A stretch of DNA of 64,000 bases. Source: Nitrospira japonica. Its GTDB lineage: Bacteria; Nitrospirota; Nitrospiria; Nitrospirales; Nitrospiraceae. The position numbers were made by a program, and so were the translations under genes. Each line of letters begins with the position of its first letter. Position 1 is the stretch's first letter. The notes under the pieces were generated by a model that saw nothing but the letters and a program-made list of their open reading frames with translations, was not told the origin of the DNA and made no database searches. The DNA lies in assembly GCF_900169565.1 (NCBI RefSeq), contig NZ_LT828648.1:3508501-3572500 (forward strand). Reading direction: 5' to 3'. Positions 1 through 64,000 of this stretch are shown in pieces.

Positions 1-1896
1 TGAGAACCGAAACAATTGAGGACTCGCACCATCGAAAGCGTATAACACGCTTGGTGAGTTTGAGAACTCAATGAAGTCGGCTAGAATCCTCACACCGCCC
101 GGATTGACTTGCTGGACTATGTTGGGACGCTGTATCCCGTCATCATAAATGACCAATTCACTAAATCGTGGGGTGCAGCCGGAATGGTACTTGGATACCG
201 CTATTGCATTGGGGACCCCCGGAAGAGGTTCGATATCCCCAACCACAACCGCACCACAACCAGGTACCGGATTGGAACCAAGGGGTATGAGGAGTTCGGC
301 CATAAACCCAACCAAATCGACTCGTCGGATCGCCGCCTCCCCATCTAACCCGACATAGAGCAATTGACCGTTATGCGAGATTGCGAGCTTGTTGGGCTGA
401 TTGCCCACGTCAATGGATCGCCCTAATGCTCCTGTCGAAGGATCCAGACTTATGATCTTGCCAGGATTTCCCGGAACAGAGGCATAGATTGTGTTCCTTG
501 CTTCGTCATATACGAGATCGTTCGTCTTGAGTGCCAATTTTCTGATTTGTACACCTTGTGAATTCTCCACACCATCGACCACGGAGCGCACGAGTTCTTC
601 CGTCTCGGTTTCAGTCTGACCCCCACCCTGAACGATCAACGTTCTCTTTATTTCACCGATGTTCTGTGCGAACCAAGAAGTTTCCTTCCCACGGACAATA
701 GCTGTATTGGTCTCTGGAACCAGGAGAACCTGTGTTCTTTCCATTTTCAACGTCTTCAAGAACTCTCCAGCCACAACTTTGACATTCTCGAAACCTACGG
801 CTTGAATTTCATCCGTCAGATCGAAGGGCTCTCCAGCAACTGTCACTCGCCTTCTGTTCAAAGCGACAAATGGATTTCCGAGTGGCAATGGAAAATGAAC
901 GGCTCGGTACGGTACCACTTGGGAAGTCAGCGTGTCTGTGGAATCATTGCTTCCATAAGCAGTGATTCCGCTCGCATCTTTCAAGATGTAAGCTTCCTCC
1001 GAACGTCCATTGTTCTCGGGATTGCTTTGACGGACTACCGTGGTCTCAAGATTATTGATGACTTTCGTACCTGGTACGGCGAACGTATTGCTGAACATCT
1101 GTACTGATTTCCCGATTGTTGATGTCGTCTTCTGATATTCCCAGAAATTCCCTTGTCTAAAGGGAAAGAAATTCCCAATGTCCCCTGGTCCCTGTGTCGT
1201 TTGTCCGATTGCTCCTGTAGAGGCCACATATCCCGCGATCTGTGCGTTTCCGTTTATCGCTGCCTTGACTAACCGCACCGCCTGGTCAACTGACGTGACG
1301 GTCCCCGTGCCCTGCAATGCGGCGATTAATCCAACGGCGTTGTGGATGTCGGATACTTCCTGAATGGTGAGATTCGTCAATGATCCACTGCCCAGTGCCT
1401 CAAGGATTAGCTGACATGCCGCTTCAGATACGGGGCTGATATCAGCAACTGTTCCAACGACGAACGCGCGCATCTCCTTTCCACCCGGACCAGCTACTCG
1501 AACGATAAAATCGTTTGCAGGTTGCAACCCAAGGGTGGCGAGATTGAACGCATACCGTCCTCCCAAGGTTGTGGTGGTTGACAACACATTGAAGGTCGTC
1601 GCAGTGGAATTGAGTCTTGCTAACTGAACAACCGTGTTATCGGGTACGTTAGCGAGCCCTGTTAGAGCAGCATAGGCCTCTGAGACAAATACATCTCCGA
1701 AACCTTTCTGCCTAAAGAAAGCTATCTGCCCGGCCGGTGCTTGGACTGATCCTGAAACAACATTTAGAGAAGGTGCCGCGACAGCCGGTGCTCCTGCATC
1801 ACCACTCTCACTTCCTCCGCCAGAACAGCCCGAAAGAGATAGGAGGAAAGCAGAAATGAGAATGGGCTGAATCGCAATGAGACTGCACCTGTCCAT
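1..1896 (-). CDS. Lipoprotein with C-terminal beta-propeller-like repeats, 3' end off the window
   Basis: Frame read by hand: no stop from the ATG at 1896 down to base 1 (632 codons), and an in-frame stop lies just upstream at 1903-1905. The N-terminus is a lipoprotein signal ending in a lipobox (SLSGC, Cys24) followed by a Gly/Ser linker. A carboxypeptidase-regulatory or SpaA-like beta domain may follow (about 45-130). Then comes a long middle region and, near residue 450 onward, a YVTN/NHL-like propeller stretch (YDEARNTIYASVPG, LAISHNGQLLYVGLDG). It is probably exported and anchored to the outer membrane. The ligand is unknown and the C-terminus is missing from the window. Confidence 0.8.
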   Translation of the reverse strand, partial: MDRCSLIAIQPILISAFLLSLSGCSGGGSESGDAGAPAVAAPSLNVVSGSVQAPAGQIAFFRQKGFGDVFVSEAYAALTGLANVPDNTVVQLARLNSTATTFNVLSTTTTLGGRYAFNLATLGLQPANDFIVRVAGPGGKEMRAFVVGTVADISPVSEAACQLILEALGSGSLTNLTIQEVSDIHNAVGLIAALQGTGTVTSVDQAVRLVKAAINGNAQIAGYVASTGAIGQTTQGPGDIGNFFPFRQGNFWEYQKTTSTIGKSVQMFSNTFAVPGTKVINNLETTVVRQSNPENNGRSEEAYILKDASGITAYGSNDSTDTLTSQVVPYRAVHFPLPLGNPFVALNRRRVTVAGEPFDLTDEIQAVGFENVKVVAGEFLKTLKMERTQVLLVPETNTAIVRGKETSWFAQNIGEIKRTLIVQGGGQTETETEELVRSVVDGVENSQGVQIRKLALKTNDLVYDEARNTIYASVPGNPGKIISLDPSTGALGRSIDVGNQPNKLAISHNGQLLYVGLDGEAAIRRVDLVGFMAELLIPLGSNPVPGCGAVVVGDIEPLPGVPNAIAVSKYHSGCTPRFSELVIYDDGIQRPNIVQQVNPGGVRILADFIEFSNSPSVLYAFDGASPQLFRFS

Positions 1897-1984
1897 AGCG
1901 GTTCAACTATTAGGCTTGTGAACACAGAACTTGTCAACGGTAGGAACAGACTCTTTAGTAGGGGAATCCTACTACGAATGGTGA

Positions 1985-2349
1985 ATTAAGCAGTATGAAA
2001 AGGCCAGCATGCTCCCTCTTGGCGTCGCCTGCACTTACACTTGGGGACCCAGAACCAAGGAATGGGGGCAATCCGCTCTCACCGTCGCGGTGATCGATGT
2101 ATCGAAGCCTACAATGGTGTGCGCCAAGACCTGGTTCAGCAAGGTCTTCTCTTTTAATGACAAACTGGCGGGCCAAATGCGTCTCAGATTCCCGGCATCG
2201 GTGACGCAGCCATGTTCACATTCGAAGCTCGTTCGTCTAATGCCATGGCAGAGGCCTATTTTAAGGGAAAAGACCTGATTCTATCGGTCACATTCCATCG
2301 AGGCGACTCTCTGCAAAACAAGGATACGCTCAGTGCTCTTCTCAAGTAA
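1985..2349 (+). pseudogene. Frameshifted remnant of a small exported-type protein
   Basis: Protein-like sequence switches frame several times. The frame starting near 1985 reads TYTWGPRTKEWGQSALTVAV. The alternate frame then reads AYNGVRQDLVQQGLLF, hits TAA-TGA, and continues as PGIGDAAMFTFEARSS to a stop at 2347-2349. The pieces fit one protein of the type with a Cys-Tyr-Trp segment followed by PGIGDAA and a C-terminal beta strand, loosely like DUF3558 proteins. That family assignment is inference. The N-terminus is absent. This looks like a decayed gene rather than overlapping genes. Confidence 0.5.
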
Positions 2350-2437
2350 GCAGCAGCGAGGCGATAGCCCAATGCTGTCTCCACAGAGTTGAAACGGAAC
2401 GAAGTTTCCGCAGGCATTTCAGCCTCGGCCGCCCTCA

Positions 2438-2788
2438 GTGCTGGATTTTGTCAGAAGCCGGTCCTACAATCTGGCGGGCGCTGGGCTCAACTTCGTTCCG
2501 ACTCGTCCGAAAGGTGGCCCCTTCTCAATGGCGTTCTACCAGCCAAACACACGGGATCAGCCGCGTGACCCGACTCGTCCGGTGTACGGCAATTTAAATC
2601 CGGTTGCACCGGATGGAGGCGACTATCACAGCATCGAGGTGAAAGCCACTGACCCTGATGCGCGATACACGAAACCTTGTCCCGGCGATCCACCGATTGT
2701 GACGAAGGAGCCGTTCGAAGCCGCCTATGTGTTGCACATTCTGCGGGGAAAAAACACCTACAATAGGGAAAGTCCCTTCTCGCCATAG
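2438..2788 (+). CDS. Hypothetical protein
   Basis: A 116-residue frame with GTG start at 2438 and no clear ribosome binding site. It is rich in Pro, Asp and Arg and ends with a stretch (EPFEAAYVLHILRG) that looks like a genuine folded segment. No family is recognised. The frame is open back to about 2393 without a better start, so it may be the C-terminal remnant of a larger gene, in keeping with the decayed neighbour upstream. It is followed after 3 bases by a proline-rich frame on the same strand. Confidence 0.4.
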   Translation: MLDFVRSRSYNLAGAGLNFVPTRPKGGPFSMAFYQPNTRDQPRDPTRPVYGNLNPVAPDGGDYHSIEVKATDPDARYTKPCPGDPPIVTKEPFEAAYVLHILRGKNTYNRESPFSP

Positions 2789-2791
2789 GAT

Positions 2792-3022
2792 ATGGGGGCT
2801 GGCGGGCTTCTGACCGATCGGAGTCGACGAACGTTGAATAAAAGAGCACCTATCAAGGAGCCGCCGCGCAAGCGGCCGCCAGTTAAGGAACCGCCATCGC
2901 CAGAACCGCCCGTCAAGGAGCCGCCGCCGATACCCGATCACACACCTCCGCCCATCGGCGATCCACCAGCAGAAAAAGAAAACAGACAGGAGGTCACGTG
3001 GACTTCGTTCAGCAGACGATAG
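2792..3022 (+). CDS. Small proline-rich KEPP-repeat protein
   Basis: A 76-residue frame whose centre is a low-complexity array of a four- to six-residue unit (KEPP, KRPPV, KEPPSPEPP, KEPPPIPD). No signal peptide or membrane segment is visible. A TTG near 2835 just before NKRAPIKEPP could be the true start. The 3' end overlaps the deaminase start at 2998 by 25 bases. Such arrays often form extended polyproline linkers. No function can be assigned, and it may be a non-expressed repeat. Confidence 0.4.
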   Translation: MGAGGLLTDRSRRTLNKRAPIKEPPRKRPPVKEPPSPEPPVKEPPPIPDHTPPPIGDPPAEKENRQEVTWTSFSRR

Positions 3023-3477
3023 CATTGGCACGAAGGAACGTGGAGGCAGGAGGCCGACCATTTTCCTGTCTGATCGTTAAAGAGGGCACGATCCTGGCCG
3101 AAGGCGTGAATTTAGTGGCGCAAACCCATGACCCCACGGCCCATGCCGAGATTTGCGCGATCCGGACCGCGACGGCCCGGCTCCAGACGGAGCATCTTAC
3201 GGGCTGCGAGTTCTATATTCTGGCGCATCCCTGCCCTATGTGTCTGGCGGCGATGTACTATTGCAGCCCCGACCGTGTCGTCTTCATCACGAAACGCGAC
3301 GACTATGCCGCGTTCTACCGGGACGACCGCAAGTACATTTCATTTGAGACTTTCTATGAGGAGTTCGCCAAACCGTGGGATGAGCGCCGCTTGCCCATGA
3401 CACATCAGGCGCACCCGGAAAGCCTCTCCGTCTACCAGCGCTGGAAAGAGCTGAACCAGGCATCGTTGGGAAAATAG
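2998..3477 (+). CDS. Nucleoside/guanine deaminase, cytidine-deaminase fold
   Basis: 159 residues with the zinc signature of the CDA superfamily: HAE at 49-51 (His ligand and proton-shuttling Glu) and PCPMC at 78-82 (two Cys ligands). Length and layout fit the GuaD/TadA-like group of free-base or nucleoside deaminases rather than tRNA-specific TadA. GTG start at 2998 is supported by AGGAGG a few bases upstream. It is probably a soluble purine-salvage enzyme. The substrate (guanine versus another base) cannot be fixed from sequence alone. Confidence 0.85.
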   Translation: MDFVQQTIALARRNVEAGGRPFSCLIVKEGTILAEGVNLVAQTHDPTAHAEICAIRTATARLQTEHLTGCEFYILAHPCPMCLAAMYYCSPDRVVFITKRDDYAAFYRDDRKYISFETFYEEFAKPWDERRLPMTHQAHPESLSVYQRWKELNQASLGK

Positions 3478-3490
3478 CCCGTCGAGATCG

Positions 3491-3784
3491 TTACGTCAGC
3501 CCACCGATGATTCCACGGAATTCGTCCTCGGTAAAGGCCTTCACCGTCTGCGTTCGGAGATTCCCTTGCGAGCCAAGCCACAATAGGTGCTTCGCAAGCG
3601 TCGCATCATCGGGCACATCGACAATGGCCAGCATATCGTAGGATCCCGTCGTAAGATAAAATGCTTTGATGTCCCCGCCCATTTCCTTGAGCGTCTTCCT
3701 GCCAAGATCAAGCCGTTTTGCCGCGTCTTTGACGTTCCGAATACCCTGATCCGTCCACTGTGATTGAATGATGTACGTCGGCAT
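3491..3784 (-). CDS. GYD domain-containing protein
   Basis: A 97-residue protein beginning MPTYIIQSQWTDQGIRN and containing YLTTGSYDMLAIVDVPDD. This matches the GYD family (PF08734), small ferredoxin-like alpha-beta proteins with a conserved Gly-x-Tyr-Asp segment. The ATG at 3784 has AGGAGG about 6 bases upstream. It is convergent with the deaminase, 13 bases apart. The biochemical role of GYD proteins is not established. Confidence 0.85.
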   Translation of the reverse strand: MPTYIIQSQWTDQGIRNVKDAAKRLDLGRKTLKEMGGDIKAFYLTTGSYDMLAIVDVPDDATLAKHLLWLGSQGNLRTQTVKAFTEDEFRGIIGGLT

Positions 3785-4085
3785 AGGACCTCCTTTGCAT
3801 TATGTGACGAGGTGAGCGAACGAGTTTTCCGCGTATCCGCACTTGAGTCTGCATCGTGATTTCGTTCACGATATCCCCATGGCACGGATGGGCTCTGGTG
3901 TAACGCAATAGATCCGGTATGGCAAGGAGTACGCTTTCCCTTTACGAACTTGTTCAACTGGTCGTCGTACCGCTGTCTGACCTTGGATGTGACGGGAGAT
4001 CATCTGCTGATGAATTCCGAGACGGCTGCCATGAAGCCCGCGATCAGTTTCCCGGAGGCGCATCCATACTGGTCCGGTCTGGTGC

Positions 4086-4451
4086 TTGGCGCGGTTACGA
4101 TTCCCGTTCCTCGTGCTACCCGAGCCGCTCGCTCAGCAATGGGCGGCGCTCTTGCTCGCCATGATCGGGGGAGCCTATGTGGGATTCGCCGCGCGAGACG
4201 GCCGGCCCGGCGCGAACCATATTGAGTTGGCCGGCGGCCTGCTCTTCGCCGGCATCGGGCTCGCAGGTCTGCACTTCAATCCCCTCTTGATCGCCGCAGG
4301 CTATGTCGCGCACGGGTTCTGGGATCTTGTTCATCATCGTCATGGTCCGTACGCGATCACGCCGCGTTGGTACATTCCATTTTGCGTCGTCTATGACTGG
4401 ATTATCGGAGCGTTTCTGCTGATATGGTGGGGGGTGAGATTGGTGAGGTGA
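4086..4451 (+). CDS. DUF6010-like membrane protein, probably frameshifted near its 5' end
   Basis: About 121 residues with hydrophobic segments (AALLLAMIGGAYVGFAA, AGGLLFAGIGLAGL, YDWIIGAFLLIWWG). A histidine-rich motif (GYVAHGFWDLVHHRHG) and the ending PRWYIPFCVVYDW match my recollection of DUF6010 membrane proteins. The TTG start at 4086 is poor. In another frame an ATG at 4031 gives MKPAISFPEAHPYWSGLVLG, which reads as the natural N-terminus, joining this frame around 4100. So the gene is likely 4031-4451 with a one-base indel, or an inactive copy. It lies 6 bases before the methyltransferase-like gene. Confidence 0.6.
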   Translation: MARLRFPFLVLPEPLAQQWAALLLAMIGGAYVGFAARDGRPGANHIELAGGLLFAGIGLAGLHFNPLLIAAGYVAHGFWDLVHHRHGPYAITPRWYIPFCVVYDWIIGAFLLIWWGVRLVR

Positions 4452-4457
4452 TCTCGC

Positions 4458-4919
4458 ATGCTCACGAGGCTCGAATTAAGAATACCTCCGGTGGCGCTCG
4501 TATTTCTGTTTGCCGCGCTGATGTGGGTCGTGTCGATCTATTCGACGTTTACCTTCGCATTGCCATGGCGATCGGCGCTTGCCGCTCTTGTAGGCATCGC
4601 CGGGTCCGCGATCATGCTATCCGGCGTGTTGTCGTTCCGCCGGGCAAAGACCACCGTCAATCCGCTCACGCCGGAGGCCGCGACGACCATGGTCACCTCC
4701 GGCATCTACCGCTTCACCCGTAACCCGATGTATCTCGGATTTCTTCTGGTTCTCACCGGCTGGGCGATTTATCTGTCGAACCTGCCGGCCTTCGCGCTCC
4801 TTCCCCTCTTCGTGTGGTACCTGAATCGATTTCAAATCGTGCCAGAGGAAAGAGTCTTGGGCGTCAAGTTTCCCCAAACGTTCACGGCGTACACGACGTC
4901 TGTCCGCCGATGGATCTGA
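4458..4919 (+). CDS. Isoprenylcysteine carboxyl methyltransferase family protein
   Basis: A 153-residue integral membrane protein with about four hydrophobic helices. It carries the ICMT/PEMT-type signature RNPMYLGFL near residue 88 and the C-terminal EERVLGVKFPQTFTAY, where the paired Glu residues and the FxxxY segment help bind S-adenosylmethionine. Bacterial members methylate unknown small lipophilic or thiol substrates at the membrane. It follows the DUF6010-like gene after 6 bases and is probably cotranscribed with it. Confidence 0.85.
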   Translation: MLTRLELRIPPVALVFLFAALMWVVSIYSTFTFALPWRSALAALVGIAGSAIMLSGVLSFRRAKTTVNPLTPEAATTMVTSGIYRFTRNPMYLGFLLVLTGWAIYLSNLPAFALLPLFVWYLNRFQIVPEERVLGVKFPQTFTAYTTSVRRWI

Positions 4920-5089
4920 TCGCGGCCGGCTAAGTCTGGCTGGCTTGAATCTTATAGTGTTCCGGATCGCCTGAAGCCGCTGCTCATGGAATGTGCTGAA
5001 CCTAGGGAGGAACTGCCGACATTGTCGCGCTGCCCACCGCTCCTGGCGTTACGGTGAGAGAGATGGAGACGAGGTCACGTGCGATGAGT

Positions 5090-5293
5090 TTACGGCGCCG
5101 ACGCGGAGATGACGTTGTCTGGTGCCTCGGGCGGTTGCAGAGTCACGAGGCCTTCCAGCGGAGGTTCCACCTTGGCGAGACGGATCACCCCGCTGAGCAC
5201 TAAAAGATGGAGGACCTTCTCCATTCTCAACCGTTTTTCACGAAGGAGCTTCCCTGTGATCGCCTCGCGTGCACCCTGTACGATGATCGCCAT
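5090..5293 (-). CDS. Hypothetical small protein
   Basis: 67 residues from the ATG at 5293, preceded by GAGGAGAGGG, a strong ribosome binding site that favours this start over upstream ones. The N-terminal half is basic and helical (EAITGKLLREKRLRMEKVLHL), followed by VLSGVIRLAKVEPP and a proline-rich acidic tail. It might be a small regulatory or phasin-like protein, but no family is recognised. No neighbour lies close on the same strand. Confidence 0.5.
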   Translation of the reverse strand: MAIIVQGAREAITGKLLREKRLRMEKVLHLLVLSGVIRLAKVEPPLEGLVTLQPPEAPDNVISASAP

Positions 5294-5521
5294 ATGCCCT
5301 CTCCTCAGTTGATCGACGCGCTGTTGATACATTTGCACGTCGTCTACTGTTGGGCAAGATAAACAGTCCTTCGCTCACTGTGTCGCGACACTTCCTTTCT
5401 ACCCTCATCGGCCTCTTGCAGCCTGATGGGCTTCACGACGTATCCGCGCGTCCTCAGTGCCGGGTCCAGACAGAGCGGCGCCGCTCCATCGTCTGTAACT
5501 CGCACCAGACGCCGGACAGTC

Positions 5522-5851
5522 TTAACGGCCGGTATAGTTGTGTTTCATGATACGCTTCGGCTTCGAGCGGAATTCTCGCTGAGAAAGAGCGGAGTCCTGT
5601 GAGGCAGTCGAAGTCGGCAGGACGCGCTGCCGTATGCGGAATCGTGCCAGGCATTTTCTGCATCGCCATGGGTAGAACCCGAACAGCCAGGGCACGAAGT
5701 CTTTGGTCTTGCGGCCTCGCCGTTCCAATACCATGGCACCACAAGAAGGGCACGACGCGATCTTGGCGGACATCATGAGCATGACTCCGAGGCAAGCCAG
5801 TATGGCAAACACCAATATGGCGACGCACACCAAGAGGAGGAACATAAGCAA
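5522..5851 (-). CDS. Small membrane protein with zinc-ribbon motif
   Basis: 109 residues: an N-terminal transmembrane helix (residues 2-25, LLLVCVAILVFAILACLGV), then CPSC (34-37) and CRKC (about 64-67), which would form a four-Cys zinc ribbon on the cytoplasmic side. The tail is basic (KPKRIMKHNY). ATG at 5851 follows a GAGG-type site. Function unknown; proteins of this layout often act as small membrane adaptors. Confidence 0.65.
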   Translation of the reverse strand: MLMFLLLVCVAILVFAILACLGVMLMMSAKIASCPSCGAMVLERRGRKTKDFVPWLFGFYPWRCRKCLARFRIRQRVLPTSTASQDSALSQREFRSKPKRIMKHNYTGR

Positions 5852-6408
5852 TACGACACGGTCGTCAGTAGCTGCATGTCCGCTGCACGACGAGAGTTCG
5901 GCGATTTCATTGAAGCCTAATCGGCCTGATTACTGGCGCCACCATATGACATCTGCTCGAGGCGGGAAAGCTAGGGAAGTCTCTAGAGAGGTCACGCGCC
6001 TGGAATGGTCACTGTATCACGGAAGAACACATCAAAGACAACAATCAAAGACGCGGGCTTTAAACCCTCGCCTGCATGATACGAGTAGCTCCTAGGCCTT
6101 CTTCTTAGCATGGAGTCTTGATGAGGCTCGATGCCCGCTTTCGCGGATATGACGTCAAAGGAACTTGCCGCACCATGTAGCTCGTGCCTCGTTGACATCA
6201 CTTCAGAGATACGACATATGCAGGCGCGATGGCGACCACCACGCAAATGCTTCGTGGCCATCGCGGCCAAGAAGCGCCCACGCGGAACATTCTCGCGGAC
6301 CAGCGCATAGCCTTCCCGTTCATCTCGCGTCTGATCCACGTTCATAACGGTCACACAAAGAGACCGCACTGTTTGAAATCACGCCGCCACTCCTTTAGAC
6401 TCCCTCGC
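5852..6408. other. 557-base stretch without a supported gene
   Basis: Six-frame reading shows only arginine-rich frames with no start, ribosome site or family resemblance. The one structure seen is a palindromic element at 6130-6156, listed separately. The upstream half may hold the promoters of the flanking divergent genes, but no clear -35/-10 pair is evident. Confidence 0.5.
6130..6156. repeat. Short palindromic REP-like element
   Basis: Contains CCCGCTTTCGCGG, a small stem-loop, flanked by GAT and ATATGACG. It closely resembles the widespread intergenic repeat whose reverse frame reads VIPAKAGI (here VISAKAGIEP). It is a single copy in this window with a few mismatches to the form I remember, so it is probably a degenerate copy. 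Confidence 0.35.
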
Positions 6409-6648
6409 ATGCGAAAGCGATACACGCCGTCGGAATGGATGAGAGCCACTGAACAGGATCCCGGGTTGCGAGGTCTTTCTCCGGCTGACGCCGCAACACG
6501 CCTGAACATCACAGAACAGGAAGTTGGAGAGCTGGTGCTCAGCGGCACGCTCAATGTTTCGGACATCTGTGAAGATGGCGAGGTGGTGAACGTCGTCATT
6601 CCGGAGCGTGATATCAAGCGGTACGCCGCTCAGTCAAAGACGACCTAG
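6409..6648 (+). CDS. Hypothetical helix-turn-helix-like protein
   Basis: 79 residues from ATG at 6409 (MRKRYTPSEWMRATEQDP). The middle, LSPADAATRLNITEQEVGEL, has the spacing of a MerR/excisionase-type helix-turn-helix, followed by a beta-rich tail (EVVNVVIPERDIKRYAA). The frame is open upstream to 6229, but that part is arginine-rich and unconvincing. Could be a small DNA-binding regulator; no target is evident. Confidence 0.5.
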   Translation: MRKRYTPSEWMRATEQDPGLRGLSPADAATRLNITEQEVGELVLSGTLNVSDICEDGEVVNVVIPERDIKRYAAQSKTT

Positions 6649-6692
6649 CCAGCCTCTCCCCTACTGTCTTTCATATCCTTGCCGTACAACAG

Positions 6693-7277
6693 GTGCTCGA
6701 CATGACCCGTCAGATGGTGTTCTTGCGGCCTCGCTATTTCAGCGGACAATTGTTGACAGCCGAAGACCTGGCGACGGAACAGGATTACCATCGCGCCATA
6801 CAGCGGTTCAGGAATCTCTACACGCATGGGTACGGGATCGTTTCAGGATTGTCCGTTCAGACCGGCGGCAATGGCACGTCGGTGACGGTAGAGCCTGGCT
6901 ATGCGATCGATGGATTCGGGAGAGAGATTTGCGTGCCGACGGCGCTCACACTCAGTTTGCCCGATGATGCCAAGAGGCTGGCAGTCTGCGTGGGCCATGC
7001 AGAAAGTGAAACTGGACCGATTGCCGTTGCCGGCACTCCGCCGGGGATAGATCTCCCGGTCGACCCCTCGAGAATAGAAGAGGGATTTGACATCGCCTTC
7101 AGGCAGATTCCTCCGGGTAAACTGAACCACGCGCAAATCGTGGCTCACTTACAAGGCGCTTCCAGGGAATGGATCCTCTTGGCGATTCTTCGACGCGATG
7201 GGAAGCGGTGGCGCCGCGCTCCGTTGGCTACAAAGCCTCACAGTAAGTCTCAGAGTACACTCCGCAGGCGGACCTGA
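6693..7277 (+). CDS. Baseplate/tail-associated N-terminal domain protein, truncated
   Basis: 194 residues. The N-terminal 130 contain FLRPRYFSGQLLTAEDL, HGYGIVSGLSV and EPGYAIDGFGREI, a conserved module that I recall from large proteins of phage-tail-like or contractile-injection loci. In those proteins it normally precedes several hundred more residues. Here it ends after 194 in a basic tail (GKRWRRAPLATKPHSKSQ) with no tail genes nearby. GTG at 6693 or ATG at 6702 could start it. Probably a solitary or truncated relic. Confidence 0.55.
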   Translation: MLDMTRQMVFLRPRYFSGQLLTAEDLATEQDYHRAIQRFRNLYTHGYGIVSGLSVQTGGNGTSVTVEPGYAIDGFGREICVPTALTLSLPDDAKRLAVCVGHAESETGPIAVAGTPPGIDLPVDPSRIEEGFDIAFRQIPPGKLNHAQIVAHLQGASREWILLAILRRDGKRWRRAPLATKPHSKSQSTLRRRT

Positions 7278-7291
7278 GAGTGGAGGTATCC

Positions 7292-7510
7292 TCAGCCTTG
7301 TAGCCTGCCACCTCGCACCATATCCACAGCGAGACCGATCACATCGCCAAGAATCAGATTTCCAACCATCCACCAAGACATTCCTGCGCCGACCGCCAAT
7401 GCTGCCTCGAGAATAGTGTGCACGAGATCGTGCTTCATTCCCTTGTTCATCATTACAGTGACGCCACTATTTTCTCGAAGGTTTGTCATTTCAACCTTCT
7501 GCATGAGCAT
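7292..7510 (-). CDS. Possible small membrane protein
   Basis: 72 residues (or 65 from the ATG at 7489) with a hydrophobic span (ILEAALAVGAGMSWWMVGNLILGDVIGLAVDMV) that could form one or two short helices. No family is recognised. It is convergent with the truncated baseplate-type gene, 14 bases away. Coding status is uncertain. Confidence 0.35.
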   Translation of the reverse strand: MLMQKVEMTNLRENSGVTVMMNKGMKHDLVHTILEAALAVGAGMSWWMVGNLILGDVIGLAVDMVRGGRLQG

Positions 7511-7878
7511 TAGCCGTGCCGTATTGTTTCATTTTCGCAAGACCCTCCAAACCCCATGATTCAAAGGACAATTATCTTCTCGAACCTTCAAGTTGGCGGA
7601 CGCAGGATTTGCTGTTGAGCGGACTACGCACGTTGAAACAGGTGCGCCTGGAATCTGATTGGATTCACTGAAGAAGATTTTTAAGCGAAACCGAAACCTG
7701 AGTCATGATCTTGCTCCGGACATTCTGTCCCTCATGGAGAACATGACCGTCCCTTCCGATTGCCATTTACAAGAGTTTCAAGACGTTGTCGATCTCTCGC
7801 CGGCGGCATGAGCCTTGCGAATTTTGACTCTGATCAAGTGGTCGTTAAGAAAGAGGAATCGTGGCGAAAGGAGATGTC
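7511..7878. other. 368-base gap without a supported gene
   Basis: Only a short frame ending at about 7811 (ENMTVPSDCHLQEFQDVV, stop at the end) looks faintly protein-like, and it has no start signal. The final bases hold the ribosome binding site (AAAGGAG) for the VOC gene. Confidence 0.4.
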
Positions 7879-8259
7879 ATGAAGAATAAAGTGGTGATGT
7901 TTGAAATTCCAGCGTCGGATTTCAAAAAGGCCAAGGAGTTTTATGAAGCGGTGTTCGACTGGAAGGTGGAGTTGTGTGGTGACGAAGGTGCCATGGCGCT
8001 CACGACAGCCGCGGACAAGGAGTACAATCCGACTGAACTCGGGGGGATTAACGGCGGATTTTACCGACGAAAGTCCAAATCCGACCAGCCATCTTGCGGA
8101 GTGGAAACGGAATCGATCGATGAGACACTCGAGGCGATAAAGAAAGCAGGAGGCAAGGTGGTGACCCCGAAGCATCCCATCGAGGAGTGGGGTTTCATGG
8201 CCGACTTTGCCGATCCCGACGGAAATGTTCTCGCGCTGTGGGAGAAGAAAAAACAGTAG
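7879..8259 (+). CDS. VOC (glyoxalase/bleomycin resistance) family protein
   Basis: 126 residues from the ATG at 7879, chosen because AAAGGAG lies 5 bases upstream; a GTG at 7861 would add six residues. It shows the paired beta-alpha-beta-beta-beta VOC pattern: VVMFEIPASDFKKAKEFYEAVF at the start and FADPDGNVLALWEKK at the end, the latter carrying the usual metal-ligand Glu. Members act as dioxygenases, isomerases or binding proteins. The exact substrate is unknown. Monocistronic. Confidence 0.85.
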   Translation: MKNKVVMFEIPASDFKKAKEFYEAVFDWKVELCGDEGAMALTTAADKEYNPTELGGINGGFYRRKSKSDQPSCGVETESIDETLEAIKKAGGKVVTPKHPIEEWGFMADFADPDGNVLALWEKKKQ

Positions 8260-8436
8260 GGCCGCAGGTATCCACCAGCGTCTTAGAAAGTGAAAGTAGC
8301 TTCTGACGCGAGGCCATTGCGCTGCTACCAATTGCCATATCTGACCTGGCAACTTCCCTAGTTCTCAACCAGAATCTTTCCCCTATACTTGGGCGGCCTG
8401 GGAATCTGCACTCCATTGTGAACAAGGAGAACCGTC

Positions 8437-9276
8437 ATGCCATACGTGACAGTCGGAAAAGAGAACTCCGGCAATATCGAGCTTTACTATGAAGACCATG
8501 GATCCGGTAAGCCGGTGGTGCTGATCCACGGATACCCACTGAGCGGCGCCTCCTGGGAAAAACAGGTCCCGAGGCTGCTGGATGCCGGATACCGCGTCAT
8601 CACGTATGATCGCCGAGGATTCGGCAAATCCAGCCAGCCGACCGGGGGCTATAACTATGACACGTTTGCGGATGACCTACACACGCTGATCAGGTCTTTG
8701 ACCCTGCGAGACTTCTCGCTGGTCGGCTTTTCCATGGGCGGAGGGGAAATCGCCCGTTATTTCGGAAACTACGGATCCGACGGCGCGAGCAAGGCCGTCA
8801 TCATCGGAGGCATCCCGCCGTTCTTGCTCAAGACCGCAGACAATCCCGAAGGGGTCGACGGCGGTGTGTTCGACGGCATCAAGAAGGCGGTAGCCGGAGA
8901 CCGCTATGCGTTTTTCAGCGAGTTCTTCAAGAATTTCTACAATACGGACCTGCTCCTCGGGAAACGCGTCAGTGACGAAGCCGTGCGCGCCAGTTGGAAC
9001 CTTGCAGCCGGTGCGTCGGCCACCGCGAGTGTGGCCTGTGTGTCGACCTGGATCGAGGACTTCCGGAAGGATCTGGCGGGCCTGGATGTGCCGACGCTCG
9101 TCATCCACGGTGACAATGATCGCATCGTTCCGCTTGCCGCCTCCGGACAACGGACGGCTGCCCTCGTCAAAGGGGCCCGCCTGGTGGTGGTGAAAGGAGG
9201 GCCACACTGCATCACCTGGACTCATGCGGAGGAAGTCACGGCCGAATTGCTGAATTTCCTGGGTGGAGAAGGCTAG
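8437..9276 (+). CDS. Alpha/beta hydrolase, non-haem chloroperoxidase-like
   Basis: 279 residues of the alpha/beta hydrolase fold. The oxyanion segment is HGYPLSG (31-37), the nucleophile elbow GFSMGG holds Ser99, the acid is Asp228 in HGDND and the base is His257 in GGPHCI. The triad is complete. The whole-length resemblance is to arylesterase/perhydrolases formerly called non-haem chloroperoxidases. ATG at 8437 has AAGGAG upstream. The last 4 bases overlap the helicase gene on the other strand, tail to tail. Confidence 0.9.
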   Translation: MPYVTVGKENSGNIELYYEDHGSGKPVVLIHGYPLSGASWEKQVPRLLDAGYRVITYDRRGFGKSSQPTGGYNYDTFADDLHTLIRSLTLRDFSLVGFSMGGGEIARYFGNYGSDGASKAVIIGGIPPFLLKTADNPEGVDGGVFDGIKKAVAGDRYAFFSEFFKNFYNTDLLLGKRVSDEAVRASWNLAAGASATASVACVSTWIEDFRKDLAGLDVPTLVIHGDNDRIVPLAASGQRTAALVKGARLVVVKGGPHCITWTHAEEVTAELLNFLGGEG

Positions 9277-10955
9277 CGTTTCCCGTCGTAGCCGCGATCG
9301 CGCCACCGCTGCAGGAGTTGGATGCGCTTTTCGAGCTGATCCAACGTGGCTTGGTCCACCCGGCTGCCGGTGCGGGAAATGAGTTCGGCATTCAAGCGCC
9401 GGTGATCGATGCCCGCCATGCGAGCCACGCTTCCCACCAGCAGGCGATGAAGATCTCTCAGGTCGCGCTTGCGATCGTGCAGGGGAACTTCGGGAACCGG
9501 AGCGGCCGCGTCGTCCGTTCGGGCCTCATCGTCCCCGATAAGGGAGTCGACCCGGGCGACGGCATGCAGCGGAGCATATTCTTTGACCGAAACCGTCACC
9601 CGGTCGAACAAATCCCGCTGGCCGGCCGGCATGATCTCCTCGAGGACGTGATCGCGCTCCGCCTTGATCTGCCTGGCATACCGCACCAACACCGGGTCCT
9701 TGGGCAAGTAGAGCCATGCCCGTTGCGGCGCCGGCACCTGCGGCTGCATGCGGACGAACCGCCCGACGACCTGGCGAAAATACATTTCGGTCAGGACGTT
9801 GGTCCCGTACACGCCCACTCGTAACCGCGGAATGTCGACACCTTCACTCACCATGTTCACCGCCACGAGCCACTGCTGCTGCGACCGCTCCGCGAAGGCC
9901 GTGATGGTCCGGCTGGCCGAAGGATCGTCCGAAACCGCGACGGCCGCCTTCGTCCCGGTCCACCGCTCCACGAGCGCGGCCACCCACCGCGCATGGTCTT
10001 GATCCATGCTGACGATGAGCCCCGCCGCGTCCGGATGCTCCTGCTTACGAAGCTGCGTCAGCTGCCGGTGCGCGTCCGCCACCACAGGACCCAACCAGCT
10101 GTCCTGAAGCAACGCTGTCTTCAAGCGCTCACGTTGACGCTCGAAGGTGAGGCCGTCTTCAAAGGTCGCCCGGTGCTCGCGCCCCTCCGAAAGCCAACTG
10201 AGGTCGCCTTCATAGCTGGGAAATAGGATCGGACGGCACACTCGGTCCCGGATGGCTTCCGTATAACCGTAGGCGAAGTCGGCACGGCTCTCGCCCTGCT
10301 CGTAACGGACAAAGGGGATGGGATGATTGTCCGAACGAAACGGCGTTCCCGACAACACCAGGCGAAACACCGCCCCGTCGAACGCCTGGCGCAACGCCTT
10401 GCCCCAGTGACGGCCGTCCGCCGCATGGTGCAACTCATCGAGGATCACGAGGGTGGATCCGGCGGCGCAACCCCGTTGGAATACATTCGGGGCGAGGGCC
10501 ACCTGTTGATACGTGACGACCGCGCCGTGATAATCCGCGGCCTCGCGGGTCTGTTCATTCGTCAGCGCCGGATCGAGATGCAAGCCGATCGTTCCGGCCG
10601 CGTCGGCCCACTGGGTTCGCAGGTGATTCGTCGGACAGACGACCAGGATCCGCCGCGCCCTGCCCGAGAGCATATAGTCGTGCGCCACCCGCAGGGCAAA
10701 GCGGGTCTTCCCCGACGCCGGTGTGGCCATGGCCAGAAAATCCGCAGCAGGATGCGACAGCACGGCCTCCACGGCTCGTGCTTGCCACTCTCGAAGGGCG
10801 GCGGTCCAGGTAGCGAGAGACCGGACGGCTCGCGTCCGACCCGAGGGATGCTGTGCCAATGCTTGCTCTCGTTGCCGAACGATGGAGGTGACGATCACAT
10901 CAGGTTGCGGCAAGGAGCCGGCAAACCGAAGGGGCATTGTAACGGTTTCGCCCAA
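9273..10955 (-). CDS. Superfamily 2 DEAD/DEAH-box helicase
   Basis: 560 residues. Walker A is ATPASGKT (77-84), motif II DELHH (173-177), motif III LSGTPF (201-206). The second RecA domain has VSEGVDIP (369-376) and motif VI RQVVGRFVR (394-402). This is the type III/type I restriction-helicase-like branch (ResIII). The roughly 110-residue C-terminal tail is helical and basic and has no recognisable nuclease motif. No methylase or specificity subunit adjoins it. It could serve DNA repair or be a stand-alone defence helicase; which one is open. Confidence 0.85.
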   Translation of the reverse strand: MGETVTMPLRFAGSLPQPDVIVTSIVRQREQALAQHPSGRTRAVRSLATWTAALREWQARAVEAVLSHPAADFLAMATPASGKTRFALRVAHDYMLSGRARRILVVCPTNHLRTQWADAAGTIGLHLDPALTNEQTREAADYHGAVVTYQQVALAPNVFQRGCAAGSTLVILDELHHAADGRHWGKALRQAFDGAVFRLVLSGTPFRSDNHPIPFVRYEQGESRADFAYGYTEAIRDRVCRPILFPSYEGDLSWLSEGREHRATFEDGLTFERQRERLKTALLQDSWLGPVVADAHRQLTQLRKQEHPDAAGLIVSMDQDHARWVAALVERWTGTKAAVAVSDDPSASRTITAFAERSQQQWLVAVNMVSEGVDIPRLRVGVYGTNVLTEMYFRQVVGRFVRMQPQVPAPQRAWLYLPKDPVLVRYARQIKAERDHVLEEIMPAGQRDLFDRVTVSVKEYAPLHAVARVDSLIGDDEARTDDAAAPVPEVPLHDRKRDLRDLHRLLVGSVARMAGIDHRRLNAELISRTGSRVDQATLDQLEKRIQLLQRWRDRGYDGKR

Positions 10956-11008
10956 AGTCGCAAGAGCCGAATGGACTGGCCATCGACCGCGGGAGAAACC
11001 GCCGTTAG

Positions 11009-12151
<1,143 letters not shown>

Positions 12152-12177
12152 CCTTCCTTCGACCCTTCAGGGTGTGC

Positions 12178-13371
12178 TCACCTCTTCCTCGTCGGAACCA
12201 ACGGTGAGTCCCAACGACTCCAGCGAATTCCAATCGCATTCAGCCATGGCGTCATGACCATCGTGGTCGCGACGACAATGATGCCGATGGAGAATTGAAC
12301 CGGCGTTTCTGTGCCGAGCGCGAGTAACGTGCCAAGGACCACGAACGCGAATTCGCTGCCTTGGGCCAGGAGAAAAGACATGCGAGCCGCCGGACCATGT
12401 TGCATGCTCATTGCACGGGCGGCCAGATATAACACGACGATCTTGATCACGACGATGGCCACGATGTGAAGCAGGATTTTTTCGACATGCCCGCTCAGCA
12501 CATTGAAATTGACCGTCAGTCCCACCGAGACAAAAAAGAGGCCGAGCAAGAGATTCTTGAGAGGCAAGACCTCTCCTTCCAATCGATGCCGATACTCCGA
12601 ACCGCCCAGTGATACACCCGCGATAAACGCTCCCATGGCCATCGAAAGACCGGCCGCAGAGGCGAGCCACGCGCTGCCGAACAGGGCGATGAAAAGGACG
12701 GCCGTGAATGTTTCCTCAAAATTTGGGCCCGCCACTCGGTGCAGAAGCCGAGGCCAGAGGTACCGGCCAACGGCGTAGATGATGACCATGACTCCCACCG
12801 CATAGACGGCATCCCACCATACGAAGTGTTCTGCTGATCCGGTACCGGCAAACACCGGCAGCAAGGCAAGAATCGGCACCACGGTCAGATCCTGAAATAA
12901 CAGCAAGGCCAGGGCCGCCTGTCCATATTCCTGCTCCAGTTCGCCCTTCCCTTTCAGAAGCTGGAGTACGAGCGCTGTGGAGGAGTTGGACACGACGAGT
13001 CCCAGCAGGAGCGCAAGGGACCAGGAAGGCGAAAAGAAGCGCCAATACAACATCATCGCCAGACCGGTTCCGATCAGCTGAGCGGTTCCGAGGCCAAAGG
13101 CATAGCGTCGCAGCGACCAGACTTTCCGAGGATCGACCTCGAGCCCGATCACAAAGAGAAAGAATGTCACGCCGAGTTGCGAAATGTCCGCTAGGCGTTC
13201 TACCTGGCTGGCATTGAGTACATGCGATGATCCCAAAATGACCCCGGAGAGCAACAACCCCAGTTCGGGACCAATCCCAAGCCACCGGGCCAGAGGAATC
13301 ATGACGGCACTGATGGTGAGCAGCAACGTGATGGCTACGACCATGTGCGGCAAGGACAGATAGGGGTTCAC
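12178..13371 (-). CDS. Kef/CPA2-type cation:proton antiporter
   Basis: 397 residues of almost continuous transmembrane helices in the Na_H_Exchanger pattern: LGLLLSGVILG, GVTFFLFVIGLEVD (conserved Gly-Leu-Glu), LALLLFQDLTVVPIL (ion-site Gln-Asp) and LGLFFVSVGL. It lacks the TrkA-N regulatory domain seen in KefB and KefC. Located in the inner membrane, exchanging K+ or Na+ for H+. It follows another antiporter gene after 7 bases, so the two are probably one operon. Confidence 0.9.
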   Translation of the reverse strand: MNPYLSLPHMVVAITLLLTISAVMIPLARWLGIGPELGLLLSGVILGSSHVLNASQVERLADISQLGVTFFLFVIGLEVDPRKVWSLRRYAFGLGTAQLIGTGLAMMLYWRFFSPSWSLALLLGLVVSNSSTALVLQLLKGKGELEQEYGQAALALLLFQDLTVVPILALLPVFAGTGSAEHFVWWDAVYAVGVMVIIYAVGRYLWPRLLHRVAGPNFEETFTAVLFIALFGSAWLASAAGLSMAMGAFIAGVSLGGSEYRHRLEGEVLPLKNLLLGLFFVSVGLTVNFNVLSGHVEKILLHIVAIVVIKIVVLYLAARAMSMQHGPAARMSFLLAQGSEFAFVVLGTLLALGTETPVQFSIGIIVVATTMVMTPWLNAIGIRWSRWDSPLVPTRKR

Positions 13372-13378
13372 GCTGCTC

Positions 13379-14878
13379 CTACGTTCGGCTCGGAGACGAA
13401 TCAGACACCGAATCTCGAGGGACCTGCCGCCCGAACCATTCCGTCAGCACCGGTCCGAGCGTGGCGGTGAGGACCATCAGCACGATGACGGCATTGACAA
13501 CCTGCTCGCCGATCAATCGTTCGCCGGCGGCATTGATGGAATTATACGCAGTCACAGTCGCGGCGAGTGTCGCGGCGAGTTGAGGAAGCGAGAGCGCCCA
13601 CATCGACAGCCGTTCAGCTCGACCGTACCGATAGACCCAACCCGTGAGGTATGCCGCCGCGAATTTGCCCAAGCACAATACGATAATGATCCCGATCACG
13701 AACGACAGGCCGGTGGAGAAAGTCCGAAAAAATGCAGGAAGATCCAAGGTCGCGCCAACGGCCATCAGAAAGGCGGGAATGAACAGACCCTTCCCGAGGA
13801 ACTCAATCTTTTCCCGCGCGGCGCCGTGGTGGAGCACCTGATTGACCGCAATGCCGCAGAGAAACGCCCCGACGATGTCTTCCAGGCCGATCAATTTCGC
13901 TCCGACGGCGCAGATGACTATGACCGCCAGAATAAATTGGAACTGTCCTATTTCATCCGCATGGTGGATGCGAAAATAGTAATTGCCGATTCGGGGAATG
14001 GCCCCCATGACGAAGACGCTATAGACGGCCAGAGAGCCGAATAACCCGAACAGCGCACCCCAATCGAGAACCCCGCTCATGTGCACGGAGAGGCATACCG
14101 CCAACACCAACAGGGCTGCGATATCGGTAAAAATGGTCGCCCCGATCGTGGTCAGCGCGAACGGCTGGCGCAGCAGTCCTAATTTGTCAATGATTGGAAA
14201 GCCCAGCAGGGTATGGGACGCGAGCAGTGACCCGATCAACACCGACGCATTGATTCCGTAGCCGAATGTCAAGCCGAGCGCGAACCCTCCAATCATGGGC
14301 CCCAAGAAGGTGGCGATACCGAATAGGGTCGACGGCCTCGCATATCGTCGAAAGTCGCTCAAGTTGATTTCGAGGCCGCAGACGAACATGAGAAACACGC
14401 GACCCAGCTCGCTGAAGAATTGGCCCACCTCCCCCACCTTGAGAATCAGGGCCAAACCATAGGGCCCCAGCAACACGCCGCCCAGGATCAACCCGAGCAT
14501 GCCCGGCAACTTGATCCGTTCAAACTGCTGAGGCAGGAAGACGAGGGCAATAAGCACGACGGCGAATCGGTCGAACGGCCGGCCTTGACGAAAATATTCC
14601 ATGACCAATCCTCGCTGCCATTCTACGAGGAAGGCCCCGAGCGCAATGATGATCGAGAGAATGATCAAGCCGTCCCAGAGCGTGAGGCCAACCACCGCAT
14701 TCGCCAGCCGGCCCGCTATGGTGGTGGAAGGAGATATGTGTGAGTTCGGTGAAGAGGGAACGCCGGCGGCGGCGTGGGTCGGTAATTTGTTTGTGGTGCC
14801 GCTGTCCGTCGTCTCGTCGGCCATAGGAAGAGTCTTCGCGGCTGCCGGAACGCCTACCGGTTCTGCGGGGTCACGCAC
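13379..14878 (-). CDS. Cation:proton antiporter, CPA2 family
   Basis: 499 residues. A polar N-terminal tail of about 65 residues precedes about 12 membrane helices. Hallmarks are LPGMLGLILGGVLLGP, FSELGRVFLMFVCGLEINL, FTDIAALLVLAV (ion-binding Asp) and GLFIPAFLMAVGATLDL. No TrkA-N domain is seen. The GTG at 14878 is used; an ATG at 14824 would shorten the tail by 18. It is first gene of the two-antiporter unit. The two proteins are divergent from each other, so they could differ in ion or pH range, or pair. Confidence 0.85.
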   Translation of the reverse strand: MRDPAEPVGVPAAAKTLPMADETTDSGTTNKLPTHAAAGVPSSPNSHISPSTTIAGRLANAVVGLTLWDGLIILSIIIALGAFLVEWQRGLVMEYFRQGRPFDRFAVVLIALVFLPQQFERIKLPGMLGLILGGVLLGPYGLALILKVGEVGQFFSELGRVFLMFVCGLEINLSDFRRYARPSTLFGIATFLGPMIGGFALGLTFGYGINASVLIGSLLASHTLLGFPIIDKLGLLRQPFALTTIGATIFTDIAALLVLAVCLSVHMSGVLDWGALFGLFGSLAVYSVFVMGAIPRIGNYYFRIHHADEIGQFQFILAVIVICAVGAKLIGLEDIVGAFLCGIAVNQVLHHGAAREKIEFLGKGLFIPAFLMAVGATLDLPAFFRTFSTGLSFVIGIIIVLCLGKFAAAYLTGWVYRYGRAERLSMWALSLPQLAATLAATVTAYNSINAAGERLIGEQVVNAVIVLMVLTATLGPVLTEWFGRQVPRDSVSDSSPSRT

Positions 14879-15020
14879 GTCGATTTAGGCGGGGAGGATA
14901 TACCAGTCGTGGACAAAATTCACAACTGCCTGCTTGAGGTCTTGGACAATAACCGTTGTTCAAATAAGTACAGTTTTCCCCGGATCCCGGGAGAGGAGAG
15001 GGACTTGCGTGGTGATCGGA

Positions 15021-15376
15021 TTAGATCTTGGCTCGCGACTTGTTCAAGGTAACAGCGGCGCGAATGAGCGCCTTCAACGCCTGCTCATCTATCTTGTCAC
15101 CCTCGTGAATGTCGATGGCACGCCTGGTGTTTCCCTCAAGACTGGCATTGAAGAGGCCGGAGGGATCTTGTACCTCTCGCCCGTGCAGATCATTCCCTCG
15201 TGCGACCACACAGGAACGCCTCTCCACTTCCATTCCTCGACGACTTGGGGGTCGGCTTGTTTGATCAAGACACGGAGCCGGCTGAGCATCGTGCCTCGCC
15301 AGTCGCCTAGTTCCTTGATTCGTTCGTCTATCAGCTGTGAAGGAGACTTGCGTTTCTGCATCCGACTCTTTTTCAT
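15021..15376 (-). pseudogene. DUF1801 (YdhG-like) gene, frameshifted and internally deleted
   Basis: Frame from 15376 reads SPSQLIDERIKELGDWRGTM and EEWKWRGVPVWSHEGMICTGE, the DUF1801 N-terminal half. It then goes out of frame and stops at 15089. The other frame supplies DPSGLFNASLEGNTRRAIDI and a DEQALKALIRAAV ending at 15021, the normal C-terminal half. About 15 residues of the family between the halves (the YK..FAKGA region) are missing. A small deletion plus frame loss therefore inactivated it. Confidence 0.75.
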
Positions 15377-15411
15377 GTCGCGTTCCGATCTCCCCGGTCC
15401 CGCCTACGTCT

Positions 15412-15804
15412 TTAACGGACGATGCCCCGACGCCGTTCACTCTCCTGAATCATCGGCGTGAGATCGAGTGCCGGACGGATTTCCCACCGGCCCATCCGGA
15501 GACCGGGATGATTCGAGATCAGCTGGACCGCATGATTCGAGTCCAAGGCTTCGATGATGAGCAGTCCGCCAAGAATCTCCTTTGTTTCTGCATAGGGACC
15601 GTCGGTTACGGCCACTTTTCCTTTCTGATACTGCAGGCTCACCGTGCTGTCCGGCCCCTGAAGGCCATCTCCATAGACCCAATTCCCATTACGTTTGAGC
15701 GTCTCGTCATAGGTGAAACAGCGATCGATCATGGCCTGCTGTTCCTCTGGGGACAACCTCCCCCATTGTTCCGCATCCAAGTAGCCGAAGCACACATATT
15801 TCAT
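15412..15804 (-). CDS. YciI family protein
   Basis: 130 residues beginning MKYVCFGYLDAEQW, with the family signature DGPYAETKEILGG and EIRPAL near the end. YCII-related proteins have a ferredoxin-like fold with a His/Asp pair. Genomic companions are often DUF1801 and SRPBCC proteins, as here. The role is unknown, though some members are fused to sigma factors. ATG at 15804 follows a GAGG site. It probably led a two-gene unit with the broken DUF1801 gene 35 bases downstream. Confidence 0.85.
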   Translation of the reverse strand: MKYVCFGYLDAEQWGRLSPEEQQAMIDRCFTYDETLKRNGNWVYGDGLQGPDSTVSLQYQKGKVAVTDGPYAETKEILGGLLIIEALDSNHAVQLISNHPGLRMGRWEIRPALDLTPMIQESERRRGIVR

Positions 15805-16002
15805 GGTCTCACCTCGGTTTTGGTGTATTGCATGATGTCACGCGAAAATCTGCGTCGTACGATAGCACGAACGGCCGGCGGCTCTCTTCATATGCCTTGC
15901 CGGATCCCATGGAATTTCTGCTGCTGCTTAGGGGCGTTCCTAGTCAGGAATGATCCACATCTGACATAGAATTAAAGAATATATTGAGGATCGGAGGATG
16001 CC

Positions 16003-16422
16003 ATGGATCAGTGGATTTCCAAGGACACCTTGCATTGGATCTATGCAGGGTCCGGGCTCTTACTCTTGGTGATTGCAATCGCCGTTCCATGGGTGTTGAT
16101 TACCATGCCACGGGATTCATTCTCTCACCCTAACCGGCATAATTGGCTCGACCGAAAACCCGCGGCAATTCGTGTTCCACTGCGGATCCTCAAGAACGTG
16201 CTCGCTCTCACGCTCATTGTCGTCGGCATCGCCATGTTTCTCACTCCCGGTCCCGGCATCTTTCCTATCTTGCTTGGGATCTTTCTTGCTGATTTCCCAG
16301 GCAAGACCACACTTCAATCGCGGGTCGTCCGCAAACCAACCGTGATGAATAGCCTCAACTGGCTGCGACGCACATTTCACCGTCCCCCGCTCCAACTGCC
16401 GCCAAAGAAACTGGCTGCCTGA
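16003..16422 (+). CDS. PGPGW-like small membrane protein
   Basis: 139 residues with a transmembrane helix at about 15-34 and a hydrophobic hairpin at about 62-95. The hairpin contains the glycine-proline motif LTPGPGIFPILLGIFLADFP, which resembles the putative transmembrane PGPGW family. The C-terminus is basic and cytoplasmic. ATG at 16003 has GGAGG 5 bases upstream. Function unknown. Confidence 0.7.
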   Translation: MDQWISKDTLHWIYAGSGLLLLVIAIAVPWVLITMPRDSFSHPNRHNWLDRKPAAIRVPLRILKNVLALTLIVVGIAMFLTPGPGIFPILLGIFLADFPGKTTLQSRVVRKPTVMNSLNWLRRTFHRPPLQLPPKKLAA

Positions 16423-16567
16423 GTATCGCTTCGCCCATATAGCGTCCGCCGCCTTACTCTCACGCCCAGAGTTCAATGATAGCCCTTGAAACGCCGGGAG
16501 AATTGGCGGATTATCCCTGCCAACAAGGGAATGAAGGCTCAGGCGGAACACTGATTCGGGAGACATC

Positions 16568-17581
16568 ATGAATCCGTTGGTCAGTGTGGTCATCCCAACC
16601 TACAATCGCGGATGGTGCATTGAAAGAACGCTCGAGTCTGTTTTCGCGCAGACACACAAGAACATCGAAGTGATTGTCGTCGATGACGCTTCAACCGACG
16701 ATACCGCTGAACGACTCGCCCCGTTTCTCGACAAAATCACCTACATTCGTCATTCCACCAACCAAGGCATTGCCTTGCAAGCCGAGGGAGGCCCCGCCCG
16801 CAACACCGGCATTGGCCGGGCGACCGGCGACTACCTTGCCTTTCTCGACGGCGACGACCTCTGGGAGCCGGATAAACTCGCCGTGCAAGTGCAAGCCGCC
16901 GCGCGTTTTCCCCAGGCCGGTCTCATCGTGGCGGACGGATTTCCATTTTCCCATGAGGACGGCACGATTCTCCGTTCGTCACTGTTACACGACTACGGCG
17001 ATGACTTCTGCGGCTCGCTTCCTGAGGGCGCGGTCGTCGAAGCGGACCTATACCACCGCCTGCTTCGAGGCTGCGTCATCGATACGCCCTCACAAGTCAT
17101 GGTGCCGTCGAAGGTTCTCCAAACGGTCGGGAACTTTGCGCAGCATCGGGCGGACGACTACGATTTTTACATACGGCTCGCAGCGCAATTCAAAGTGGTC
17201 CTGATCAAGAAACATCTGGTCAAGTACCGGGTGCATACGGGTAACGTCTCGGGGCCTGTGGCCATGCAGTTCTTTCAGTTTACGCAACCCAATCTGTTGA
17301 TCAGAAAAAAACATCTCAAAGTCTGTCGCCCGGAAGTTCGTCCACTCGTCAAACAGCAAATCAAAGAAGGTCTGGTGACCGCGGCGGAAAAGGCCCGCGA
17401 CGAGGGATTGCGGGGACAGAGGCGCTGGGCATCCCGCTTCCTGTGGCGTCTCTTGATGAAGAACCCGTTCGAACCCGGCTCCCTCTACGTCGCCCTTTCA
17501 TTGGTAGGCCTCTGGACTCCCGGATGGGTCTTGGCCACGTTTCGGCCGGTCACCCGAAGAATGCTCCGCCATCTGGAGTAA
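16568..17581 (+). CDS. Family 2 glycosyltransferase
   Basis: 337 residues. The GT-A fold is clear: VSVVIPTYNRG (5-15), IVVDDASTDDT (36-46) and the metal-binding LDGDD (93-97). A later YDFYIRLAAQ segment fits the acceptor side. The C-terminal 60 residues are basic with one hydrophobic stretch (SLYVALSLVGLWTPGWVLA) that may bind the membrane. It transfers a sugar from an NDP donor to an unknown surface glycan. It stands alone, without other polysaccharide genes. Confidence 0.9.
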   Translation: MNPLVSVVIPTYNRGWCIERTLESVFAQTHKNIEVIVVDDASTDDTAERLAPFLDKITYIRHSTNQGIALQAEGGPARNTGIGRATGDYLAFLDGDDLWEPDKLAVQVQAAARFPQAGLIVADGFPFSHEDGTILRSSLLHDYGDDFCGSLPEGAVVEADLYHRLLRGCVIDTPSQVMVPSKVLQTVGNFAQHRADDYDFYIRLAAQFKVVLIKKHLVKYRVHTGNVSGPVAMQFFQFTQPNLLIRKKHLKVCRPEVRPLVKQQIKEGLVTAAEKARDEGLRGQRRWASRFLWRLLMKNPFEPGSLYVALSLVGLWTPGWVLATFRPVTRRMLRHLE

Positions 17582-17598
17582 CCCGACCGGACACCGCG

Positions 17599-18057
17599 TT
17601 AATTCCAATTGTCGATCTTCGTGTCATTCGGAGACGGTTTGCCCTTGCCGGTCTCAACGAGCTCCCTGAGACTCAACAGGAACGTCGCCCATTTCATGCT
17701 GCAATGGGCGGTGAACTCATTCGCCTCGCGCCAATTGTTATGGCCGAAGAGCACGATGGTATAGTCACCGTCCTGGGACAGATTGAAGATCACTTCAGTG
17801 TCCAGCCATTCTTCCGGCCCTGCCGTAAGGCGCCATTGCACTTTCCTGTTCGGCTCCAGCGCGACGACGTCCATAGCCATGCTGCCTATTTCCTTTCCCG
17901 CAGTGGAAAGGAACCGGACTCTGATTTGTTCTCCGACCTTCGAGGAGCTGGAGGTGTCCTTGGTCCACCAACCGGCGATGCCCTCAACCGTCGACAGCGC
18001 CGCATACACCTTGAAAAGAGGCGCCTTGATTCCAATCTTGTGCATGATGTTCGCCAT
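17599..18057 (-). CDS. SRPBCC (AHSA1-type) domain protein
   Basis: 152 residues: MHKIGIKAPLFKVYAALSTVEGIAGWWTKDT at the N-terminus and KWATFLLSLRELVETGKG at the C-terminus match the START/AHSA1 helix-grip fold. Such proteins bind hydrophobic ligands in a central cavity. ATG at 18054 gives MANIM just after GGAGGT. Convergent with the glycosyltransferase. Confidence 0.85.
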   Translation of the reverse strand: MANIMHKIGIKAPLFKVYAALSTVEGIAGWWTKDTSSSSKVGEQIRVRFLSTAGKEIGSMAMDVVALEPNRKVQWRLTAGPEEWLDTEVIFNLSQDGDYTIVLFGHNNWREANEFTAHCSMKWATFLLSLRELVETGKGKPSPNDTKIDNWN

Positions 18058-18189
18058 ATGACCTCCATCAGGTGTGTGTGAATACGATCAGGTCCGCTGT
18101 CCATCCGCTCAACCGGGCTCTCTCTTTGTCGAACAAGGACTTTGAAATCGACATGGGAAGCCAAACGGCTGATCGGAAAGGACATGGAT

Positions 18190-18570
18190 TCAGGTGCTGG
18201 ACCTGCAACCCACCCAGAAGAAGGCTGACGAGAGGGTGCCGAGGATGGCAAAGAACACCATCGGCTGCCATTTCCCGTGAAGAACGCTGAGAGCGGCAAG
18301 GGCAACGACGAGCGTCCAGCCCTTCGCGAATTTCAGCAGGCGTGGCTGCAACGGGAATTCGTCAGGCTTTCCCGACGTCCGTCCCACCGCCACGGATGCG
18401 ACCAATCCGATGATGATCGCGACGTACAACCACATCTCGATGTCCGACATCATTGAAAATACGACGACCACGGCGATGACCATGGGAGTCCATGCAATCA
18501 ACCGGAAGGAATACGCCGTTGTTGGGTTTGCGGTCGACATCCCTCGAGCTTCTTCCGCCCTGCCCGCCAT
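18190..18570 (-). CDS. Hypothetical membrane protein
   Basis: 126 residues (116 from the internal ATG at 18540) with three to four hydrophobic helices: WTPMVIAVVVVFSMM, WLYVAIIIGLVASVAVG, GWTLVVALAALSVL and MVFFAILGTLSSAFFWVG. No motif of a known transporter is seen. It lies upstream of the SRPBCC gene on the same strand, 132 bases away. Confidence 0.6.
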   Translation of the reverse strand: MAGRAEEARGMSTANPTTAYSFRLIAWTPMVIAVVVVFSMMSDIEMWLYVAIIIGLVASVAVGRTSGKPDEFPLQPRLLKFAKGWTLVVALAALSVLHGKWQPMVFFAILGTLSSAFFWVGCRSST

Positions 18571-18685
18571 CGGTTACGATCTGGCTTGAGTGAATGTACG
18601 CACGTTCTCAGAACCCTGACAAGGGAAAAGAGGTGCGGAGGGAAAGAGATGCAGAGGGAATGAGCCGCGGCCGACCCGGCGCGAT

Positions 18686-18910
18686 CTACCAGTCGGCCGG
18701 ATGATATTTGAAGGAGTTGCTCTTGCGTGATTCCTGGCGGGCCATTGCCCCGCTGGAATCATGACCGGCCATCGCCTGACTTATCGTATTGCTGCTGATC
18801 ACCCTGTTTGCGCGCTCCACCTGCAGATCCTGCCACACCATCTCCAGAAGCGAGCGAATCGTTTTCAGCAAGGACCTCGCACTGTCAACGACGACTGGAG
18901 TATCCATCAT
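18686..18910 (-). CDS. Hypothetical short protein
   Basis: 74 residues from the ATG at 18910 (MMDTPVVVDSARSLLKTIRSLL). The N-terminal half is predicted helical and amphipathic; the C-terminal half is polar. A GCGAGG stretch upstream could serve as ribosome site. It has no recognised family, and coding status is uncertain. Confidence 0.35.
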   Translation of the reverse strand: MMDTPVVVDSARSLLKTIRSLLEMVWQDLQVERANRVISSNTISQAMAGHDSSGAMARQESRKSNSFKYHPADW

Positions 18911-19144
18911 GTAACCTCGCCAACAAGAGTTCAGATCGATCAACCGCAACGCATTGTTGGCATAGGGTACCCCGAGGTATTGCTCTGCGATATACCCATG
19001 TCGAACGAGAACACCCACACAAAGGAGGGGGTTCGTTGCCCATGTGAATCAATGCCCAATAGACCGGTAGCATCCGAAGAAGTAGAATGGCCCGGTTTTC
19101 GGGCTCGCACGTCTCACAGATTGTCAGCTACGAATTGTTCGTTT

Positions 19145-20215
19145 ATGGATGCGAGGCTAGCGCAAGTCCTGCAGGCCTATATCGAGCCTCCAGCCTGTCG
19201 AGTCCGGGACGTGGCGGTGTCGTTCGCCTATCGGAACGGCACTGACAAGGAACTCCACGCCGGTATTCTGAGACAAGCCGGTCAATCCGCGTCACATTCC
19301 ATTCACGTCGACTCGCGCTATTCGGTCCAAAGCATCACAAAAAGCCTGACGGCCGCCGCGGTTCTACGCCTCGTGCACTCGGGCCTGCTCACGTTGGACA
19401 GTCCGCTGGCTCGATGGCTGCCGGATGTACCCCACGCCGCCCGCATCACTCTACGACAATGCCTTCAACATACCAGCGGACTCCCCGACTATGGCGCGGT
19501 GCCTGAATACCATCAGGCAGTGAACGCACAAGCAGCGCCGTGGTCATTTGCCGAATTCCTGGAACGAACCCACGCCGAACGATTGCTCTTCGAACCGGGC
19601 CAAGGATGGCGCTACTCCAACATCGGCTACATGGTGGTCCGCCGGCTGGTCGAAACCGTATGCGGGGAGAGTTTCGCGGAGATTATCTCGAAGAAAGTCT
19701 GTCAGCCTCTCGGTCTGCAGCACACCTTCGTCATCGGGGATCGAGAAGGCTTTCAGGCATTGGTACCGGCGTATAGCGTCTCGATGTCGCCGGATGGACT
19801 TCCTGTCGACGTCCGATCGCGGTATGACCCGGGCTGGGTCGCGACCGGCGTCGTCGCCTCGACGGCCTCCGATCTCGTTCGGTTCTTTGACAAGCTGCTT
19901 GCGGGCGATCTCTTGCCCGGTGTCTTGCTCGAAGAGATGCGCAGGGTCGTGCACGTCGGCACCCCATCCTCCCAACGATGGGTCATGCCGAGCTATGGGC
20001 TCGGTCTCATGGCCGATCCGCAGTCTCCGTACGGGATCCTATATGGTCACAACGGCGGCGGACCCGGGTATACGTCAACGGCCTTGCACGTGCTGACGCC
20101 GGCAGGACAGTCGGTTACGGTGGCGGTACTCTCCAATACTGAGAACTTCTACGAGGTTGAGCTCATGGCTTTCACGCTGATCGATCAACTCACCCGGGGC
20201 CGTCTCAAAACATGA
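19145..20215 (+). CDS. Beta-lactamase-family serine hydrolase
   Basis: 356 residues from ATG at 19145. The class C/PBP fold signature is complete: S63-I-T-K66, Y157-S-N159 (WRYSNIGY) and a late HNGGGPGY motif. Resembles EstB/D-aminopeptidase-type beta-lactamase-related enzymes. No signal peptide is seen, so a cytoplasmic esterase or peptidase is likelier than a true beta-lactamase. No ribosome site stands out; the frame is open back to 18761, but the added part is not protein-like. Confidence 0.85.
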   Translation: MDARLAQVLQAYIEPPACRVRDVAVSFAYRNGTDKELHAGILRQAGQSASHSIHVDSRYSVQSITKSLTAAAVLRLVHSGLLTLDSPLARWLPDVPHAARITLRQCLQHTSGLPDYGAVPEYHQAVNAQAAPWSFAEFLERTHAERLLFEPGQGWRYSNIGYMVVRRLVETVCGESFAEIISKKVCQPLGLQHTFVIGDREGFQALVPAYSVSMSPDGLPVDVRSRYDPGWVATGVVASTASDLVRFFDKLLAGDLLPGVLLEEMRRVVHVGTPSSQRWVMPSYGLGLMADPQSPYGILYGHNGGGPGYTSTALHVLTPAGQSVTVAVLSNTENFYEVELMAFTLIDQLTRGRLKT

Positions 20216-20253
20216 CGTGCGATTGGCGCCGTTTCGATCGTTCACCACACATC

Positions 20254-20823
20254 TTACTTGTACATGACATCCGTGCGCAGCACATACTTCTGTCCGCTGC
20301 CCACGACTGCACCCTCGTGCCAAATCTGGTGCAGGAACACGAGTGCCATTCCGGTCTTCGGCTTGACTGACAGATAGGGACATCCCTGAAAGGCTTGCTC
20401 CATATCGGCAAAGAATCGCGTTTCTCCGCCTGTCATTCCCTCATTGAGATAAATCATGAACGTCAGCTGGCTTTCTTCAAAACTCGTCACTCGAAAGTAC
20501 GCTCCATCGCGATGCGGTTTGAAGGTTTGTCCCGGCCTATACCGGTAAAACCGCCACCGTTCGTTCAATCCGACAAGCAGATGACCTTCTAATTCATGCG
20601 GCAGAAATGGTTTGGCCTTATGAAACAGATCCAATGCCAAGGCCATATCATCCAGCAGAACACGCTCGTTGTTCCGCACGTCCTCCAGCACGACATCGGC
20701 AACCTTCCCGGGCTCATACATAAGGCTCTCGCTGCGCCTGATCAGCGACATACATTCATCACCTGTTAGGAAGTCATGGAGCAGCAGCACCTTGCCAGGA
20801 TCCACCTCTTCAATAGTCACCAT
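20254..20823 (-). CDS. 2-oxoglutarate/Fe(II) dioxygenase, prolyl-4-hydroxylase-like
   Basis: 189 residues from ATG at 20823, set by GAGGAGGGG just upstream. Iron ligands are His104 and Asp106 (PHRDGAYF) and His169 (IWHEGAVV). Arg183 (YVLRTDVMY) would bind the 2-oxoglutarate carboxylate. YLNEGMTGGETRFF matches the core strand of the P4Hc domain. Bacterial members hydroxylate proteins or small molecules. The frame stays open upstream of the start and encodes two CxxC pairs; see findings. Convergent with the serine hydrolase. Confidence 0.85.
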   Translation of the reverse strand: MVTIEEVDPGKVLLLHDFLTGDECMSLIRRSESLMYEPGKVADVVLEDVRNNERVLLDDMALALDLFHKAKPFLPHELEGHLLVGLNERWRFYRYRPGQTFKPHRDGAYFRVTSFEESQLTFMIYLNEGMTGGETRFFADMEQAFQGCPYLSVKPKTGMALVFLHQIWHEGAVVGSGQKYVLRTDVMYK

Positions 20824-21045
20824 GCCCCCCTCCTCAGCTGAAAGCCTTCCGGTATTCCCATGGCTGCCTCGAACGGCACATACCTTAGCCGCCGACGACA
20901 TAGATCGGTGACAACGACCGCAAACCTTGTGCCACTCCTCGCTTATGCCAGAGGCTCGAAAATTCAATGAGCACTGAGGACAACGGCGATGTTACTGAAT
21001 CGAAAGAGGTACTGGCTGAATGTGATTGAGAAGAGCCTCGTCCGC

Positions 21046-21380
21046 TCAGGACAGGAATACCCACGTCGCTGAGAGGGCCAACACGAGGTTTATCCCGAGA
21101 ATGGGGTAGATGGCGATCAGCAGAAAGCTCGACTTGGCGGTTGGTCCCGAATAAAACAACGTACCCGATATCGCCAGAGGAGCCGCCCTTGCCCTCGAAT
21201 CACGTTATGCAACAGCTCGAGGGCGGTTCCGGAAAACCCGAGCTTGGAGTACGCCTCACCGGGATTCGTGATCATCGATTCATGAAATCGTCTCGGCGCG
21301 AACACCATCGCCGACGCAGTCAACGAATTGATGAGTTGAAAGACCCAAAAGGTAATGCCGCTTAGGCTGAACAGAGGTCG
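21046..21380 (-). pseudogene. Frameshifted small membrane protein gene
   Basis: Two minus-strand frames together read as one protein. ITFWVFQLINSLTASAMVFA and GEAYSKLGFSGTALELLHNV come in the first frame, then LAISGTLFYSGPTAKSSFLL and LALSATWVFLS to a stop at 21046-21048 in the second. The switch falls near 21170-21190. The 5' end lies directly downstream of the TPMT stop in the same frame and has no clear start codon. Three membrane helices would result. The family is not recognised. Confidence 0.55.
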
Positions 21381-21395
21381 CCCATGAGCCGGCTT

Positions 21396-22034
21396 TTACT
21401 TGCGCTTCAACAGCCAGACATTCTCTTTGGCGGCGCATTGCTCGGCCAACTTCCCGGTTGCGTGAGCGCTCGCAAGCAGTCGGAGGTCGTAATGGTCGGC
21501 GTAATGTCGCTGTACCTCCTCATCGCTTACCGAAAAGGGAGGTCCCTCCATCAGCCGTTGGTCGTAGTAGTAACAGATGACCAATTGTTGGGACTTGCCT
21601 GTGATTTCCATGAGATGCGCCGCATACCGATTCCGCATTTCTTCGGGCAGAGCCACCAAGGCGGCCCGATCGTAAACGGCATCGACCGGGCCAAGAATCT
21701 TTTTCGATAGCCTAAAGATATCGCCCACGAATATGTCGATATTGTTCGCGCTCCACTGCTCGAGTTCGCCGACTTTCGAGATCTCCGGTTGCGCACCGAG
21801 CTCGGTGAACAATTGCTCGATGGCCAACTGACTCAGCTCGGCTCCGACGACCCGATAGCCTTTGGAGAGGAGCCACGAAATATCCAGCGTCTTACCGCAC
21901 AGCGGAAGGAAGATGCGCCGCCCCTTCGCGAGGGACAGCTCACCGACATGGCTGACCAACAGCGGATTGACCTTACTCTCGTGGAAGCCGATTCTGTTTT
22001 CCTCCCACCGCTGGTGCCAAAAACTATGCTCCAT
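21396..22034 (-). CDS. tpm: Thiopurine S-methyltransferase
   Basis: 212 residues with the full TPMT signature: FWHQRWEENRIGFH at the start, then RIFLPLCGKTLDISWLLSKGYRVVGAELSQ (given in part), the SAM-binding GD-I segment, YDRAALVALP and ICYYYDQRLMEGPPFSV. Bacterial TPMTs methylate thiopurines and also selenium and tellurium oxyanions, so metalloid detoxification is possible. ATG at 22034 has GAGAGAG upstream. Confidence 0.95.
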   Translation of the reverse strand: MEHSFWHQRWEENRIGFHESKVNPLLVSHVGELSLAKGRRIFLPLCGKTLDISWLLSKGYRVVGAELSQLAIEQLFTELGAQPEISKVGELEQWSANNIDIFVGDIFRLSKKILGPVDAVYDRAALVALPEEMRNRYAAHLMEITGKSQQLVICYYYDQRLMEGPPFSVSDEEVQRHYADHYDLRLLASAHATGKLAEQCAAKENVWLLKRK

Positions 22035-22215
22035 GATGACTCTCTCTCCGTCCGGTTCATGACCTATGAGACGTCGCGGCCCGCACGAATGCGGACCACG
22101 AAGGAATTCTTGAGGTTTGCCGCCAGGATTGTCAAGAGTGGTCTGCGGTCACAGGGCGGGAATCGTCACCCGGTCGCGACAGTGGCAGGAGGCAGTGGCA
22201 GGACTCGTCCGCCGC

Positions 22216-22617
22216 TTAGCGGCCTGGAGTTCCGGCACGGTTTGCGAGCACCTGCTGAAGGCTGGTGATCAATTCATCTTCTTTCACAGGTTTTTGCACA
22301 TAGCCGTCGGCCCCCAGGCTGCGCGCCTTTTCCTCGGCCTCCCGCGGATCACGGCCAGTGACCACGATGACCGGGATCCGGCTCAATCTGGTGTTGTGCT
22401 TCAACCGTTCGAGGACGCAAAATCCGTCGCCGGCCGGCAAACCCAGGTCCAATAGGATCGCTTGAGGCTCGTGGCGCAAGGCAGCATTGGTGGCTTGCAT
22501 CCCATCGGCCGCCCATACAGGGTAGTATTGATGGGTGCGGAGCATCGTGCTCAACAGATTCCAGCTATCTATCCCATCGTCGACGACGAGGACTGTAGTT
22601 TTCATTACAGATGTCAT
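22216..22617 (-). CDS. Stand-alone response regulator receiver protein
   Basis: 133 residues consisting of a single receiver domain: acidic pair Asp13-Asp14 (VVDDG), phosphoacceptor Asp57 (LLDLGLP), Thr87 (VVTG) and Lys109 (YVQKPV). There is no output domain, as in CheY/Spo0F-type relay or diguanylate-independent regulators. No histidine kinase lies nearby. ATG at 22617, or at 22605, with GGAGG upstream. Confidence 0.9.
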   Translation of the reverse strand: MTSVMKTTVLVVDDGIDSWNLLSTMLRTHQYYPVWAADGMQATNAALRHEPQAILLDLGLPAGDGFCVLERLKHNTRLSRIPVIVVTGRDPREAEEKARSLGADGYVQKPVKEDELITSLQQVLANRAGTPGR

Positions 22618-22903
22618 ACTCCACCTCCGCTATGTCAGAGCTATCGGGTTCTGTGTTCTGTTTCTCCGTTCCATTGGTTCACCCCGCTCAAGACAAGCGT
22701 ACCTGACGGATTATTTTTTGCCAGCCTAGAAAGGAGTACCTCGAAAGGACTGCGGCAGGACTACGGATGGTCCGGTCGAAACCCTTCTATTACTCGCCAT
22801 TTAGAAGACCGCACTCCTGGCTGTGCGTTGACACGTGCGCCTGCGCACAGTAGCCTACCGGCGTCTCAACCCTAGCGCACGTCGTGTTGGACAGGGGTGA
22901 TCC

Positions 22904-23338
22904 GTGATTCTGAACATTGACCACGTGACGATAGTAGTACGGGACCTCGCCGAGGCCAAAGCTTTTTTTGGTCTTTTGGGGTTCGTCCAGGACAAGTCCG
23001 TGGTGATTTCCGGCGATCGATTTTCCCGCTACATGGGCGTGCCGCAGATCGAGGCGGAACACGTCACGCTGGTGTCGGCGCAGAAACCCCGGTTCGAGAT
23101 CCAGCTCTTGCGGTATCTCAAGCCGGAGCAACTGGCGGAAACGGACGTCAAGAATCTCGCAAAGCCCGGCTTCAATCATATCTGCTTCGCGGTCACGGAC
23201 TTGGACGGAGAAGTCCGGCGGTTGGTCGACCGGGGCGTGGTCTTGAGAAACGAGGTGATGGACTTTCACGATAGAAAGTTGGTGTTTCTCTCGGGTCCGG
23301 AAGGAATCACGGTTGAACTGGCCGAATGGCACACATGA
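22904..23338 (+). CDS. VOC family protein
   Basis: 144 residues from GTG at 22904, after AGGGGTG. VOC halves: LNIDHVTIVVRDLAEAKAFF with the first metal His, and FNHICFAVTDLDGEVRRL with the second, ending GPEGITVELAEW with the metal Glu. Metal ligands His, His and Glu are present, so it may be an active enzyme such as a glyoxalase-type lyase or dioxygenase. The stop overlaps or adjoins the GNAT gene. Confidence 0.85.
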   Translation: MILNIDHVTIVVRDLAEAKAFFGLLGFVQDKSVVISGDRFSRYMGVPQIEAEHVTLVSAQKPRFEIQLLRYLKPEQLAETDVKNLAKPGFNHICFAVTDLDGEVRRLVDRGVVLRNEVMDFHDRKLVFLSGPEGITVELAEWHT

Positions 23339-23345
23339 GTTCGTT

Positions 23346-23954
23346 GTGAGTCATGCACGATCCACGAGGGAGATCAGATCGGCAAGACCCGGCGACATAT
23401 CCGGCATCCTGGAGCTGCAGACGGAATACTTTGTCGGAAATCTGGACCGCGAGGCGCGCAAAGGCGGCTTCATTTCTTCAACGTTTACCCGCCGGCAATT
23501 CGAGGAGATTGCACAGGACGTCGCCCTCCTCGTCGCAGCAGAACACACTCGCATCGTGGCATACCTCTGTGCGGCCAGCGGCGACTACTATCGGCAATTT
23601 CCCTTGCTGGAAGCTCTCCGGCAACGGGCGTCGGACATGATCTATCTGGGCCGCCGGTTGGACAGCTATCGATCCTTTATTTACGGTCCGGTGTGCATCG
23701 CCCGCTTGCAACGCGGACGCGGCCTGCTCGGCGACCTCTTCGAGCAATTGCTCCGCGTGGTTCCTACGGCCTATGACATCGGAATCGCGCTGATCTCGAA
23801 AGATAATCGCCCGTCGTTCGAGGCACATGTGAGGAAACTCGGGATGACCGCCGTCGGCGACTACGAATTCGGCGACCACCGATACGACGTCGTGGCCTTC
23901 ACCGTTCCCCGCGCGCCGCACCAGTCACCTGTTGAATCACCTCGCTCGGCATAG
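23346..23954 (+). CDS. GNAT family N-acetyltransferase
   Basis: About 202 residues from GTG at 23346; a TTG at 23313 would overlap the VOC gene. The N-terminus IRSARPGDISGILELQTEYF is typical of GNAT beta1-alpha1, VALLVAAEHTRIVAYLCA is beta2-beta3 and RLQRGRGLLGDLFEQLL is the acetyl-CoA loop (Q/RxxGxG). The C-terminal LGMTAVGDYEFGDHRYDVVAF is the usual last strands. Probably cotranscribed with the VOC gene. The acceptor is unknown. Confidence 0.75.
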   Translation: MSHARSTREIRSARPGDISGILELQTEYFVGNLDREARKGGFISSTFTRRQFEEIAQDVALLVAAEHTRIVAYLCAASGDYYRQFPLLEALRQRASDMIYLGRRLDSYRSFIYGPVCIARLQRGRGLLGDLFEQLLRVVPTAYDIGIALISKDNRPSFEAHVRKLGMTAVGDYEFGDHRYDVVAFTVPRAPHQSPVESPRSA

Positions 23955-23997
23955 ACCGCTCGGTCCCGAAAACGTAGAATGACACGAAAGGAACCCC

Positions 23998-25011
23998 ATG
24001 AAAGCCGTCGGCTATCGCCAGTCGTTACCGATTTCGGACCCCTCCTCGCTCCTTGACGTCGAACTGCCGGATCCCCGTCCGGAAGGCCGCGATCTTCTCG
24101 TGAGCGTCAAAGCGGTGTCCGTCAATCCCGTCGACACGAAGGTCCGCATGCGGTACAAGCCGGCATCCGGAGAAACCAAGGTCCTGGGTTGGGACGCCAG
24201 CGGAGTGGTCCTCGAAGCGGGACCCCACGCGACGTTGTTCAAGGCCGGAGACGAAATCTGGTACGCGGGCTCCATTGCGAGGCCCGGCACCAATTCGGCG
24301 CTGCATCTCGTCGACGAACGCATCGTCGGGCGTAAACCCGTTTCTCTGGATCACGCGCGCGCGGCGGCGATGCCGCTGACCGCCATCACGGCCTGGGAGC
24401 TGCTCTTCGAGCGGTTCAACATCCAGCCGGGGAAGCACCACACCGGCGACTCCCTCCTGGTGGTCGGCGCGGCCGGAGGAGTCGGCTCCATCCTGGTCCA
24501 ATTAGCCAGACATCTCACCGGCCTGACGATCATCGGGACCGCGTCCAGAGACGAAACCGCACAGTGGGTACGGCAACTCGGCGCTCATCATGTCATCGAC
24601 CATAGCAAACCTCTGTCAGCGGAACTTCGCCGGGCTGGGCTGGCGCCTCCGACCCACGTCGCCGGCCTGACCCACACGGGCGAGCACTATCCGGAGATCG
24701 TCGAAGCGCTCGCCCCTCAAGGGCACCTCGCCTTGATCGACGACCCCGACTCCATCAACATCGACCTCATGAAGCGTAAGAGTCTCTCCCTCCACTGGGA
24801 ATTCATGTTTACGCGCTCATTCTTCGGCACCCACGACATGATCGCGCAACACCGGCTGCTGTGCGAGATCGCCGATCTGGTCGACGGAGGCGCCGTACGG
24901 ACGACGTTCGGCCAGCATTTCGGGACCATCAACGCGGACAATCTCAAGCGAGCCCACACGCTGATCGAAAGCGGAAAAGCAAAGGGGAAAATCGTGCTGG
25001 AGGGATTTTAG
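23998..25011 (+). CDS. MDR-family NADPH:quinone-type oxidoreductase
   Basis: 337 residues of the medium-chain dehydrogenase/reductase fold: GroES-like N-terminus (SVNPVDTKVR, LGWDASGVV), then a Rossmann domain (VVGAAGGVGSILVQLA). No zinc ligands are present, so it belongs to the quinone oxidoreductase/zinc-type-ADH-like subgroup rather than true alcohol dehydrogenases. It reduces quinones or enones with NADPH. ATG at 23998 follows AAAGGAA. Confidence 0.9.
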   Translation: MKAVGYRQSLPISDPSSLLDVELPDPRPEGRDLLVSVKAVSVNPVDTKVRMRYKPASGETKVLGWDASGVVLEAGPHATLFKAGDEIWYAGSIARPGTNSALHLVDERIVGRKPVSLDHARAAAMPLTAITAWELLFERFNIQPGKHHTGDSLLVVGAAGGVGSILVQLARHLTGLTIIGTASRDETAQWVRQLGAHHVIDHSKPLSAELRRAGLAPPTHVAGLTHTGEHYPEIVEALAPQGHLALIDDPDSINIDLMKRKSLSLHWEFMFTRSFFGTHDMIAQHRLLCEIADLVDGGAVRTTFGQHFGTINADNLKRAHTLIESGKAKGKIVLEGF

Positions 25012-25035
25012 AACGGAGGCCGGATGGACGGCGCG

Positions 25036-25755
25036 CTAACGATCTCCCATCCGATTCGATTCGACTTCGAGCGAGACGAGCCGGGCAATCAATATGACCA
25101 GGTAGAGCTGCCCGATCAGCGCTTCCAGCATGGCAAGAGAACGAGCAACCGGGTTAACGGGCGTCATATCGATGAAGCTCGACGCGGTCAGGACCGAAAA
25201 ACTGAACATGCCGAGTTTGGAGTTGATCTCCGGATCGATGTGCGACACCTCATCGGTCAATACGAACGCGGAGGGATCATACAGCGCGATCATCCGATAG
25301 GCCTGTGTCCACATCATGCCCAGCAGCAAGTACACGACGACGGCTCCCTGAATACGACGAATCGTGACACGCCCGCTCCGCAAGACAAGCTTCAGGACGA
25401 GCCAGGCGAGAATAGCGATGGCCACGAGCGACAGGACGGACTGAACGTACCCGATGCCGTCCCCGGGAACGACCAACCGCAAGCCGCGGAGGAGCAGTGC
25501 CGCGCCGGCCAGGACGACGAAGATGCCCGTCGCCCTTTGCAGCCCGAGGACGGCCAAGATACTGAGGACGATCCCCGTGACCGTCACGATGTCGATCAGG
25601 AGCTTCGCCCATCCGCTCAATGCTTCTATGGGTTGAAGGACGAACAGGTCGGCGATGAGGAACCCCAGAAGTACGGTGAGGCTCGCATCCGCTGGCATCA
25701 GATCAGACAACCGGTTGAAGAATGCTTTCATAAGATAATCCGTAGGAGAATGCAC
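25036..25755 (-). CDS. Potassium-channel-like membrane protein with altered filter
   Basis: 239 residues with about six hydrophobic segments. The C-terminal part (180-230: FSFSVLTASSFIDMTPVNPVA, then SLAMLEALIGQLYLVILIARLV) aligns in kind with the pore helix, filter and inner helix of two-TM K+ channels (normally TLTTVGYGDITP). At the filter position it has ASSFID instead of TVGYG, so potassium selectivity is doubtful. No regulatory RCK domain is present. The GTG start at 25755 is used; ATG at 25731 is also possible. Confidence 0.6.
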   Translation of the reverse strand: MHSPTDYLMKAFFNRLSDLMPADASLTVLLGFLIADLFVLQPIEALSGWAKLLIDIVTVTGIVLSILAVLGLQRATGIFVVLAGAALLLRGLRLVVPGDGIGYVQSVLSLVAIAILAWLVLKLVLRSGRVTIRRIQGAVVVYLLLGMMWTQAYRMIALYDPSAFVLTDEVSHIDPEINSKLGMFSFSVLTASSFIDMTPVNPVARSLAMLEALIGQLYLVILIARLVSLEVESNRMGDR

Positions 25756-25994
25756 CCACTTTGGCGCAGGCTATTGTAGCAGCATTTCTCGCACGTCTCT
25801 TTACTTTCAGGTGCCTAACTCGACCGCCCTCTTGCCGGAATAGCTGACCCGTCCCGTTCATGGCTTCGGCATTCGTCTTGCGCGACCTGCTTGCTTATGC
25901 GGGATTGGGTACCACTTGAGTGTTCGTCCTTCCCGCGTTATATGTTCGATACGGCCGTGCTACGCAAGAAAGCGCAGGACATACGGAGACACAC

Positions 25995-26321
25995 ATGCTG
26001 ATCATGCAATCGATTGCCTTGTTCCTCCTGGCAGGGCTCTTCGAGATAGGAGGCGGATACCTCATCTGGCACTGGTGGCGAAACGGAGGTCACTGGAGTT
26101 TCGGACTCTTGGGTGCGGCCGTCCTGTTTCTATACGGGATCGTGCCGACGTACCAACCCGCACACTTCGGCCGAGTCTACGCAGCATACGGAGGCTGGTT
26201 TGTCGTGTTGTCACTCCTCTGGGCATGGCAGGTAGAGCGGATCGCACCGGACCGTTTCGACTTGATCGGCGGATTCGTCTGCCTAATGGGCGTGGCCGTG
26301 ATCATGTATTGGCCGCGGTAA
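25995..26321 (+). CDS. ynfA: UPF0060 (YnfA-like) membrane protein
   Basis: 108 residues from ATG at 25995: four helices with [49 protein letters not shown] and [20 protein letters not shown]. This is the complete UPF0060 pattern, which belongs to the drug/metabolite transporter-like small proteins. E. coli YnfA has been linked to drug efflux. Convergent with the next gene. Confidence 0.9.
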
Positions 26322-26341
26322 CCTCACCTCCGTAATACCCG

Positions 26342-26677
26342 TCACCACGTCAGAGCCTGCCCCTCCGTCATCGGCAGCCGCCCTTCCGTCTCCGCACACT
26401 TCGTCCACGGATGCAGCGCGGCTCCCACGCCGGCCCCCAGCATGCCGAAGGGCAATGCCACGACAAACAACGGCAGTCCGATCCCATACCCGACCCATTG
26501 CAACGGCACGCTTTCACGTTTGGCACCCGTCTCGACCACGGCTTCCGCCGGATAGAGGGGGAACGTACCGTATTCGCTGCCCAAGCTGGCACTTTCGCCG
26601 ACGGTCCGGCACCGTGCGTCGCTCAGCGCGGGAAAGAAAACCACTGCAAGCATGAGCACAATTGCGCCGATCTTCAT
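26342..26677 (-). CDS. Exported hypothetical protein
   Basis: 111 residues from ATG at 26677 (GGAGGG 6 bases upstream). Signal peptide MKIGAIVLMLAVVFFPALSDA, then a Cys pair (C25 and a later C near 95) and one hydrophobic, glycine-rich segment (GIGLPLFVVALPFGMLGAGVG). Probably periplasmic or inner-membrane. No family is recognised. Divergent from the AraC gene. Confidence 0.6.
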   Translation of the reverse strand: MKIGAIVLMLAVVFFPALSDARCRTVGESASLGSEYGTFPLYPAEAVVETGAKRESVPLQWVGYGIGLPLFVVALPFGMLGAGVGAALHPWTKCAETEGRLPMTEGQALTW

Positions 26678-26891
26678 CCTGTCCCTCCGATTCTTCATCG
26701 TGGTCATCATCCCCATGCGAACAGAGCTGCCGGCTGAATCATAAAGCCGGCTGCGTTCTCTATCAACCGGTGTGGAAGACGGCACATTGCCGCCGAGCCG
26801 GTGGCCATGGCATAGTGGCGGCTGTTCCCTCCGCATGTCGAGAACTCATGTCGAGCACTGCGGATAGTGATCCTTCCAAGGCCGACTGTCT

Positions 26892-27908
26892 ATGGACGTG
26901 TTGTCTGAAGTGCTGAAGGCCGTCAAACTCGACGGCGCGGTCTTCTTCAACGGGGAGTTCTCGGCACCCTGGTGCGCCCGGGAACCGGATTCCGGCACCA
27001 TGGCCTCGTACCTCTCCGTCCGTTCCAAACACATGGTGATCTTTCATCTCGTGACCGAAGGCCAGGCCTATGCCCGCGTCGAACAGGACGGCAACCGGTT
27101 ATCTCTTTCAGCCGGCGACATCGTGATGTTTCCGCACGGGGATGCGCATCTCATGGGAAACGGCCCGCCGATCGCCCCTACGGACAGTTCGGAGCAGTTG
27201 CTTCGGGTCCTGTCCGAAGGCCTCACGCTTTCCCGGGCCGGCGGAGGCGGCGAACTGACGAAGCTGATCTGCGGATACATGACCTGCGAACCGCACCTCA
27301 GCCAGTTGTTCCTTTCCGGGCTCCCCTCGATCGTCAAGGTGAACATCCGCGATCACGCGTCGGGACAATGGCTGGAAGATACGCTCCGTTATTCGGTCGA
27401 CCAGGCCGGAGCCTCCGGTCCGGGCTGCGCCGCCGTCATCGCCAAATTGTCCGAGGCGCTGTTCGTCGAAACGCTGCGCCGGTACATCGCGAGGCTGCCC
27501 AAATCCCAGACCGGCTGGCTCGCCGGCGTACGCGACCCTCAAGTCGGAAAGGCGCTGGCGCTCCTTCATCGACAACCGGCATTCCCATGGACCATTGCTT
27601 CGCTCGCAAACGAAGTCGGAGTGTCCCGTTCGGTGCTCGCCGAGCGATTCAAGCACTATCTGTCGGAAACGCCCATCGGCTATCTCACACGTTGGCGATT
27701 GCAGCTCGCCGCACAGCTCTTGACGTCGACGTCCAAGAGCGTCGCCGAAGTGGCGGGCGACGTCGGGTATGAATCCGAACCGTCCTTCAATCGGGCATTC
27801 AAACGGGAGTTCAGCCTCCCGCCCGCCCGCTTCCGCACCCAGGCCAGGCCTCCCAGCCGCTCCCCGTCCGCCTCGAATCAGCGATCCGTCGGCCAGAAAC
27901 GCAAGTGA
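26892..27908 (+). CDS. AraC-family regulator with N-terminal cupin domain (copy 1)
   Basis: 338 residues. The N-terminal cupin (about 1-180) contains HLVTEGQAYARVE, LSAGDIVMFPHGD and the PHLSQLFLSGLP segment. The C-terminal pair of helix-turn-helices reads WTIASLANEVGVSRSVLAERF and VAEVAGDVGYESEPSFNRAF. It closely parallels the gene at 45999 (same MDVLSEVLK start, same order throughout). The effector is probably a small molecule bound by the cupin. Divergent from the exported protein at 26342. Confidence 0.9.
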   Translation: MDVLSEVLKAVKLDGAVFFNGEFSAPWCAREPDSGTMASYLSVRSKHMVIFHLVTEGQAYARVEQDGNRLSLSAGDIVMFPHGDAHLMGNGPPIAPTDSSEQLLRVLSEGLTLSRAGGGGELTKLICGYMTCEPHLSQLFLSGLPSIVKVNIRDHASGQWLEDTLRYSVDQAGASGPGCAAVIAKLSEALFVETLRRYIARLPKSQTGWLAGVRDPQVGKALALLHRQPAFPWTIASLANEVGVSRSVLAERFKHYLSETPIGYLTRWRLQLAAQLLTSTSKSVAEVAGDVGYESEPSFNRAFKREFSLPPARFRTQARPPSRSPSASNQRSVGQKRK

Positions 27909-27945
27909 TTGTACCGGTGCGTCAAGGAGAACTGGCCCGCGCGCG

Positions 27946-28674
27946 TCAGCGCAGCTGCTGGATCGACGCATCGAGCGGCGTCAGAGGATGGCCTTTTCGG
28001 CCGATAGCGGTGGCTTCCAGCGCGCGGCCATACCGGGTGGTCGTTCCGTGGCCTTCGACTTCCACGTCCATATTCGGCCGTAACGACGCGGGAAAGTCCC
28101 TCCCGACGTCCGGCGGTAGACGCACCTGTGTCTCGTCCGACAGGAGCATCCCGTTGACGCCCCCTTTAATGTAGTCGTAGAGCAACACCTCAATGGTGCC
28201 GGCGGCTCGCATTTCGTTGGCCGTCGGCCTCGCCTCCGCCGGAGGAATGGGAAGATCGAGCCGATAGGGAATGGTGAAAGACTTGCCGTCCGTGACGTTC
28301 ACGATGACGTCCGGCGTCACCAGCGGCGAGTTCGCACCACGCCTTCCATGGACCCGCACGTGGTCGCCCGGTTGAATGATTTGGATCAGCCCTTCCGCCG
28401 CGCGGGGCGTGACATGCATTTGCGCCCCATCGCGAAGCAGGAGTCCGTCCACAATCCCACGAGGGTGTACCAGATAGCGATCGACGATCCCCTCGGCCAC
28501 CGGCGGCTCGTCCACGGACGGCGGCTGCTTGCCCGCAACAAGGTGCATGGCGGGCTCATGGCGAAACGAAGGTTCGGTCCCGCTTCCATCCGGGGGAAAA
28601 GCCAACAGCAGCGCAATCCCTGTTGCGATGAAGGAGACTGCCGCGAGGCATCTTTGATATCGCACAAACGGCAT
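27946..28674 (-). CDS. Exported protein with two OB-like repeats
   Basis: 242 residues from ATG at 28674: an N-terminal hydrophobic signal (LAAVSFIATGIALLLAF), a linker, then two similar halves of about 55 residues. Each has a G-[IV]-V-[DN]-G-LL-x-D core (GIVDGLLLRDGAQMHV and GGVNGMLLSDETQVRL) and ends in a D-x-V-x-V-x-G strand. This suggests a duplicated small beta-barrel of DUF5666 type. Role unknown; periplasmic. Confidence 0.6.
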   Translation of the reverse strand: MPFVRYQRCLAAVSFIATGIALLLAFPPDGSGTEPSFRHEPAMHLVAGKQPPSVDEPPVAEGIVDRYLVHPRGIVDGLLLRDGAQMHVTPRAAEGLIQIIQPGDHVRVHGRRGANSPLVTPDVIVNVTDGKSFTIPYRLDLPIPPAEARPTANEMRAAGTIEVLLYDYIKGGVNGMLLSDETQVRLPPDVGRDFPASLRPNMDVEVEGHGTTTRYGRALEATAIGRKGHPLTPLDASIQQLR

Positions 28675-29148
28675 GACGATTCTCCCAGTTCTGCCCCATG
28701 CCCACACGGACTCTTTCCATTGTGGCGCAAAGCCTCGGCGAGCATCAAGCCGGGACTTGCGACGTCGGTCATCGTGATGCATTGCCCCTGTGAGAGCCAC
28801 ACCATCATGGATCCTGTCGTCCCGAAAAAGTAGAATGCGAGCGACAGTGACAAGGACATGCGTGCCGAAAGAGACATGATCCATTTCGTTCACCATCCAC
28901 GCACGGCCACCGTCAAGAATGCGTCCGCCGATAGACTCGGCGAACCCCGCTCCCTCTATACGGCTTTTTATTTTCCGTTTTCGGAGCGTGCGAACATCCG
29001 CTTCGATACGACGGCGGAACCCAATCTCAACGAATAACCGCGCGAGTAGAGATATCCAAGCCGCCGGTGTCACCGGCATGCGCGTGGGTGCCGATTCTCA
29101 TGATGTCGTGAGTTTGGCGGCCGGCAGCCTACAACGGCGAGGTCCTCA
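28675..29148. other. 474-base stretch with no firm gene
   Basis: A 59-codon plus-strand frame at 28858-29037 (ERDMIHFVHHPRTATVKNAS, ending TTAEPNLNE) looks protein-like, with AAGGAC directly before its ATG, but the spacing is too short for a good site. It might be a gene remnant. Nothing else is supported. Confidence 0.35.
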
Positions 29149-29709
29149 TCAGGCTGTTTCGCCGTTGAGAAACCGACAGACGGATTGTACGAGTTCGTCG
29201 ATCGTCTTGGTCCCGTCGAGTCGCCGGACAGGACAAGGCAATCGTTTCAGCCATTGTTCGTGACGCGGCAGACTTCGTCCCGGCATCGTGCCGGCGTCAT
29301 AGGCCGCAGCCCATTCCATAAACGCTTCATGCTGGTCGTGTATCGCACCGCCCGGAGCGAGTGCTTCTGTGCCAAACCGCTCTTTCTCGCGCCAGCGCAA
29401 TCGTTCGATTCGCACGTGGACCGGCGCGGCGAGGAACACGACCGCATCAAACAACGGGATCAACGGATCGCCCCATCCGTCAAGCGAGCCGGACAGGACG
29501 CAGCCGGAGGACTGAACACTCTCCAACTTTTCCCTGATCAGGATGATGCGATCTTCCACAGGACGTTTCTCACGGTATGGCGGAGTCGTCGGCAGCCAAT
29601 AAAAATCTTCCGTGTCCAAGCACGCACACTTCAGCCGCGTAGCCACCGACAGACCAAGTGTCGTCACGCCTGTGCCCGAACCGCCCATCATATGAACGAT
29701 CCTGTTCAT
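29149..29709 (-). CDS. Adenylate-kinase-like P-loop ATPase
   Basis: 186 residues from ATG at 29709. Starts with a P-loop GGSGTGVTTLG, where the usual Lys is Val; homologues I recall share a G-T/V-T-T loop, so this is family-typical. Then DTEDFYWLPT and a lid-like basic segment (RIERLRWREKERFG). It resembles the AAA-family/adenylate kinase-like proteins of about 180 residues. Nucleotide binding is likely; the phosphoryl acceptor is unknown. Confidence 0.7.
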   Translation of the reverse strand: MNRIVHMMGGSGTGVTTLGLSVATRLKCACLDTEDFYWLPTTPPYREKRPVEDRIILIREKLESVQSSGCVLSGSLDGWGDPLIPLFDAVVFLAAPVHVRIERLRWREKERFGTEALAPGGAIHDQHEAFMEWAAAYDAGTMPGRSLPRHEQWLKRLPCPVRRLDGTKTIDELVQSVCRFLNGETA

Positions 29710-29764
29710 ACCCGCCAACCCGCGCCGCGCGTGTTATCCAATACAATGCTCGCTTGAGTCTTCA

Positions 29765-30259
29765 TCACGGCAACAGCCGTCCCTGCGCCCCTTCGAGTTC
29801 GAGCAATCTGGCTTTGACGTCCAGCCCGCCGGCAAAGCCGGTCAGTTTTCCCGAGGCACCAATGACGCGGTGGCAGGGCACGACGATGGACAACGGATTC
29901 TTGCTATTGGCCAGCCCCACTGCCCGCGAGGCCGAACCATTTCCGATCGCGAGGGCCAGACGGCCATAGCTTTGCGTCTGGCCGTAGGGAATGCGGAGCA
30001 GCTGCTGCCATACGCGTTTCTGAAAGGCCGTCCCTCGCATCAGGAGCGGCAACTCGAAGGTCGTTCGCCTGCCCTGAAAATATTCACTCAATTGGCGCCC
30101 GGCTTCGACGAGGACAGGATGACGCACGTCCTCGCGCATGTCCTCGAGCCTGACGCGCATCGGCGTATCCCCTGGCCAGAGCACCGCGATGAGGCTCGCT
30201 TCGTCCGCCACCAGCTTGAGTCGGCCGACCACAGTCTCCATGTGCTTATACCGCAGCAT
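29765..30259 (-). CDS. ogt: Methylated-DNA-protein-cysteine methyltransferase
   Basis: 164 residues from ATG at 30259. The active-site motif PCHRV has acceptor Cys129, preceded by the helix-turn-helix-like RVWQQLLRIPYGQTQSYGRLA and followed by GFAGGLDVKARLLELE. It repairs O6-methylguanine by suicidal alkyl transfer. The start lies inside the last 14 bases of the upstream AlkA-fusion gene, so translation is probably coupled. No Ada N-terminal domain here, since that is on the partner. Confidence 0.9.
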   Translation of the reverse strand: MLRYKHMETVVGRLKLVADEASLIAVLWPGDTPMRVRLEDMREDVRHPVLVEAGRQLSEYFQGRRTTFELPLLMRGTAFQKRVWQQLLRIPYGQTQSYGRLALAIGNGSASRAVGLANSKNPLSIVVPCHRVIGASGKLTGFAGGLDVKARLLELEGAQGRLLP

Positions 30260-31706
30260 GATTCGCCTCCTCTTCCCGAATGGCCGTGGCCTGTTCATTC
30301 CAGAGACAGACGGCCGCGTAACTCCGCCAGGGTCTGACGGTTTCCACGTTGAACCGTGGATGAGCCTTGATAAAGCGGTTCAAGATCAGATCGGCGGACG
30401 GAAAGGCGTCCGCGTCGCCGAGCGCTCGTAACGCCATGTATTCGGCGCTCCATGCCCCGATACCCTTGACCATCCTGACGGCACGTTTGAAATCGTCCGG
30501 ATCTTGCGCCGGGTCGAACCGAATCATTCCGCCGGCGACGCGCGCGGAGAACTCGCGAATCGCCGCGCGTTTCAGTCCGGTTATTGCCACCGCGTGCAGA
30601 TCCGATTTTGCAAGAATGTGCGGCTTCGGAAACAAACGGATGCGATCGCCGGACACGGGATGTCGAACCTCTTCACCATACGTTGCCGCCAATTGATTCA
30701 TGAGCCGCGCAGTATGCGCCACGGAAATGACCTGCCCAAGGATGGTGGCGATCGCCGTTTCAAACGGGTCGAATCCACGAGCCAGTCTCGCTCCGGGATG
30801 CCTTCGCCGAAACGTCGAGAGGATGCCCGCCTGCGCAAACACCTTGCCGATCACGGCCGGATCCGAATCCAGGTCGAACATGTGCCGGATGCGCTGCACG
30901 ACTCTGAGGAGGCATCGGGTGTCCGACAGACAGATCTCGAGTGCGAGTTCCGGGTTCCGGCCGTCCGGTCTTATCCGAAAGTATCCCGTCGTTTCCATGC
31001 CGTCGACCGTGAACACCCGCGAATAGGCGTCTCCTTCGATCGCTTCGATGCCGGCGACGTGATGCCGCCGATAGTAGTCGAGCAACGAGCGCCAATCGAA
31101 CGGAGGCCGGTAGGCTAACCCCAGCCGGATCATCGAAGCAGCCTCCACTCCCTTTGTAGATGACCGCAGCGCGGATGGGGGACGATGGAACCGCTTCTTC
31201 ACGGCATCGTTGAATCGGCGAAGCGAGCGGAAGCCGGTGGAAAAGGCAATCTCCGTGAATGGAAGCGGGGTCTCCACGATCAGCTTTCGGGCAAAGTTGA
31301 GCCGGCTGCCGTCGTGGAGCTGCTTGGGGGTTTGGCCCAATTCTTTTTCGAACAGCCGTCGCAGATGTCGAGCCGAGACGCCCAGCCGGTCGGCCAGGAC
31401 CTCTTCGCTGTGCTGTTCCAGAACTCCCTGGGCCAGGAGCTTGAGGGCCCGCTCGACGGTGGTCTGTTTGCCGTTCCACGCAGGGGACCCCGGAGCAGAT
31501 TCAGGCCGGCATCGCAGGCAAGGCCGATAACCGGCCCGCTCGGCCGCTTGCGCCGTCTTGAAAAACAGGACATTTTCGCGTTTGGGGCGGGCCGGACAAA
31601 TCGGCCGGCAATAGATCCCCGTCGTCTTCACGGCGACGAAAAACTTGCCGTCGAAACGATGGTCTCTCGCCAGCAGGGCTCGGTAGAACGGATCGTGGCT
31701 ATTCAT
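30246..31706 (-). CDS. Ada-AraC-AlkA fusion: adaptive-response regulator and 3-methyladenine glycosylase
   Basis: 486 residues from ATG at 31706. Domains: Ada zinc domain (C33, C37, C63, C66 in YCRPIC and CLRC; C33 would be the phosphotriester methyl acceptor), AraC helix-turn-helix (about 80-185), AlkA N-terminal domain, and HhH-GPD glycosylase with catalytic Asp439 (PSADLIL) after GIGAWSAEYMALR. It likely senses methylated DNA and excises alkylated bases. It overlaps ogt by 14 bases, giving a compact alkylation-response operon. Confidence 0.9.
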   Translation of the reverse strand: MNSHDPFYRALLARDHRFDGKFFVAVKTTGIYCRPICPARPKRENVLFFKTAQAAERAGYRPCLRCRPESAPGSPAWNGKQTTVERALKLLAQGVLEQHSEEVLADRLGVSARHLRRLFEKELGQTPKQLHDGSRLNFARKLIVETPLPFTEIAFSTGFRSLRRFNDAVKKRFHRPPSALRSSTKGVEAASMIRLGLAYRPPFDWRSLLDYYRRHHVAGIEAIEGDAYSRVFTVDGMETTGYFRIRPDGRNPELALEICLSDTRCLLRVVQRIRHMFDLDSDPAVIGKVFAQAGILSTFRRRHPGARLARGFDPFETAIATILGQVISVAHTARLMNQLAATYGEEVRHPVSGDRIRLFPKPHILAKSDLHAVAITGLKRAAIREFSARVAGGMIRFDPAQDPDDFKRAVRMVKGIGAWSAEYMALRALGDADAFPSADLILNRFIKAHPRFNVETVRPWRSYAAVCLWNEQATAIREEEANHAAV

Positions 31707-32142
31707 GCTCCGCCTCGCAAAGGTCCAATGGTCTTGTCCATCGTCCAGACTGTAGACGAATGGGTTCCGATACACTCGCCGGATTCGGACCTCTACGCCG
31801 GTGTATTTAAACTTACTCGGCCGCCCGATTGCCAGTTGCAATCCTTCTTTTCCGGTCACCGTTCCACCGGTCTTACATCGCGATGGACCCGACCTGGGGT
31901 CACGGCATACACTGACTGGGAAACGTGTTTGCAAGGAAGGATTTCCGGCAAGCCTACGAATCGAAACCTATCAGCGGCAAAAACGTGCTCCGCATTGCCG
32001 AGTCATAAGAGATCCGCCGACTCAATTGTGACTGTCCTGACAGTCGATGATGCGTGCAGCGAGGCCTTGCAGCGATACATGGCGCAGACGATGGAAGATG
32101 ACCTTGCCTATCGAAGCGCTGCAGGAGCATACTGCCATAAAT
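31707..32142. other. 436-base intergenic region
   Basis: Divergent promoter region between the AlkA fusion (minus) and the alcohol dehydrogenase (plus). No ORF with a start signal is visible. An AGGAG at about 32123 lies 17 bases before the dehydrogenase ATG, too far for a standard site. No clear Ada-type box was seen. Confidence 0.4.
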
Positions 32143-33198
32143 ATGTACAAGACCAAAGCCTATGGAGCAGCCGCAGCCACCTCATCGATGGCTGCCCTCA
32201 CGATTCCGCGACGCGATCCCGGCGAACGGGACGTTCAGATCGACGTCCTCTTCTGCGGTATTTGCCACTCCGATCTCCATCAGGTTCGAAACGAGTGGAA
32301 GAGCGTAGCGCCGACTGTCTATCCCTGCGTCCCCGGCCACGAGATCGTCGGCCGTGTGGCGAAAGTCGGAACGGCGGTCAAGAAATTCAAGGTCGGTGAT
32401 CTTGCGGCGGTCGGCTGCCTGGTCGATACCGACCAGACCTGCCACGAATGTCAGGCCGGCCTGGAACAGTTCTGCGGGAATCTGACCCTGACCTACAATT
32501 CACCGGACAAGCACCTCGGAGGCGTCACCTACGGCGGCTACGCCGAGAGCATCGTCGTGGACCACCGATTCGTCCTGCGCATCCCCCCGAACCTGGACCT
32601 TGCCGGAACCGCCCCGCTCCTCTGCGCCGGGATCACCACCTATTCGCCGATGCGCCATTGGGGGGTGACCAAGGGGAAGAAGGTGGGTGTGGTCGGGCTG
32701 GGCGGACTGGGCCATATGGCCGTCAAGTTCGCTCATGCGCTGGGAGCCCATGTGGTGGTCTTCACCACATCGCCCAACAAGAAGGACGACGCGCTCCGCC
32801 TCGGCGCCGACGAAGTCGTCATCTCCCGCGACGCGAACGAGATGAAGAAGCAGACCGGCAGTTTCGACTTCATCCTCGACGCCGTATCCGCCGACCACGA
32901 CATCAACGTCTATATTGAGCTGCTTCGCCGCGACGGCACCATTACCCTCGTCGGTGCGCCGGAGAAGCCGCTCGCGGTTGCGGCCTTCGGTCTCTTGTTC
33001 GGACGTCGCAGCCTATCCGGTTCTCCCATCGGCGGCATCCCGGAAACTCAGGAGATGCTCGATTTTTGTTCCGCTCATCACATTACCTCGGACGTCGAAG
33101 TCATCCCCATCCAAAAGGTCAACGAAGCCTACGACAGACTGCTCAAGTCCGACGTGAAATACCGCTTCTCGATCGACATGGCTTCTCTGAAAACCTAG
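32143..33198 (+). CDS. NAD(P)-dependent alcohol/aldehyde dehydrogenase, YahK-like
   Basis: 351 residues from ATG at 32143. Catalytic zinc ligands Cys41 (CGICHSD) and the GHE motif at about 65-67. Rossmann domain VGVVGLGGLGHMAVKFAHALG. Compare the structural-zinc loop: TDQTCHECQAGLEQFC has Asp at the first ligand position where YahK/CAD relatives have Cys. The YahK group reduces aldehydes to alcohols with NADPH. It leads a same-strand set with the catalase-like gene 18 bases downstream. Confidence 0.9.
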   Translation: MYKTKAYGAAAATSSMAALTIPRRDPGERDVQIDVLFCGICHSDLHQVRNEWKSVAPTVYPCVPGHEIVGRVAKVGTAVKKFKVGDLAAVGCLVDTDQTCHECQAGLEQFCGNLTLTYNSPDKHLGGVTYGGYAESIVVDHRFVLRIPPNLDLAGTAPLLCAGITTYSPMRHWGVTKGKKVGVVGLGGLGHMAVKFAHALGAHVVVFTTSPNKKDDALRLGADEVVISRDANEMKKQTGSFDFILDAVSADHDINVYIELLRRDGTITLVGAPEKPLAVAAFGLLFGRRSLSGSPIGGIPETQEMLDFCSAHHITSDVEVIPIQKVNEAYDRLLKSDVKYRFSIDMASLKT

Positions 33199-33216
33199 AA
33201 CCGCGGAGGAACTCAA

Positions 33217-34221
33217 ATGAGGACCACATGTGTCGCGACCGCCGCGCTGGCGGCTGTGCTTGCGCTCCCCGCCTCGGGGTTCGCGGAAGAAACATCGGCC
33301 GCTCAAGTATCCCTCCCCGAACAACTGGTGAATGCCTTCAACGCCGTGTTCGGAGCCCATCCGGGTCTGCGAGCCAACCATCCCAAAGGCGTCGTCCTCG
33401 AAGGCTCTTTCACGCCGAGTGACAAGGCGGCGTCCGTGAGCAAAGCTGCTCACTTCGCCAAGCAGGCCAAACCGATTCCGGTGACCGTCCGCTTCTCGGC
33501 CGGGTCGGGGTTGCCGACCGTCCCGGACACCAACGAGATGCCCCGCGGCATGGCCATTAAATTTTCCCTTCCTGACGGGTCACAGACGGACATGGTCGTG
33601 CTCTCCTACAACGGCTTTCCCGTCTCCACCGGGGAGGACTTCAGGGATTTTCTCCTGGCCATTGCGGCAAGCGGGCCTGACGCCCCGAAACCCAACGCCT
33701 TGGAGAATTTTCTGAACGGTCATCCGGCAGCCAAGACGTTCGTGCAAACCCCCAAGCCGCCGCCTGTCAGCTACGGTACCCTGCCCTATTTCGGGATCAA
33801 CGCGTTCAAGTTCACCAATGCGAAAGGAAAGACCGCGCTGGTCCGCTATCAACTGCAGCCGATCACCGGTGTGCAGTACCTCACAAAGGAGCAAGTGTCC
33901 GCGAAGGGACCGGACTATTTGAGCGATGAGATTCGGGACCGGGTCCGCCGCGCTCCGGTCAAGTTCCACCTACTCGCGCAAGTGGCCGAACCGGGCGACA
34001 AGACGGACGATCCGACGGTCGTTTGGCCTGAAACGAGAAGAACGATCGACTTGGGAACGCTCACCATCGTCAAAGCGGTGGAGGACAGCCAAGCTGCGGA
34101 AAAGAAATTGCTCTTTGTACCGGGAGCCCTGACACCCGGCATCGAAGCGGCCGATCCGATGATCGCTGTCCGGTCGGCGGCCTATATCGTATCCCTGTCG
34201 CGCCGCGCCCAGCCCCAGTAG
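33217..34221 (+). CDS. Periplasmic catalase-family peroxidase
   Basis: 334 residues. Signal peptide (about 1-23, ending SGFA), then the catalase core: RANHPKGVV with distal His55, VTVRFSAGSGLPTVPD and IAVRSAAYIVSLSRR near the C-terminus, which carries the proximal Tyr. The length of about 330 and the absent catalase C-terminal domains fit the SrpA-like group, haem peroxidases rather than full catalases. GGAGG precedes the ATG. Confidence 0.9.
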   Translation: MRTTCVATAALAAVLALPASGFAEETSAAQVSLPEQLVNAFNAVFGAHPGLRANHPKGVVLEGSFTPSDKAASVSKAAHFAKQAKPIPVTVRFSAGSGLPTVPDTNEMPRGMAIKFSLPDGSQTDMVVLSYNGFPVSTGEDFRDFLLAIAASGPDAPKPNALENFLNGHPAAKTFVQTPKPPPVSYGTLPYFGINAFKFTNAKGKTALVRYQLQPITGVQYLTKEQVSAKGPDYLSDEIRDRVRRAPVKFHLLAQVAEPGDKTDDPTVVWPETRRTIDLGTLTIVKAVEDSQAAEKKLLFVPGALTPGIEAADPMIAVRSAAYIVSLSRRAQPQ

Positions 34222-34247
34222 GATCGGCCTCGCGGGAGCCATAGCCG

Positions 34248-34925
34248 GTGAACCGGGAGACGACGCACACGCCGCCGATTCGCCTGTGGCTCCTCTTCAT
34301 TATTCTCTTGCTGCACGGATGCTCGTCCAAAGGAACGCCCACCGGCGTTCATTTTCCCGTCACCAGCGGATCCCACCGGCTCCTTCCGGCCGCTGAGCAA
34401 TCGATCCTTCTCTGGGGAGCCCCCGACGTCACACACGTGGCGGTCGAATGGCTCCGGTCGCATCACTATACACACGTCGTCGTCGCTGATGAGAATCGGG
34501 TCCGCGAGGCGAAGGACGCTCCGCCCGGATCCGATCGCAAAGCGGCGCTCACCCTTGGGGAAAATATGCATGCCGAATTTGTGCTGTTATTGGACCGGGA
34601 GACAAACAAGGAAGGAACGTTGATCGAGCCGCATTGCGGGGCGCGCTTCTTCGTCGAGGTCACATTGCGGGGTCTCTCGGTGAACAACGGCGAGACCGTC
34701 TTGCAGGCTCGGGCCCATTACCCGCAGTGCGTTGAACTGAGCGGCCGGATTGCTCGAAGCCTGACATGCCAGACGTTCGCCACTGCGTGGGGATTTCGCC
34801 CGTCGGGTCAACTCGATCTTCCGTCACACCTCATGTGCACGGCAGGCCAGACGGCGCCGATGGCAAATCGTCCAGCCGGAGAAATCCCGAACGAACGTCG
34901 GGCGTTGCCGGGCGATACGCCATGA
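34248..34925 (+). CDS. Lipoprotein of unknown function
   Basis: 225 residues from GTG at 34248. Signal WLLFIILLLHGC places a lipobox Cys at residue 25. A mixed alpha/beta body (EWLRSHHYTHVVVADENRV, HAEFVLLLDRE, FFVEVTLRGLSVNNG) looks like a small periplasmic domain of LPP20/DUF799 type, but the family is not certain. The stop overlaps the next start (ATGA), so the two lipoproteins are coupled. Confidence 0.6.
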   Translation: MNRETTHTPPIRLWLLFIILLLHGCSSKGTPTGVHFPVTSGSHRLLPAAEQSILLWGAPDVTHVAVEWLRSHHYTHVVVADENRVREAKDAPPGSDRKAALTLGENMHAEFVLLLDRETNKEGTLIEPHCGARFFVEVTLRGLSVNNGETVLQARAHYPQCVELSGRIARSLTCQTFATAWGFRPSGQLDLPSHLMCTAGQTAPMANRPAGEIPNERRALPGDTP

Positions 34926-35338
34926 CGCATCAGTGCATGAGCAGCAAAATAAATGCTCACACGATGGCGCGGCTGGTCTCGTGCCTGTGGCTGGGATTGG
35001 GTCTCTTGCTCACCGGCTGCGAATCGGAGCGAAGCAGGCTGATGACGGAGAAATATCCGACGTACCCCGATGACATCAAACGAGCCATCGATCGTGGGTA
35101 TCCTGTTCGAGGCATGAATCACGATCAGATCTATCTGGCGTTCGGGGAGCCCATATGTAAGAAGGCCATCGAACACAAGGGGCGGCCGGTGGAGGTGTGG
35201 TTGTATCCCCCAGGCGGACGAGACCCCTGCCTGACGGCAGAGTTTCGCGTCTATTTCGAAAATGGAGCGGTCTCGGACTGGGCCAAAATGACGGAAGCCT
35301 CGCGCTTCGCGGATCCGCCTGGAGGTCTTCCGCCCTGA
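34922..35338 (+). CDS. Small lipoprotein, SmpA/OmlA-like
   Basis: 138 residues. Signal with lipobox LLTGC (Cys33), then KYPTYPDDIKRAIDRGYPVRGM, followed by DQIYLAFGEPICKKAIEHKG and a beta ending (VEVWLYPPGG, FRVYFENGAVSDW). The G-x-[TS]-x-x-x-[VI]-x-x-x-[FL]-G-x-P pattern and single beta sheet recall BamE/SmpA-type domains. Starts within the stop of the preceding lipoprotein gene (ATGA overlap). Confidence 0.7.
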   Translation: MTHQCMSSKINAHTMARLVSCLWLGLGLLLTGCESERSRLMTEKYPTYPDDIKRAIDRGYPVRGMNHDQIYLAFGEPICKKAIEHKGRPVEVWLYPPGGRDPCLTAEFRVYFENGAVSDWAKMTEASRFADPPGGLPP

Positions 35339-35361
35339 CGTAGACTTGAACAGACATGTGA

Positions 35362-35508
35362 TACCGGCGGATCACGGCCAAGAACGGGATGCGATTCGAC
35401 AACCGCTATTGCTGGGTGATGCGCTTCGAGGGTGCCGTCATCGTGGAGGTGCGGGCCTATCTGGACTCGGCATTGGTGCAGAGGCTGATCGACGAGAACC
35501 CGCTCTGA
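35362..35508 (+). pseudogene. C-terminal remnant of an NTF2/SnoaL-like gene
   Basis: The frame from 35362 to the stop at 35506 reads NRYCWVMRFEGAVIVEVRAY and LDSALVQRLIDENPL. This matches the C-terminal third of nuclear transport factor 2-like/ketosteroid-isomerase proteins, where NRY-W-F-G-IVEVRAYLDS is standard. The rest (about 90 residues) is absent and an in-frame stop precedes it. So it is a truncated relic. Confidence 0.6.
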
Positions 35509-35528
35509 GTACGAGAGAAACCCGCCGG

Positions 35529-36209
35529 TTACTGAACTTTCGTCATTTTCTCCGGGAAAAAATACTTCTCGAACCGTTCTCGCGCTTTTCTGTAGTCGTT
35601 GTCGGTCACGTACTGCAACCGGTAATTGAATCGGCACTTGCGGTCTTTTTCGTATTGGTAGACGTCCTGCATGAAGGGTACGATCTGGTCGAGATCCGAC
35701 GTGTACTCCCCTTTCGCCAGACTGGTGTCCAGACCGGACGGGATGTCTCCGATCACGCGGATGGATTCCTCACCGTTTTGAATGCTGGCCTCGATCAGGA
35801 CATTGTCCTTCTGGCACAGCGTATATCCGCGCTTCATGTTTTCCACCGCCTCTTGAAATCCGTCTCGTGACGCGGCCTTTGCGCCGACCATGCCCTTCAC
35901 TTCATCGACCAATGCCGTCACTTCCGCGAGACGCTTCTCCAGGCGGCGGCTGGTTTCCGCGGCGTCGTCGAGCTTGGCCTGAAGGCCCGGGTCAGTTCGC
36001 GTGGACTCCGTAGTAGGGGGCAGCGCATCAGATTGGGCCGCAGATTGGGAAACGGACTCGGGAACGGCCGCCGATTGACGCGTGTCCGGTTGGCCGTTCG
36101 CGCCGTTGTCCGTGACTTGGACGAGCAGGACGGCAAAAACGAGCAGGAGCACCACCTGCACCAGGGACAGACCGAGGACGGGATCCGTGCGCGGGTCAGT
36201 TCTTGTCAC
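35529..36209 (-). CDS. Single-pass membrane protein with periplasmic coiled coil (partner of 36196 gene)
   Basis: 226 residues. N-terminal TM helix at about 14-31 (LSLVQVVLLLVFAVLLV), basic side in, so the rest is periplasmic. A Ser/Pro/Thr linker (35-75) is followed by a coiled coil (76-110) and a globular end holding two cysteines (C132, C192) that could pair. The TM helix has no Asp, unlike MotB, ExbD or ZorB stators. Start overlaps the 3' end of the upstream gene by 14 bases, implying coupled synthesis. Family not recognised. Confidence 0.7.
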   Translation of the reverse strand: MTRTDPRTDPVLGLSLVQVVLLLVFAVLLVQVTDNGANGQPDTRQSAAVPESVSQSAAQSDALPPTTESTRTDPGLQAKLDDAAETSRRLEKRLAEVTALVDEVKGMVGAKAASRDGFQEAVENMKRGYTLCQKDNVLIEASIQNGEESIRVIGDIPSGLDTSLAKGEYTSDLDQIVPFMQDVYQYEKDRKCRFNYRLQYVTDNDYRKARERFEKYFFPEKMTKVQ

Positions 36210-37452
36210 CGGAATGTTCCTCGGCCACCCGGACCCGTAAAAATGACATCACGTCCCGCATGGTGGTCTCGATCGTTCTGCTGGCCTCGAGGCTCGATTG
36301 AATGGCCTTTTGGACGTTGAGCAAACCGTTCTTGACGTCGGCCGACATCGAAGCGGCCGTGATGTCCTTCAGTTCCGTTTCGAACGCGGCCAGCCGACCG
36401 GAAACCGATGCAAATGACGCGCGTAACGACTGCAACCCGTTGAGCTGACCGTCCAGTTCCGCACGACTCCGCTCGAAGGCCGTCGTCATCGAAAGAAATT
36501 GTTCGGTTCGCTCTTTGAGGGTGTCAGACAATTCCTTCACCGCCGCTTCGACTTGCCCGACCCCTTCCGCTCCGTACAGGGACTCTCCGAACGACGCCAC
36601 GGTTTCGGCGGTCCTGGTCAATCCGTCTTCCAATCGTTGCGCGGCCGCTTCAAAGCTTTCTCCACGCCTTCCCATGACGGTGATGAGCTTGCTGACTTCG
36701 GCCGTGAGAATTTCCTGGGGCATCTGCATGGTGGACAGCCGGCTCAACATGTCCTTGACGGACGATTCCAGCCCCGCGGTCATCGTCTTCCCCATCGCGA
36801 ATTGTTGTTCGGCAAGTTTTTCACGAACGTCGGACAATGACCGCACGAGATCATGCAAGGAGCCGCGCAGATCATTGGCGGCGAGATCTCTGAACGAAGA
36901 GATCTCCATGTTCGCTTCGGTGATTTCGTGCAACAGCGTCGACACCCGCTGATCGATGCTGTCCTGCACGTCGAGAAGCCGGTCGGTCAGCGTGTCCTGG
37001 AAATAGAGCGTCAGCAGACGCAGCACCATGCCGGCACACGTCAGGACGAGCGCGTAGCCGAAGGCGGGAAGAACCGCCTCCGCGGTCAGCTTGGGAGCCG
37101 GCCATAGGATGAACGTCACAATGAGAGCCAACAGCGCCCAGAGAAATCCCATGTAGTACAAGGAATCCGCAAACTGGGCCGTATTCTTCTTCTTGACCGA
37201 GTATCCATAGCCTGCATAGCCGACGAGGAGTCCGATCAAGGCACCGAGCGTGACGGTCGGGGAATATTGTGACGCGGCGGAGTACCAGAGGACGACACCA
37301 CCCACGACGGTCGCGCAGACCCACGCGACGGCAAGCTTTCTATTACCCCGTAACGTCGGGTGAACAGCGGAATGGACTTCGTCCACCTCGTCGACCTGTG
37401 GCGTCGGCTCCGGATCTTCCAGCGGCATGGCTGGTAATCTTCTCATCATCAT
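36196..37452 (-). CDS. Four-TM protein with long cytoplasmic coiled coil
   Basis: 418 residues. An acidic Pro-rich N-terminus precedes four TM helices at about 40-58, 67-86, 97-117 and 128-150 (KLAVAWVCATVVGG, SLYYMGFLWALLALIVTFIL). A tail of about 265 residues is helical and heptad-patterned (RLLDVQDSIDQRVSTLLHEI, KELSDTLKERTEQF, QKAIQSSLEASRTIETTMRD). No enzymatic motif is seen. The ends of the tail resemble chemoreceptor/ZorA-type tails only in general. Upstream is the lipase lipoprotein, 112 bases away. Confidence 0.7.
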   Translation of the reverse strand: MMMRRLPAMPLEDPEPTPQVDEVDEVHSAVHPTLRGNRKLAVAWVCATVVGGVVLWYSAASQYSPTVTLGALIGLLVGYAGYGYSVKKKNTAQFADSLYYMGFLWALLALIVTFILWPAPKLTAEAVLPAFGYALVLTCAGMVLRLLTLYFQDTLTDRLLDVQDSIDQRVSTLLHEITEANMEISSFRDLAANDLRGSLHDLVRSLSDVREKLAEQQFAMGKTMTAGLESSVKDMLSRLSTMQMPQEILTAEVSKLITVMGRRGESFEAAAQRLEDGLTRTAETVASFGESLYGAEGVGQVEAAVKELSDTLKERTEQFLSMTTAFERSRAELDGQLNGLQSLRASFASVSGRLAAFETELKDITAASMSADVKNGLLNVQKAIQSSLEASRTIETTMRDVMSFLRVRVAEEHSGDKN

Positions 37453-37563
37453 CGGTCTGCTCCCTGTTCTCCGGTCGTCGTCATTTGTTCATTATGTGAC
37501 ATGGCCATGGCTCTACTACTAGGGACTTCTCTAGGGCCTAATGGGCGGCGTTCGGTCAATCGC

Positions 37564-38439
37564 TCACGGCACCAGTTGTTTGATGCGCGCCAGGTACGTG
37601 GCCATGAAATGCTCCGGCACGTCTTGGATGCTGAGATTCTTGAGATTGTTCCAGAACGACAGGACCGACGAATGCTCGGCTTGATGTTCGGCATAGTACC
37701 GGTACCGCTTCCCGTCTTCCAGCACCACCTCCGGCCCGAGATGCTGGAACGGGCCTTCGTCCAGCACGGCAAAGACTTCAAACGGCGGCAGCAGCGGCAC
37801 GGGATCCTTGTCATTGACGTAGCGGATCAGCGGCAAGGATCCGTACTTGCGGACGCCGGCCCGATTCGTGACCTTCGGCTGTCCAAAGGTCACGGCCTGC
37901 CCGAGCCTGATCCCGTCCTCTTTCAGCAACATCAACACGACCACCGCCGCCGCTCCCCCGTAACTATGGCCCGTCACCCTGGTTTCGTAGTCCGTCTTCA
38001 GAAGGGGCTTGGCGAACTGATAGACCTGCAGCGCCGCGTCCCCGAACCCTTTGTGGAGCGGAATCTGCAGCCGAGATTCGACGACTTTGTTGTAATCCAC
38101 GTCCGCCCGGATATTCACCAGGTTCGAGGTGCCGCGGATCACGATCCACTGCACACGCGCCGCATCATCCACCTCCACGTACGCCTTGACCCCGGAAGCG
38201 AGCGGCGGGCTGACACTGACGCGCACCGACGTTCCGCTCTGCTGCCGGATCACCTCGTCCTGTTGATACGCCAGATCGGCCCGCTGGGCATACTGGAGGA
38301 CTCGTGAGAAATCTGGAGGCGCGGACGGAACCGACTCGATCGGCTTGTGCGATCCGCACGAAGGAAGACCGGCCAGGACCAGCCCCACGACGGCCAGGGC
38401 GAGTCCCGAGGGGACCGTGAAGACACGCGTCGACTTCAT
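37564..38439 (-). CDS. Lipoprotein lipase, class 3 family
   Basis: 291 residues from ATG at 38439. Signal ending LPSCGS gives a lipoprotein. The alpha/beta hydrolase nucleophile GHSYGG is followed by AAVVVLMLLK and the class 3 traits VIRGTSNLVNIRADVD (oxyanion), LHKGFGDAAL and FGQPKVTNRAG. The acid is probably the Asp in YVNDKDPVP and the base the His in AEHSSV. Surface-anchored triacylglycerol or phospholipid hydrolase. Lies 23 bases after the LTxxQ protein gene. Confidence 0.85.
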   Translation of the reverse strand: MKSTRVFTVPSGLALAVVGLVLAGLPSCGSHKPIESVPSAPPDFSRVLQYAQRADLAYQQDEVIRQQSGTSVRVSVSPPLASGVKAYVEVDDAARVQWIVIRGTSNLVNIRADVDYNKVVESRLQIPLHKGFGDAALQVYQFAKPLLKTDYETRVTGHSYGGAAAVVVLMLLKEDGIRLGQAVTFGQPKVTNRAGVRKYGSLPLIRYVNDKDPVPLLPPFEVFAVLDEGPFQHLGPEVVLEDGKRYRYYAEHQAEHSSVLSFWNNLKNLSIQDVPEHFMATYLARIKQLVP

Positions 38440-38462
38440 GGCGGATCGTCCTCCTTTTTGCG

Positions 38463-39689
38463 TCACGGTTTTCCTTCTTCAAACGTGTCAGGCGGATGCA
38501 CGCGCAACTGTTGTTCGAGTGTCAGCAGCCGTCTCGCGTCAAGATAGCCGAGCACCTTCGCCCGGGTCATCCTGGTGCGCCCCTGCTCCATCTCCTGCAC
38601 GGCTGCCGCGAGCTTCTCCTCGGAGGGCTGAGTCGTCTCCCCGCCGCTGCTGCGAAGCAGACTCAGGAGCTTCAGCTCGCTCGCCTTGACCTTGGCCTGC
38701 TCGATCAACAGCGTCTTCCTCGTGTCATTCTTGACCTGGACCAACGCCGCGGTCTGCTCCTCGTTGATTCCGATCCTGCCTCCGTGATCCAGAAAGTAGT
38801 CGAAACCGGTTTGATGCGCGGGAGTGCCATGCGGTCCGCCGGAATGGCCCGACCGCGGCTTGTCGGACGCCGTCCGCATATGGTGCTGCTTGAGCTCCGC
38901 CAGTTTGGTCCGCTGCTGCTCCGTCAAGCGTGCCTGAATCCGATCGGTCACCTGGAACAGTGTATTGAACAGCACGCCTTCCGTCTCTCCGGTCTTTTGC
39001 ATTTTGGCGCGAATGACCTCCGGATCCACGTCCGGCCGCATGACGAGTTCGTCGGCTTCCACTCGGCTCAGATCGATCTCGGTCCCGACCCTCAGCACTT
39101 CCCGCCTGGCCTCCTCCAACCATGATCCGATGTCCCGGACCTGAAGGTCGTCCAGCACCAGTTCACGGCGAAATCCGTTGTAGACCTGGCCGACGCCGTC
39201 CAATGACAGGAGACCGATCTTCGTATTGAAACCCTGCGACACTCGAAACACCATCGGCGGATGCATCAATTCCCGGACCTTGGTCGCTTGCTCCGCCGTC
39301 AACACGGCGCGGAGCGCGGTCAGGGTGTCGATGAAGAGATTCAACTCGTCGGTTTCAATGCCGCCGGTGAGGGCGTTGGCCGTCCGGTATTCATGCTCCT
39401 GGAGCAGCCCGCGCCGCCGCTTCTCTTCCAACTCCTGGAACATCCCGACCAATACCGCCTCCTTCAGCCACATGTCCGTCTTCACACGTTGAACCAGATC
39501 GGCCATGGCCTGCTTCTGCTGGGACGTCAATTCGAGGCTGTGTCCCAGATGCGCGTAGGATCCGGCGATCTGCTCGACCGCGCGAATCATCCGAGGACCC
39601 GGCGTGAACTCCATCTCCGGTTGTGTCTGGGCCAAACCCTCGTGACAGGTCATCCCGATCAACAGGACCGCGAATATCCAGTGTTTCAT
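38463..39689 (-). CDS. Periplasmic protein with five LTxxQ-type motifs
   Basis: 408 residues from ATG at 39689. Signal MKHWIFAVLLIGMTCHEGLA. The body is nearly all helical and has five [LI][TN]xxQ motifs (L54TSQQ, L130TAEQ, L255TEQQ, I308NEEQ, L389TLEQ), the hallmark of Spy/CpxP-type chaperone and metal-sensing helices. Those proteins usually carry two such motifs in about 150 residues. A His-rich linker (GHSGGPHGTPAH) separates the last two. Probably a periplasmic stress or scaffold protein. Confidence 0.65.
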   Translation of the reverse strand: MKHWIFAVLLIGMTCHEGLAQTQPEMEFTPGPRMIRAVEQIAGSYAHLGHSLELTSQQKQAMADLVQRVKTDMWLKEAVLVGMFQELEEKRRRGLLQEHEYRTANALTGGIETDELNLFIDTLTALRAVLTAEQATKVRELMHPPMVFRVSQGFNTKIGLLSLDGVGQVYNGFRRELVLDDLQVRDIGSWLEEARREVLRVGTEIDLSRVEADELVMRPDVDPEVIRAKMQKTGETEGVLFNTLFQVTDRIQARLTEQQRTKLAELKQHHMRTASDKPRSGHSGGPHGTPAHQTGFDYFLDHGGRIGINEEQTAALVQVKNDTRKTLLIEQAKVKASELKLLSLLRSSGGETTQPSEEKLAAAVQEMEQGRTRMTRAKVLGYLDARRLLTLEQQLRVHPPDTFEEGKP

Positions 39690-39777
39690 CGCTGCGCTCC
39701 TTTTGCAGGTGCAGGAACCGGACGACCCGACGGAATCGCCTGCCGCGTGGAATGACCGCAAGGTCACGTCCTCGGGG

Positions 39778-40386
39778 CTACTTGTGACTGCTCTGCGAAA
39801 GCGGCATGGTCACCAGAATGCCGCCCATCACGTCCCGCAATTTGAAGTCCTTCTTCGGGCTGTTCGGATGCGCATTGTGACAACCGATGCAGGTCTGAGA
39901 GACTGCCTTGTCCGGATAGAGCGCCTGGAAATAGGATGCTCCGTCCTGGGTAACGACACCGGTGTACGGCCGCCCTCCATCGACCATGATTTCCGAGAGC
40001 CCCGTTCGCTCGAAATCCGTATTGGCCCGGTTGTCCTTGTTGATCGGCCACTGGCTGAGTAACCGCACCCGAATCCCCCTGTCGTCTCCTCGCATCAACA
40101 GACCTGCCTCCTTGAGAAACTGAGCCGGCAGCGGCAACATGCCCCGCTCTTTCCAATGCTCTGAAGCAACGGCCGTGCCCCGGACTTGCATCCGTTCGAC
40201 AATTTCGGTCGTGTAGAACGTCCGGTCCGCCTGAATCACGCTGTGCACATAGTCCGTTGCCGCCGTGGCCGGAATGCAGGGCGGCTCGGGCAGATTCTTA
40301 CCCGTGGCTGACGGAAGGCCCTGTCCCGATGCCCACATGAGCAGCATTCCGATGATGAGGCCCAGTCCGAATCCCTGTGCTCGCAT
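39778..40386 (-). CDS. Tll0287-like single c-type haem protein (DUF3365)
   Basis: 202 residues from ATG at 40386, with AAGGA upstream; an N-terminal TM/signal segment (GFGLGLIIGMLLMWASG). The haem-binding motif CIGCH sits at 166-170, near the C-terminus, followed by DVMGGILVTMPL. The preceding region (HWKERGMLPLPAQFLKEAG) matches DUF3365/Tll0287-like PAS-type haem domains. Probably a periplasmic redox or gas sensor. Lies 209 bases after the PepSY gene. Confidence 0.8.
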   Translation of the reverse strand: MRAQGFGLGLIIGMLLMWASGQGLPSATGKNLPEPPCIPATAATDYVHSVIQADRTFYTTEIVERMQVRGTAVASEHWKERGMLPLPAQFLKEAGLLMRGDDRGIRVRLLSQWPINKDNRANTDFERTGLSEIMVDGGRPYTGVVTQDGASYFQALYPDKAVSQTCIGCHNAHPNSPKKDFKLRDVMGGILVTMPLSQSSHK

Positions 40387-40594
40387 GATTCCATTTCCTT
40401 TCCCGGCCGCTGCAGGTGGGAATTGCGGCTCGTCCGTCATTCGTGCGTTCTCACGGGATGCCATATTAGGCCTCTCACGACATTTTCCCACCGAGCGGGC
40501 CGATGGTCCATGGGGATCAGCGGCAGGGGTTCAGCGACAGAGAGAAGGCGCCACGTCCAATCATTCAGCCAATGCCTTGACGGCACGACGACGA

Positions 40595-41845
40595 TCAGGC
40601 ATCAGAGACGGACAAGGTGGACAGCCGGTCGCCAAACTCCCCGACCAGGCCCCTCCGCACTCGAACGGCAACCCAAGCCAGGCAAGTACCGACGAACAAT
40701 GAGGTGATGTCGACGGCAGCCAATCCCCATTGACCGTCTGTCACCGTCGCCAGCAGGTGGCTCTTCGTCGTCAGCAGATTGAGTCCGGGCAGCAGCATCA
40801 ACAAGACGCCAGCGGCTGCCAATAGGTCGCGCCAGGCCAGCGCGCTCTCGCCTCGCAGCGCACCAAAGCCGACGCAGATGGCCCACACGCTGAAAAAGGC
40901 ACGAACCTCCCAATCCGCCCGGTGCGGCACCACGGCCGGCAAGACACGATTGATCCAGAAGAACGCGGCAACGGCAACCAGTAATCCAGCCACCACGCCG
41001 ACGGCAAGTCTGTCCGCTACCTGTACAGCGAGCGGATCGGATCGATCGCCCCGGCCCCTTCGACGTTTGGCGGTTCGAATCGCCAGGCCCGTGGCAACCA
41101 CGAGGCTTGACGCGAACCCCATCAAGAAATAGCCCCATCGGCTCACCACGCCGCCGAATCTGCCGAAGTGGAGCAAGCCGGCCAGCGAGGCACCTGCCTC
41201 TCCCGATTCCGGGGTTCCGCCGGCGAGATAGATCGACCAGAGCACGACCAGGCCGGTTATCGTGATCGTCGCCAGGAACGGTAGCATGAGAAGGCCGATT
41301 GCGTTGTGAACGTCCGACCAGGAGCGCAGGGAGACCGTCCGAAATCCGGCCATGAACAGATCCGCAATGAATCGCCGGCGCCTGATCAATACGCCTGTGA
41401 TCGCCGCCGCCCATATGGCAATCGCGGCTGCACCGACCATCCATACGCCGGCCAGCCCGGCCAGCAATCCATAATGAAAGTGATAGAAGAGATCTCCCCC
41501 TCTAGTCTCCCTAAATACAAGGAGGTTTCCAGTTGCAGGATCGATCGATTGGCCGGTAAACGACCGCTTGTCTTGCCATTTGATCAACTGCACCAACCCA
41601 TCGCCGCCCGACCCGTTCAGGGGCGACTCCATAAAGAGTTCGGCCGTCCGGAATTCAGGTGAAAAACCGACCGGCCCCGATGCAGTCGTAATCTTCTGGA
41701 TCTCGGGCTGCAGCATCCAGTAGGTGATCTCCTCGTCGAACACCGCCAGGGTGCCCGTCGCAAAGACAGAGAAGAGGATCCAGGCTGAGAACAGGCCGAT
41801 CCAGGCATGCGCCTGATTCAACCATTGCGTCACATGGTCTTTCAT
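40595..41845 (-). CDS. PepSY-domain membrane protein
   Basis: 416 residues starting MKDHVTQWLNQAHAWIGLFS, the PepSY_TM pattern: a His in HAWIG, a large periplasmic domain, FHYGLLAGLAGVWMVG, WSDVHNAIGLLMLPFLATITITG, and three to four further helices. Relatives (PiuB-type, YqjF-like) bind haem and act as ferric or flavin reductases. The His residues at HAW, FHYG and DVHN could hold two haems. It heads the same-strand envelope block and lies beside the Tll0287-like gene. Confidence 0.85.
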   Translation of the reverse strand: MKDHVTQWLNQAHAWIGLFSAWILFSVFATGTLAVFDEEITYWMLQPEIQKITTASGPVGFSPEFRTAELFMESPLNGSGGDGLVQLIKWQDKRSFTGQSIDPATGNLLVFRETRGGDLFYHFHYGLLAGLAGVWMVGAAAIAIWAAAITGVLIRRRRFIADLFMAGFRTVSLRSWSDVHNAIGLLMLPFLATITITGLVVLWSIYLAGGTPESGEAGASLAGLLHFGRFGGVVSRWGYFLMGFASSLVVATGLAIRTAKRRRGRGDRSDPLAVQVADRLAVGVVAGLLVAVAAFFWINRVLPAVVPHRADWEVRAFFSVWAICVGFGALRGESALAWRDLLAAAGVLLMLLPGLNLLTTKSHLLATVTDGQWGLAAVDITSLFVGTCLAWVAVRVRRGLVGEFGDRLSTLSVSDA

Positions 41846-42114
41846 GATGCCCGCCGAAGCCCCGGCTCGCCGCTCCCAATGAGCAAATCCGTCAAAGATC
41901 GGCCCCTCCCGCTATAGTAGAGCGAGGGGGAAGTGGCTTGCAAACGGCATCGATCCGTCATTCTCCGTCGGCATGCTGGCGAATGCGCTGCTGATATAGT
42001 ACTGTCTCCGAACCCGGCGGGCCGTCCTCTTCGTGGACAAAGAAACTTCCCGGCCGCGAGACCCACATGAGGCGAGATCGGGCGAGGGCCATGACTTCGA
42101 CACGAACTAGGGCG

Positions 42115-42606
42115 ATGCGCACGCTATTGATGCTGCTTCTGTTGCTCTCCTGTCTCGGATGCGACCAGGTGACCAAGAAGCTGGCGCGTACGTACCTCGC
42201 GTTTCATCCTCCCGTATCCTGCTGCCACGACGTGGTGCGATTGCATTATGCCGAGAACGCTGGCGCATTCCTCGGCCTGGGGTGGAATCTATCCGAGGAC
42301 ATGCGGATTTTGATCTTTCAGATCGCAGTCGGCCTCTGTCTCTTCGCATTGTTCGTGGTCCTGCTGAGGTCGCACCATCACCCGTCCAGCTTCCTGGTCG
42401 CCTGGACCCTGATCTTGAGTGGAGGCATCGGCAATGTGCTGGATCGCCTCCTGCACCACGGCCGGGTCACCGACTTCATGAATCTCGGCATCGGTTCGCT
42501 TCGCACCGGCATATTCAACGTGGCGGATGTCTGCATCACGGTCGGCGTCGTATGGCTGTTGCTCGCCCTCAGGTGGGAAGACGAGCCGCGCGCCGAAGCA
42601 AACTAG
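42115..42606 (+). CDS. lspA: Lipoprotein signal peptidase
   Basis: 163 residues from ATG at 42115; ATGs at 42091 and 42067 would lengthen it to 171 or 179. Four TM helices, the opening DQVTK (17-21) that is invariant in LspA, NAGAFLG (48-54), GGIGNVLDRLLHHGRVTDF with catalytic Asp120, and FNVADVCITVG with catalytic Asp138. It cleaves prolipoprotein signal peptides in the inner membrane, fitting the many lipoproteins in this window. Confidence 0.92.
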   Translation: MRTLLMLLLLLSCLGCDQVTKKLARTYLAFHPPVSCCHDVVRLHYAENAGAFLGLGWNLSEDMRILIFQIAVGLCLFALFVVLLRSHHHPSSFLVAWTLILSGGIGNVLDRLLHHGRVTDFMNLGIGSLRTGIFNVADVCITVGVVWLLLALRWEDEPRAEAN

Positions 42607-42607
42607 C

Positions 42608-43087
42608 ATGGGGCAGATACGTCTTCGACCGGACCGGACAGCACGAACAGCACGCCTGTCGGCGTCGATCATCGTATGGCTCGCCTGTACGATGGGATGC
42701 GACGGCAACCGTGCGACCGGACCGGCATTTGAAGACGTCCTCCACCTAGGGCCGGAAACCGCATTGCTCTATTTCTATCGACCGCCGGTCCCGGACGGAG
42801 ACCAAGCTCCGCAGTGGGTGTATGCGTTCGATCAGATCATCCGGCTGGATGACGGCGGGTACAGCTTTCACGCCGTGCCGCCGGGCCGGTATCTGATCTC
42901 GTTGCGCTCCCAGTCAGATCCCACGGCCGACTGGTACGACTTGGCCGCGGGCCGAGCGACGTTTCTCAAGTGGAATCGCGCCAAGGCCGGCGGTCAGCCT
43001 ACCCTGATTCCGGTCGACGAGCGCCGGGCGATTGAGGAATTACCGCAGTGCCGGCTGATGCAGCACGATCCGTCCGGTCGACCATAA
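42608..43087 (+). CDS. DUF2846-type lipoprotein
   Basis: 159 residues from ATG at 42608, one base after the lspA stop. N-terminus with a lipobox-like TMGC (Cys31), then LYFYRPPVPDG, IRLDDGGYSFHAVPPGRYLISL and WYDLAAG, the pattern of DUF2846 beta-sandwich lipoproteins. Its close spacing to lspA suggests cotranscription with its own processing enzyme. Function unknown. Confidence 0.75.
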   Translation: MGQIRLRPDRTARTARLSASIIVWLACTMGCDGNRATGPAFEDVLHLGPETALLYFYRPPVPDGDQAPQWVYAFDQIIRLDDGGYSFHAVPPGRYLISLRSQSDPTADWYDLAAGRATFLKWNRAKAGGQPTLIPVDERRAIEELPQCRLMQHDPSGRP

Positions 43088-43121
43088 GTCCGCCGGCTTC
43101 GAAGCCCGAGCAAAATTCACC

Positions 43122-43913
43122 CTATCGAGCGCGGACTGATGGCTTCTCGATGAGACCCATGAACGTCTTGGCGTTCGCGACCGCGTGACCTTCGGCGTCG
43201 TTGTTGAAGTAGACGTACGCGTCATAACCGTCCCGAAGGTAGCCCTTCACTTTGCGAGCCTCCTCATCCAATTCGCGCCTGGTGTAGTTCGACGCAAAGA
43301 GTCGGGAGCGTCCGTGGAAGCGGACATAGGCAAAATCTGCCGTAACCACATCCCGGCGCGGATACCGCCCTGAGTCTCCGATGCACAGCGCGGCCCCCAG
43401 ACGGTTCAACAACCGGTAGACGCCGGTGGAGAACCACGATTCGTGACGGAACTCGCAAACCAGCCGCAGACGCGATGAGCCGCGCCGGACCATTTCCAGG
43501 AAATCTTTCAATCGATCGTCGTCGCGATGGAAGGATTCCGGAAATTGAAAGAGAATGGGGCCAAGGTGCGTGCCCAGCGATCGAGCATGGCTGAGAAACA
43601 GACGCCACGGATCTTCGACGTCTTTCAGGCGCTTGACGTGGGTGATGTACCGACTTGCTTTGACCGAAAAGATGAAGTCTTGCGGAACTTGTGACGCCCA
43701 CTTTTCGTACGTCGAAGGCTTCGGCAAGTGATAGAAGGAATAGTTGACTTCCGTGGTGGGGAACTGCCCGGTGAAAAACTCCAACCACCGGGCGTTCGGT
43801 AACCCGACCGGATAGAACAGGCCTTTCCAACTTCCATACGTCCAACCCGACGTTCCGACAAGGATCCGTCCGCTCTCTCGCCTATGCCGAACCGTCCGCA
43901 TCTTATCGCCCAT
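43122..43913 (-). CDS. DUF72 domain protein
   Basis: 263 residues: ILVGTSGWTYGSWKGLFYP at the start, FFTGQFPTTEVNYSFYHLPK, PILFQFPESFHRD, VCEFRHESWFS and YVRFHGRSRLFASNYTRREL. This is the complete DUF72 (YecE-like) TIM-barrel pattern. The molecular role is unproven. Convergent with the DUF2846 gene. Confidence 0.9.
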   Translation of the reverse strand: MGDKMRTVRHRRESGRILVGTSGWTYGSWKGLFYPVGLPNARWLEFFTGQFPTTEVNYSFYHLPKPSTYEKWASQVPQDFIFSVKASRYITHVKRLKDVEDPWRLFLSHARSLGTHLGPILFQFPESFHRDDDRLKDFLEMVRRGSSRLRLVCEFRHESWFSTGVYRLLNRLGAALCIGDSGRYPRRDVVTADFAYVRFHGRSRLFASNYTRRELDEEARKVKGYLRDGYDAYVYFNNDAEGHAVANAKTFMGLIEKPSVRAR

Positions 43914-43973
43914 GATGCGGAAGCCCGGAGCATCAGGCCACTGGGAACATCGAGAGTCGACGCGGACAGTCCG

Positions 43974-44237
43974 TTAGCGATAGGACATGGCGTGCTGCTG
44001 TTCCGCCACGGCGACGAGCATCAAGGCCCGTCCGTCCTGCAGACCCATGGCATATCGTTCAAACACAGTCGGAGCGCAATCCCGATAGAGGCTGGAGTGA
44101 TCTTCACTCAGTAGCGCATCGCGGAGGCCTTCCGCTTCCGCATGCCATCCTTCCCGTTCAATGGGCTGAGCGGCCCTTGCCTTTTGCTGCCGACACCATT
44201 CGATACGAGCCTCGACGGATTCAGTTGCCAATGCCAT
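43974..44237 (-). CDS. Hypothetical protein
   Basis: 87 residues from ATG at 44237, set by GGGAGG 6-7 bases upstream. Mostly helical and acidic/Arg-rich (EARIEWCRQQKARAAQPIE, WHAEAEGLRDALL) with an alanine-rich pattern. No family recognised. Immediately downstream of nothing on its strand; DUF72 follows. Confidence 0.5.
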   Translation of the reverse strand: MALATESVEARIEWCRQQKARAAQPIEREGWHAEAEGLRDALLSEDHSSLYRDCAPTVFERYAMGLQDGRALMLVAVAEQQHAMSYR

Positions 44238-44517
44238 GGTCGCCTCCCTTTCTGCCCGGGTGTTCAATAATGATGTTCATTTACGTTCACCTCGTCGCCC
44301 GGGCTGCCGCACTCGAACCAGTGAATCGCAAGGAAAGTACCAGACCATGGGCGATCCTTCGGCTCCCTATGATCCTGTAAGACAGGCGCTATTTCGAGGG
44401 CTTATGCGGTGAGCGAGCGGATCTGCGACTGTTCATCCGTAGCCGCTAGTTATTTCCCTAGTGGAGCACCCCTGCAGGTCGGCAGCCAAAACCCTACAGA
44501 TTTCCCCTATTCCACAC

Positions 44518-44552
44518 AGGGCGGCCGGTCTCCTGTCGTATCCGGCCGCCCT
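44518..44552 (-). terminator. Strong inverted repeat, possible terminator
   Basis: AGGGCGGCCGG (44518-44528) and CCGGCCGCCCT (44542-44552) form an 11-base stem with a 13-base loop, 20 bases after the CMD gene stop on its strand. No clear U-run follows, so it is terminator-like rather than a textbook case. The surrounding 44268-44517 shows no gene. Confidence 0.45.
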
Positions 44553-44572
44553 CGTGGTGTCCTCATTCCGCT

Positions 44573-44881
44573 TCAGGCCCCCGCCAGCGCATGTGTGCCG
44601 TGGGTGACCGCTCCGCCTGCGCGCAGCGCGGCAGCCGCCAGGATCGCTTCGGCAATCTCCGCATCCGACGCCCCACTTTCCCGCGCCTTGTTGGTATGGA
44701 GCTCGATGCAATAGGGACATTGAGTGGTGAGTGCCAGGGCAATCGCCATGAGCTCCTTGTACTTTTTGGGGATGGCTCCGTCGGCCCAAGCCGCCTTGTC
44801 GAAGGTCCAAAAGGCTTTTGCCGTTTCAGGCGCGAGAACTTCCAATTGTTTCAATCTGCCCAGATTCTTGATGTCGTACAT
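44573..44881 (-). CDS. Carboxymuconolactone decarboxylase family protein (AhpD-like)
   Basis: 102 residues from ATG at 44881. The redox motif CPYCIELH (55-62) and the preceding MAIALALTTQ fit the alkylhydroperoxidase AhpD/CMD fold. Followed by AILAAAALRAGGAVTHG. The Cys pair could mediate peroxidase or disulfide activity. Lies 77 bases after the methyltransferase gene on the same strand. Confidence 0.88.
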   Translation of the reverse strand: MYDIKNLGRLKQLEVLAPETAKAFWTFDKAAWADGAIPKKYKELMAIALALTTQCPYCIELHTNKARESGASDAEIAEAILAAAALRAGGAVTHGTHALAGA

Positions 44882-44958
44882 GGCTGCCTCCTTATGATGC
44901 GTTCGGAATGATTGTGTCGTACGTTCCTTCGGATTTGCTCGTTGCTCTTTGCAAAATC

Positions 44959-45780
44959 TCACGCTCGAATACCGACTACCTCCAAATATTCGGCGAATAC
45001 CGTCGTGCACTCCGCGCCGGCCCTGTTATGTGAAGCCCACAGCGCTTCGAGTTCCGTACGAAGACGCTCTTGGCCTTCGGCATCGAGCGAAGCGAAGGCC
45101 CGATTGGTCGGGCCATAGTAGAGGCGAAACACGTCCACCACCTCAGCTGGAGAGAACGGATAGGTGAACGGATACAGACGCCGGGTCAGAGAGAGGTCCG
45201 AAAGGCCTGCGCCGAGCCGTTCGCGAACCACGGATTCCTCTCCCCACAAGACCGGCGAGGGCATGCCGGACGGGGCGATGAACTTGGAGATGGTCTTGAA
45301 CATCTGTCCCACGAACCCTTGCGGCGTCCAATTACCCATGGCGATGGTGCCCCCGGGCACGCAGACTCGGAGCAATTCGCGGGCGACCAGCTCCGGCTGC
45401 GGGGCGAACATCGCGCCGATCAGACTCACGACGGCGTCGAAACTGCCGTCCTCGAACGGCAGCGCCTCGGCGTCGCCTTCCTCGAACCGCGCGGTCAGTC
45501 CTTCCGCCTGAGCCCGTGCACGCGCCCGGTCGATCAGATTGCTCGCGATGTCGACTCCGGTCACGTCCAACCCGTCCTTTGCCGCGATCAACGCCAACTG
45601 CCCGGATCCGCATCCCACGTCCAGCACCCGGCATCCCGGTGCGAGACTGAGCCGCTCGTAAAACTCCCGGGCGCCGCTCTCCATGTAGCGCGAGAACCGG
45701 TCGTAATCCCCGGCCATCCACATCGCCTTGAGTCGATTCTTGAGTTGATTCCCTTCCGCAACCAGTATGCCGTTCGACAT
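44959..45780 (-). CDS. Class I SAM-dependent methyltransferase
   Basis: 273 residues from ATG at 45780 (AAGGAGGAC upstream). Motif I VLDVGCGSGQLAL (about 52-64), then VTGVDIASNLI, EGDAEALPFEDGSFDAVVSL and VCVPGGTIAMGNW. A ubiE-like small-molecule methyltransferase. It and the CMD gene form a pair divergent from the AraC regulator at 45999, which may control them. Confidence 0.88.
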   Translation of the reverse strand: MSNGILVAEGNQLKNRLKAMWMAGDYDRFSRYMESGAREFYERLSLAPGCRVLDVGCGSGQLALIAAKDGLDVTGVDIASNLIDRARARAQAEGLTARFEEGDAEALPFEDGSFDAVVSLIGAMFAPQPELVARELLRVCVPGGTIAMGNWTPQGFVGQMFKTISKFIAPSGMPSPVLWGEESVVRERLGAGLSDLSLTRRLYPFTYPFSPAEVVDVFRLYYGPTNRAFASLDAEGQERLRTELEALWASHNRAGAECTTVFAEYLEVVGIRA

Positions 45781-45998
45781 GATGTCCTCCTTTGTTGATG
45801 AGAGTGGTGCGCCTCTGCGCCGCCTGCGTGTTCGCCGCTTCAACGCATGAGCGCACTATAGGAGAAGAAGGCGCCGGCGTCTTATCCGGGAGTCTGGTTC
45901 TCTTGACAGCGCCGTGATAGGCTACGGCCCGCTTGCGCGGGCGTCCGGAATCATTTGCCGAGAATCCGGCACCGCAACCACACGCGCCGGGAATTCCT

Positions 45999-47024
45999 AT
46001 GGATGTCCTGTCCGAAGTGCTCAAGACCGTGAAGCTCGACGGAGCGATTTTCTACACGGCCGAATGCTCCGCGCCTTGGGGCTTTCGCTCGCCGCCCGGG
46101 CGGATCATGGCCTCCTATCTGTCACCGGAGCCCAAACACGTCATCGTCTACCATTTGCTGACCGAAGGCCGCGGCTATGCGCAGGTCGAGGGAGACGGCA
46201 CGCTGCTTCACCTCGATGCGGGCGATATCGTCGTGTTCCCTCAGGGAGATCCCCACCTATTGGGAAACGGCCCGGCCGTCGAACCGATCGACAGCTCCAA
46301 GGAGTTGCAGCGCATTCTTTCCGAGGATCTCAAGATCGCCCGGTGCGGGGGAGGTGGAGAGGTCACGCGAATCATCTGCGGCTACATGACCTGCGAACCG
46401 CAACTGAGCCGCATCTTTCTGGGCGGCCTTCCTCCGGTCCTGAAGGTCAATATCCGCAAGGACGCGTCCGGTCAGTGGCTGGAAAATTCCATCCGCTATT
46501 CGGTCGAAACCGCAGATACTTCACGGCCTGGCGGCGAAACCGTGCTCGCCAAGCTCTCCGAAGTCCTGTTCATCGAAACGTTACGGCGCTACATCGCCCA
46601 GCTCCCGCAGGCGGAATCCGGATGGCTGGCGGGAGTTCGCGATCAGGAGGTCGGCAAAGCGCTGGCGCTGTTGCATCGCCAACCGGCCCATCCCTGGACG
46701 ATCGCGACGCTGGCAAGCGAAGTGGGTACGTCGCGTTCGGTGTTGGCCGAGCGTTTCCGGCAGTATTTGTCGGAGACCCCGATCGCCTATTTGACTCGCT
46801 GGCGCCTCCAGCTCGGCAGGCAGATGCTGGCCTCCACCAATCACAGCGTGGCGCAAATCTCCGGCGACGTGGGGTATGAATCGGAACCGGCATTCAATCG
46901 GGCATTCAAACGCGCGTTCGGCCTTCCGCCCGCCCGTTTCCGCAGCCAGTCGAGGTCGTCACGAGGACCAGCGGACCGCCATGCCGCGACGCCCGATCGT
47001 CCCGCCTCCGTCCGGCGCCGATAG
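45999..47024 (+). CDS. AraC-family regulator with N-terminal cupin domain (copy 2)
   Basis: 341 residues from ATG at 45999. Cupin half with LHLDAGDIVVFPQGDPHLLG and CEPQLSRIFLGGLPPVLKVN, then two helix-turn-helices (WTIATLASEVGTSRSVLAERF and VAQISGDVGYESEPAFNRAF). Paralogue of the gene at 26892, with the same domain order and near-identical DNA-contact helices. Divergent from the methyltransferase-CMD pair. It is followed after 37 bases by the DUF1272 gene. Confidence 0.9.
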   Translation: MDVLSEVLKTVKLDGAIFYTAECSAPWGFRSPPGRIMASYLSPEPKHVIVYHLLTEGRGYAQVEGDGTLLHLDAGDIVVFPQGDPHLLGNGPAVEPIDSSKELQRILSEDLKIARCGGGGEVTRIICGYMTCEPQLSRIFLGGLPPVLKVNIRKDASGQWLENSIRYSVETADTSRPGGETVLAKLSEVLFIETLRRYIAQLPQAESGWLAGVRDQEVGKALALLHRQPAHPWTIATLASEVGTSRSVLAERFRQYLSETPIAYLTRWRLQLGRQMLASTNHSVAQISGDVGYESEPAFNRAFKRAFGLPPARFRSQSRSSRGPADRHAATPDRPASVRRR

Positions 47025-47061
47025 AAGATCCCGCAACGACGTCATCCCCAATGAGGCCTCC

Positions 47062-47370
47062 ATGCTCGAACTGAGACCAACCTGCGAACAGTGCAACCGC
47101 CCGCTGCCGCCTCATTCACTCGAGGCGCGGATCTGCTCCTATGAATGCACGTTCTGCGCAGACTGCGTGGAACGGATCTTAGGCAACGTCTGTCCGAACT
47201 GCGGCGGGGGCTTCGTACCCCGACCGGTCAGGCCAGTGAGGAATTGGAAGGGAGACAATTTCCTGGGGAAAGATCCGGCCGGTACCGTCGTTCGACACAG
47301 GCCGGTCGATCCCGTCGCCCACGCCACGTTCGCGAGTGAACTCCGGTTGATCCCCCCGGAAAATCGTTAG
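47062..47370 (+). CDS. DUF1272 protein with zinc-binding cysteines
   Basis: 102 residues from ATG at 47062. LRPTCEQCNRPLPPHSLEAR, then ICSYECTFCADCVERILG and CPNCGGGFVPRP: eight Cys in CxxC pairs, the DUF1272 pattern, with a C-terminal polar tail. Zinc-ribbon-like; partners unknown. DUF1272 is often next to AraC regulators, as here. Confidence 0.85.
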   Translation: MLELRPTCEQCNRPLPPHSLEARICSYECTFCADCVERILGNVCPNCGGGFVPRPVRPVRNWKGDNFLGKDPAGTVVRHRPVDPVAHATFASELRLIPPENR

Positions 47371-47520
47371 TCGGGGTGATTCCGCGCTCGTTGCCCGTCC
47401 GACCGCTCACGGGACGCCCCTCGCGCTGAACCGTGGACTCGACCGACTGGAGCCAGTAGAATGGCCGCGTTTTTCCGGGGAACAAATCGGCACTCACCGC
47501 CTGTGCAAAGGAGTCGGACC

Positions 47521-48255
47521 ATGCCCGAGCGTGGAACCTACGTCGTCACGACGTTGCTGGACGTGAACGAGGTGCAGAACGTGGATGACCGCGGCGAGAG
47601 TCGAACCTACCTCGTCGCCGACGTGGCGTCCCGCAAAGCCATCATCATCGATTCGATCATCGAAAACGTCGAGCGGGATTTGACGCTGGTGAAGGAACTG
47701 AACCTGATTCTGGCCTTTGCAGTGGAAACCCACATTCACGCCGATCATATCACCGGAGCATCGCTCATCAAGGATCGAACCGGCGTCCCGATCGTCTATG
47801 GCGGGGGCGCCGAAGCAGTGGTCACAGGAGCCGACCTGTTTCTCCACGACGGCAAGGACCTTACGTTCGGAGCGACCTCGATCAGAGCCCTGGCCACGCC
47901 CGGGCACACCGACAGTTGCACCTCCTATTGGCTCCCGCGCGGAGTGTTTACGGGAGATACGATGTTCATTCGGGGGAACGGCCGCACGGATTTGCAGGGC
48001 GGGTCCTCCAAGAAACTGTTCGAATCCGTCCGCGCCAAGCTGTTCACCCTCCCCGACGAGACGGTCGTCTATCCGGGACACGACTACAACGGCCGCGTGG
48101 CTTCGACCATCGGAGAGGAGAAACGGTTCAATCCCCGCCTCAACCTGTCCATCGACTTGGACACCTTCGTCGACATGATGAACAAACGCCGGGCGCCGTT
48201 GCCGGAGAAAATCGACATTGCCGTGCCGGCCAACATGAAAGCCGGCCGCGTCTGA
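47521..48255 (+). CDS. Persulfide dioxygenase-like MBL-fold hydrolase
   Basis: 244 residues from ATG at 47521 (AAAGGAG upstream). Metal-binding ligands are THIHADH (His71, His73, Asp75), His129 in PGHTDSC, Asp146 in FTGDTMFI and His187 in YPGHDYNG. The sequence TDSCTSYWLP and GRTDLQGG single out ETHE1-like sulfur dioxygenases, which oxidise glutathione persulfide to sulfite. A sulfide-detoxifying role is plausible. Confidence 0.88.
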   Translation: MPERGTYVVTTLLDVNEVQNVDDRGESRTYLVADVASRKAIIIDSIIENVERDLTLVKELNLILAFAVETHIHADHITGASLIKDRTGVPIVYGGGAEAVVTGADLFLHDGKDLTFGATSIRALATPGHTDSCTSYWLPRGVFTGDTMFIRGNGRTDLQGGSSKKLFESVRAKLFTLPDETVVYPGHDYNGRVASTIGEEKRFNPRLNLSIDLDTFVDMMNKRRAPLPEKIDIAVPANMKAGRV

Positions 48256-48379
48256 TCGGCTGGCCAGGCATCGGCTTCCCCCCTTCACCCCCGCCCACCG
48301 TCCACTTCCAGAACGGACGGACCGGCGATGCGGCCCCACGGCCCGGTCCGCGTATCATTGATAAGGAAAGGAGACCCGC

Positions 48380-48565
48380 ATGCGATTCGTCAAGGTCAAG
48401 GATGAAGAACGGGCCGGAGAGGTGGCGATCAATCTGGATCTCGTGCGCGAAGCCCATTTCGGAGGCGGCTTGCTGCACATCTATTTCGAGCGCAGTTCGA
48501 GCTCCCAGGACGATATGACGTTCACCGGCGAGAATGCACAGAAGATCTGGGCGGCGATGGGCTGA
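48380..48565 (+). CDS. Hypothetical small protein
   Basis: 61 residues from ATG at 48380 with AAGGAG about 8 bases upstream. Beta-rich (MRFVKVKDEERAGEVAINL, LLHIYFER) with a short helix at the end (NAQKIWAAMG). No family is recognised. It may belong to a small ferredoxin-like group. Convergent with the ABC permease. Confidence 0.55.
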   Translation: MRFVKVKDEERAGEVAINLDLVREAHFGGGLLHIYFERSSSSQDDMTFTGENAQKIWAAMG

Positions 48566-48579
48566 CGGAACGGCTTAAA

Positions 48580-49722
48580 TCAATCGAGCGTCTGTCTGAA
48601 GCGTGTGACGCCGATCGTCAATGCGACCGCGGCGAACAACGCAACCTGCCAGAGTTGCAGCAGGACTTCGTCGACCCCATTGCCCTTGAGGAGGATCCCC
48701 CGGACGATCCGCAGAAAATGCGTGAGCGGAAGAACTTCGCCGATGGCCTGCGCCCAGGCCGGCATGCCGCGGAACGGAAACATGAATCCCGACAACAGCA
48801 GGGACGGCAGGAAAAAGAAGAACGACATCTGCATGGCCTGCAGCTGGTTCTGCGCGATCGTGGAAAAGGTGATGCCGACCGCGAGATTGGCGGCGATGAA
48901 GACCAGCGCCGCGAGGAGCAGGAGCACGAGATTGCCTTCCATGGGCACCCCGAACAGAAAGCGCGCGGCCAGGAGAATCAGTCCGACCTGGACGTAGCCG
49001 ACCAGAATATACGGAATGATCTTCCCGATCATGACTTCGAACGGCCGCGTGGGCATGGACAACAGATTCTCCATCGTGCCTCGCTCGCGCTCCCGCGTGA
49101 TCGCCAGACCGGTGATGACGACCATGGTCATGGTCAGTACGACGCCCATGAGGCCCGGCACGATGTTGTAATGCGTGACCGCCTCGGGATTGTACTGCGC
49201 ATGGACGCGCAACTCGACCGGGTCGTCCTGCCGCGCCAGAAACGCCAGCGGCCCCTTGAGATCATGCTGGAAAGCCGAGTTCACGAGCATCCGGAGCGAA
49301 CCGATCGCGTTGCCGGTGGCGGCGGGATCCGTCGCGTCGGCTTCGACGAGGACGGCCGGCCGGTCGCCCCGCCACAGATCGCGGGTGAAATTTTCCGGAA
49401 TCGAGACCACAAACTGGACATCTCCCCGCGCGATCGCCGCGCGGGCCTCGGCTTCCGTCCGCAACTCCCGGACGAATTCGAAATAGTTGCTGTGGCGAAT
49501 GGCCTCCAACAGACTGCGTCCCTGCGGCCCGCGGTCGGCCAACAGCACCGCCGTCGGGAGATGCTTGGGATCGGCATTGATCGCCAGTCCGAAGAGAATC
49601 AACTGGATCAAGGGAATCCCGATCATCATCCCGAACGTCAGCCGGTCGCGGCGCATCTGGACGAACTCTTTCACCACCATGGCCCAGAATCTCGCGGGCG
49701 AAAACAAGTTGTGCGCCGTCAT
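48580..49722 (-). CDS. ABC-2 type transporter permease
   Basis: 380 residues from ATG at 49722. One N-terminal helix, a large periplasmic domain, then five helices with VLTMTMVVITGLAITRERERGTMENLLSMP (given in part), the E-R-E-RGT-E signature of ABC-2 permeases, and FLPSLLLSGFMFPFRGMP. Its start overlaps the ATPase stop by 4 bases. Matches YbhS/YbhR-type permeases. A second permease, present in E. coli, is lacking here. Confidence 0.9.
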   Translation of the reverse strand: MTAHNLFSPARFWAMVVKEFVQMRRDRLTFGMMIGIPLIQLILFGLAINADPKHLPTAVLLADRGPQGRSLLEAIRHSNYFEFVRELRTEAEARAAIARGDVQFVVSIPENFTRDLWRGDRPAVLVEADATDPAATGNAIGSLRMLVNSAFQHDLKGPLAFLARQDDPVELRVHAQYNPEAVTHYNIVPGLMGVVLTMTMVVITGLAITRERERGTMENLLSMPTRPFEVMIGKIIPYILVGYVQVGLILLAARFLFGVPMEGNLVLLLLAALVFIAANLAVGITFSTIAQNQLQAMQMSFFFFLPSLLLSGFMFPFRGMPAWAQAIGEVLPLTHFLRIVRGILLKGNGVDEVLLQLWQVALFAAVALTIGVTRFRQTLD

Positions 49723-50648
49723 GACGAAAAATTGTCCTGTGAACTGCCCATGAGGTGGATGAAGACGTCTTCGAGTCCAGGGCCGATCCGCCGCCAATCG
49801 TAGTCCGCCGTCTTGAACGGAGCGATGGCCTCCGAAAGCGCCCGGTCGTCGTCCCCGCTCACGTGCAACCGGTTGCCGAACGCCACCGCCTGTTTGACGC
49901 CGGACCTGGCACGGAGCGTGGTAGCGAGCCGATGCAGATCCGGCCCCGCCACGAGCCACGTCGTGAGGCCGGCATGGTCGATCACTTCTTGCACGGTTCC
50001 ATGGGTGAGCAGCTTGCCGTAGGCGATGTAGGCCAGTCTGTGGCACCGTTCGGCTTCATCCATATAATGGGTCGTAATGAGGCAGGTCAGGCCCTCGGCG
50101 GCCAGATCGTGAATCTGCTCCCAAAACTCGCGCCGCGCCTTGGGATCGACTCCGGCGGTGGGTTCGTCAAGCAGCAACAGCTTCGGCCGATGTATCAAAC
50201 AGGCCGCCAGCGCAAGCCGCTGCTTCCACCCTCCCGACAGTTCGCCGGCCAACTGCTGCTGCCGCTCGAGCAAACCCAACCGTTCGAGGCTGAGACGGAC
50301 GGCATTTCGCCGATCAGGTATGTCGAACATCCGGGCGACGAAATCCAGGTTCTCCGCGATGCTCAGATCCTCGTAAAAGCTGAACCGTTGGGTCATGTAG
50401 CCGACCTGTCGCTTGATCTCCCGGCTCCCCCGGATGACGTCGTAGCCCAAGCAGGTGCCGCGGCCGGCGTCCGCGCGCAGTAGACCGCACAGCATGCGGA
50501 TGAACGTGGTCTTCCCGCTCCCGTTGGGACCGAGAAAGCCGCAGATCTCGCCCTTGCGCACCTGCAAACCGATCCGGTCGACCACCGTCCGGTCGCCGAA
50601 GCGTTTGGTCATGTCCTGCACGTCGATGGCCAGCTCGTCCCGCGTCAT
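49719..50648 (-). CDS. ABC transporter ATP-binding protein
   Basis: 309 residues from ATG at 50648. Walker A GPNGSGKTT (40-48), Q-loop YMTQRFSFYEDLS, signature LSGGWKQRLALA (137-148), Walker B LLLLDEP (157-163) and H-switch TTHYMDEA. Resembles the single-NBD YbhF-type; it may dimerise with itself. ATGA overlaps join it to the HlyD and permease genes. Confidence 0.92.
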   Translation of the reverse strand: MTRDELAIDVQDMTKRFGDRTVVDRIGLQVRKGEICGFLGPNGSGKTTFIRMLCGLLRADAGRGTCLGYDVIRGSREIKRQVGYMTQRFSFYEDLSIAENLDFVARMFDIPDRRNAVRLSLERLGLLERQQQLAGELSGGWKQRLALAACLIHRPKLLLLDEPTAGVDPKARREFWEQIHDLAAEGLTCLITTHYMDEAERCHRLAYIAYGKLLTHGTVQEVIDHAGLTTWLVAGPDLHRLATTLRARSGVKQAVAFGNRLHVSGDDDRALSEAIAPFKTADYDWRRIGPGLEDVFIHLMGSSQDNFSS

Positions 50649-51634
50649 CGATCGCCTCCGATCCGGACGTCCACCGGCTGGCCGGGGTGCAGCTTCGCCG
50701 CGACCGACGGATTGAACCGCGCTTCGATCATGAAGACGAGCTTGGATCGGCTTTCCCGGCTGTAGATCACCGGAGGGGTAAATTCCGCCTTTGGAGAAAT
50801 ATAGTTCACCGTGCCGACGAACGGCTCCGCGACCCCGTCGACGGACACGCGAACGGACTGTCCCGGCTGCAACGTTCCGACCATCTCTTGTGACACGAAG
50901 GCCCGAACCTTGATGTTCTGCGGCGGCAGGAGAACGACGACGGGGCGCCCCGCCGCCACCCACTCGCCCTCCCGATACAACGTCTCGAACACCAGGCCGG
51001 CCTTCGGCGCCTGCTGCTGCTTCTGCGAGAGCTCCCACGCGGCCTTCGCGAGCGCGGCTTCTCGCGCGCGCACCTCGGCTTCGGCCGCCGCGATCTGGTC
51101 GCTGCGGGAACCGGCCTGCGCCGTGTCCAGTTCCGCTTGTAGCTCCGAAACCCGATGGCGGTCCTGATCCCGCGTCGCCCGCGTTCGGTCCAGTTCCAGC
51201 TCGGATGTGGCGCCCGGCACGCGGCTCAAGGCCTCCTGCCTGGTGAATTCCCGCTCAGACAACCGGACCGCGATGCGGGCCTGTTTGAGCTGCGCCTTGA
51301 TCACGTCGATTTCCGAAGGACGTTTTCCCTTCTTCGCATCCTCCAAGGTTGCCTTGGCTTGAGACAGCCGGCGTTCGGCTTCCTCCCGCGCCGCTTGTTC
51401 CGGTTCCCCGTTCAGACGGAAGAGGCCGTCCCCCTCCTTCACCTGTTGCCCCCGCTGTACCGCCAGGGATTCCAGGGCTCCGGCATACGGAGACGCCACA
51501 TAGACGAATTCTCCTTCGACGTAGCCTTGGACCAACGTCGGATCCGGACGCGTGCATCCTTGAATTCCCGTCCATAACGTAATCGCGACAACGGTCCGCA
51601 GGACAATCCGTGCGATCGACCGGGAGTCCGTCAT
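50645..51634 (-). CDS. HlyD-family periplasmic adaptor, lipoprotein
   Basis: 329 residues. Lipobox-like GIQGC (Cys27), then the lipoyl half YVEGEFVYVASPYAGAL, a coiled-coil hairpin (about 75-200, AKATLEDAKKGKR, ALAKAAWELSQKQQQ), and the second lipoyl and beta-barrel (VVVLLPPQNIKVRAFVSQE, GQSVRVSVDG). YbhG-like. It links the inner-membrane ABC complex to an outer-membrane exit. Confidence 0.9.
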   Translation of the reverse strand: MTDSRSIARIVLRTVVAITLWTGIQGCTRPDPTLVQGYVEGEFVYVASPYAGALESLAVQRGQQVKEGDGLFRLNGEPEQAAREEAERRLSQAKATLEDAKKGKRPSEIDVIKAQLKQARIAVRLSEREFTRQEALSRVPGATSELELDRTRATRDQDRHRVSELQAELDTAQAGSRSDQIAAAEAEVRAREAALAKAAWELSQKQQQAPKAGLVFETLYREGEWVAAGRPVVVLLPPQNIKVRAFVSQEMVGTLQPGQSVRVSVDGVAEPFVGTVNYISPKAEFTPPVIYSRESRSKLVFMIEARFNPSVAAKLHPGQPVDVRIGGDR

Positions 51635-52257
51635 GACAGCCTCCGTGAAGTCCCGGCGAGCAGTCCCTCGAAGATGACCGACATGATGGCGCTGTAGCCC
51701 TGATCGGGCGTCAGACCCAGCTCGATCAACTTGGGGGGATTCATGACCGCTCGAACGGTCCCGAGCAGAATTTCCATGATCAGCGGCATCGGAATATCCC
51801 GCCGGATGACGCGGGCTCTCCGTCCTTCGCTCAGCAACTTGCCGAAGTGCCGCCGGATAAGCTCCCGGCGCTTCTGCTCCACGACCTCGAATAGATGAGG
51901 GGCATCGCGCTGAATGTCGCGCACGAACGGTGCCTGAATCTCCTGGGTATGGGTCTGCACCGCCGCGACCAGACGGCGTAAGGCGCCGGGAACGTCGCCC
52001 CGGCTAGCGGCCGTGATTCGGCGCAGATCGGCTTCGGCGCACCGGAACTTGTCCAGAATCACCGACTCGACAAGCGCCGTCTTGCTGGGAAACAGACCGT
52101 ACAGGGTCTTCTTACTCATTCCCAGTTCATCCGCCAATTCGTCCATCGTGACCCGGCGGAACCCCTGGCTCAGAAAATGACGGCGGGCGGCGGCCACGAC
52201 TCGCTGTGTCGCGGGGGCATTCGGGAGCTGACGCGAAACCGGCTTGCGGGTCGGCAT
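51631..52257 (-). CDS. TetR-family transcriptional regulator
   Basis: 208 residues. Helix-turn-helix at about 25-65: RHFLSQGFRRVTMDELADEL and GMSKKTLYGLFPSKTALVE. The C-terminal ligand domain matches the CecR/YbiH group, with TPDQGYSAIMSVIFEGLL near the end. First gene of the four-gene efflux operon (4-base overlaps), so it probably autoregulates it in response to a drug-like ligand. Confidence 0.9.
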   Translation of the reverse strand: MPTRKPVSRQLPNAPATQRVVAAARRHFLSQGFRRVTMDELADELGMSKKTLYGLFPSKTALVESVILDKFRCAEADLRRITAASRGDVPGALRRLVAAVQTHTQEIQAPFVRDIQRDAPHLFEVVEQKRRELIRRHFGKLLSEGRRARVIRRDIPMPLIMEILLGTVRAVMNPPKLIELGLTPDQGYSAIMSVIFEGLLAGTSRRLS

Positions 52258-52378
52258 GGTTCACCAAGGAAACTAGAATAGTACTACCAGTTTCCTGACA
52301 CCGGCCGCAAGCGCCGCACGGGCTGCCAAGAGCCCGCAATTCGTGTTATAGAATGCCGTCGGTCATGGAGGACACCTT

Positions 52379-53872
52379 ATGGGCACCCATCGGTCCGATC
52401 TTCGCGGCATTGCCAGACGCGCCATGGTTGAACGGGATTTCTACCCCGACTTCTCGCCCGCGGCGCTGGGCGAATTGGCCAGGATTTCCGTCCCGGCGGA
52501 CGGCACGGGAGATCCGCAGGTACGCAATCTGATCCACTGGCAATGGGTCTCGATCGACAACGATGACTCCCGGGATCTCGATCAGCTCACCGTCGCCGAG
52601 GTCGCACCGGACGGCCTCGCCTCGATCCGCGTGGCGATCGCCGACGTGGACGCCCTGGTCGCGAAGGATTCGAGCCTCGACGCCCATGCGTTGCACAATA
52701 CGACGTCGGTCTATACGTCGGGAGGCGTGTTCCCCATGCTGCCCGACAAACTCTCGACCGATCTGACGTCGCTCAATGAGCGCCAGGATCGCCTGGCCAT
52801 CGTCGTGGACATGCGCGTGGCGGAAGACGGCGAGGTGCTCGACTCGCGGATCTACCGCGCCATGGTCCGCAATCACGCGAAACTGGCCTACGGTTCCGTC
52901 GGCGCCTGGCTGGAAGGCACGGGTCCCGTGCCCGATGCCGTCAAGGCAGTCGAGGGCCTGGACGCCCAGCTGCGGCTGCAGGACCGGGTCGCGCGCCGGC
53001 TCAAGGCCAGACGCCACCAGGAGGGCGCACTCAGCCTCGAAACCCTGGAGCCGAAGGCTGTCTTCGACGGCGAGCGACTGTCGACCGTCCTGGTCGAGCG
53101 TAAAAATCGGGCCAAGGACCTGATCGAGGATTTCATGATCGCGGCCAATCAGGCTTCGGTCTCATTTCTGAAGGCCGAAGGGCTGCCCTCGTTCCGACGC
53201 GTCCTCCGATCGCCGGAACGCTGGCAGCGTATCGCGGAGGTCGCCGCGAGATGGAATGAAGCGCTGCCGGCCGAGCCTGACGCGCGCGCGCTGGAAGCGT
53301 TCCTGGTCAAACGACGGGAGGCCGATCCCCTGAGATTTCCCGACCTCTCCCTCGCAATCGTCAAGCTCATCGGCCGGGGAGAATACGTGCTGGACCGTTG
53401 GCAGGACGGCTCATCCGAACACTTCGGTCTCGCGGTGAGAGACTATACCCACTCCACCGCGCCCAACCGCCGATTTCCCGACCTCATCACCCAACGGCTC
53501 ATCAAGGCCGCTCTGGCGAATGCGTCACTGCCGTATCGCCCCGACGAACTTCAATTCCTGGCGGATCACTGCACCAGAAAGGAAGACGACGCGGAGAAAG
53601 TCGAGCGGCAGCTCCGGAAATCGGCCGCGGCGCTCTTACTCGAATCGCAGATCGGCCGGCGCTTCGATGCCATCGTGACCGGCGCCTCGAATAAGGGCAC
53701 ATGGGTGCGCCTGCTCGATCCGCCGGTGGAAGGGAAATTGATCTCGCATGCCGGAGGGCTCGATGTGGGCGACATCCTCCCGGTCGAACTGCTGCACACC
53801 GACGTCGAGCACGGTTTCATCGACTTCGCCCCTGTCGGCCCGGCACATAATTCCAATCGGTCGTCACACTGA
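52379..53872 (+). CDS. RNB-domain exoribonuclease (RNase II/R family)
   Basis: 497 residues. The RNB catalytic core has SIDNDDSRDLDQLT (58-71), whose Asp cluster (D60, D66, D68) binds Mg2+, then LDAHALHNTTSVY and RDYTHSTAPNRRFPDLITQR near residue 360. An S1-like OB domain is at the C-terminus (GTWVRLLDPPVEGKLI). The N-terminal cold-shock domains of RNase R are missing. It degrades RNA 3' to 5'. ATG at 52379 after GGAGG. Confidence 0.9.
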   Translation: MGTHRSDLRGIARRAMVERDFYPDFSPAALGELARISVPADGTGDPQVRNLIHWQWVSIDNDDSRDLDQLTVAEVAPDGLASIRVAIADVDALVAKDSSLDAHALHNTTSVYTSGGVFPMLPDKLSTDLTSLNERQDRLAIVVDMRVAEDGEVLDSRIYRAMVRNHAKLAYGSVGAWLEGTGPVPDAVKAVEGLDAQLRLQDRVARRLKARRHQEGALSLETLEPKAVFDGERLSTVLVERKNRAKDLIEDFMIAANQASVSFLKAEGLPSFRRVLRSPERWQRIAEVAARWNEALPAEPDARALEAFLVKRREADPLRFPDLSLAIVKLIGRGEYVLDRWQDGSSEHFGLAVRDYTHSTAPNRRFPDLITQRLIKAALANASLPYRPDELQFLADHCTRKEDDAEKVERQLRKSAAALLLESQIGRRFDAIVTGASNKGTWVRLLDPPVEGKLISHAGGLDVGDILPVELLHTDVEHGFIDFAPVGPAHNSNRSSH

Positions 53873-54098
53873 TTACATGACAGGCGTGGCTGCGCCGACT
53901 TCCGGCATGACATTTCAACCAACGCACGGTCGCGCGTCCGCACGTCATCGGCCGGTGAGAGCCATCCGTAGATCTCCCCGCTTGAACTTCGCGCATCAAG
54001 CTGAGTAGGATTCGGCTTTACCGCTCCGACCCATTCACTCACTCTGAGCAGGATCACTCGCGATACTGACCGGTGAAGAATGTGGTGAGATTGATTTC

Positions 54099-54692
54099 AT
54101 GGTTAAACCATTCTATTCGCTTCACCTGCCGTGGCTGCTGTGCTGTCTGCTGACGTCCTGCGTCTTTGACGATTCGTCGCCCGACCGTTCCAGCCCCACT
54201 CTTCCTTATGAAGAGTCCACGATTTCCATTCCCGAAATCCGCAAGGCGGCCGAACAGGGTAATCCCGACGCCCAGAACCGGTTGGGCATGCTCTACAGCG
54301 AAGGCCGCGGGGTGCCTCAGGATTACATCCAGGCGAAGCAATGGTTCGACAAAGCGGCTGAGAAAGGACATCCCGGGGCCCAGGTCAATCTCGGCACCTT
54401 GTACTTCCAGGGAAACGGGGCGCCCGAAAGCGAACAGATGGCCCTCTCCTGGTTCCGCCGGGCGGCGGCGCAGGGAGACGCGCTGGCCTTTGCCAAGCTC
54501 GGCTTGATGTATGAGCAGGGCCGTGGCGTTCCCCAGGACTTCATTCAGGCGCACATGTGGTACAACCTGTCGGCGGCGCATGGGGAGAAGAGGGCGATCG
54601 AGCGCCGGGACGCGCTCACCAAACAGATGACCCCCGCCCAGGTCGCCGAAGCGCAGCGGCTGGCTCGGGAGTGGACACCAAAGCAGAAGTAG
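54099..54692 (+). CDS. Sel1-repeat lipoprotein
   Basis: 197 residues from ATG at 54099. Signal LLCCLLTSC with lipobox Cys21, then three Sel1 repeats: NPDAQNRLGMLYSEGRGVPQ, GAQVNLGTLYFQGNGAPESE and FAKLGLMYEQGRGVPQDFIQ. The repeats form an alpha-solenoid for protein binding in the envelope. The C-terminus (EWTPKQK) is polar. Convergent with the nucleotidyltransferase. Confidence 0.9.
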   Translation: MVKPFYSLHLPWLLCCLLTSCVFDDSSPDRSSPTLPYEESTISIPEIRKAAEQGNPDAQNRLGMLYSEGRGVPQDYIQAKQWFDKAAEKGHPGAQVNLGTLYFQGNGAPESEQMALSWFRRAAAQGDALAFAKLGLMYEQGRGVPQDFIQAHMWYNLSAAHGEKRAIERRDALTKQMTPAQVAEAQRLAREWTPKQK

Positions 54693-54698
54693 CCGGGC

Positions 54699-55529
54699 CT
54701 ATCCCCGCCCGCCTTCGCGCATGGCCTTCGCCAGATTCTCGGGCGTGCCGATATCCAAGGGACTCTCGCCCGGCAGGTGCACGGACTGCACCGGGATACC
54801 CGCCGTCAACGCAGCCTGCAACACGACTCCCATCGCCACGTCGCCGCCCGGATCGTTTGCCTTGCTGGTCAAGCGGGAGAAATCGCGTGTGGTCTCGGGG
54901 GACCGCAGGAACCGATGAAGGAATTCCGTGAAGACTCCCGTCCATACGGCACATCCCCACCCATACGACAGCATGGTGGAGGCCGGCTTCATCTCGATGC
55001 GGCGGACCAGACCGTCCTCGTCCGTTTCCACCATGTCCCAGGTCCGCACCTCCGCAATACGATGCAGGCCCAGAACGACGGCCGCACCGGTCCGCTCTTG
55101 CCGCTGGATCAGCCTGGCGTAGACATCGGAGGGGCCGAACAGGATGTCGGGAAATCCGAATGCGATCCGGTAGCGGGACACGAGTGGATAGGCTCGATCG
55201 ATCGTGTCCGGCGGGCCGAGCGAGTCGGAAATGACCACGTAGGCCATGGACATTCCCATGGAAGCCCCGTCGCGAAAATAGTTCGGGATATCCCACTTGC
55301 CCGAGCGGATCACCCAAAAAGCTTTGGCAATCCCCGCGGCTCGGAACTTGTCGAGCAAATACTCGGAGGCGACCTTCGGTCTCGCCAGACCGCTTCGCTC
55401 GTCCCGGACACACTCGATCGGCAAGAGTTCCTTGCTGCAGGGCAACGGCTGAAGCCGCGTGGCCAGGCCGGCCGCCGGAATCAGGCCAACGACTTCGCCG
55501 GCATCATCGCATGATGTCGTTTCACTCAT
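54699..55529 (-). CDS. Sugar-nucleotide pyrophosphorylase-like nucleotidyltransferase
   Basis: 276 residues. N-terminal GLIPAAGLATRLQPLPCSK (15-33) is the NTP-binding loop (GxGxRLxPxT...K type, here with Ala-Thr). Followed by KPKVASEYLLDKF-type and FWVIRSGKWDIPNYF, then GLHRIAEVRTWDMVETDED and the C-terminal DIGTPENLAKAM. Similar to RmlA/GalU-type enzymes that make NDP-sugars, but its sugar is unknown. Confidence 0.8.
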   Translation of the reverse strand: MSETTSCDDAGEVVGLIPAAGLATRLQPLPCSKELLPIECVRDERSGLARPKVASEYLLDKFRAAGIAKAFWVIRSGKWDIPNYFRDGASMGMSMAYVVISDSLGPPDTIDRAYPLVSRYRIAFGFPDILFGPSDVYARLIQRQERTGAAVVLGLHRIAEVRTWDMVETDEDGLVRRIEMKPASTMLSYGWGCAVWTGVFTEFLHRFLRSPETTRDFSRLTSKANDPGGDVAMGVVLQAALTAGIPVQSVHLPGESPLDIGTPENLAKAMREGGRG

Positions 55530-55583
55530 CGAACAGCCCTCTTGACGGATCCGGCGGACACGGAACCGCCGTTCGGCGATCGC

Positions 55584-55976
55584 CTAGGGTTGAAACGAAC
55601 GGGTCTGATGGTCTCGGTTACGGACGACCAGCGACGGACTACCGGCGTCATCCACGCTCAAAACTAACCTGGTCTTACCATCCTTGTCGCGAACGGCCAC
55701 TCCGGTATCCCTCGCGATTCCCACCCACACGCCGCTGATGTCCTGCTCATCGCGAAGCTGGAGATAGGGCTGACCATCCGCTGAAAAAGCCATGACCCCT
55801 CTCGTACGGCCTTTGCCGTCGACCAACTGGAATTCCTGCGCGCGCACGACCTGAAAGGTTGTTTGATCGGACGGTTCCGCGTGGCCCGGCACACCGGTCA
55901 ACGTCGACGCTGCGAAGCCGCCGATCGCGCCCGAAAGTATGCTCGCGACAATGATGCCCTTGCTCGATTGAACCAT
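55584..55976 (-). CDS. Exported or membrane-anchored hypothetical protein
   Basis: 130 residues. N-terminal signal/TM (GIIVASILSGAIGGFAAS), then repeating short beta strands (FQLVDGKGRTRGVMAF, YLQLRDEQDISGVWVGIA, VAVRDKDGKTRLVLSVDD, SLVVRNRDHQTR) of about 20 residues. A periplasmic beta-roll-type protein; no function is known. ATG after AGGAGG. Confidence 0.75.
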   Translation of the reverse strand: MVQSSKGIIVASILSGAIGGFAASTLTGVPGHAEPSDQTTFQVVRAQEFQLVDGKGRTRGVMAFSADGQPYLQLRDEQDISGVWVGIARDTGVAVRDKDGKTRLVLSVDDAGSPSLVVRNRDHQTRSFQP

Positions 55977-56057
55977 GCCTGTCCTCCTTGTGTTGAACGG
56001 CGCCTCGGCGTCGCTCCTAAATATCCAACGGATAGAACCGGCACGTGACGCGCACGA

Positions 56058-57233
56058 TCATCCGCCGACGATTTCTTGATAGTAGGCTTCCAGCATCGCG
56101 GCGCGCGCCGGTTCGACGATCACCAGTTGGCGCCGGTCGAACGTGTTGGCACAATACACATACCGACCCTCGTCGAACTGCCCGTACTCCGCATGCAGTT
56201 GCCGTCCGTCTGCTTCGGAGCGGGTCTGTTCCCTGATGACGATACGACCACTCAACCTCTGCCAAACCGATTGCGCCGACGGATGGTGATTTTCATAGAG
56301 CGGCGCGTCAGAACCGGCTGCCGGGGGACCGGCTGACGGACTGAACGGAGACCCCTCGTCAGGCTCCGGCGTTTCGTTCCACTCCACCGTGGCATCTCCG
56401 TTTTTCCGCATCGTGTAGAACGGCCCGTCCTCGGCAACCTCCTCCACGAGGTTATAGCGGACGGGGCGAGACGGTTCGGTTTGAACCAACCCGCGCGCCG
56501 CCAGGGCCCGTTGAAACGGGACACGCCGCGACAGCTGGCGCGTCTTTTCAAGTGCGACCATGCGCCCATCCGCGGCCAGAAGCGAGCAGAGTCCGTCGAG
56601 CCGGGGACCGATCCCCGTCCGCTCCTCGAATTCCCGCTGAACGGCGGCATCCCGATCCCGTTCGAACGTCCTCCAATCGAGACTCGGCAGGCCGGGATCC
56701 TGCTCCGCCTGCACCAACGCATGGGTCGCTACTACCAGATCAACCGTCACCGACGGGCGTCGCTCCACGATGTCGAGGCACTCGAATCGAACGTTCCGCA
56801 GGCCGAGCGTCGCCGCCTGCTCTTCGGCCCGACGTACCGATGTCGTCGACCGATCAACCCCGAGGAATGAAACGTGAGGAAACCGTCTGGCGTAGAACGT
56901 CGTCAAAATACCGGGGCCGCAACCGAAGTCGAGGACCGATGCCGCGCGACCGATCCGCTCCGCGGTCAACGCTCCGACCGTCAAGTAGTACTCATACCGC
57001 TGGCTGTACAGGACCGGAAGAATTCGAGGTTCGGCCGTCGCGTCGTAAAAGGCGATTTCGGCGGCGCCGGTCCCCTGCCGCTTTTGCTCAATTTGGCGGT
57101 GAAGGATCGAGAGGTCGTCGGCGGAAAGAGTTTGCCGCTGCCAGTGGAAATAGGCCTCGTCGGAGTCGAACCGCCGAAGCTTCCAAAACTCCAAGTGCGC
57201 GTTGAGCGCTCGTTGCAGCGAGTCACCGATCAT
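56058..57233 (-). CDS. SAM-dependent methyltransferase with extra C-terminal domain
   Basis: 391 residues. Rossmann motif I VLDFGCGPGILTTFYARRF (about 99-117), then FLGVDRSTTSV and VRFECLDIVERRPSVTVDLV. The N-terminal 95 residues are helical. After about 300 residues comes an acidic Pro-rich linker and a C-terminal beta domain (GRIVIREQTRSEADGRQLHA, GRYVYCANTFDRRQLVIVEP) resembling a WGR-like fold. The substrate is unknown. Confidence 0.75.
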   Translation of the reverse strand: MIGDSLQRALNAHLEFWKLRRFDSDEAYFHWQRQTLSADDLSILHRQIEQKRQGTGAAEIAFYDATAEPRILPVLYSQRYEYYLTVGALTAERIGRAASVLDFGCGPGILTTFYARRFPHVSFLGVDRSTTSVRRAEEQAATLGLRNVRFECLDIVERRPSVTVDLVVATHALVQAEQDPGLPSLDWRTFERDRDAAVQREFEERTGIGPRLDGLCSLLAADGRMVALEKTRQLSRRVPFQRALAARGLVQTEPSRPVRYNLVEEVAEDGPFYTMRKNGDATVEWNETPEPDEGSPFSPSAGPPAAGSDAPLYENHHPSAQSVWQRLSGRIVIREQTRSEADGRQLHAEYGQFDEGRYVYCANTFDRRQLVIVEPARAAMLEAYYQEIVGG

Positions 57234-57303
57234 CGATCCTCAAAGCGCCTGCTCACAACGGCACCATTCTCACCCACCCACCCTGGCGCAGAGACGCGCC
57301 ACT

Positions 57304-57410
57304 CCTCAAGCAAGGCCGCAAGGAGCAAGGACCACGAGGCGTACGCGGTGAGGGTACGTTGAGTGGTTCGAGCGACTGAGAACGCAGCCAGAGAGCGTTT
57401 CAGCAGGCGT
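57304..57410. repeat. Putative dispersed intergenic repeat with two hairpins
   Basis: CAAGCAAGGCCGCAAGGAG, then CGTAC (57340-57344) and GTACG (57354-57358) as one stem, and AACGC (57381-57385) with GCGTT (57395-57399) as a second. From memory, very similar elements recur between genes of Nitrospira genomes, usually just after a gene, as here after the ProA-like gene. That identity is recollection, not checked. It may act at the RNA level as a 3' structure. Confidence 0.45.
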
Positions 57411-58775
57411 TCATGGTCGCTTCAGCATGATGGCGTCAAAATAGGCTTCCGGAACCGGGTGCGGCAGACGCAACTGGCCGCTGCCGAACGTCACGTACTT
57501 CTCGCAGGTCAGTTGCTCGAGTCCGACCGGTCCCTTCGCATGAAGGCGCGACGTGCTGAGACCGATGTCCGCACCGAGCCCGAACCCGTCGCCTGCGTTC
57601 AGCCGAGACGACGCATTGACCATGACCGAAGCGGCATCGACCTCGCGCGTAAATCGCATGGCGGACGCGTAATTGGTGGTGGCGATGACGGCGGTCAGCA
57701 CCGGTCCGTGCTGGGCGATGTGTTGCAGGGCCTCGTCCAGGCCGGTCACCATCTTGACGGCCAACAGGCGTCGTTCGAACTGCGTCGTCCAGTCTTCCTC
57801 CGCGGCCGGCTTGATGGAAGTGTGGCCGCTCATGGCCATCTGTCCCATCAATGCGATGGTCTTCGGACACCCGCGCACTTCGATCTTGAATTCATCGAGG
57901 AGCCGGTTGATGAGCGCCGCCAAAAACTGCCGGGCCACCACCTGCTGGACCAGCAGCGTGTCGAGCGCGTTCGACGCGCCGGCCAGCTGTGCTTTGGAGT
58001 TGATGGCGATGTTCTGCGCCATGGGAATATCGGTGTCGGCATCGACGTAGAGATGATTCAAGCCTCCGTCGTGACAGAGTACCGGCATCCTGGCTCCATC
58101 GAGCACCGCCTTGCGCAAGCCCGGACCGCCTCGCGGGATGATCGCGTCGAGATGTTTGCCCGCCCGAATCAGTTCGACCGCCACCTCTTTCTCCTGACGC
58201 TCCACCAGCACCCAAGCGCCCGCCGGCACGCCTTCCCCCTGCGCGGCTTCCTTGAGTCCTTTGCCGATGACCTCGTGCGTCAGCGCCCATTCCGGTGCGC
58301 CGCGGAAAATGCAGGGATTGCCCGCTTTGAGACAGAGCGCGATGGATTCGACGGTGACCAACGGCTTTCGTTCCGAAATCACGCCGATCACCCCGATGGG
58401 CACACGCACGCGCGAGACCTGTAGCCCGTCCGGCCGTTCCCATTTGGCGGTCACCGCGCCGACCGGATCGGCCGAGTCCGCAATGGTCCGAAGACGCTCC
58501 GCCATCTCCTTGATATCGTCGGCCTGAATGCGCACTCTCGCGACCGCTGCCTTGAGAGGATCCTTGTTCGATTCGCCTTCGAACGACTTGCCCAACGCAT
58601 CGACGTCCCGATCGTTGGCGGCGAGGATTGCTTCGGCATCCGCTTCGATGCGGTCGGCCATGGCTCGAATAGCCTTGTCTTTGACCGGTCCAGGCAACAA
58701 CGCGACGGGTGGAGCCATTTTTCTAATTTCTTTCAAGAGTTTATCGACATATATCTTCACTGGAACTTCAGGCAT
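57411..58775 (-). CDS. ProA-like aldehyde dehydrogenase, nucleophile Cys replaced by Ser
   Basis: 454 residues, resembling glutamate-5-semialdehyde dehydrogenase throughout: PIGVIGVISERKPLVTVES, ALCLKAGNPCIFRG, IIPRGGPGLRKAV, HLYVDADTDI, ASSRLNAGDGFGLGADIG and LHAKGPVGLEQLT. In true ProA the catalytic residue lies in NxKxQRPxxCN. Here it reads NSKAQLAGASN, with Ser268 in place of Cys. So it may not reduce glutamyl phosphate, or may be a divergent relative. The canonical proBA is not in this window. Confidence 0.75.
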   Translation of the reverse strand: MPEVPVKIYVDKLLKEIRKMAPPVALLPGPVKDKAIRAMADRIEADAEAILAANDRDVDALGKSFEGESNKDPLKAAVARVRIQADDIKEMAERLRTIADSADPVGAVTAKWERPDGLQVSRVRVPIGVIGVISERKPLVTVESIALCLKAGNPCIFRGAPEWALTHEVIGKGLKEAAQGEGVPAGAWVLVERQEKEVAVELIRAGKHLDAIIPRGGPGLRKAVLDGARMPVLCHDGGLNHLYVDADTDIPMAQNIAINSKAQLAGASNALDTLLVQQVVARQFLAALINRLLDEFKIEVRGCPKTIALMGQMAMSGHTSIKPAAEEDWTTQFERRLLAVKMVTGLDEALQHIAQHGPVLTAVIATTNYASAMRFTREVDAASVMVNASSRLNAGDGFGLGADIGLSTSRLHAKGPVGLEQLTCEKYVTFGSGQLRLPHPVPEAYFDAIMLKRP

Positions 58776-58848
58776 CGGATCCTCCGTATCCTAAGGTCTT
58801 GCTGCGCGCCGGCGAACTATAGCACGCGATTTTTCAGACAGTAAACCG

Positions 58849-60144
58849 TCACCCCGTCGCTTCGGAGGCGGCCGTTCCGGCCCGTCGTCTTCGATCTTCC
58901 TGTCGTGCAAGCGACCATCCCAACCAGGCCCAGCAGCAGGCGATTGGAACCAGTATCCACGAAATCTGCGCAGCCGACACCCCGAGAGCCTTCACGGCAT
59001 TGACGACCCACCCGGTCACGGCATCGCCTCCACGCGAGACCGCCGTATCGATGAAGTTTTTCGCTTTGTATTTCTCCTCGCGGGTGACGACCGTGAAAAG
59101 CACCTCACGGGCCGGCTTGGAGACGGCATATTCCCCCACACGCCGAACGACCGTAAACAGCGCGTAGAACACCAGCACGGGAGCCGCCCCGATCAGGGCA
59201 AACCCTGCGGCGCTGGCGAGAGGCAGGGCGACAAGCGCCGCCGCCAATCCAAGCCGGCCGATCACCTGGCCGGTGACGAACAGCTGCGTCAGGAACGTGA
59301 TGACATTGACGGCAAGATCGATCGTGGCGAAGAGTCTGGTACGGCCCTCCGGAGAGGGAATCTGCTCGCTGACCAGCCGCGTTTGCTCCAGATAGAGAAA
59401 CGTCGCCGTCGTGGTGAGGCAAAACAGATAGAGACAGATCCCCAGCAAATACGGCGAGGAGACGGCCAGTCGAACTCCCTCCCACATGCCGCCTCCGAGC
59501 GGGTGGCCAGACTGAACGCCCTGGACTCCCGGTCGGGCCGACGCCCATTCGTGCAGGCGGTAGATACAGAACCCGCAGCCGGCGAGAAATCCCGCCGACA
59601 CCAGCATCAGCCACGGGATGGGCGCCAGATAGGTGACGGTCGCGGCCAAGACCGGCCCGCACATGGCGCCCGTACTGCCTCCGGCGGCGATCACCGCGAA
59701 CAACCTGGCTCCTTGAGAAGGCGTAAAGAGGTCGGCCATGAAGCTCCAAAATACCGAGACGACGAACAGGTTGAAGACGGACAGCCAGACGAAGAACATG
59801 CGCGCGACCCACGAGGGCGTCGTGTGGCTGATCATGAGCAGAAAAAAGCCGATGAGATTGGCCCCGAAAAACGTATAGACGCTCAGCAGCAGGCGATTGC
59901 GTGGCACATGGGAGGAGAGATAGCCGAACAACGGCGTCACGACCAGCAGCGTGACAAACGTGGCAGTCATCATCCAGGGAAGATGCTGGACACCGCCTTC
60001 GATCGCCATCTCGTCCCGCACCGGACGAAGAATGTAGTACCCGCACAGCAGGCAGAAAAAGTAGAAGAACGACCATGCCACCGGCACGATCTCCTCGGAT
60101 TCCGCCCCGGTTACGGCTTGAATGGTCGAGCGCAGATGCGTCAC
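58849..60144 (-). CDS. Nucleotide-carrier-like MFS transporter
   Basis: 431 residues from GTG at 60144, with about 12 membrane helices. [25 protein letters not shown] at the N-terminus and [33 protein letters not shown] recall the TLC/Npt-type (ATP/ADP carrier-like) group. That group assignment is from pattern memory. The substrate could be a nucleotide or a metabolite. The ProA-like gene follows on the same strand, 73 bases away. Confidence 0.7.
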
Positions 60145-60251
60145 AGGGCGGCATCCTGACGGGCGCGCTCCGAGGGTGCAAGCGGAAAATCGACGGACGA
60201 GGGTCGGACCGGGACTTTTTTCCCGCCCTCCGCTGTGGTATGCACTCAGGG

Positions 60252-61286
60252 ATGACGTTGATCGACCTTCGCAGCGACACGGTGACCAAACCGACCACGG
60301 CGATGCGGAAAGCCATGGCACAGGCCGACGTCGGCGACGACGTCTATGGAGAGGATCCGACCGTCAACAAGCTTCAGGATGCCGTCGCGGCCCTACTCGG
60401 GAAAAAGGCCGCCCTCTTCGTCCCCTCCGGCACCATGGCCAATCAGTTGGCCATCCGCGTGCACACGCAGCCGGGGCAGGAAGTCATCGCGGAAAGCAAG
60501 GCCCACATCGTCCGGTATGAGCAGGGAGCGGCCGCCGCCCTCTCGGGCGTGCAACTGCACTGCATCCCCGGAGACCGCGGGCTCGTGGGCGCCGATCTCG
60601 TCGAAGCCGCGATCCGGCCGAGCGATCCCCACACCGTTCGAACCGCGCTGATCTGCCTCGAAAACACACACAACGGCGGCGGCGGCACGATCTATCCCCT
60701 CTCGACAATCGAACGGATCAGAGCCGTCGCCGTAGACCGCCGGATCCCGATGCATCTGGACGGTGCGAGGTTGTTCAATGCGGTGACGGCAACCACGCTG
60801 CCGGCCGCATCCTATGCCCAGCATTTCGAAACCGTTTCACTCTGCCTGTCGAAGGGATTGGGCGCGCCGGCCGGCTCGCTCCTTGCGAGCAACGACCTCG
60901 CGCTCATCGAGCGGGCCCGCCGGTTCAGGAGAATGTACGGAGGCGCCATGCGCCAAGCCGGCGTGCTCGCCGCCGCCGGACTCTATGCGTTGGAACATCA
61001 CGTCGCGCGTCTGAAGACGGACCATGACAATGCCAAACGCCTCGCCAGGCGGCTTCAGCACATTCCCGCCATCACGATCAGTCCGCAGCACGTCGAGACG
61101 AACATCATCGTCTTCGACGTCCCGGGCCATCGCCTCGCGCCCGCCGCGCTCGTCGCGGCCCTCAAGCAGGAAGGCGTGCTGATCAACGCGGTCGGCGGAA
61201 CGAGTTTCCGCGCCGTGACCCATCTGGACGTCTCGACGGAGGCGATCGATCAAGCCGCCGACGTCTTCGCACGCGTACTCAGGTGA
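60252..61286 (+). CDS. ltaE: Low-specificity L-threonine aldolase
   Basis: 344 residues from ATG at 60252; an ATG at 60240 would add four. [44 protein letters not shown] (Asp170 with PLP nitrogen) and [13 protein letters not shown] with Schiff-base Lys201. It makes glycine and acetaldehyde from threonine. Divergent from the transporter gene. Confidence 0.93.
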
Positions 61287-61323
61287 CCACCGCGCATTGA
61301 CAGTGCCGCCACCCAAATCTAGA

Positions 61324-61635
61324 ATGCCTGACGTCGATGCGGCCGGACTCGAAGATACCGAATCTATCCGCCGCACCGACGCACTCTCGAAGCCGAAAGG
61401 AATCATGCCGCCGCTGGAAGCCGTGTCCTTCGCCCAGATCAGCCGAATCCTCGAATTGACCGACCGTCTCGGCCTGAACCGTGAATGGGTGGAAATTCCT
61501 CTTTCTCCTGAACGACCCGGCCTCGTACGGCGACTGACAAATGGAAAGCTTGAGATCGTGGTCGACGCGGACGAACCGTTCGAACACTGGCTCGCTTCCC
61601 TCGAAACACGCATTCTCGAGACCCAGCGATCATAA
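61324..61635 (+). CDS. Hypothetical protein
   Basis: 103 residues from ATG at 61324; ATG at 61405 (AAAGGA nearby) would give 76. The N-terminal part is polar and disordered. From 28 on it is compact (LEAVSFAQISRILELTDRLG, WVEIPLSPERPG, GKLEIVVDADEPFEHWLAS). No family is recognised. Upstream of the nucleotidyltransferase gene. Confidence 0.55.
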   Translation: MPDVDAAGLEDTESIRRTDALSKPKGIMPPLEAVSFAQISRILELTDRLGLNREWVEIPLSPERPGLVRRLTNGKLEIVVDADEPFEHWLASLETRILETQRS

Positions 61636-61654
61636 GAAACCGAGGCCGTACGTG

Positions 61655-62440
61655 ATGGACACCGACCCAACCAAGACACTGCCGAGCCGTGAAGAGCTGC
61701 AGGCCGAACTCCTGGACGTTCCCGAACCGCCCGAGCAGCCGGAGCCGGTCGATGAACCGGGATTCGAAGAACTCGTACAACTGGCGCTGCGCCATGCGAA
61801 GGGACGCAGAGGGGGCGATCTCGTCAGCGTCATCCTCATCGGTTCCGGGGCCCGGCGCTCCGTCACGGCGCACAGCGATATCGACCTGATCGCGTTGGTC
61901 AAGGGTCAGGCCGATGCGCACGAGATCGTGCGGGTCGCGGCCCGGCTGGCGGACATCCGCTATTATGGACATCGGGATCTGGAAGACGAACTCGCCTATT
62001 CGCCCCGCCTGCCCCCGCTTCTGCGCAAGAGCCGGATCTTGTTCGACCATGACGCGATCGGCGCCAAACTGATCGATCGGGCCAACCAGCGGTTCCGCCA
62101 GGGACCGGCTCCCTCCAGCGTCAACGAACAAATTCGCCTGAAGGCGCAGTGCCTGCACTGGCTCGGCAAAGCCCAGGATCTGGCGGACAAGCCCGCCACG
62201 GCCAATTATCTGATGATGATGTTCTTCGACGAATACTCGAATGCGTTCTTTCGTCTGAAGGGCCTGTGGTTGACTCCCCCGGCCGATCTGCTGCGCTTCA
62301 TCTCGTCCCGCGATCAATCCCTGGGTGAATTGGTCGGCAAGTTTCTTACCGCGGGCACCCTTCCGGAGCGACTGAATATCGGGCGTGACTTGGCGGATCT
62401 GCTGTTCCGGGAGGTGCCGAACCCCGCCAGAATCGACTGA
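61655..62440 (+). CDS. MNT-type nucleotidyltransferase with helical C-terminal domain
   Basis: 261 residues from ATG at 61655. Polar N-terminus, then the pol-beta-type signature LIGSGARRSVTAHSDIDLIAL (about 60-80) with GS and DxD. The following helical part (ANYLMMMFFDEYSNAFFRLKG) resembles HEPN-type domains. MNT-HEPN pairs usually are toxin-antitoxin, but in one polypeptide they may be antibiotic-type nucleotidyltransferases. The role is unclear. Confidence 0.7.
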   Translation: MDTDPTKTLPSREELQAELLDVPEPPEQPEPVDEPGFEELVQLALRHAKGRRGGDLVSVILIGSGARRSVTAHSDIDLIALVKGQADAHEIVRVAARLADIRYYGHRDLEDELAYSPRLPPLLRKSRILFDHDAIGAKLIDRANQRFRQGPAPSSVNEQIRLKAQCLHWLGKAQDLADKPATANYLMMMFFDEYSNAFFRLKGLWLTPPADLLRFISSRDQSLGELVGKFLTAGTLPERLNIGRDLADLLFREVPNPARID

Positions 62441-62522
62441 CGGCGCGACACCGTCCCGCCGCACGGCACGCACGGCGTCGGCTCATCGACGGCCGATCCC
62501 GCGAACGAACAACGAGAAGATC

Positions 62523-63416
62523 ATGGAGCTGGGATTCATCGGGCTCGGGAAGATGGGCATGAACATGGTGACCCGTCTGCGCCGCGATCAACACCGCGTG
62601 GTGGTCTACGATCGTTCGGCCGACCTGGTCAGCCAGGCCACGACGCACGGCTGCATCCCCGCCTCCTCGCTCGCCGACCTCACCGCACAATTGAATGCGC
62701 CGAGAGCCGTCTGGTGCATGGTGCCGGCCGGAGCGCCGACCGAAGAGACGATTCGGGCGCTCGGAACCCTGCTGAAATCCGGCGACACGATCATTGACGG
62801 AGGCAACACGAACTTCCATGACGACGTCCGCCGGGCCGACGAGCTCAAGGGCAAAGGCATCGCCTACCTCGACGCGGGAACCAGCGGCGGCGTCTGGGGC
62901 CTCGAGGCGGGATATTGCCTGATGGTGGGAGGAGACAAGGCGGCGGTGGAGCGCCTCGCGCCCGTCTTCACGACCCTGACTCCCGAAAACGGATGGGCTC
63001 ACATGGGCGCCGTGGGATCCGGACATTACGTCAAGATGGTGCATAACGGTATCGAGTACAGCATGATGCAGGGATATGCCGAGGGGTTCGAATTGATGTC
63101 GAAGAGCGACTATCGCCTCGATTTGCCCCGCATCGCCGACTTGTGGATGCAAGGGAGCGTCGTCCGGTCCTGGTTGTTGGAATTGGCCGCCGGCGCCCTC
63201 AAGGAAAATCCCAAGCTGGATCATCTCAAGGGCTTCGTGCAGGACTCGGGGGAAGGGCGCTGGATGATCGCGGATGCCATCGAAAAGGGAGTGCCGGTTC
63301 CGACGCTGGCCTCCGCCCTCTTCACCCGGTTCCGCTCCCGTCAGGACGATTCATTCGCGGAAAAGATGCTGGCGGCTCTGCGCAACGCATTCGGCGGACA
63401 CGCGGTCAAACGGTAA
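62523..63416 (+). CDS. gnd: 6-phosphogluconate dehydrogenase, decarboxylating, short form
   Basis: 297 residues from ATG at 62523. N-terminal NAD-type loop GFIGLGKMGMNM, then IDGGNTNFHDD and GTSGGVWGLEAGYCLMVGG, which is the substrate-binding signature, and HYVKMVHNGIEYSMMQ with catalytic Lys. The length of about 300 and GFIGLGKMG fit the NAD-preferring short Gnd (YqeC-like). Cotranscribed with zwf, 12 bases downstream. Confidence 0.93.
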   Translation: MELGFIGLGKMGMNMVTRLRRDQHRVVVYDRSADLVSQATTHGCIPASSLADLTAQLNAPRAVWCMVPAGAPTEETIRALGTLLKSGDTIIDGGNTNFHDDVRRADELKGKGIAYLDAGTSGGVWGLEAGYCLMVGGDKAAVERLAPVFTTLTPENGWAHMGAVGSGHYVKMVHNGIEYSMMQGYAEGFELMSKSDYRLDLPRIADLWMQGSVVRSWLLELAAGALKENPKLDHLKGFVQDSGEGRWMIADAIEKGVPVPTLASALFTRFRSRQDDSFAEKMLAALRNAFGGHAVKR

Positions 63417-63428
63417 CCGGTCTTTGCC

Positions 63429-64000
63429 ATGTCTCCTGTCGTCAAGAAACTCGACGCCAAGCCGGCTCCGGAAAGCCCGTCGCCTACCGAACCCTGTACG
63501 CTGGTGATCTTCGGCGGATCGGGAGACCTGGCCCGGCGCCGACTGATTCCGGCTCTGTATAATTTGCTCCTGGACGGACTGCTCCCCGAGAAGTTTGCGG
63601 TGCTGGGGCTCGGACGCCGGAGGATGTCGGATGAGGAATACCGATCGTCGCTGCGGGAAGGCGTCGAGAAATTTTCACGCCAGGCGCTCGACGAAGCGAA
63701 GTGGGCATCCTTCGCCGAACATCTCTTCTACCTGGCCGGAGAGAACGACGCTCCCGACACCTTCACCGCGTTGAGACGGCGCGCCGAAGAACTGGAGCGG
63801 ACCTTCGACCTGCCGGGCAACCGTATTTTCTATCTGAGCATTCCACCCAGCTCGTTCACGGCCGTCTGCGAAGGGCTCGCCCAGGCCGGACTCGCCACTC
63901 CTCTGTCCAAGGCCCCGCCCTACTCGCGCATTATCGTGGAGAAGCCGGTGGGCCGGGACCTGAACTCGGCCAAAGAGATCAATGCCGTGACCGGCCGCGT
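63429..64000 (+). CDS. zwf: Glucose-6-phosphate dehydrogenase, 3' end off the window
   Basis: First 190 residues from ATG at 63429. NADP loop FGGSGDLARRRLIPALYNL (28-46) and RIIVEKPVGRDLNSA near 173-187, with the catalytic-site Lys region. It stays open to base 64000. With gnd it makes the oxidative pentose phosphate pathway supplying NADPH and ribulose-5-phosphate. Confidence 0.95.
   Translation, partial: MSPVVKKLDAKPAPESPSPTEPCTLVIFGGSGDLARRRLIPALYNLLLDGLLPEKFAVLGLGRRRMSDEEYRSSLREGVEKFSRQALDEAKWASFAEHLFYLAGENDAPDTFTALRRRAEELERTFDLPGNRIFYLSIPPSSFTAVCEGLAQAGLATPLSKAPPYSRIIVEKPVGRDLNSAKEINAVTGR

Follow-up and report, generated by a model that had tools for sequence, protein, structure and literature searches.

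A protein encoded in the stretch of 64,000 nucleotides analysed here (the window) resembles the proline biosynthesis enzyme ProA, and is best explained as a maintained ProA-fold pseudoenzyme that may be a non-catalytic partner of the methyltransferase encoded downstream of it. We give this reading a probability of about 0.5. The host genome is closed, 4.08 Mb in size, and its relatives with named records are Nitrospira, a genus that includes widespread nitrite oxidisers. The features of the locus are collected in Table 1.

Table 1. Features of the ProA-like gene and its methyltransferase neighbour, in window positions.
Feature	Position	Strand	Basis or remark
ProA-like (gamma-glutamyl phosphate reductase fold) pseudoenzyme, 454 aa	57411..58775	-	Profile, fold and alignment evidence; ORF 58775..57411 starts with ATG
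Codon TCG, Ser268, at the place of the catalytic Cys of ProA	57972..57974	-	Codon read and alignment
C-terminal tail PHPVPEAYFDAIMLKRP, residues 438-454, absent from normal ProA	57414..57464	-	Alignment
Promoter-like site TTTACT-18-TATAGT	58816..58845	-	9/12 match; 0.5 expected by chance in scanned region; weak
Gap between ProA-like and methyltransferase genes, 177 bases	57234..57410	-	Terminator scan
Class I SAM-dependent methyltransferase, 391 aa	56058..57233	-	Adjacent downstream of ProA-like gene, same strand
SAM-binding motif I, VLDFGCGPG, methyltransferase residues 100-108	56910..56936	-	Motif read
Methyltransferase C-terminal domain, residues 311-391; predicted helix, four strands, helix	56061..56303	-	No Pfam match

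Profile searches show homology to ProA, or gamma-glutamyl phosphate reductase (GPR), over residues 9-436. The protein scores 409.5 bits against the whole-length family profile NF001221 (cut-off 289) and 308.5 bits against TIGR00407, below the cut-off of 317.45; it shares 46-50% identity with normal ProA from its own order. The top Foldseek matches are GPR structures, with PDB entries 1o20, 4ghk and 8zok among the closest known. The AlphaFold model has a mean pLDDT of 72 and is too uncertain at residues 235-269 and 380-454 for residue geometry. Automatic annotation based on NF001221 would label the gene ProA, an enzyme of proline biosynthesis, which the sequence argues against, and metabolic models built on such annotation would include a reductase absent in reality.

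The initial annotation had read a serine at the place of the catalytic cysteine. This is confirmed: codon 268 is TCG, and the same column is a cysteine in 53 of 53 aligned Nitrospirota ProA. The alignment contains 105 distinct orthologues of the ProA-like protein and 54 normal ProA from Nitrospirota; the catalytic column is filled in 53 of the latter. In the orthologues, this column is occupied by serine (52), alanine (29), threonine (13), proline (10) or glycine (1); none of the 105 has the cysteine of the N-K-QRP-CN motif that characterises ProA (EC 1.2.1.41), so Ser268 is neither chance nor a sequencing slip. At least 19 residue changes have taken place at the catalytic site, counted on a paralogue tree made without that column. 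Such drift between five residues indicates a position without function that was released from constraint, not a new serine nucleophile. An enzyme with serine chemistry, one of the initial suggestions, does not agree with this variation, and serine as the nucleophile is ruled out. The established GPR mechanism depends on the cysteine. In P5CS of Drosophila, the acyl phosphate is attacked by C598, and NADPH then reduces the resulting thioacyl enzyme (PMC8963878). Judged by its sequence, the ProA-like protein is very probably unable to run the normal reductase reaction.

Loss extends well beyond the catalytic residue, contrary to the earlier impression that the other ProA features are intact. Only 62 of 116 ProA-invariant positions are kept, taking as invariant those with at least 95% conservation in the 54 normal ProA and as kept those with at least 90% in 52 paralogues. 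The QRP of the motif had been described as lost; this is correct for the arginine and the proline, but the glutamine is retained in 105/105. Lost or variable in the paralogues are R152 and N154 (of YESRPNVT), K249, H250, R279, P280 and D400, numbered after the normal ProA of the same genome (L001). In Drosophila P5CS, R712 and D715 bind glutamate 5-phosphate (PMC11061531). Transposing these residues to the ProA-like protein by our mapping of the NASTRFxDG motif, the arginine corresponds to R391, kept in 105/105, and the aspartate to D400 of normal ProA, kept in 8/105 and replaced here by an alanine at position 394. The Arg and Asp with which ProA (EC 1.2.1.41) binds glutamate 5-phosphate are thus not both present.

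At other positions, among them S134, W163, R221, D272 and F296, fixation is confined to the paralogues. There is also an insert of 6-7 residues near 311-317, and the chain is extended at its carboxy-terminus by 17 residues, of which P438, H439, P440, P442, Y445 and D447 are invariant across the 105 orthologues. The strong conservation of this tail, which has no counterpart in ProA, suggests that it is a contact surface.

A tree of 74 proteins groups the paralogues in one clade (support 100/100), the sister of which is the normal ProA of families f1 and f3, with families f2 and f4 of the order excluded (100/98). This placement shows that proA was duplicated once within the order, after f2 and f4 had split off. 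A horizontal origin is ruled out by the tree. The stem of the paralogue clade is long, at 0.48 changes per column, as expected from a surrender of catalysis. Values of dN/dS are 0.06-0.12 for the paralogue (six pairs), versus 0.06-0.07 for normal ProA; purifying selection on the paralogue is as strong as on ProA, and the gene was never lost in 97 genomes. The protein combines clade-wide loss of an essential catalytic residue with upkeep under purifying selection, as pseudoenzymes do. The inactive paralogue put forward in the initial annotation is supported by the loss of the cysteine in all 105 orthologues and the decay of the active site, which point to a protein that is probably catalytically dead.

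Relatives were also sought more widely. A scan of genome contigs found no ProA-like genes outside Nitrospirota, using peptide patterns taken from this protein, so that distant cases are possible. Plasmid matches are all below 60% identity, and the annotated ones are ordinary ProA. A relative of ProA, represented by its C-terminal half, is encoded on a contig from a viral collection (L115:6-665); it is 42% identical to the ProA-like protein.

A second, normal ProA, the presence of which had been raised as a question, is encoded in the same genome (C1:3901032-3902210, 486 bits); it contains the cysteine, in the motif NAKVQRPSTCN. This supports the initial idea that the ProA-like protein is a specialised relative of a normal enzyme. 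One ProB and two ProC are also encoded, the latter by two full genes of near-equal score outside the window, C1:3697089-3697880 (-) and 1664547-1665329 (+). Proline synthesis can do without the ProA-like protein and, in our reading, runs through the normal set of ProB, ProA and ProC. Paralogue and normal ProA occur together in every single-contig genome of the 97-genome set. A genome search detected ProB but no normal ProA in 7 of the 97 paralogue-bearing genomes, nor in genome G002. The genomes without a detected normal ProA are all drafts of 20-230 contigs, so that gaps are likely, and replacement of ProA by the paralogue is unsupported. Several other drafts have their normal proA no more than 2.5 kb from the start of a contig (G023:C70, G010:C5, G242:C60, G312:C18, G244:C43 and G305:C33), suggesting that something beside the gene often breaks assemblies and making an assembly gap plausible.

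The protein encoded downstream of the ProA-like gene has the Rossmann core and intact SAM motif I (VLDFGCGxG) of a class I SAM-dependent methyltransferase, with Pfam PF13847 and PF13649 above cut-off. Its model has a mean pLDDT of 90, and the best class I match is 9j56 (Z 18.6, rmsd 2.7 over 193 residues); matches within Z 1 count as tied, and the fold lists span residues 18-280. The C-terminal 80 or so residues, with the motif GRQ-H-E-G...YLY-ANT-DQRQ, are conserved across f1 and f3. Sequence similarity to known methyltransferases is weak (best E 8.6e-8), so the substrate is not readable from homology. With dN/dS values of 0.18-0.31, the methyltransferase evolves faster than the ProA-like protein.

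We searched 295 Nitrospirota genomes for both genes. They occur in the same 97 genomes, all belonging to f1 or f3, and both are missing in the remaining 198. In 97/97 genomes, the methyltransferase gene follows the ProA-like gene directly and in the same direction, at a median hit-to-hit distance of 139 bases (range 22-520). The initial annotation had noted neither this neighbour nor the conserved tail. A scan for terminators gave no terminator-like site in the gap between the two genes of the window, and the sole promoter-like site of our scan, a weak one, sits just upstream of the ProA-like gene. The pairing persists at 45-47% identity, where other neighbours differ. An MFS transporter, a GntG-family aldolase, a nucleotidyltransferase and 6-phosphogluconate dehydrogenase are neighbours in many f1 genomes and are absent beside the pair in f3; the linkage therefore does not reflect gene-order conservation of the whole region. 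As every sampled genome of the two families carries the pair, it is probably important to them.

Two of these neighbours deserve a brief description. The MFS-type transporter (58849-60321, -), just upstream of the ProA-like gene and kept in many Nitrospiraceae but not in f3, presumably resembles the ADP/ATP translocase-like group. The nucleotidyltransferase-domain protein (61541-62440, +) has weak similarity to MntA-type antitoxins (21 bits, below the cut-off of 60), and its gene adjoins that of the GntG-family aldolase in many Nitrospiraceae.

These observations suggest the following history. In the common ancestor of the two families, proA was duplicated once, and the duplicate lost its nucleophilic cysteine and much of the substrate pocket. 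It would then be unable to make the thioacyl intermediate that gamma-glutamyl phosphate reduction requires, and its fold may have been retained for a non-catalytic role. The adjacency in 97/97 genomes and the exact co-occurrence argue for a job involving the methyltransferase, most likely as its protein partner. The ProA-like protein could be an activating subunit, a substrate-positioning subunit or the methyltransferase's own substrate, options between which the data do not separate, and docking may perhaps take place via the conserved C-terminal tail. We infer the partnership from two things, gene order and co-occurrence; protein contact, the direction of regulation and the methylated target would be further steps of inference. 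A functional link of any kind to the methyltransferase has even or slightly better odds, physical contact lower ones. A more specific proposal is tentative: a lineage-specific two-component system with the ProA fold as non-catalytic subunit or dedicated substrate of the methyltransferase, possibly coupling proline or NADPH status to methylation. Against the partnership, gene linkage is not the same as protein contact, and a spacing that varies from 22 to 520 bases is loose for tight coupling. The faster evolution of the methyltransferase also counts against our reading, and a true lack of normal ProA in the seven genomes or in G002 would weaken the dead-enzyme part of it.

Of the alternatives, we rank a regulatory partner of ProA or ProB above a ligand-binding sensor, and the latter above an enzyme with other chemistry. 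The dead copy might serve proline synthesis as a regulatory or structural subunit, tuning flux by forming mixed oligomers with ProA or binding to ProB, while the methyltransferase has a separate function and shares the operon, or modifies that complex. The paralogue derives from the ProA of its own lineage, and all single-contig genomes contain both; a tetrameric structure of E. coli GPR has been deposited (8zok), GPR dimerises in P5CS filaments and a bacterial complex of GK and GPR has been reported (PMC8963878). This alternative is nevertheless rather improbable, as in the regions read the paralogue never adjoins proA or proB, and always the methyltransferase, and its tail and inserts are paralogue-specific. 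In the sensor alternative, a remnant pocket would hold NADPH, glutamate 5-phosphate or a related compound, its state controlling the methyltransferase or a transporter. Retention of N259, K261, Q263, N269 and R391 in 97-105 of the 105 paralogues is in line with such a pocket, but the Asp that partners R391 is gone, as are the ESRPN motif and the KH pair, and the protein model is too uncertain in the relevant regions (235-269 and 380-454) to judge it; we consider this role unlikely.

Still less probable is an active enzyme, with a relocated nucleophile such as Cys234 or with reduction that proceeds without a covalent intermediate, even though the strong selection on the protein would fit one. 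A different cysteine as nucleophile would have overturned the initial annotation and was looked for, but no cysteine column combines invariance with restriction to the paralogues. C234, which comes closest and aligns with K249 of normal ProA, is a cysteine in 80 of the 105 paralogues and in no normal ProA, but in the remaining 25 it is Gly, Ser or Ala (alanine in N. moscoviensis), so it is not a common nucleophile. Normal ProA likewise conserves C148 and C303, ruling out relocation to these residues, and many substrate residues are gone. A decaying pseudogene heading for loss is the most improbable of all. The active-site residues do drift, and one copy looks broken (G009:C47:56163-57481, with separate matches to residues 1-333 and 416-453 and the methyltransferase still adjacent). 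Nearly all copies are full-length and open, though, and the single origin, the absence of losses in 97 genomes and a dN/dS of about 0.065 refute decay; a recent pseudogene is ruled out by the same selection and retention data.

A literature search returned no paper pairing Nitrospira with this protein name and none on a GPR pseudoenzyme. We know of no other case in which a dead ProA of single origin spans a clade and is linked to a methyltransferase. ProA/GPR itself (1o20, 4ghk, 8zok) shares whole-length homology and the fold with the ProA-like protein, which differs in lacking the catalytic cysteine, in leaving about half of the ProA-invariant positions unkept, and in its extra tail and insert. 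The downstream protein shares the Rossmann core and SAM motif with class I methyltransferases such as Rv2258c (5f8c), DnrK, RdmB and UbiG, and differs from them in its extra N-terminal helices and its conserved C-terminal domain.

Dead homologues of metabolic enzymes are already known, also in the aldehyde dehydrogenase fold. Vertebrate ALDH16A1, like the ProA-like protein, is an ALDH-fold protein without the catalytic cysteine that is maintained by selection; it and other ALDH-fold pseudoenzymes belong to a different ALDH family and have a separate origin, and to our knowledge none has a methyltransferase neighbour. A dead protein is kept beside an active enzyme, as its activating subunit, in the trypanosome AdoMetDC prozyme, in METTL3-METTL14 and in trypanosome PRMT1, the last two being methyltransferases. 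In these systems the inactive subunit is a paralogue of its catalytic partner, whereas in the pair described here the two proteins would have unrelated folds. If the partnership is true, a metabolic enzyme that lost its activity has come to serve a methyltransferase with which it shares no fold.
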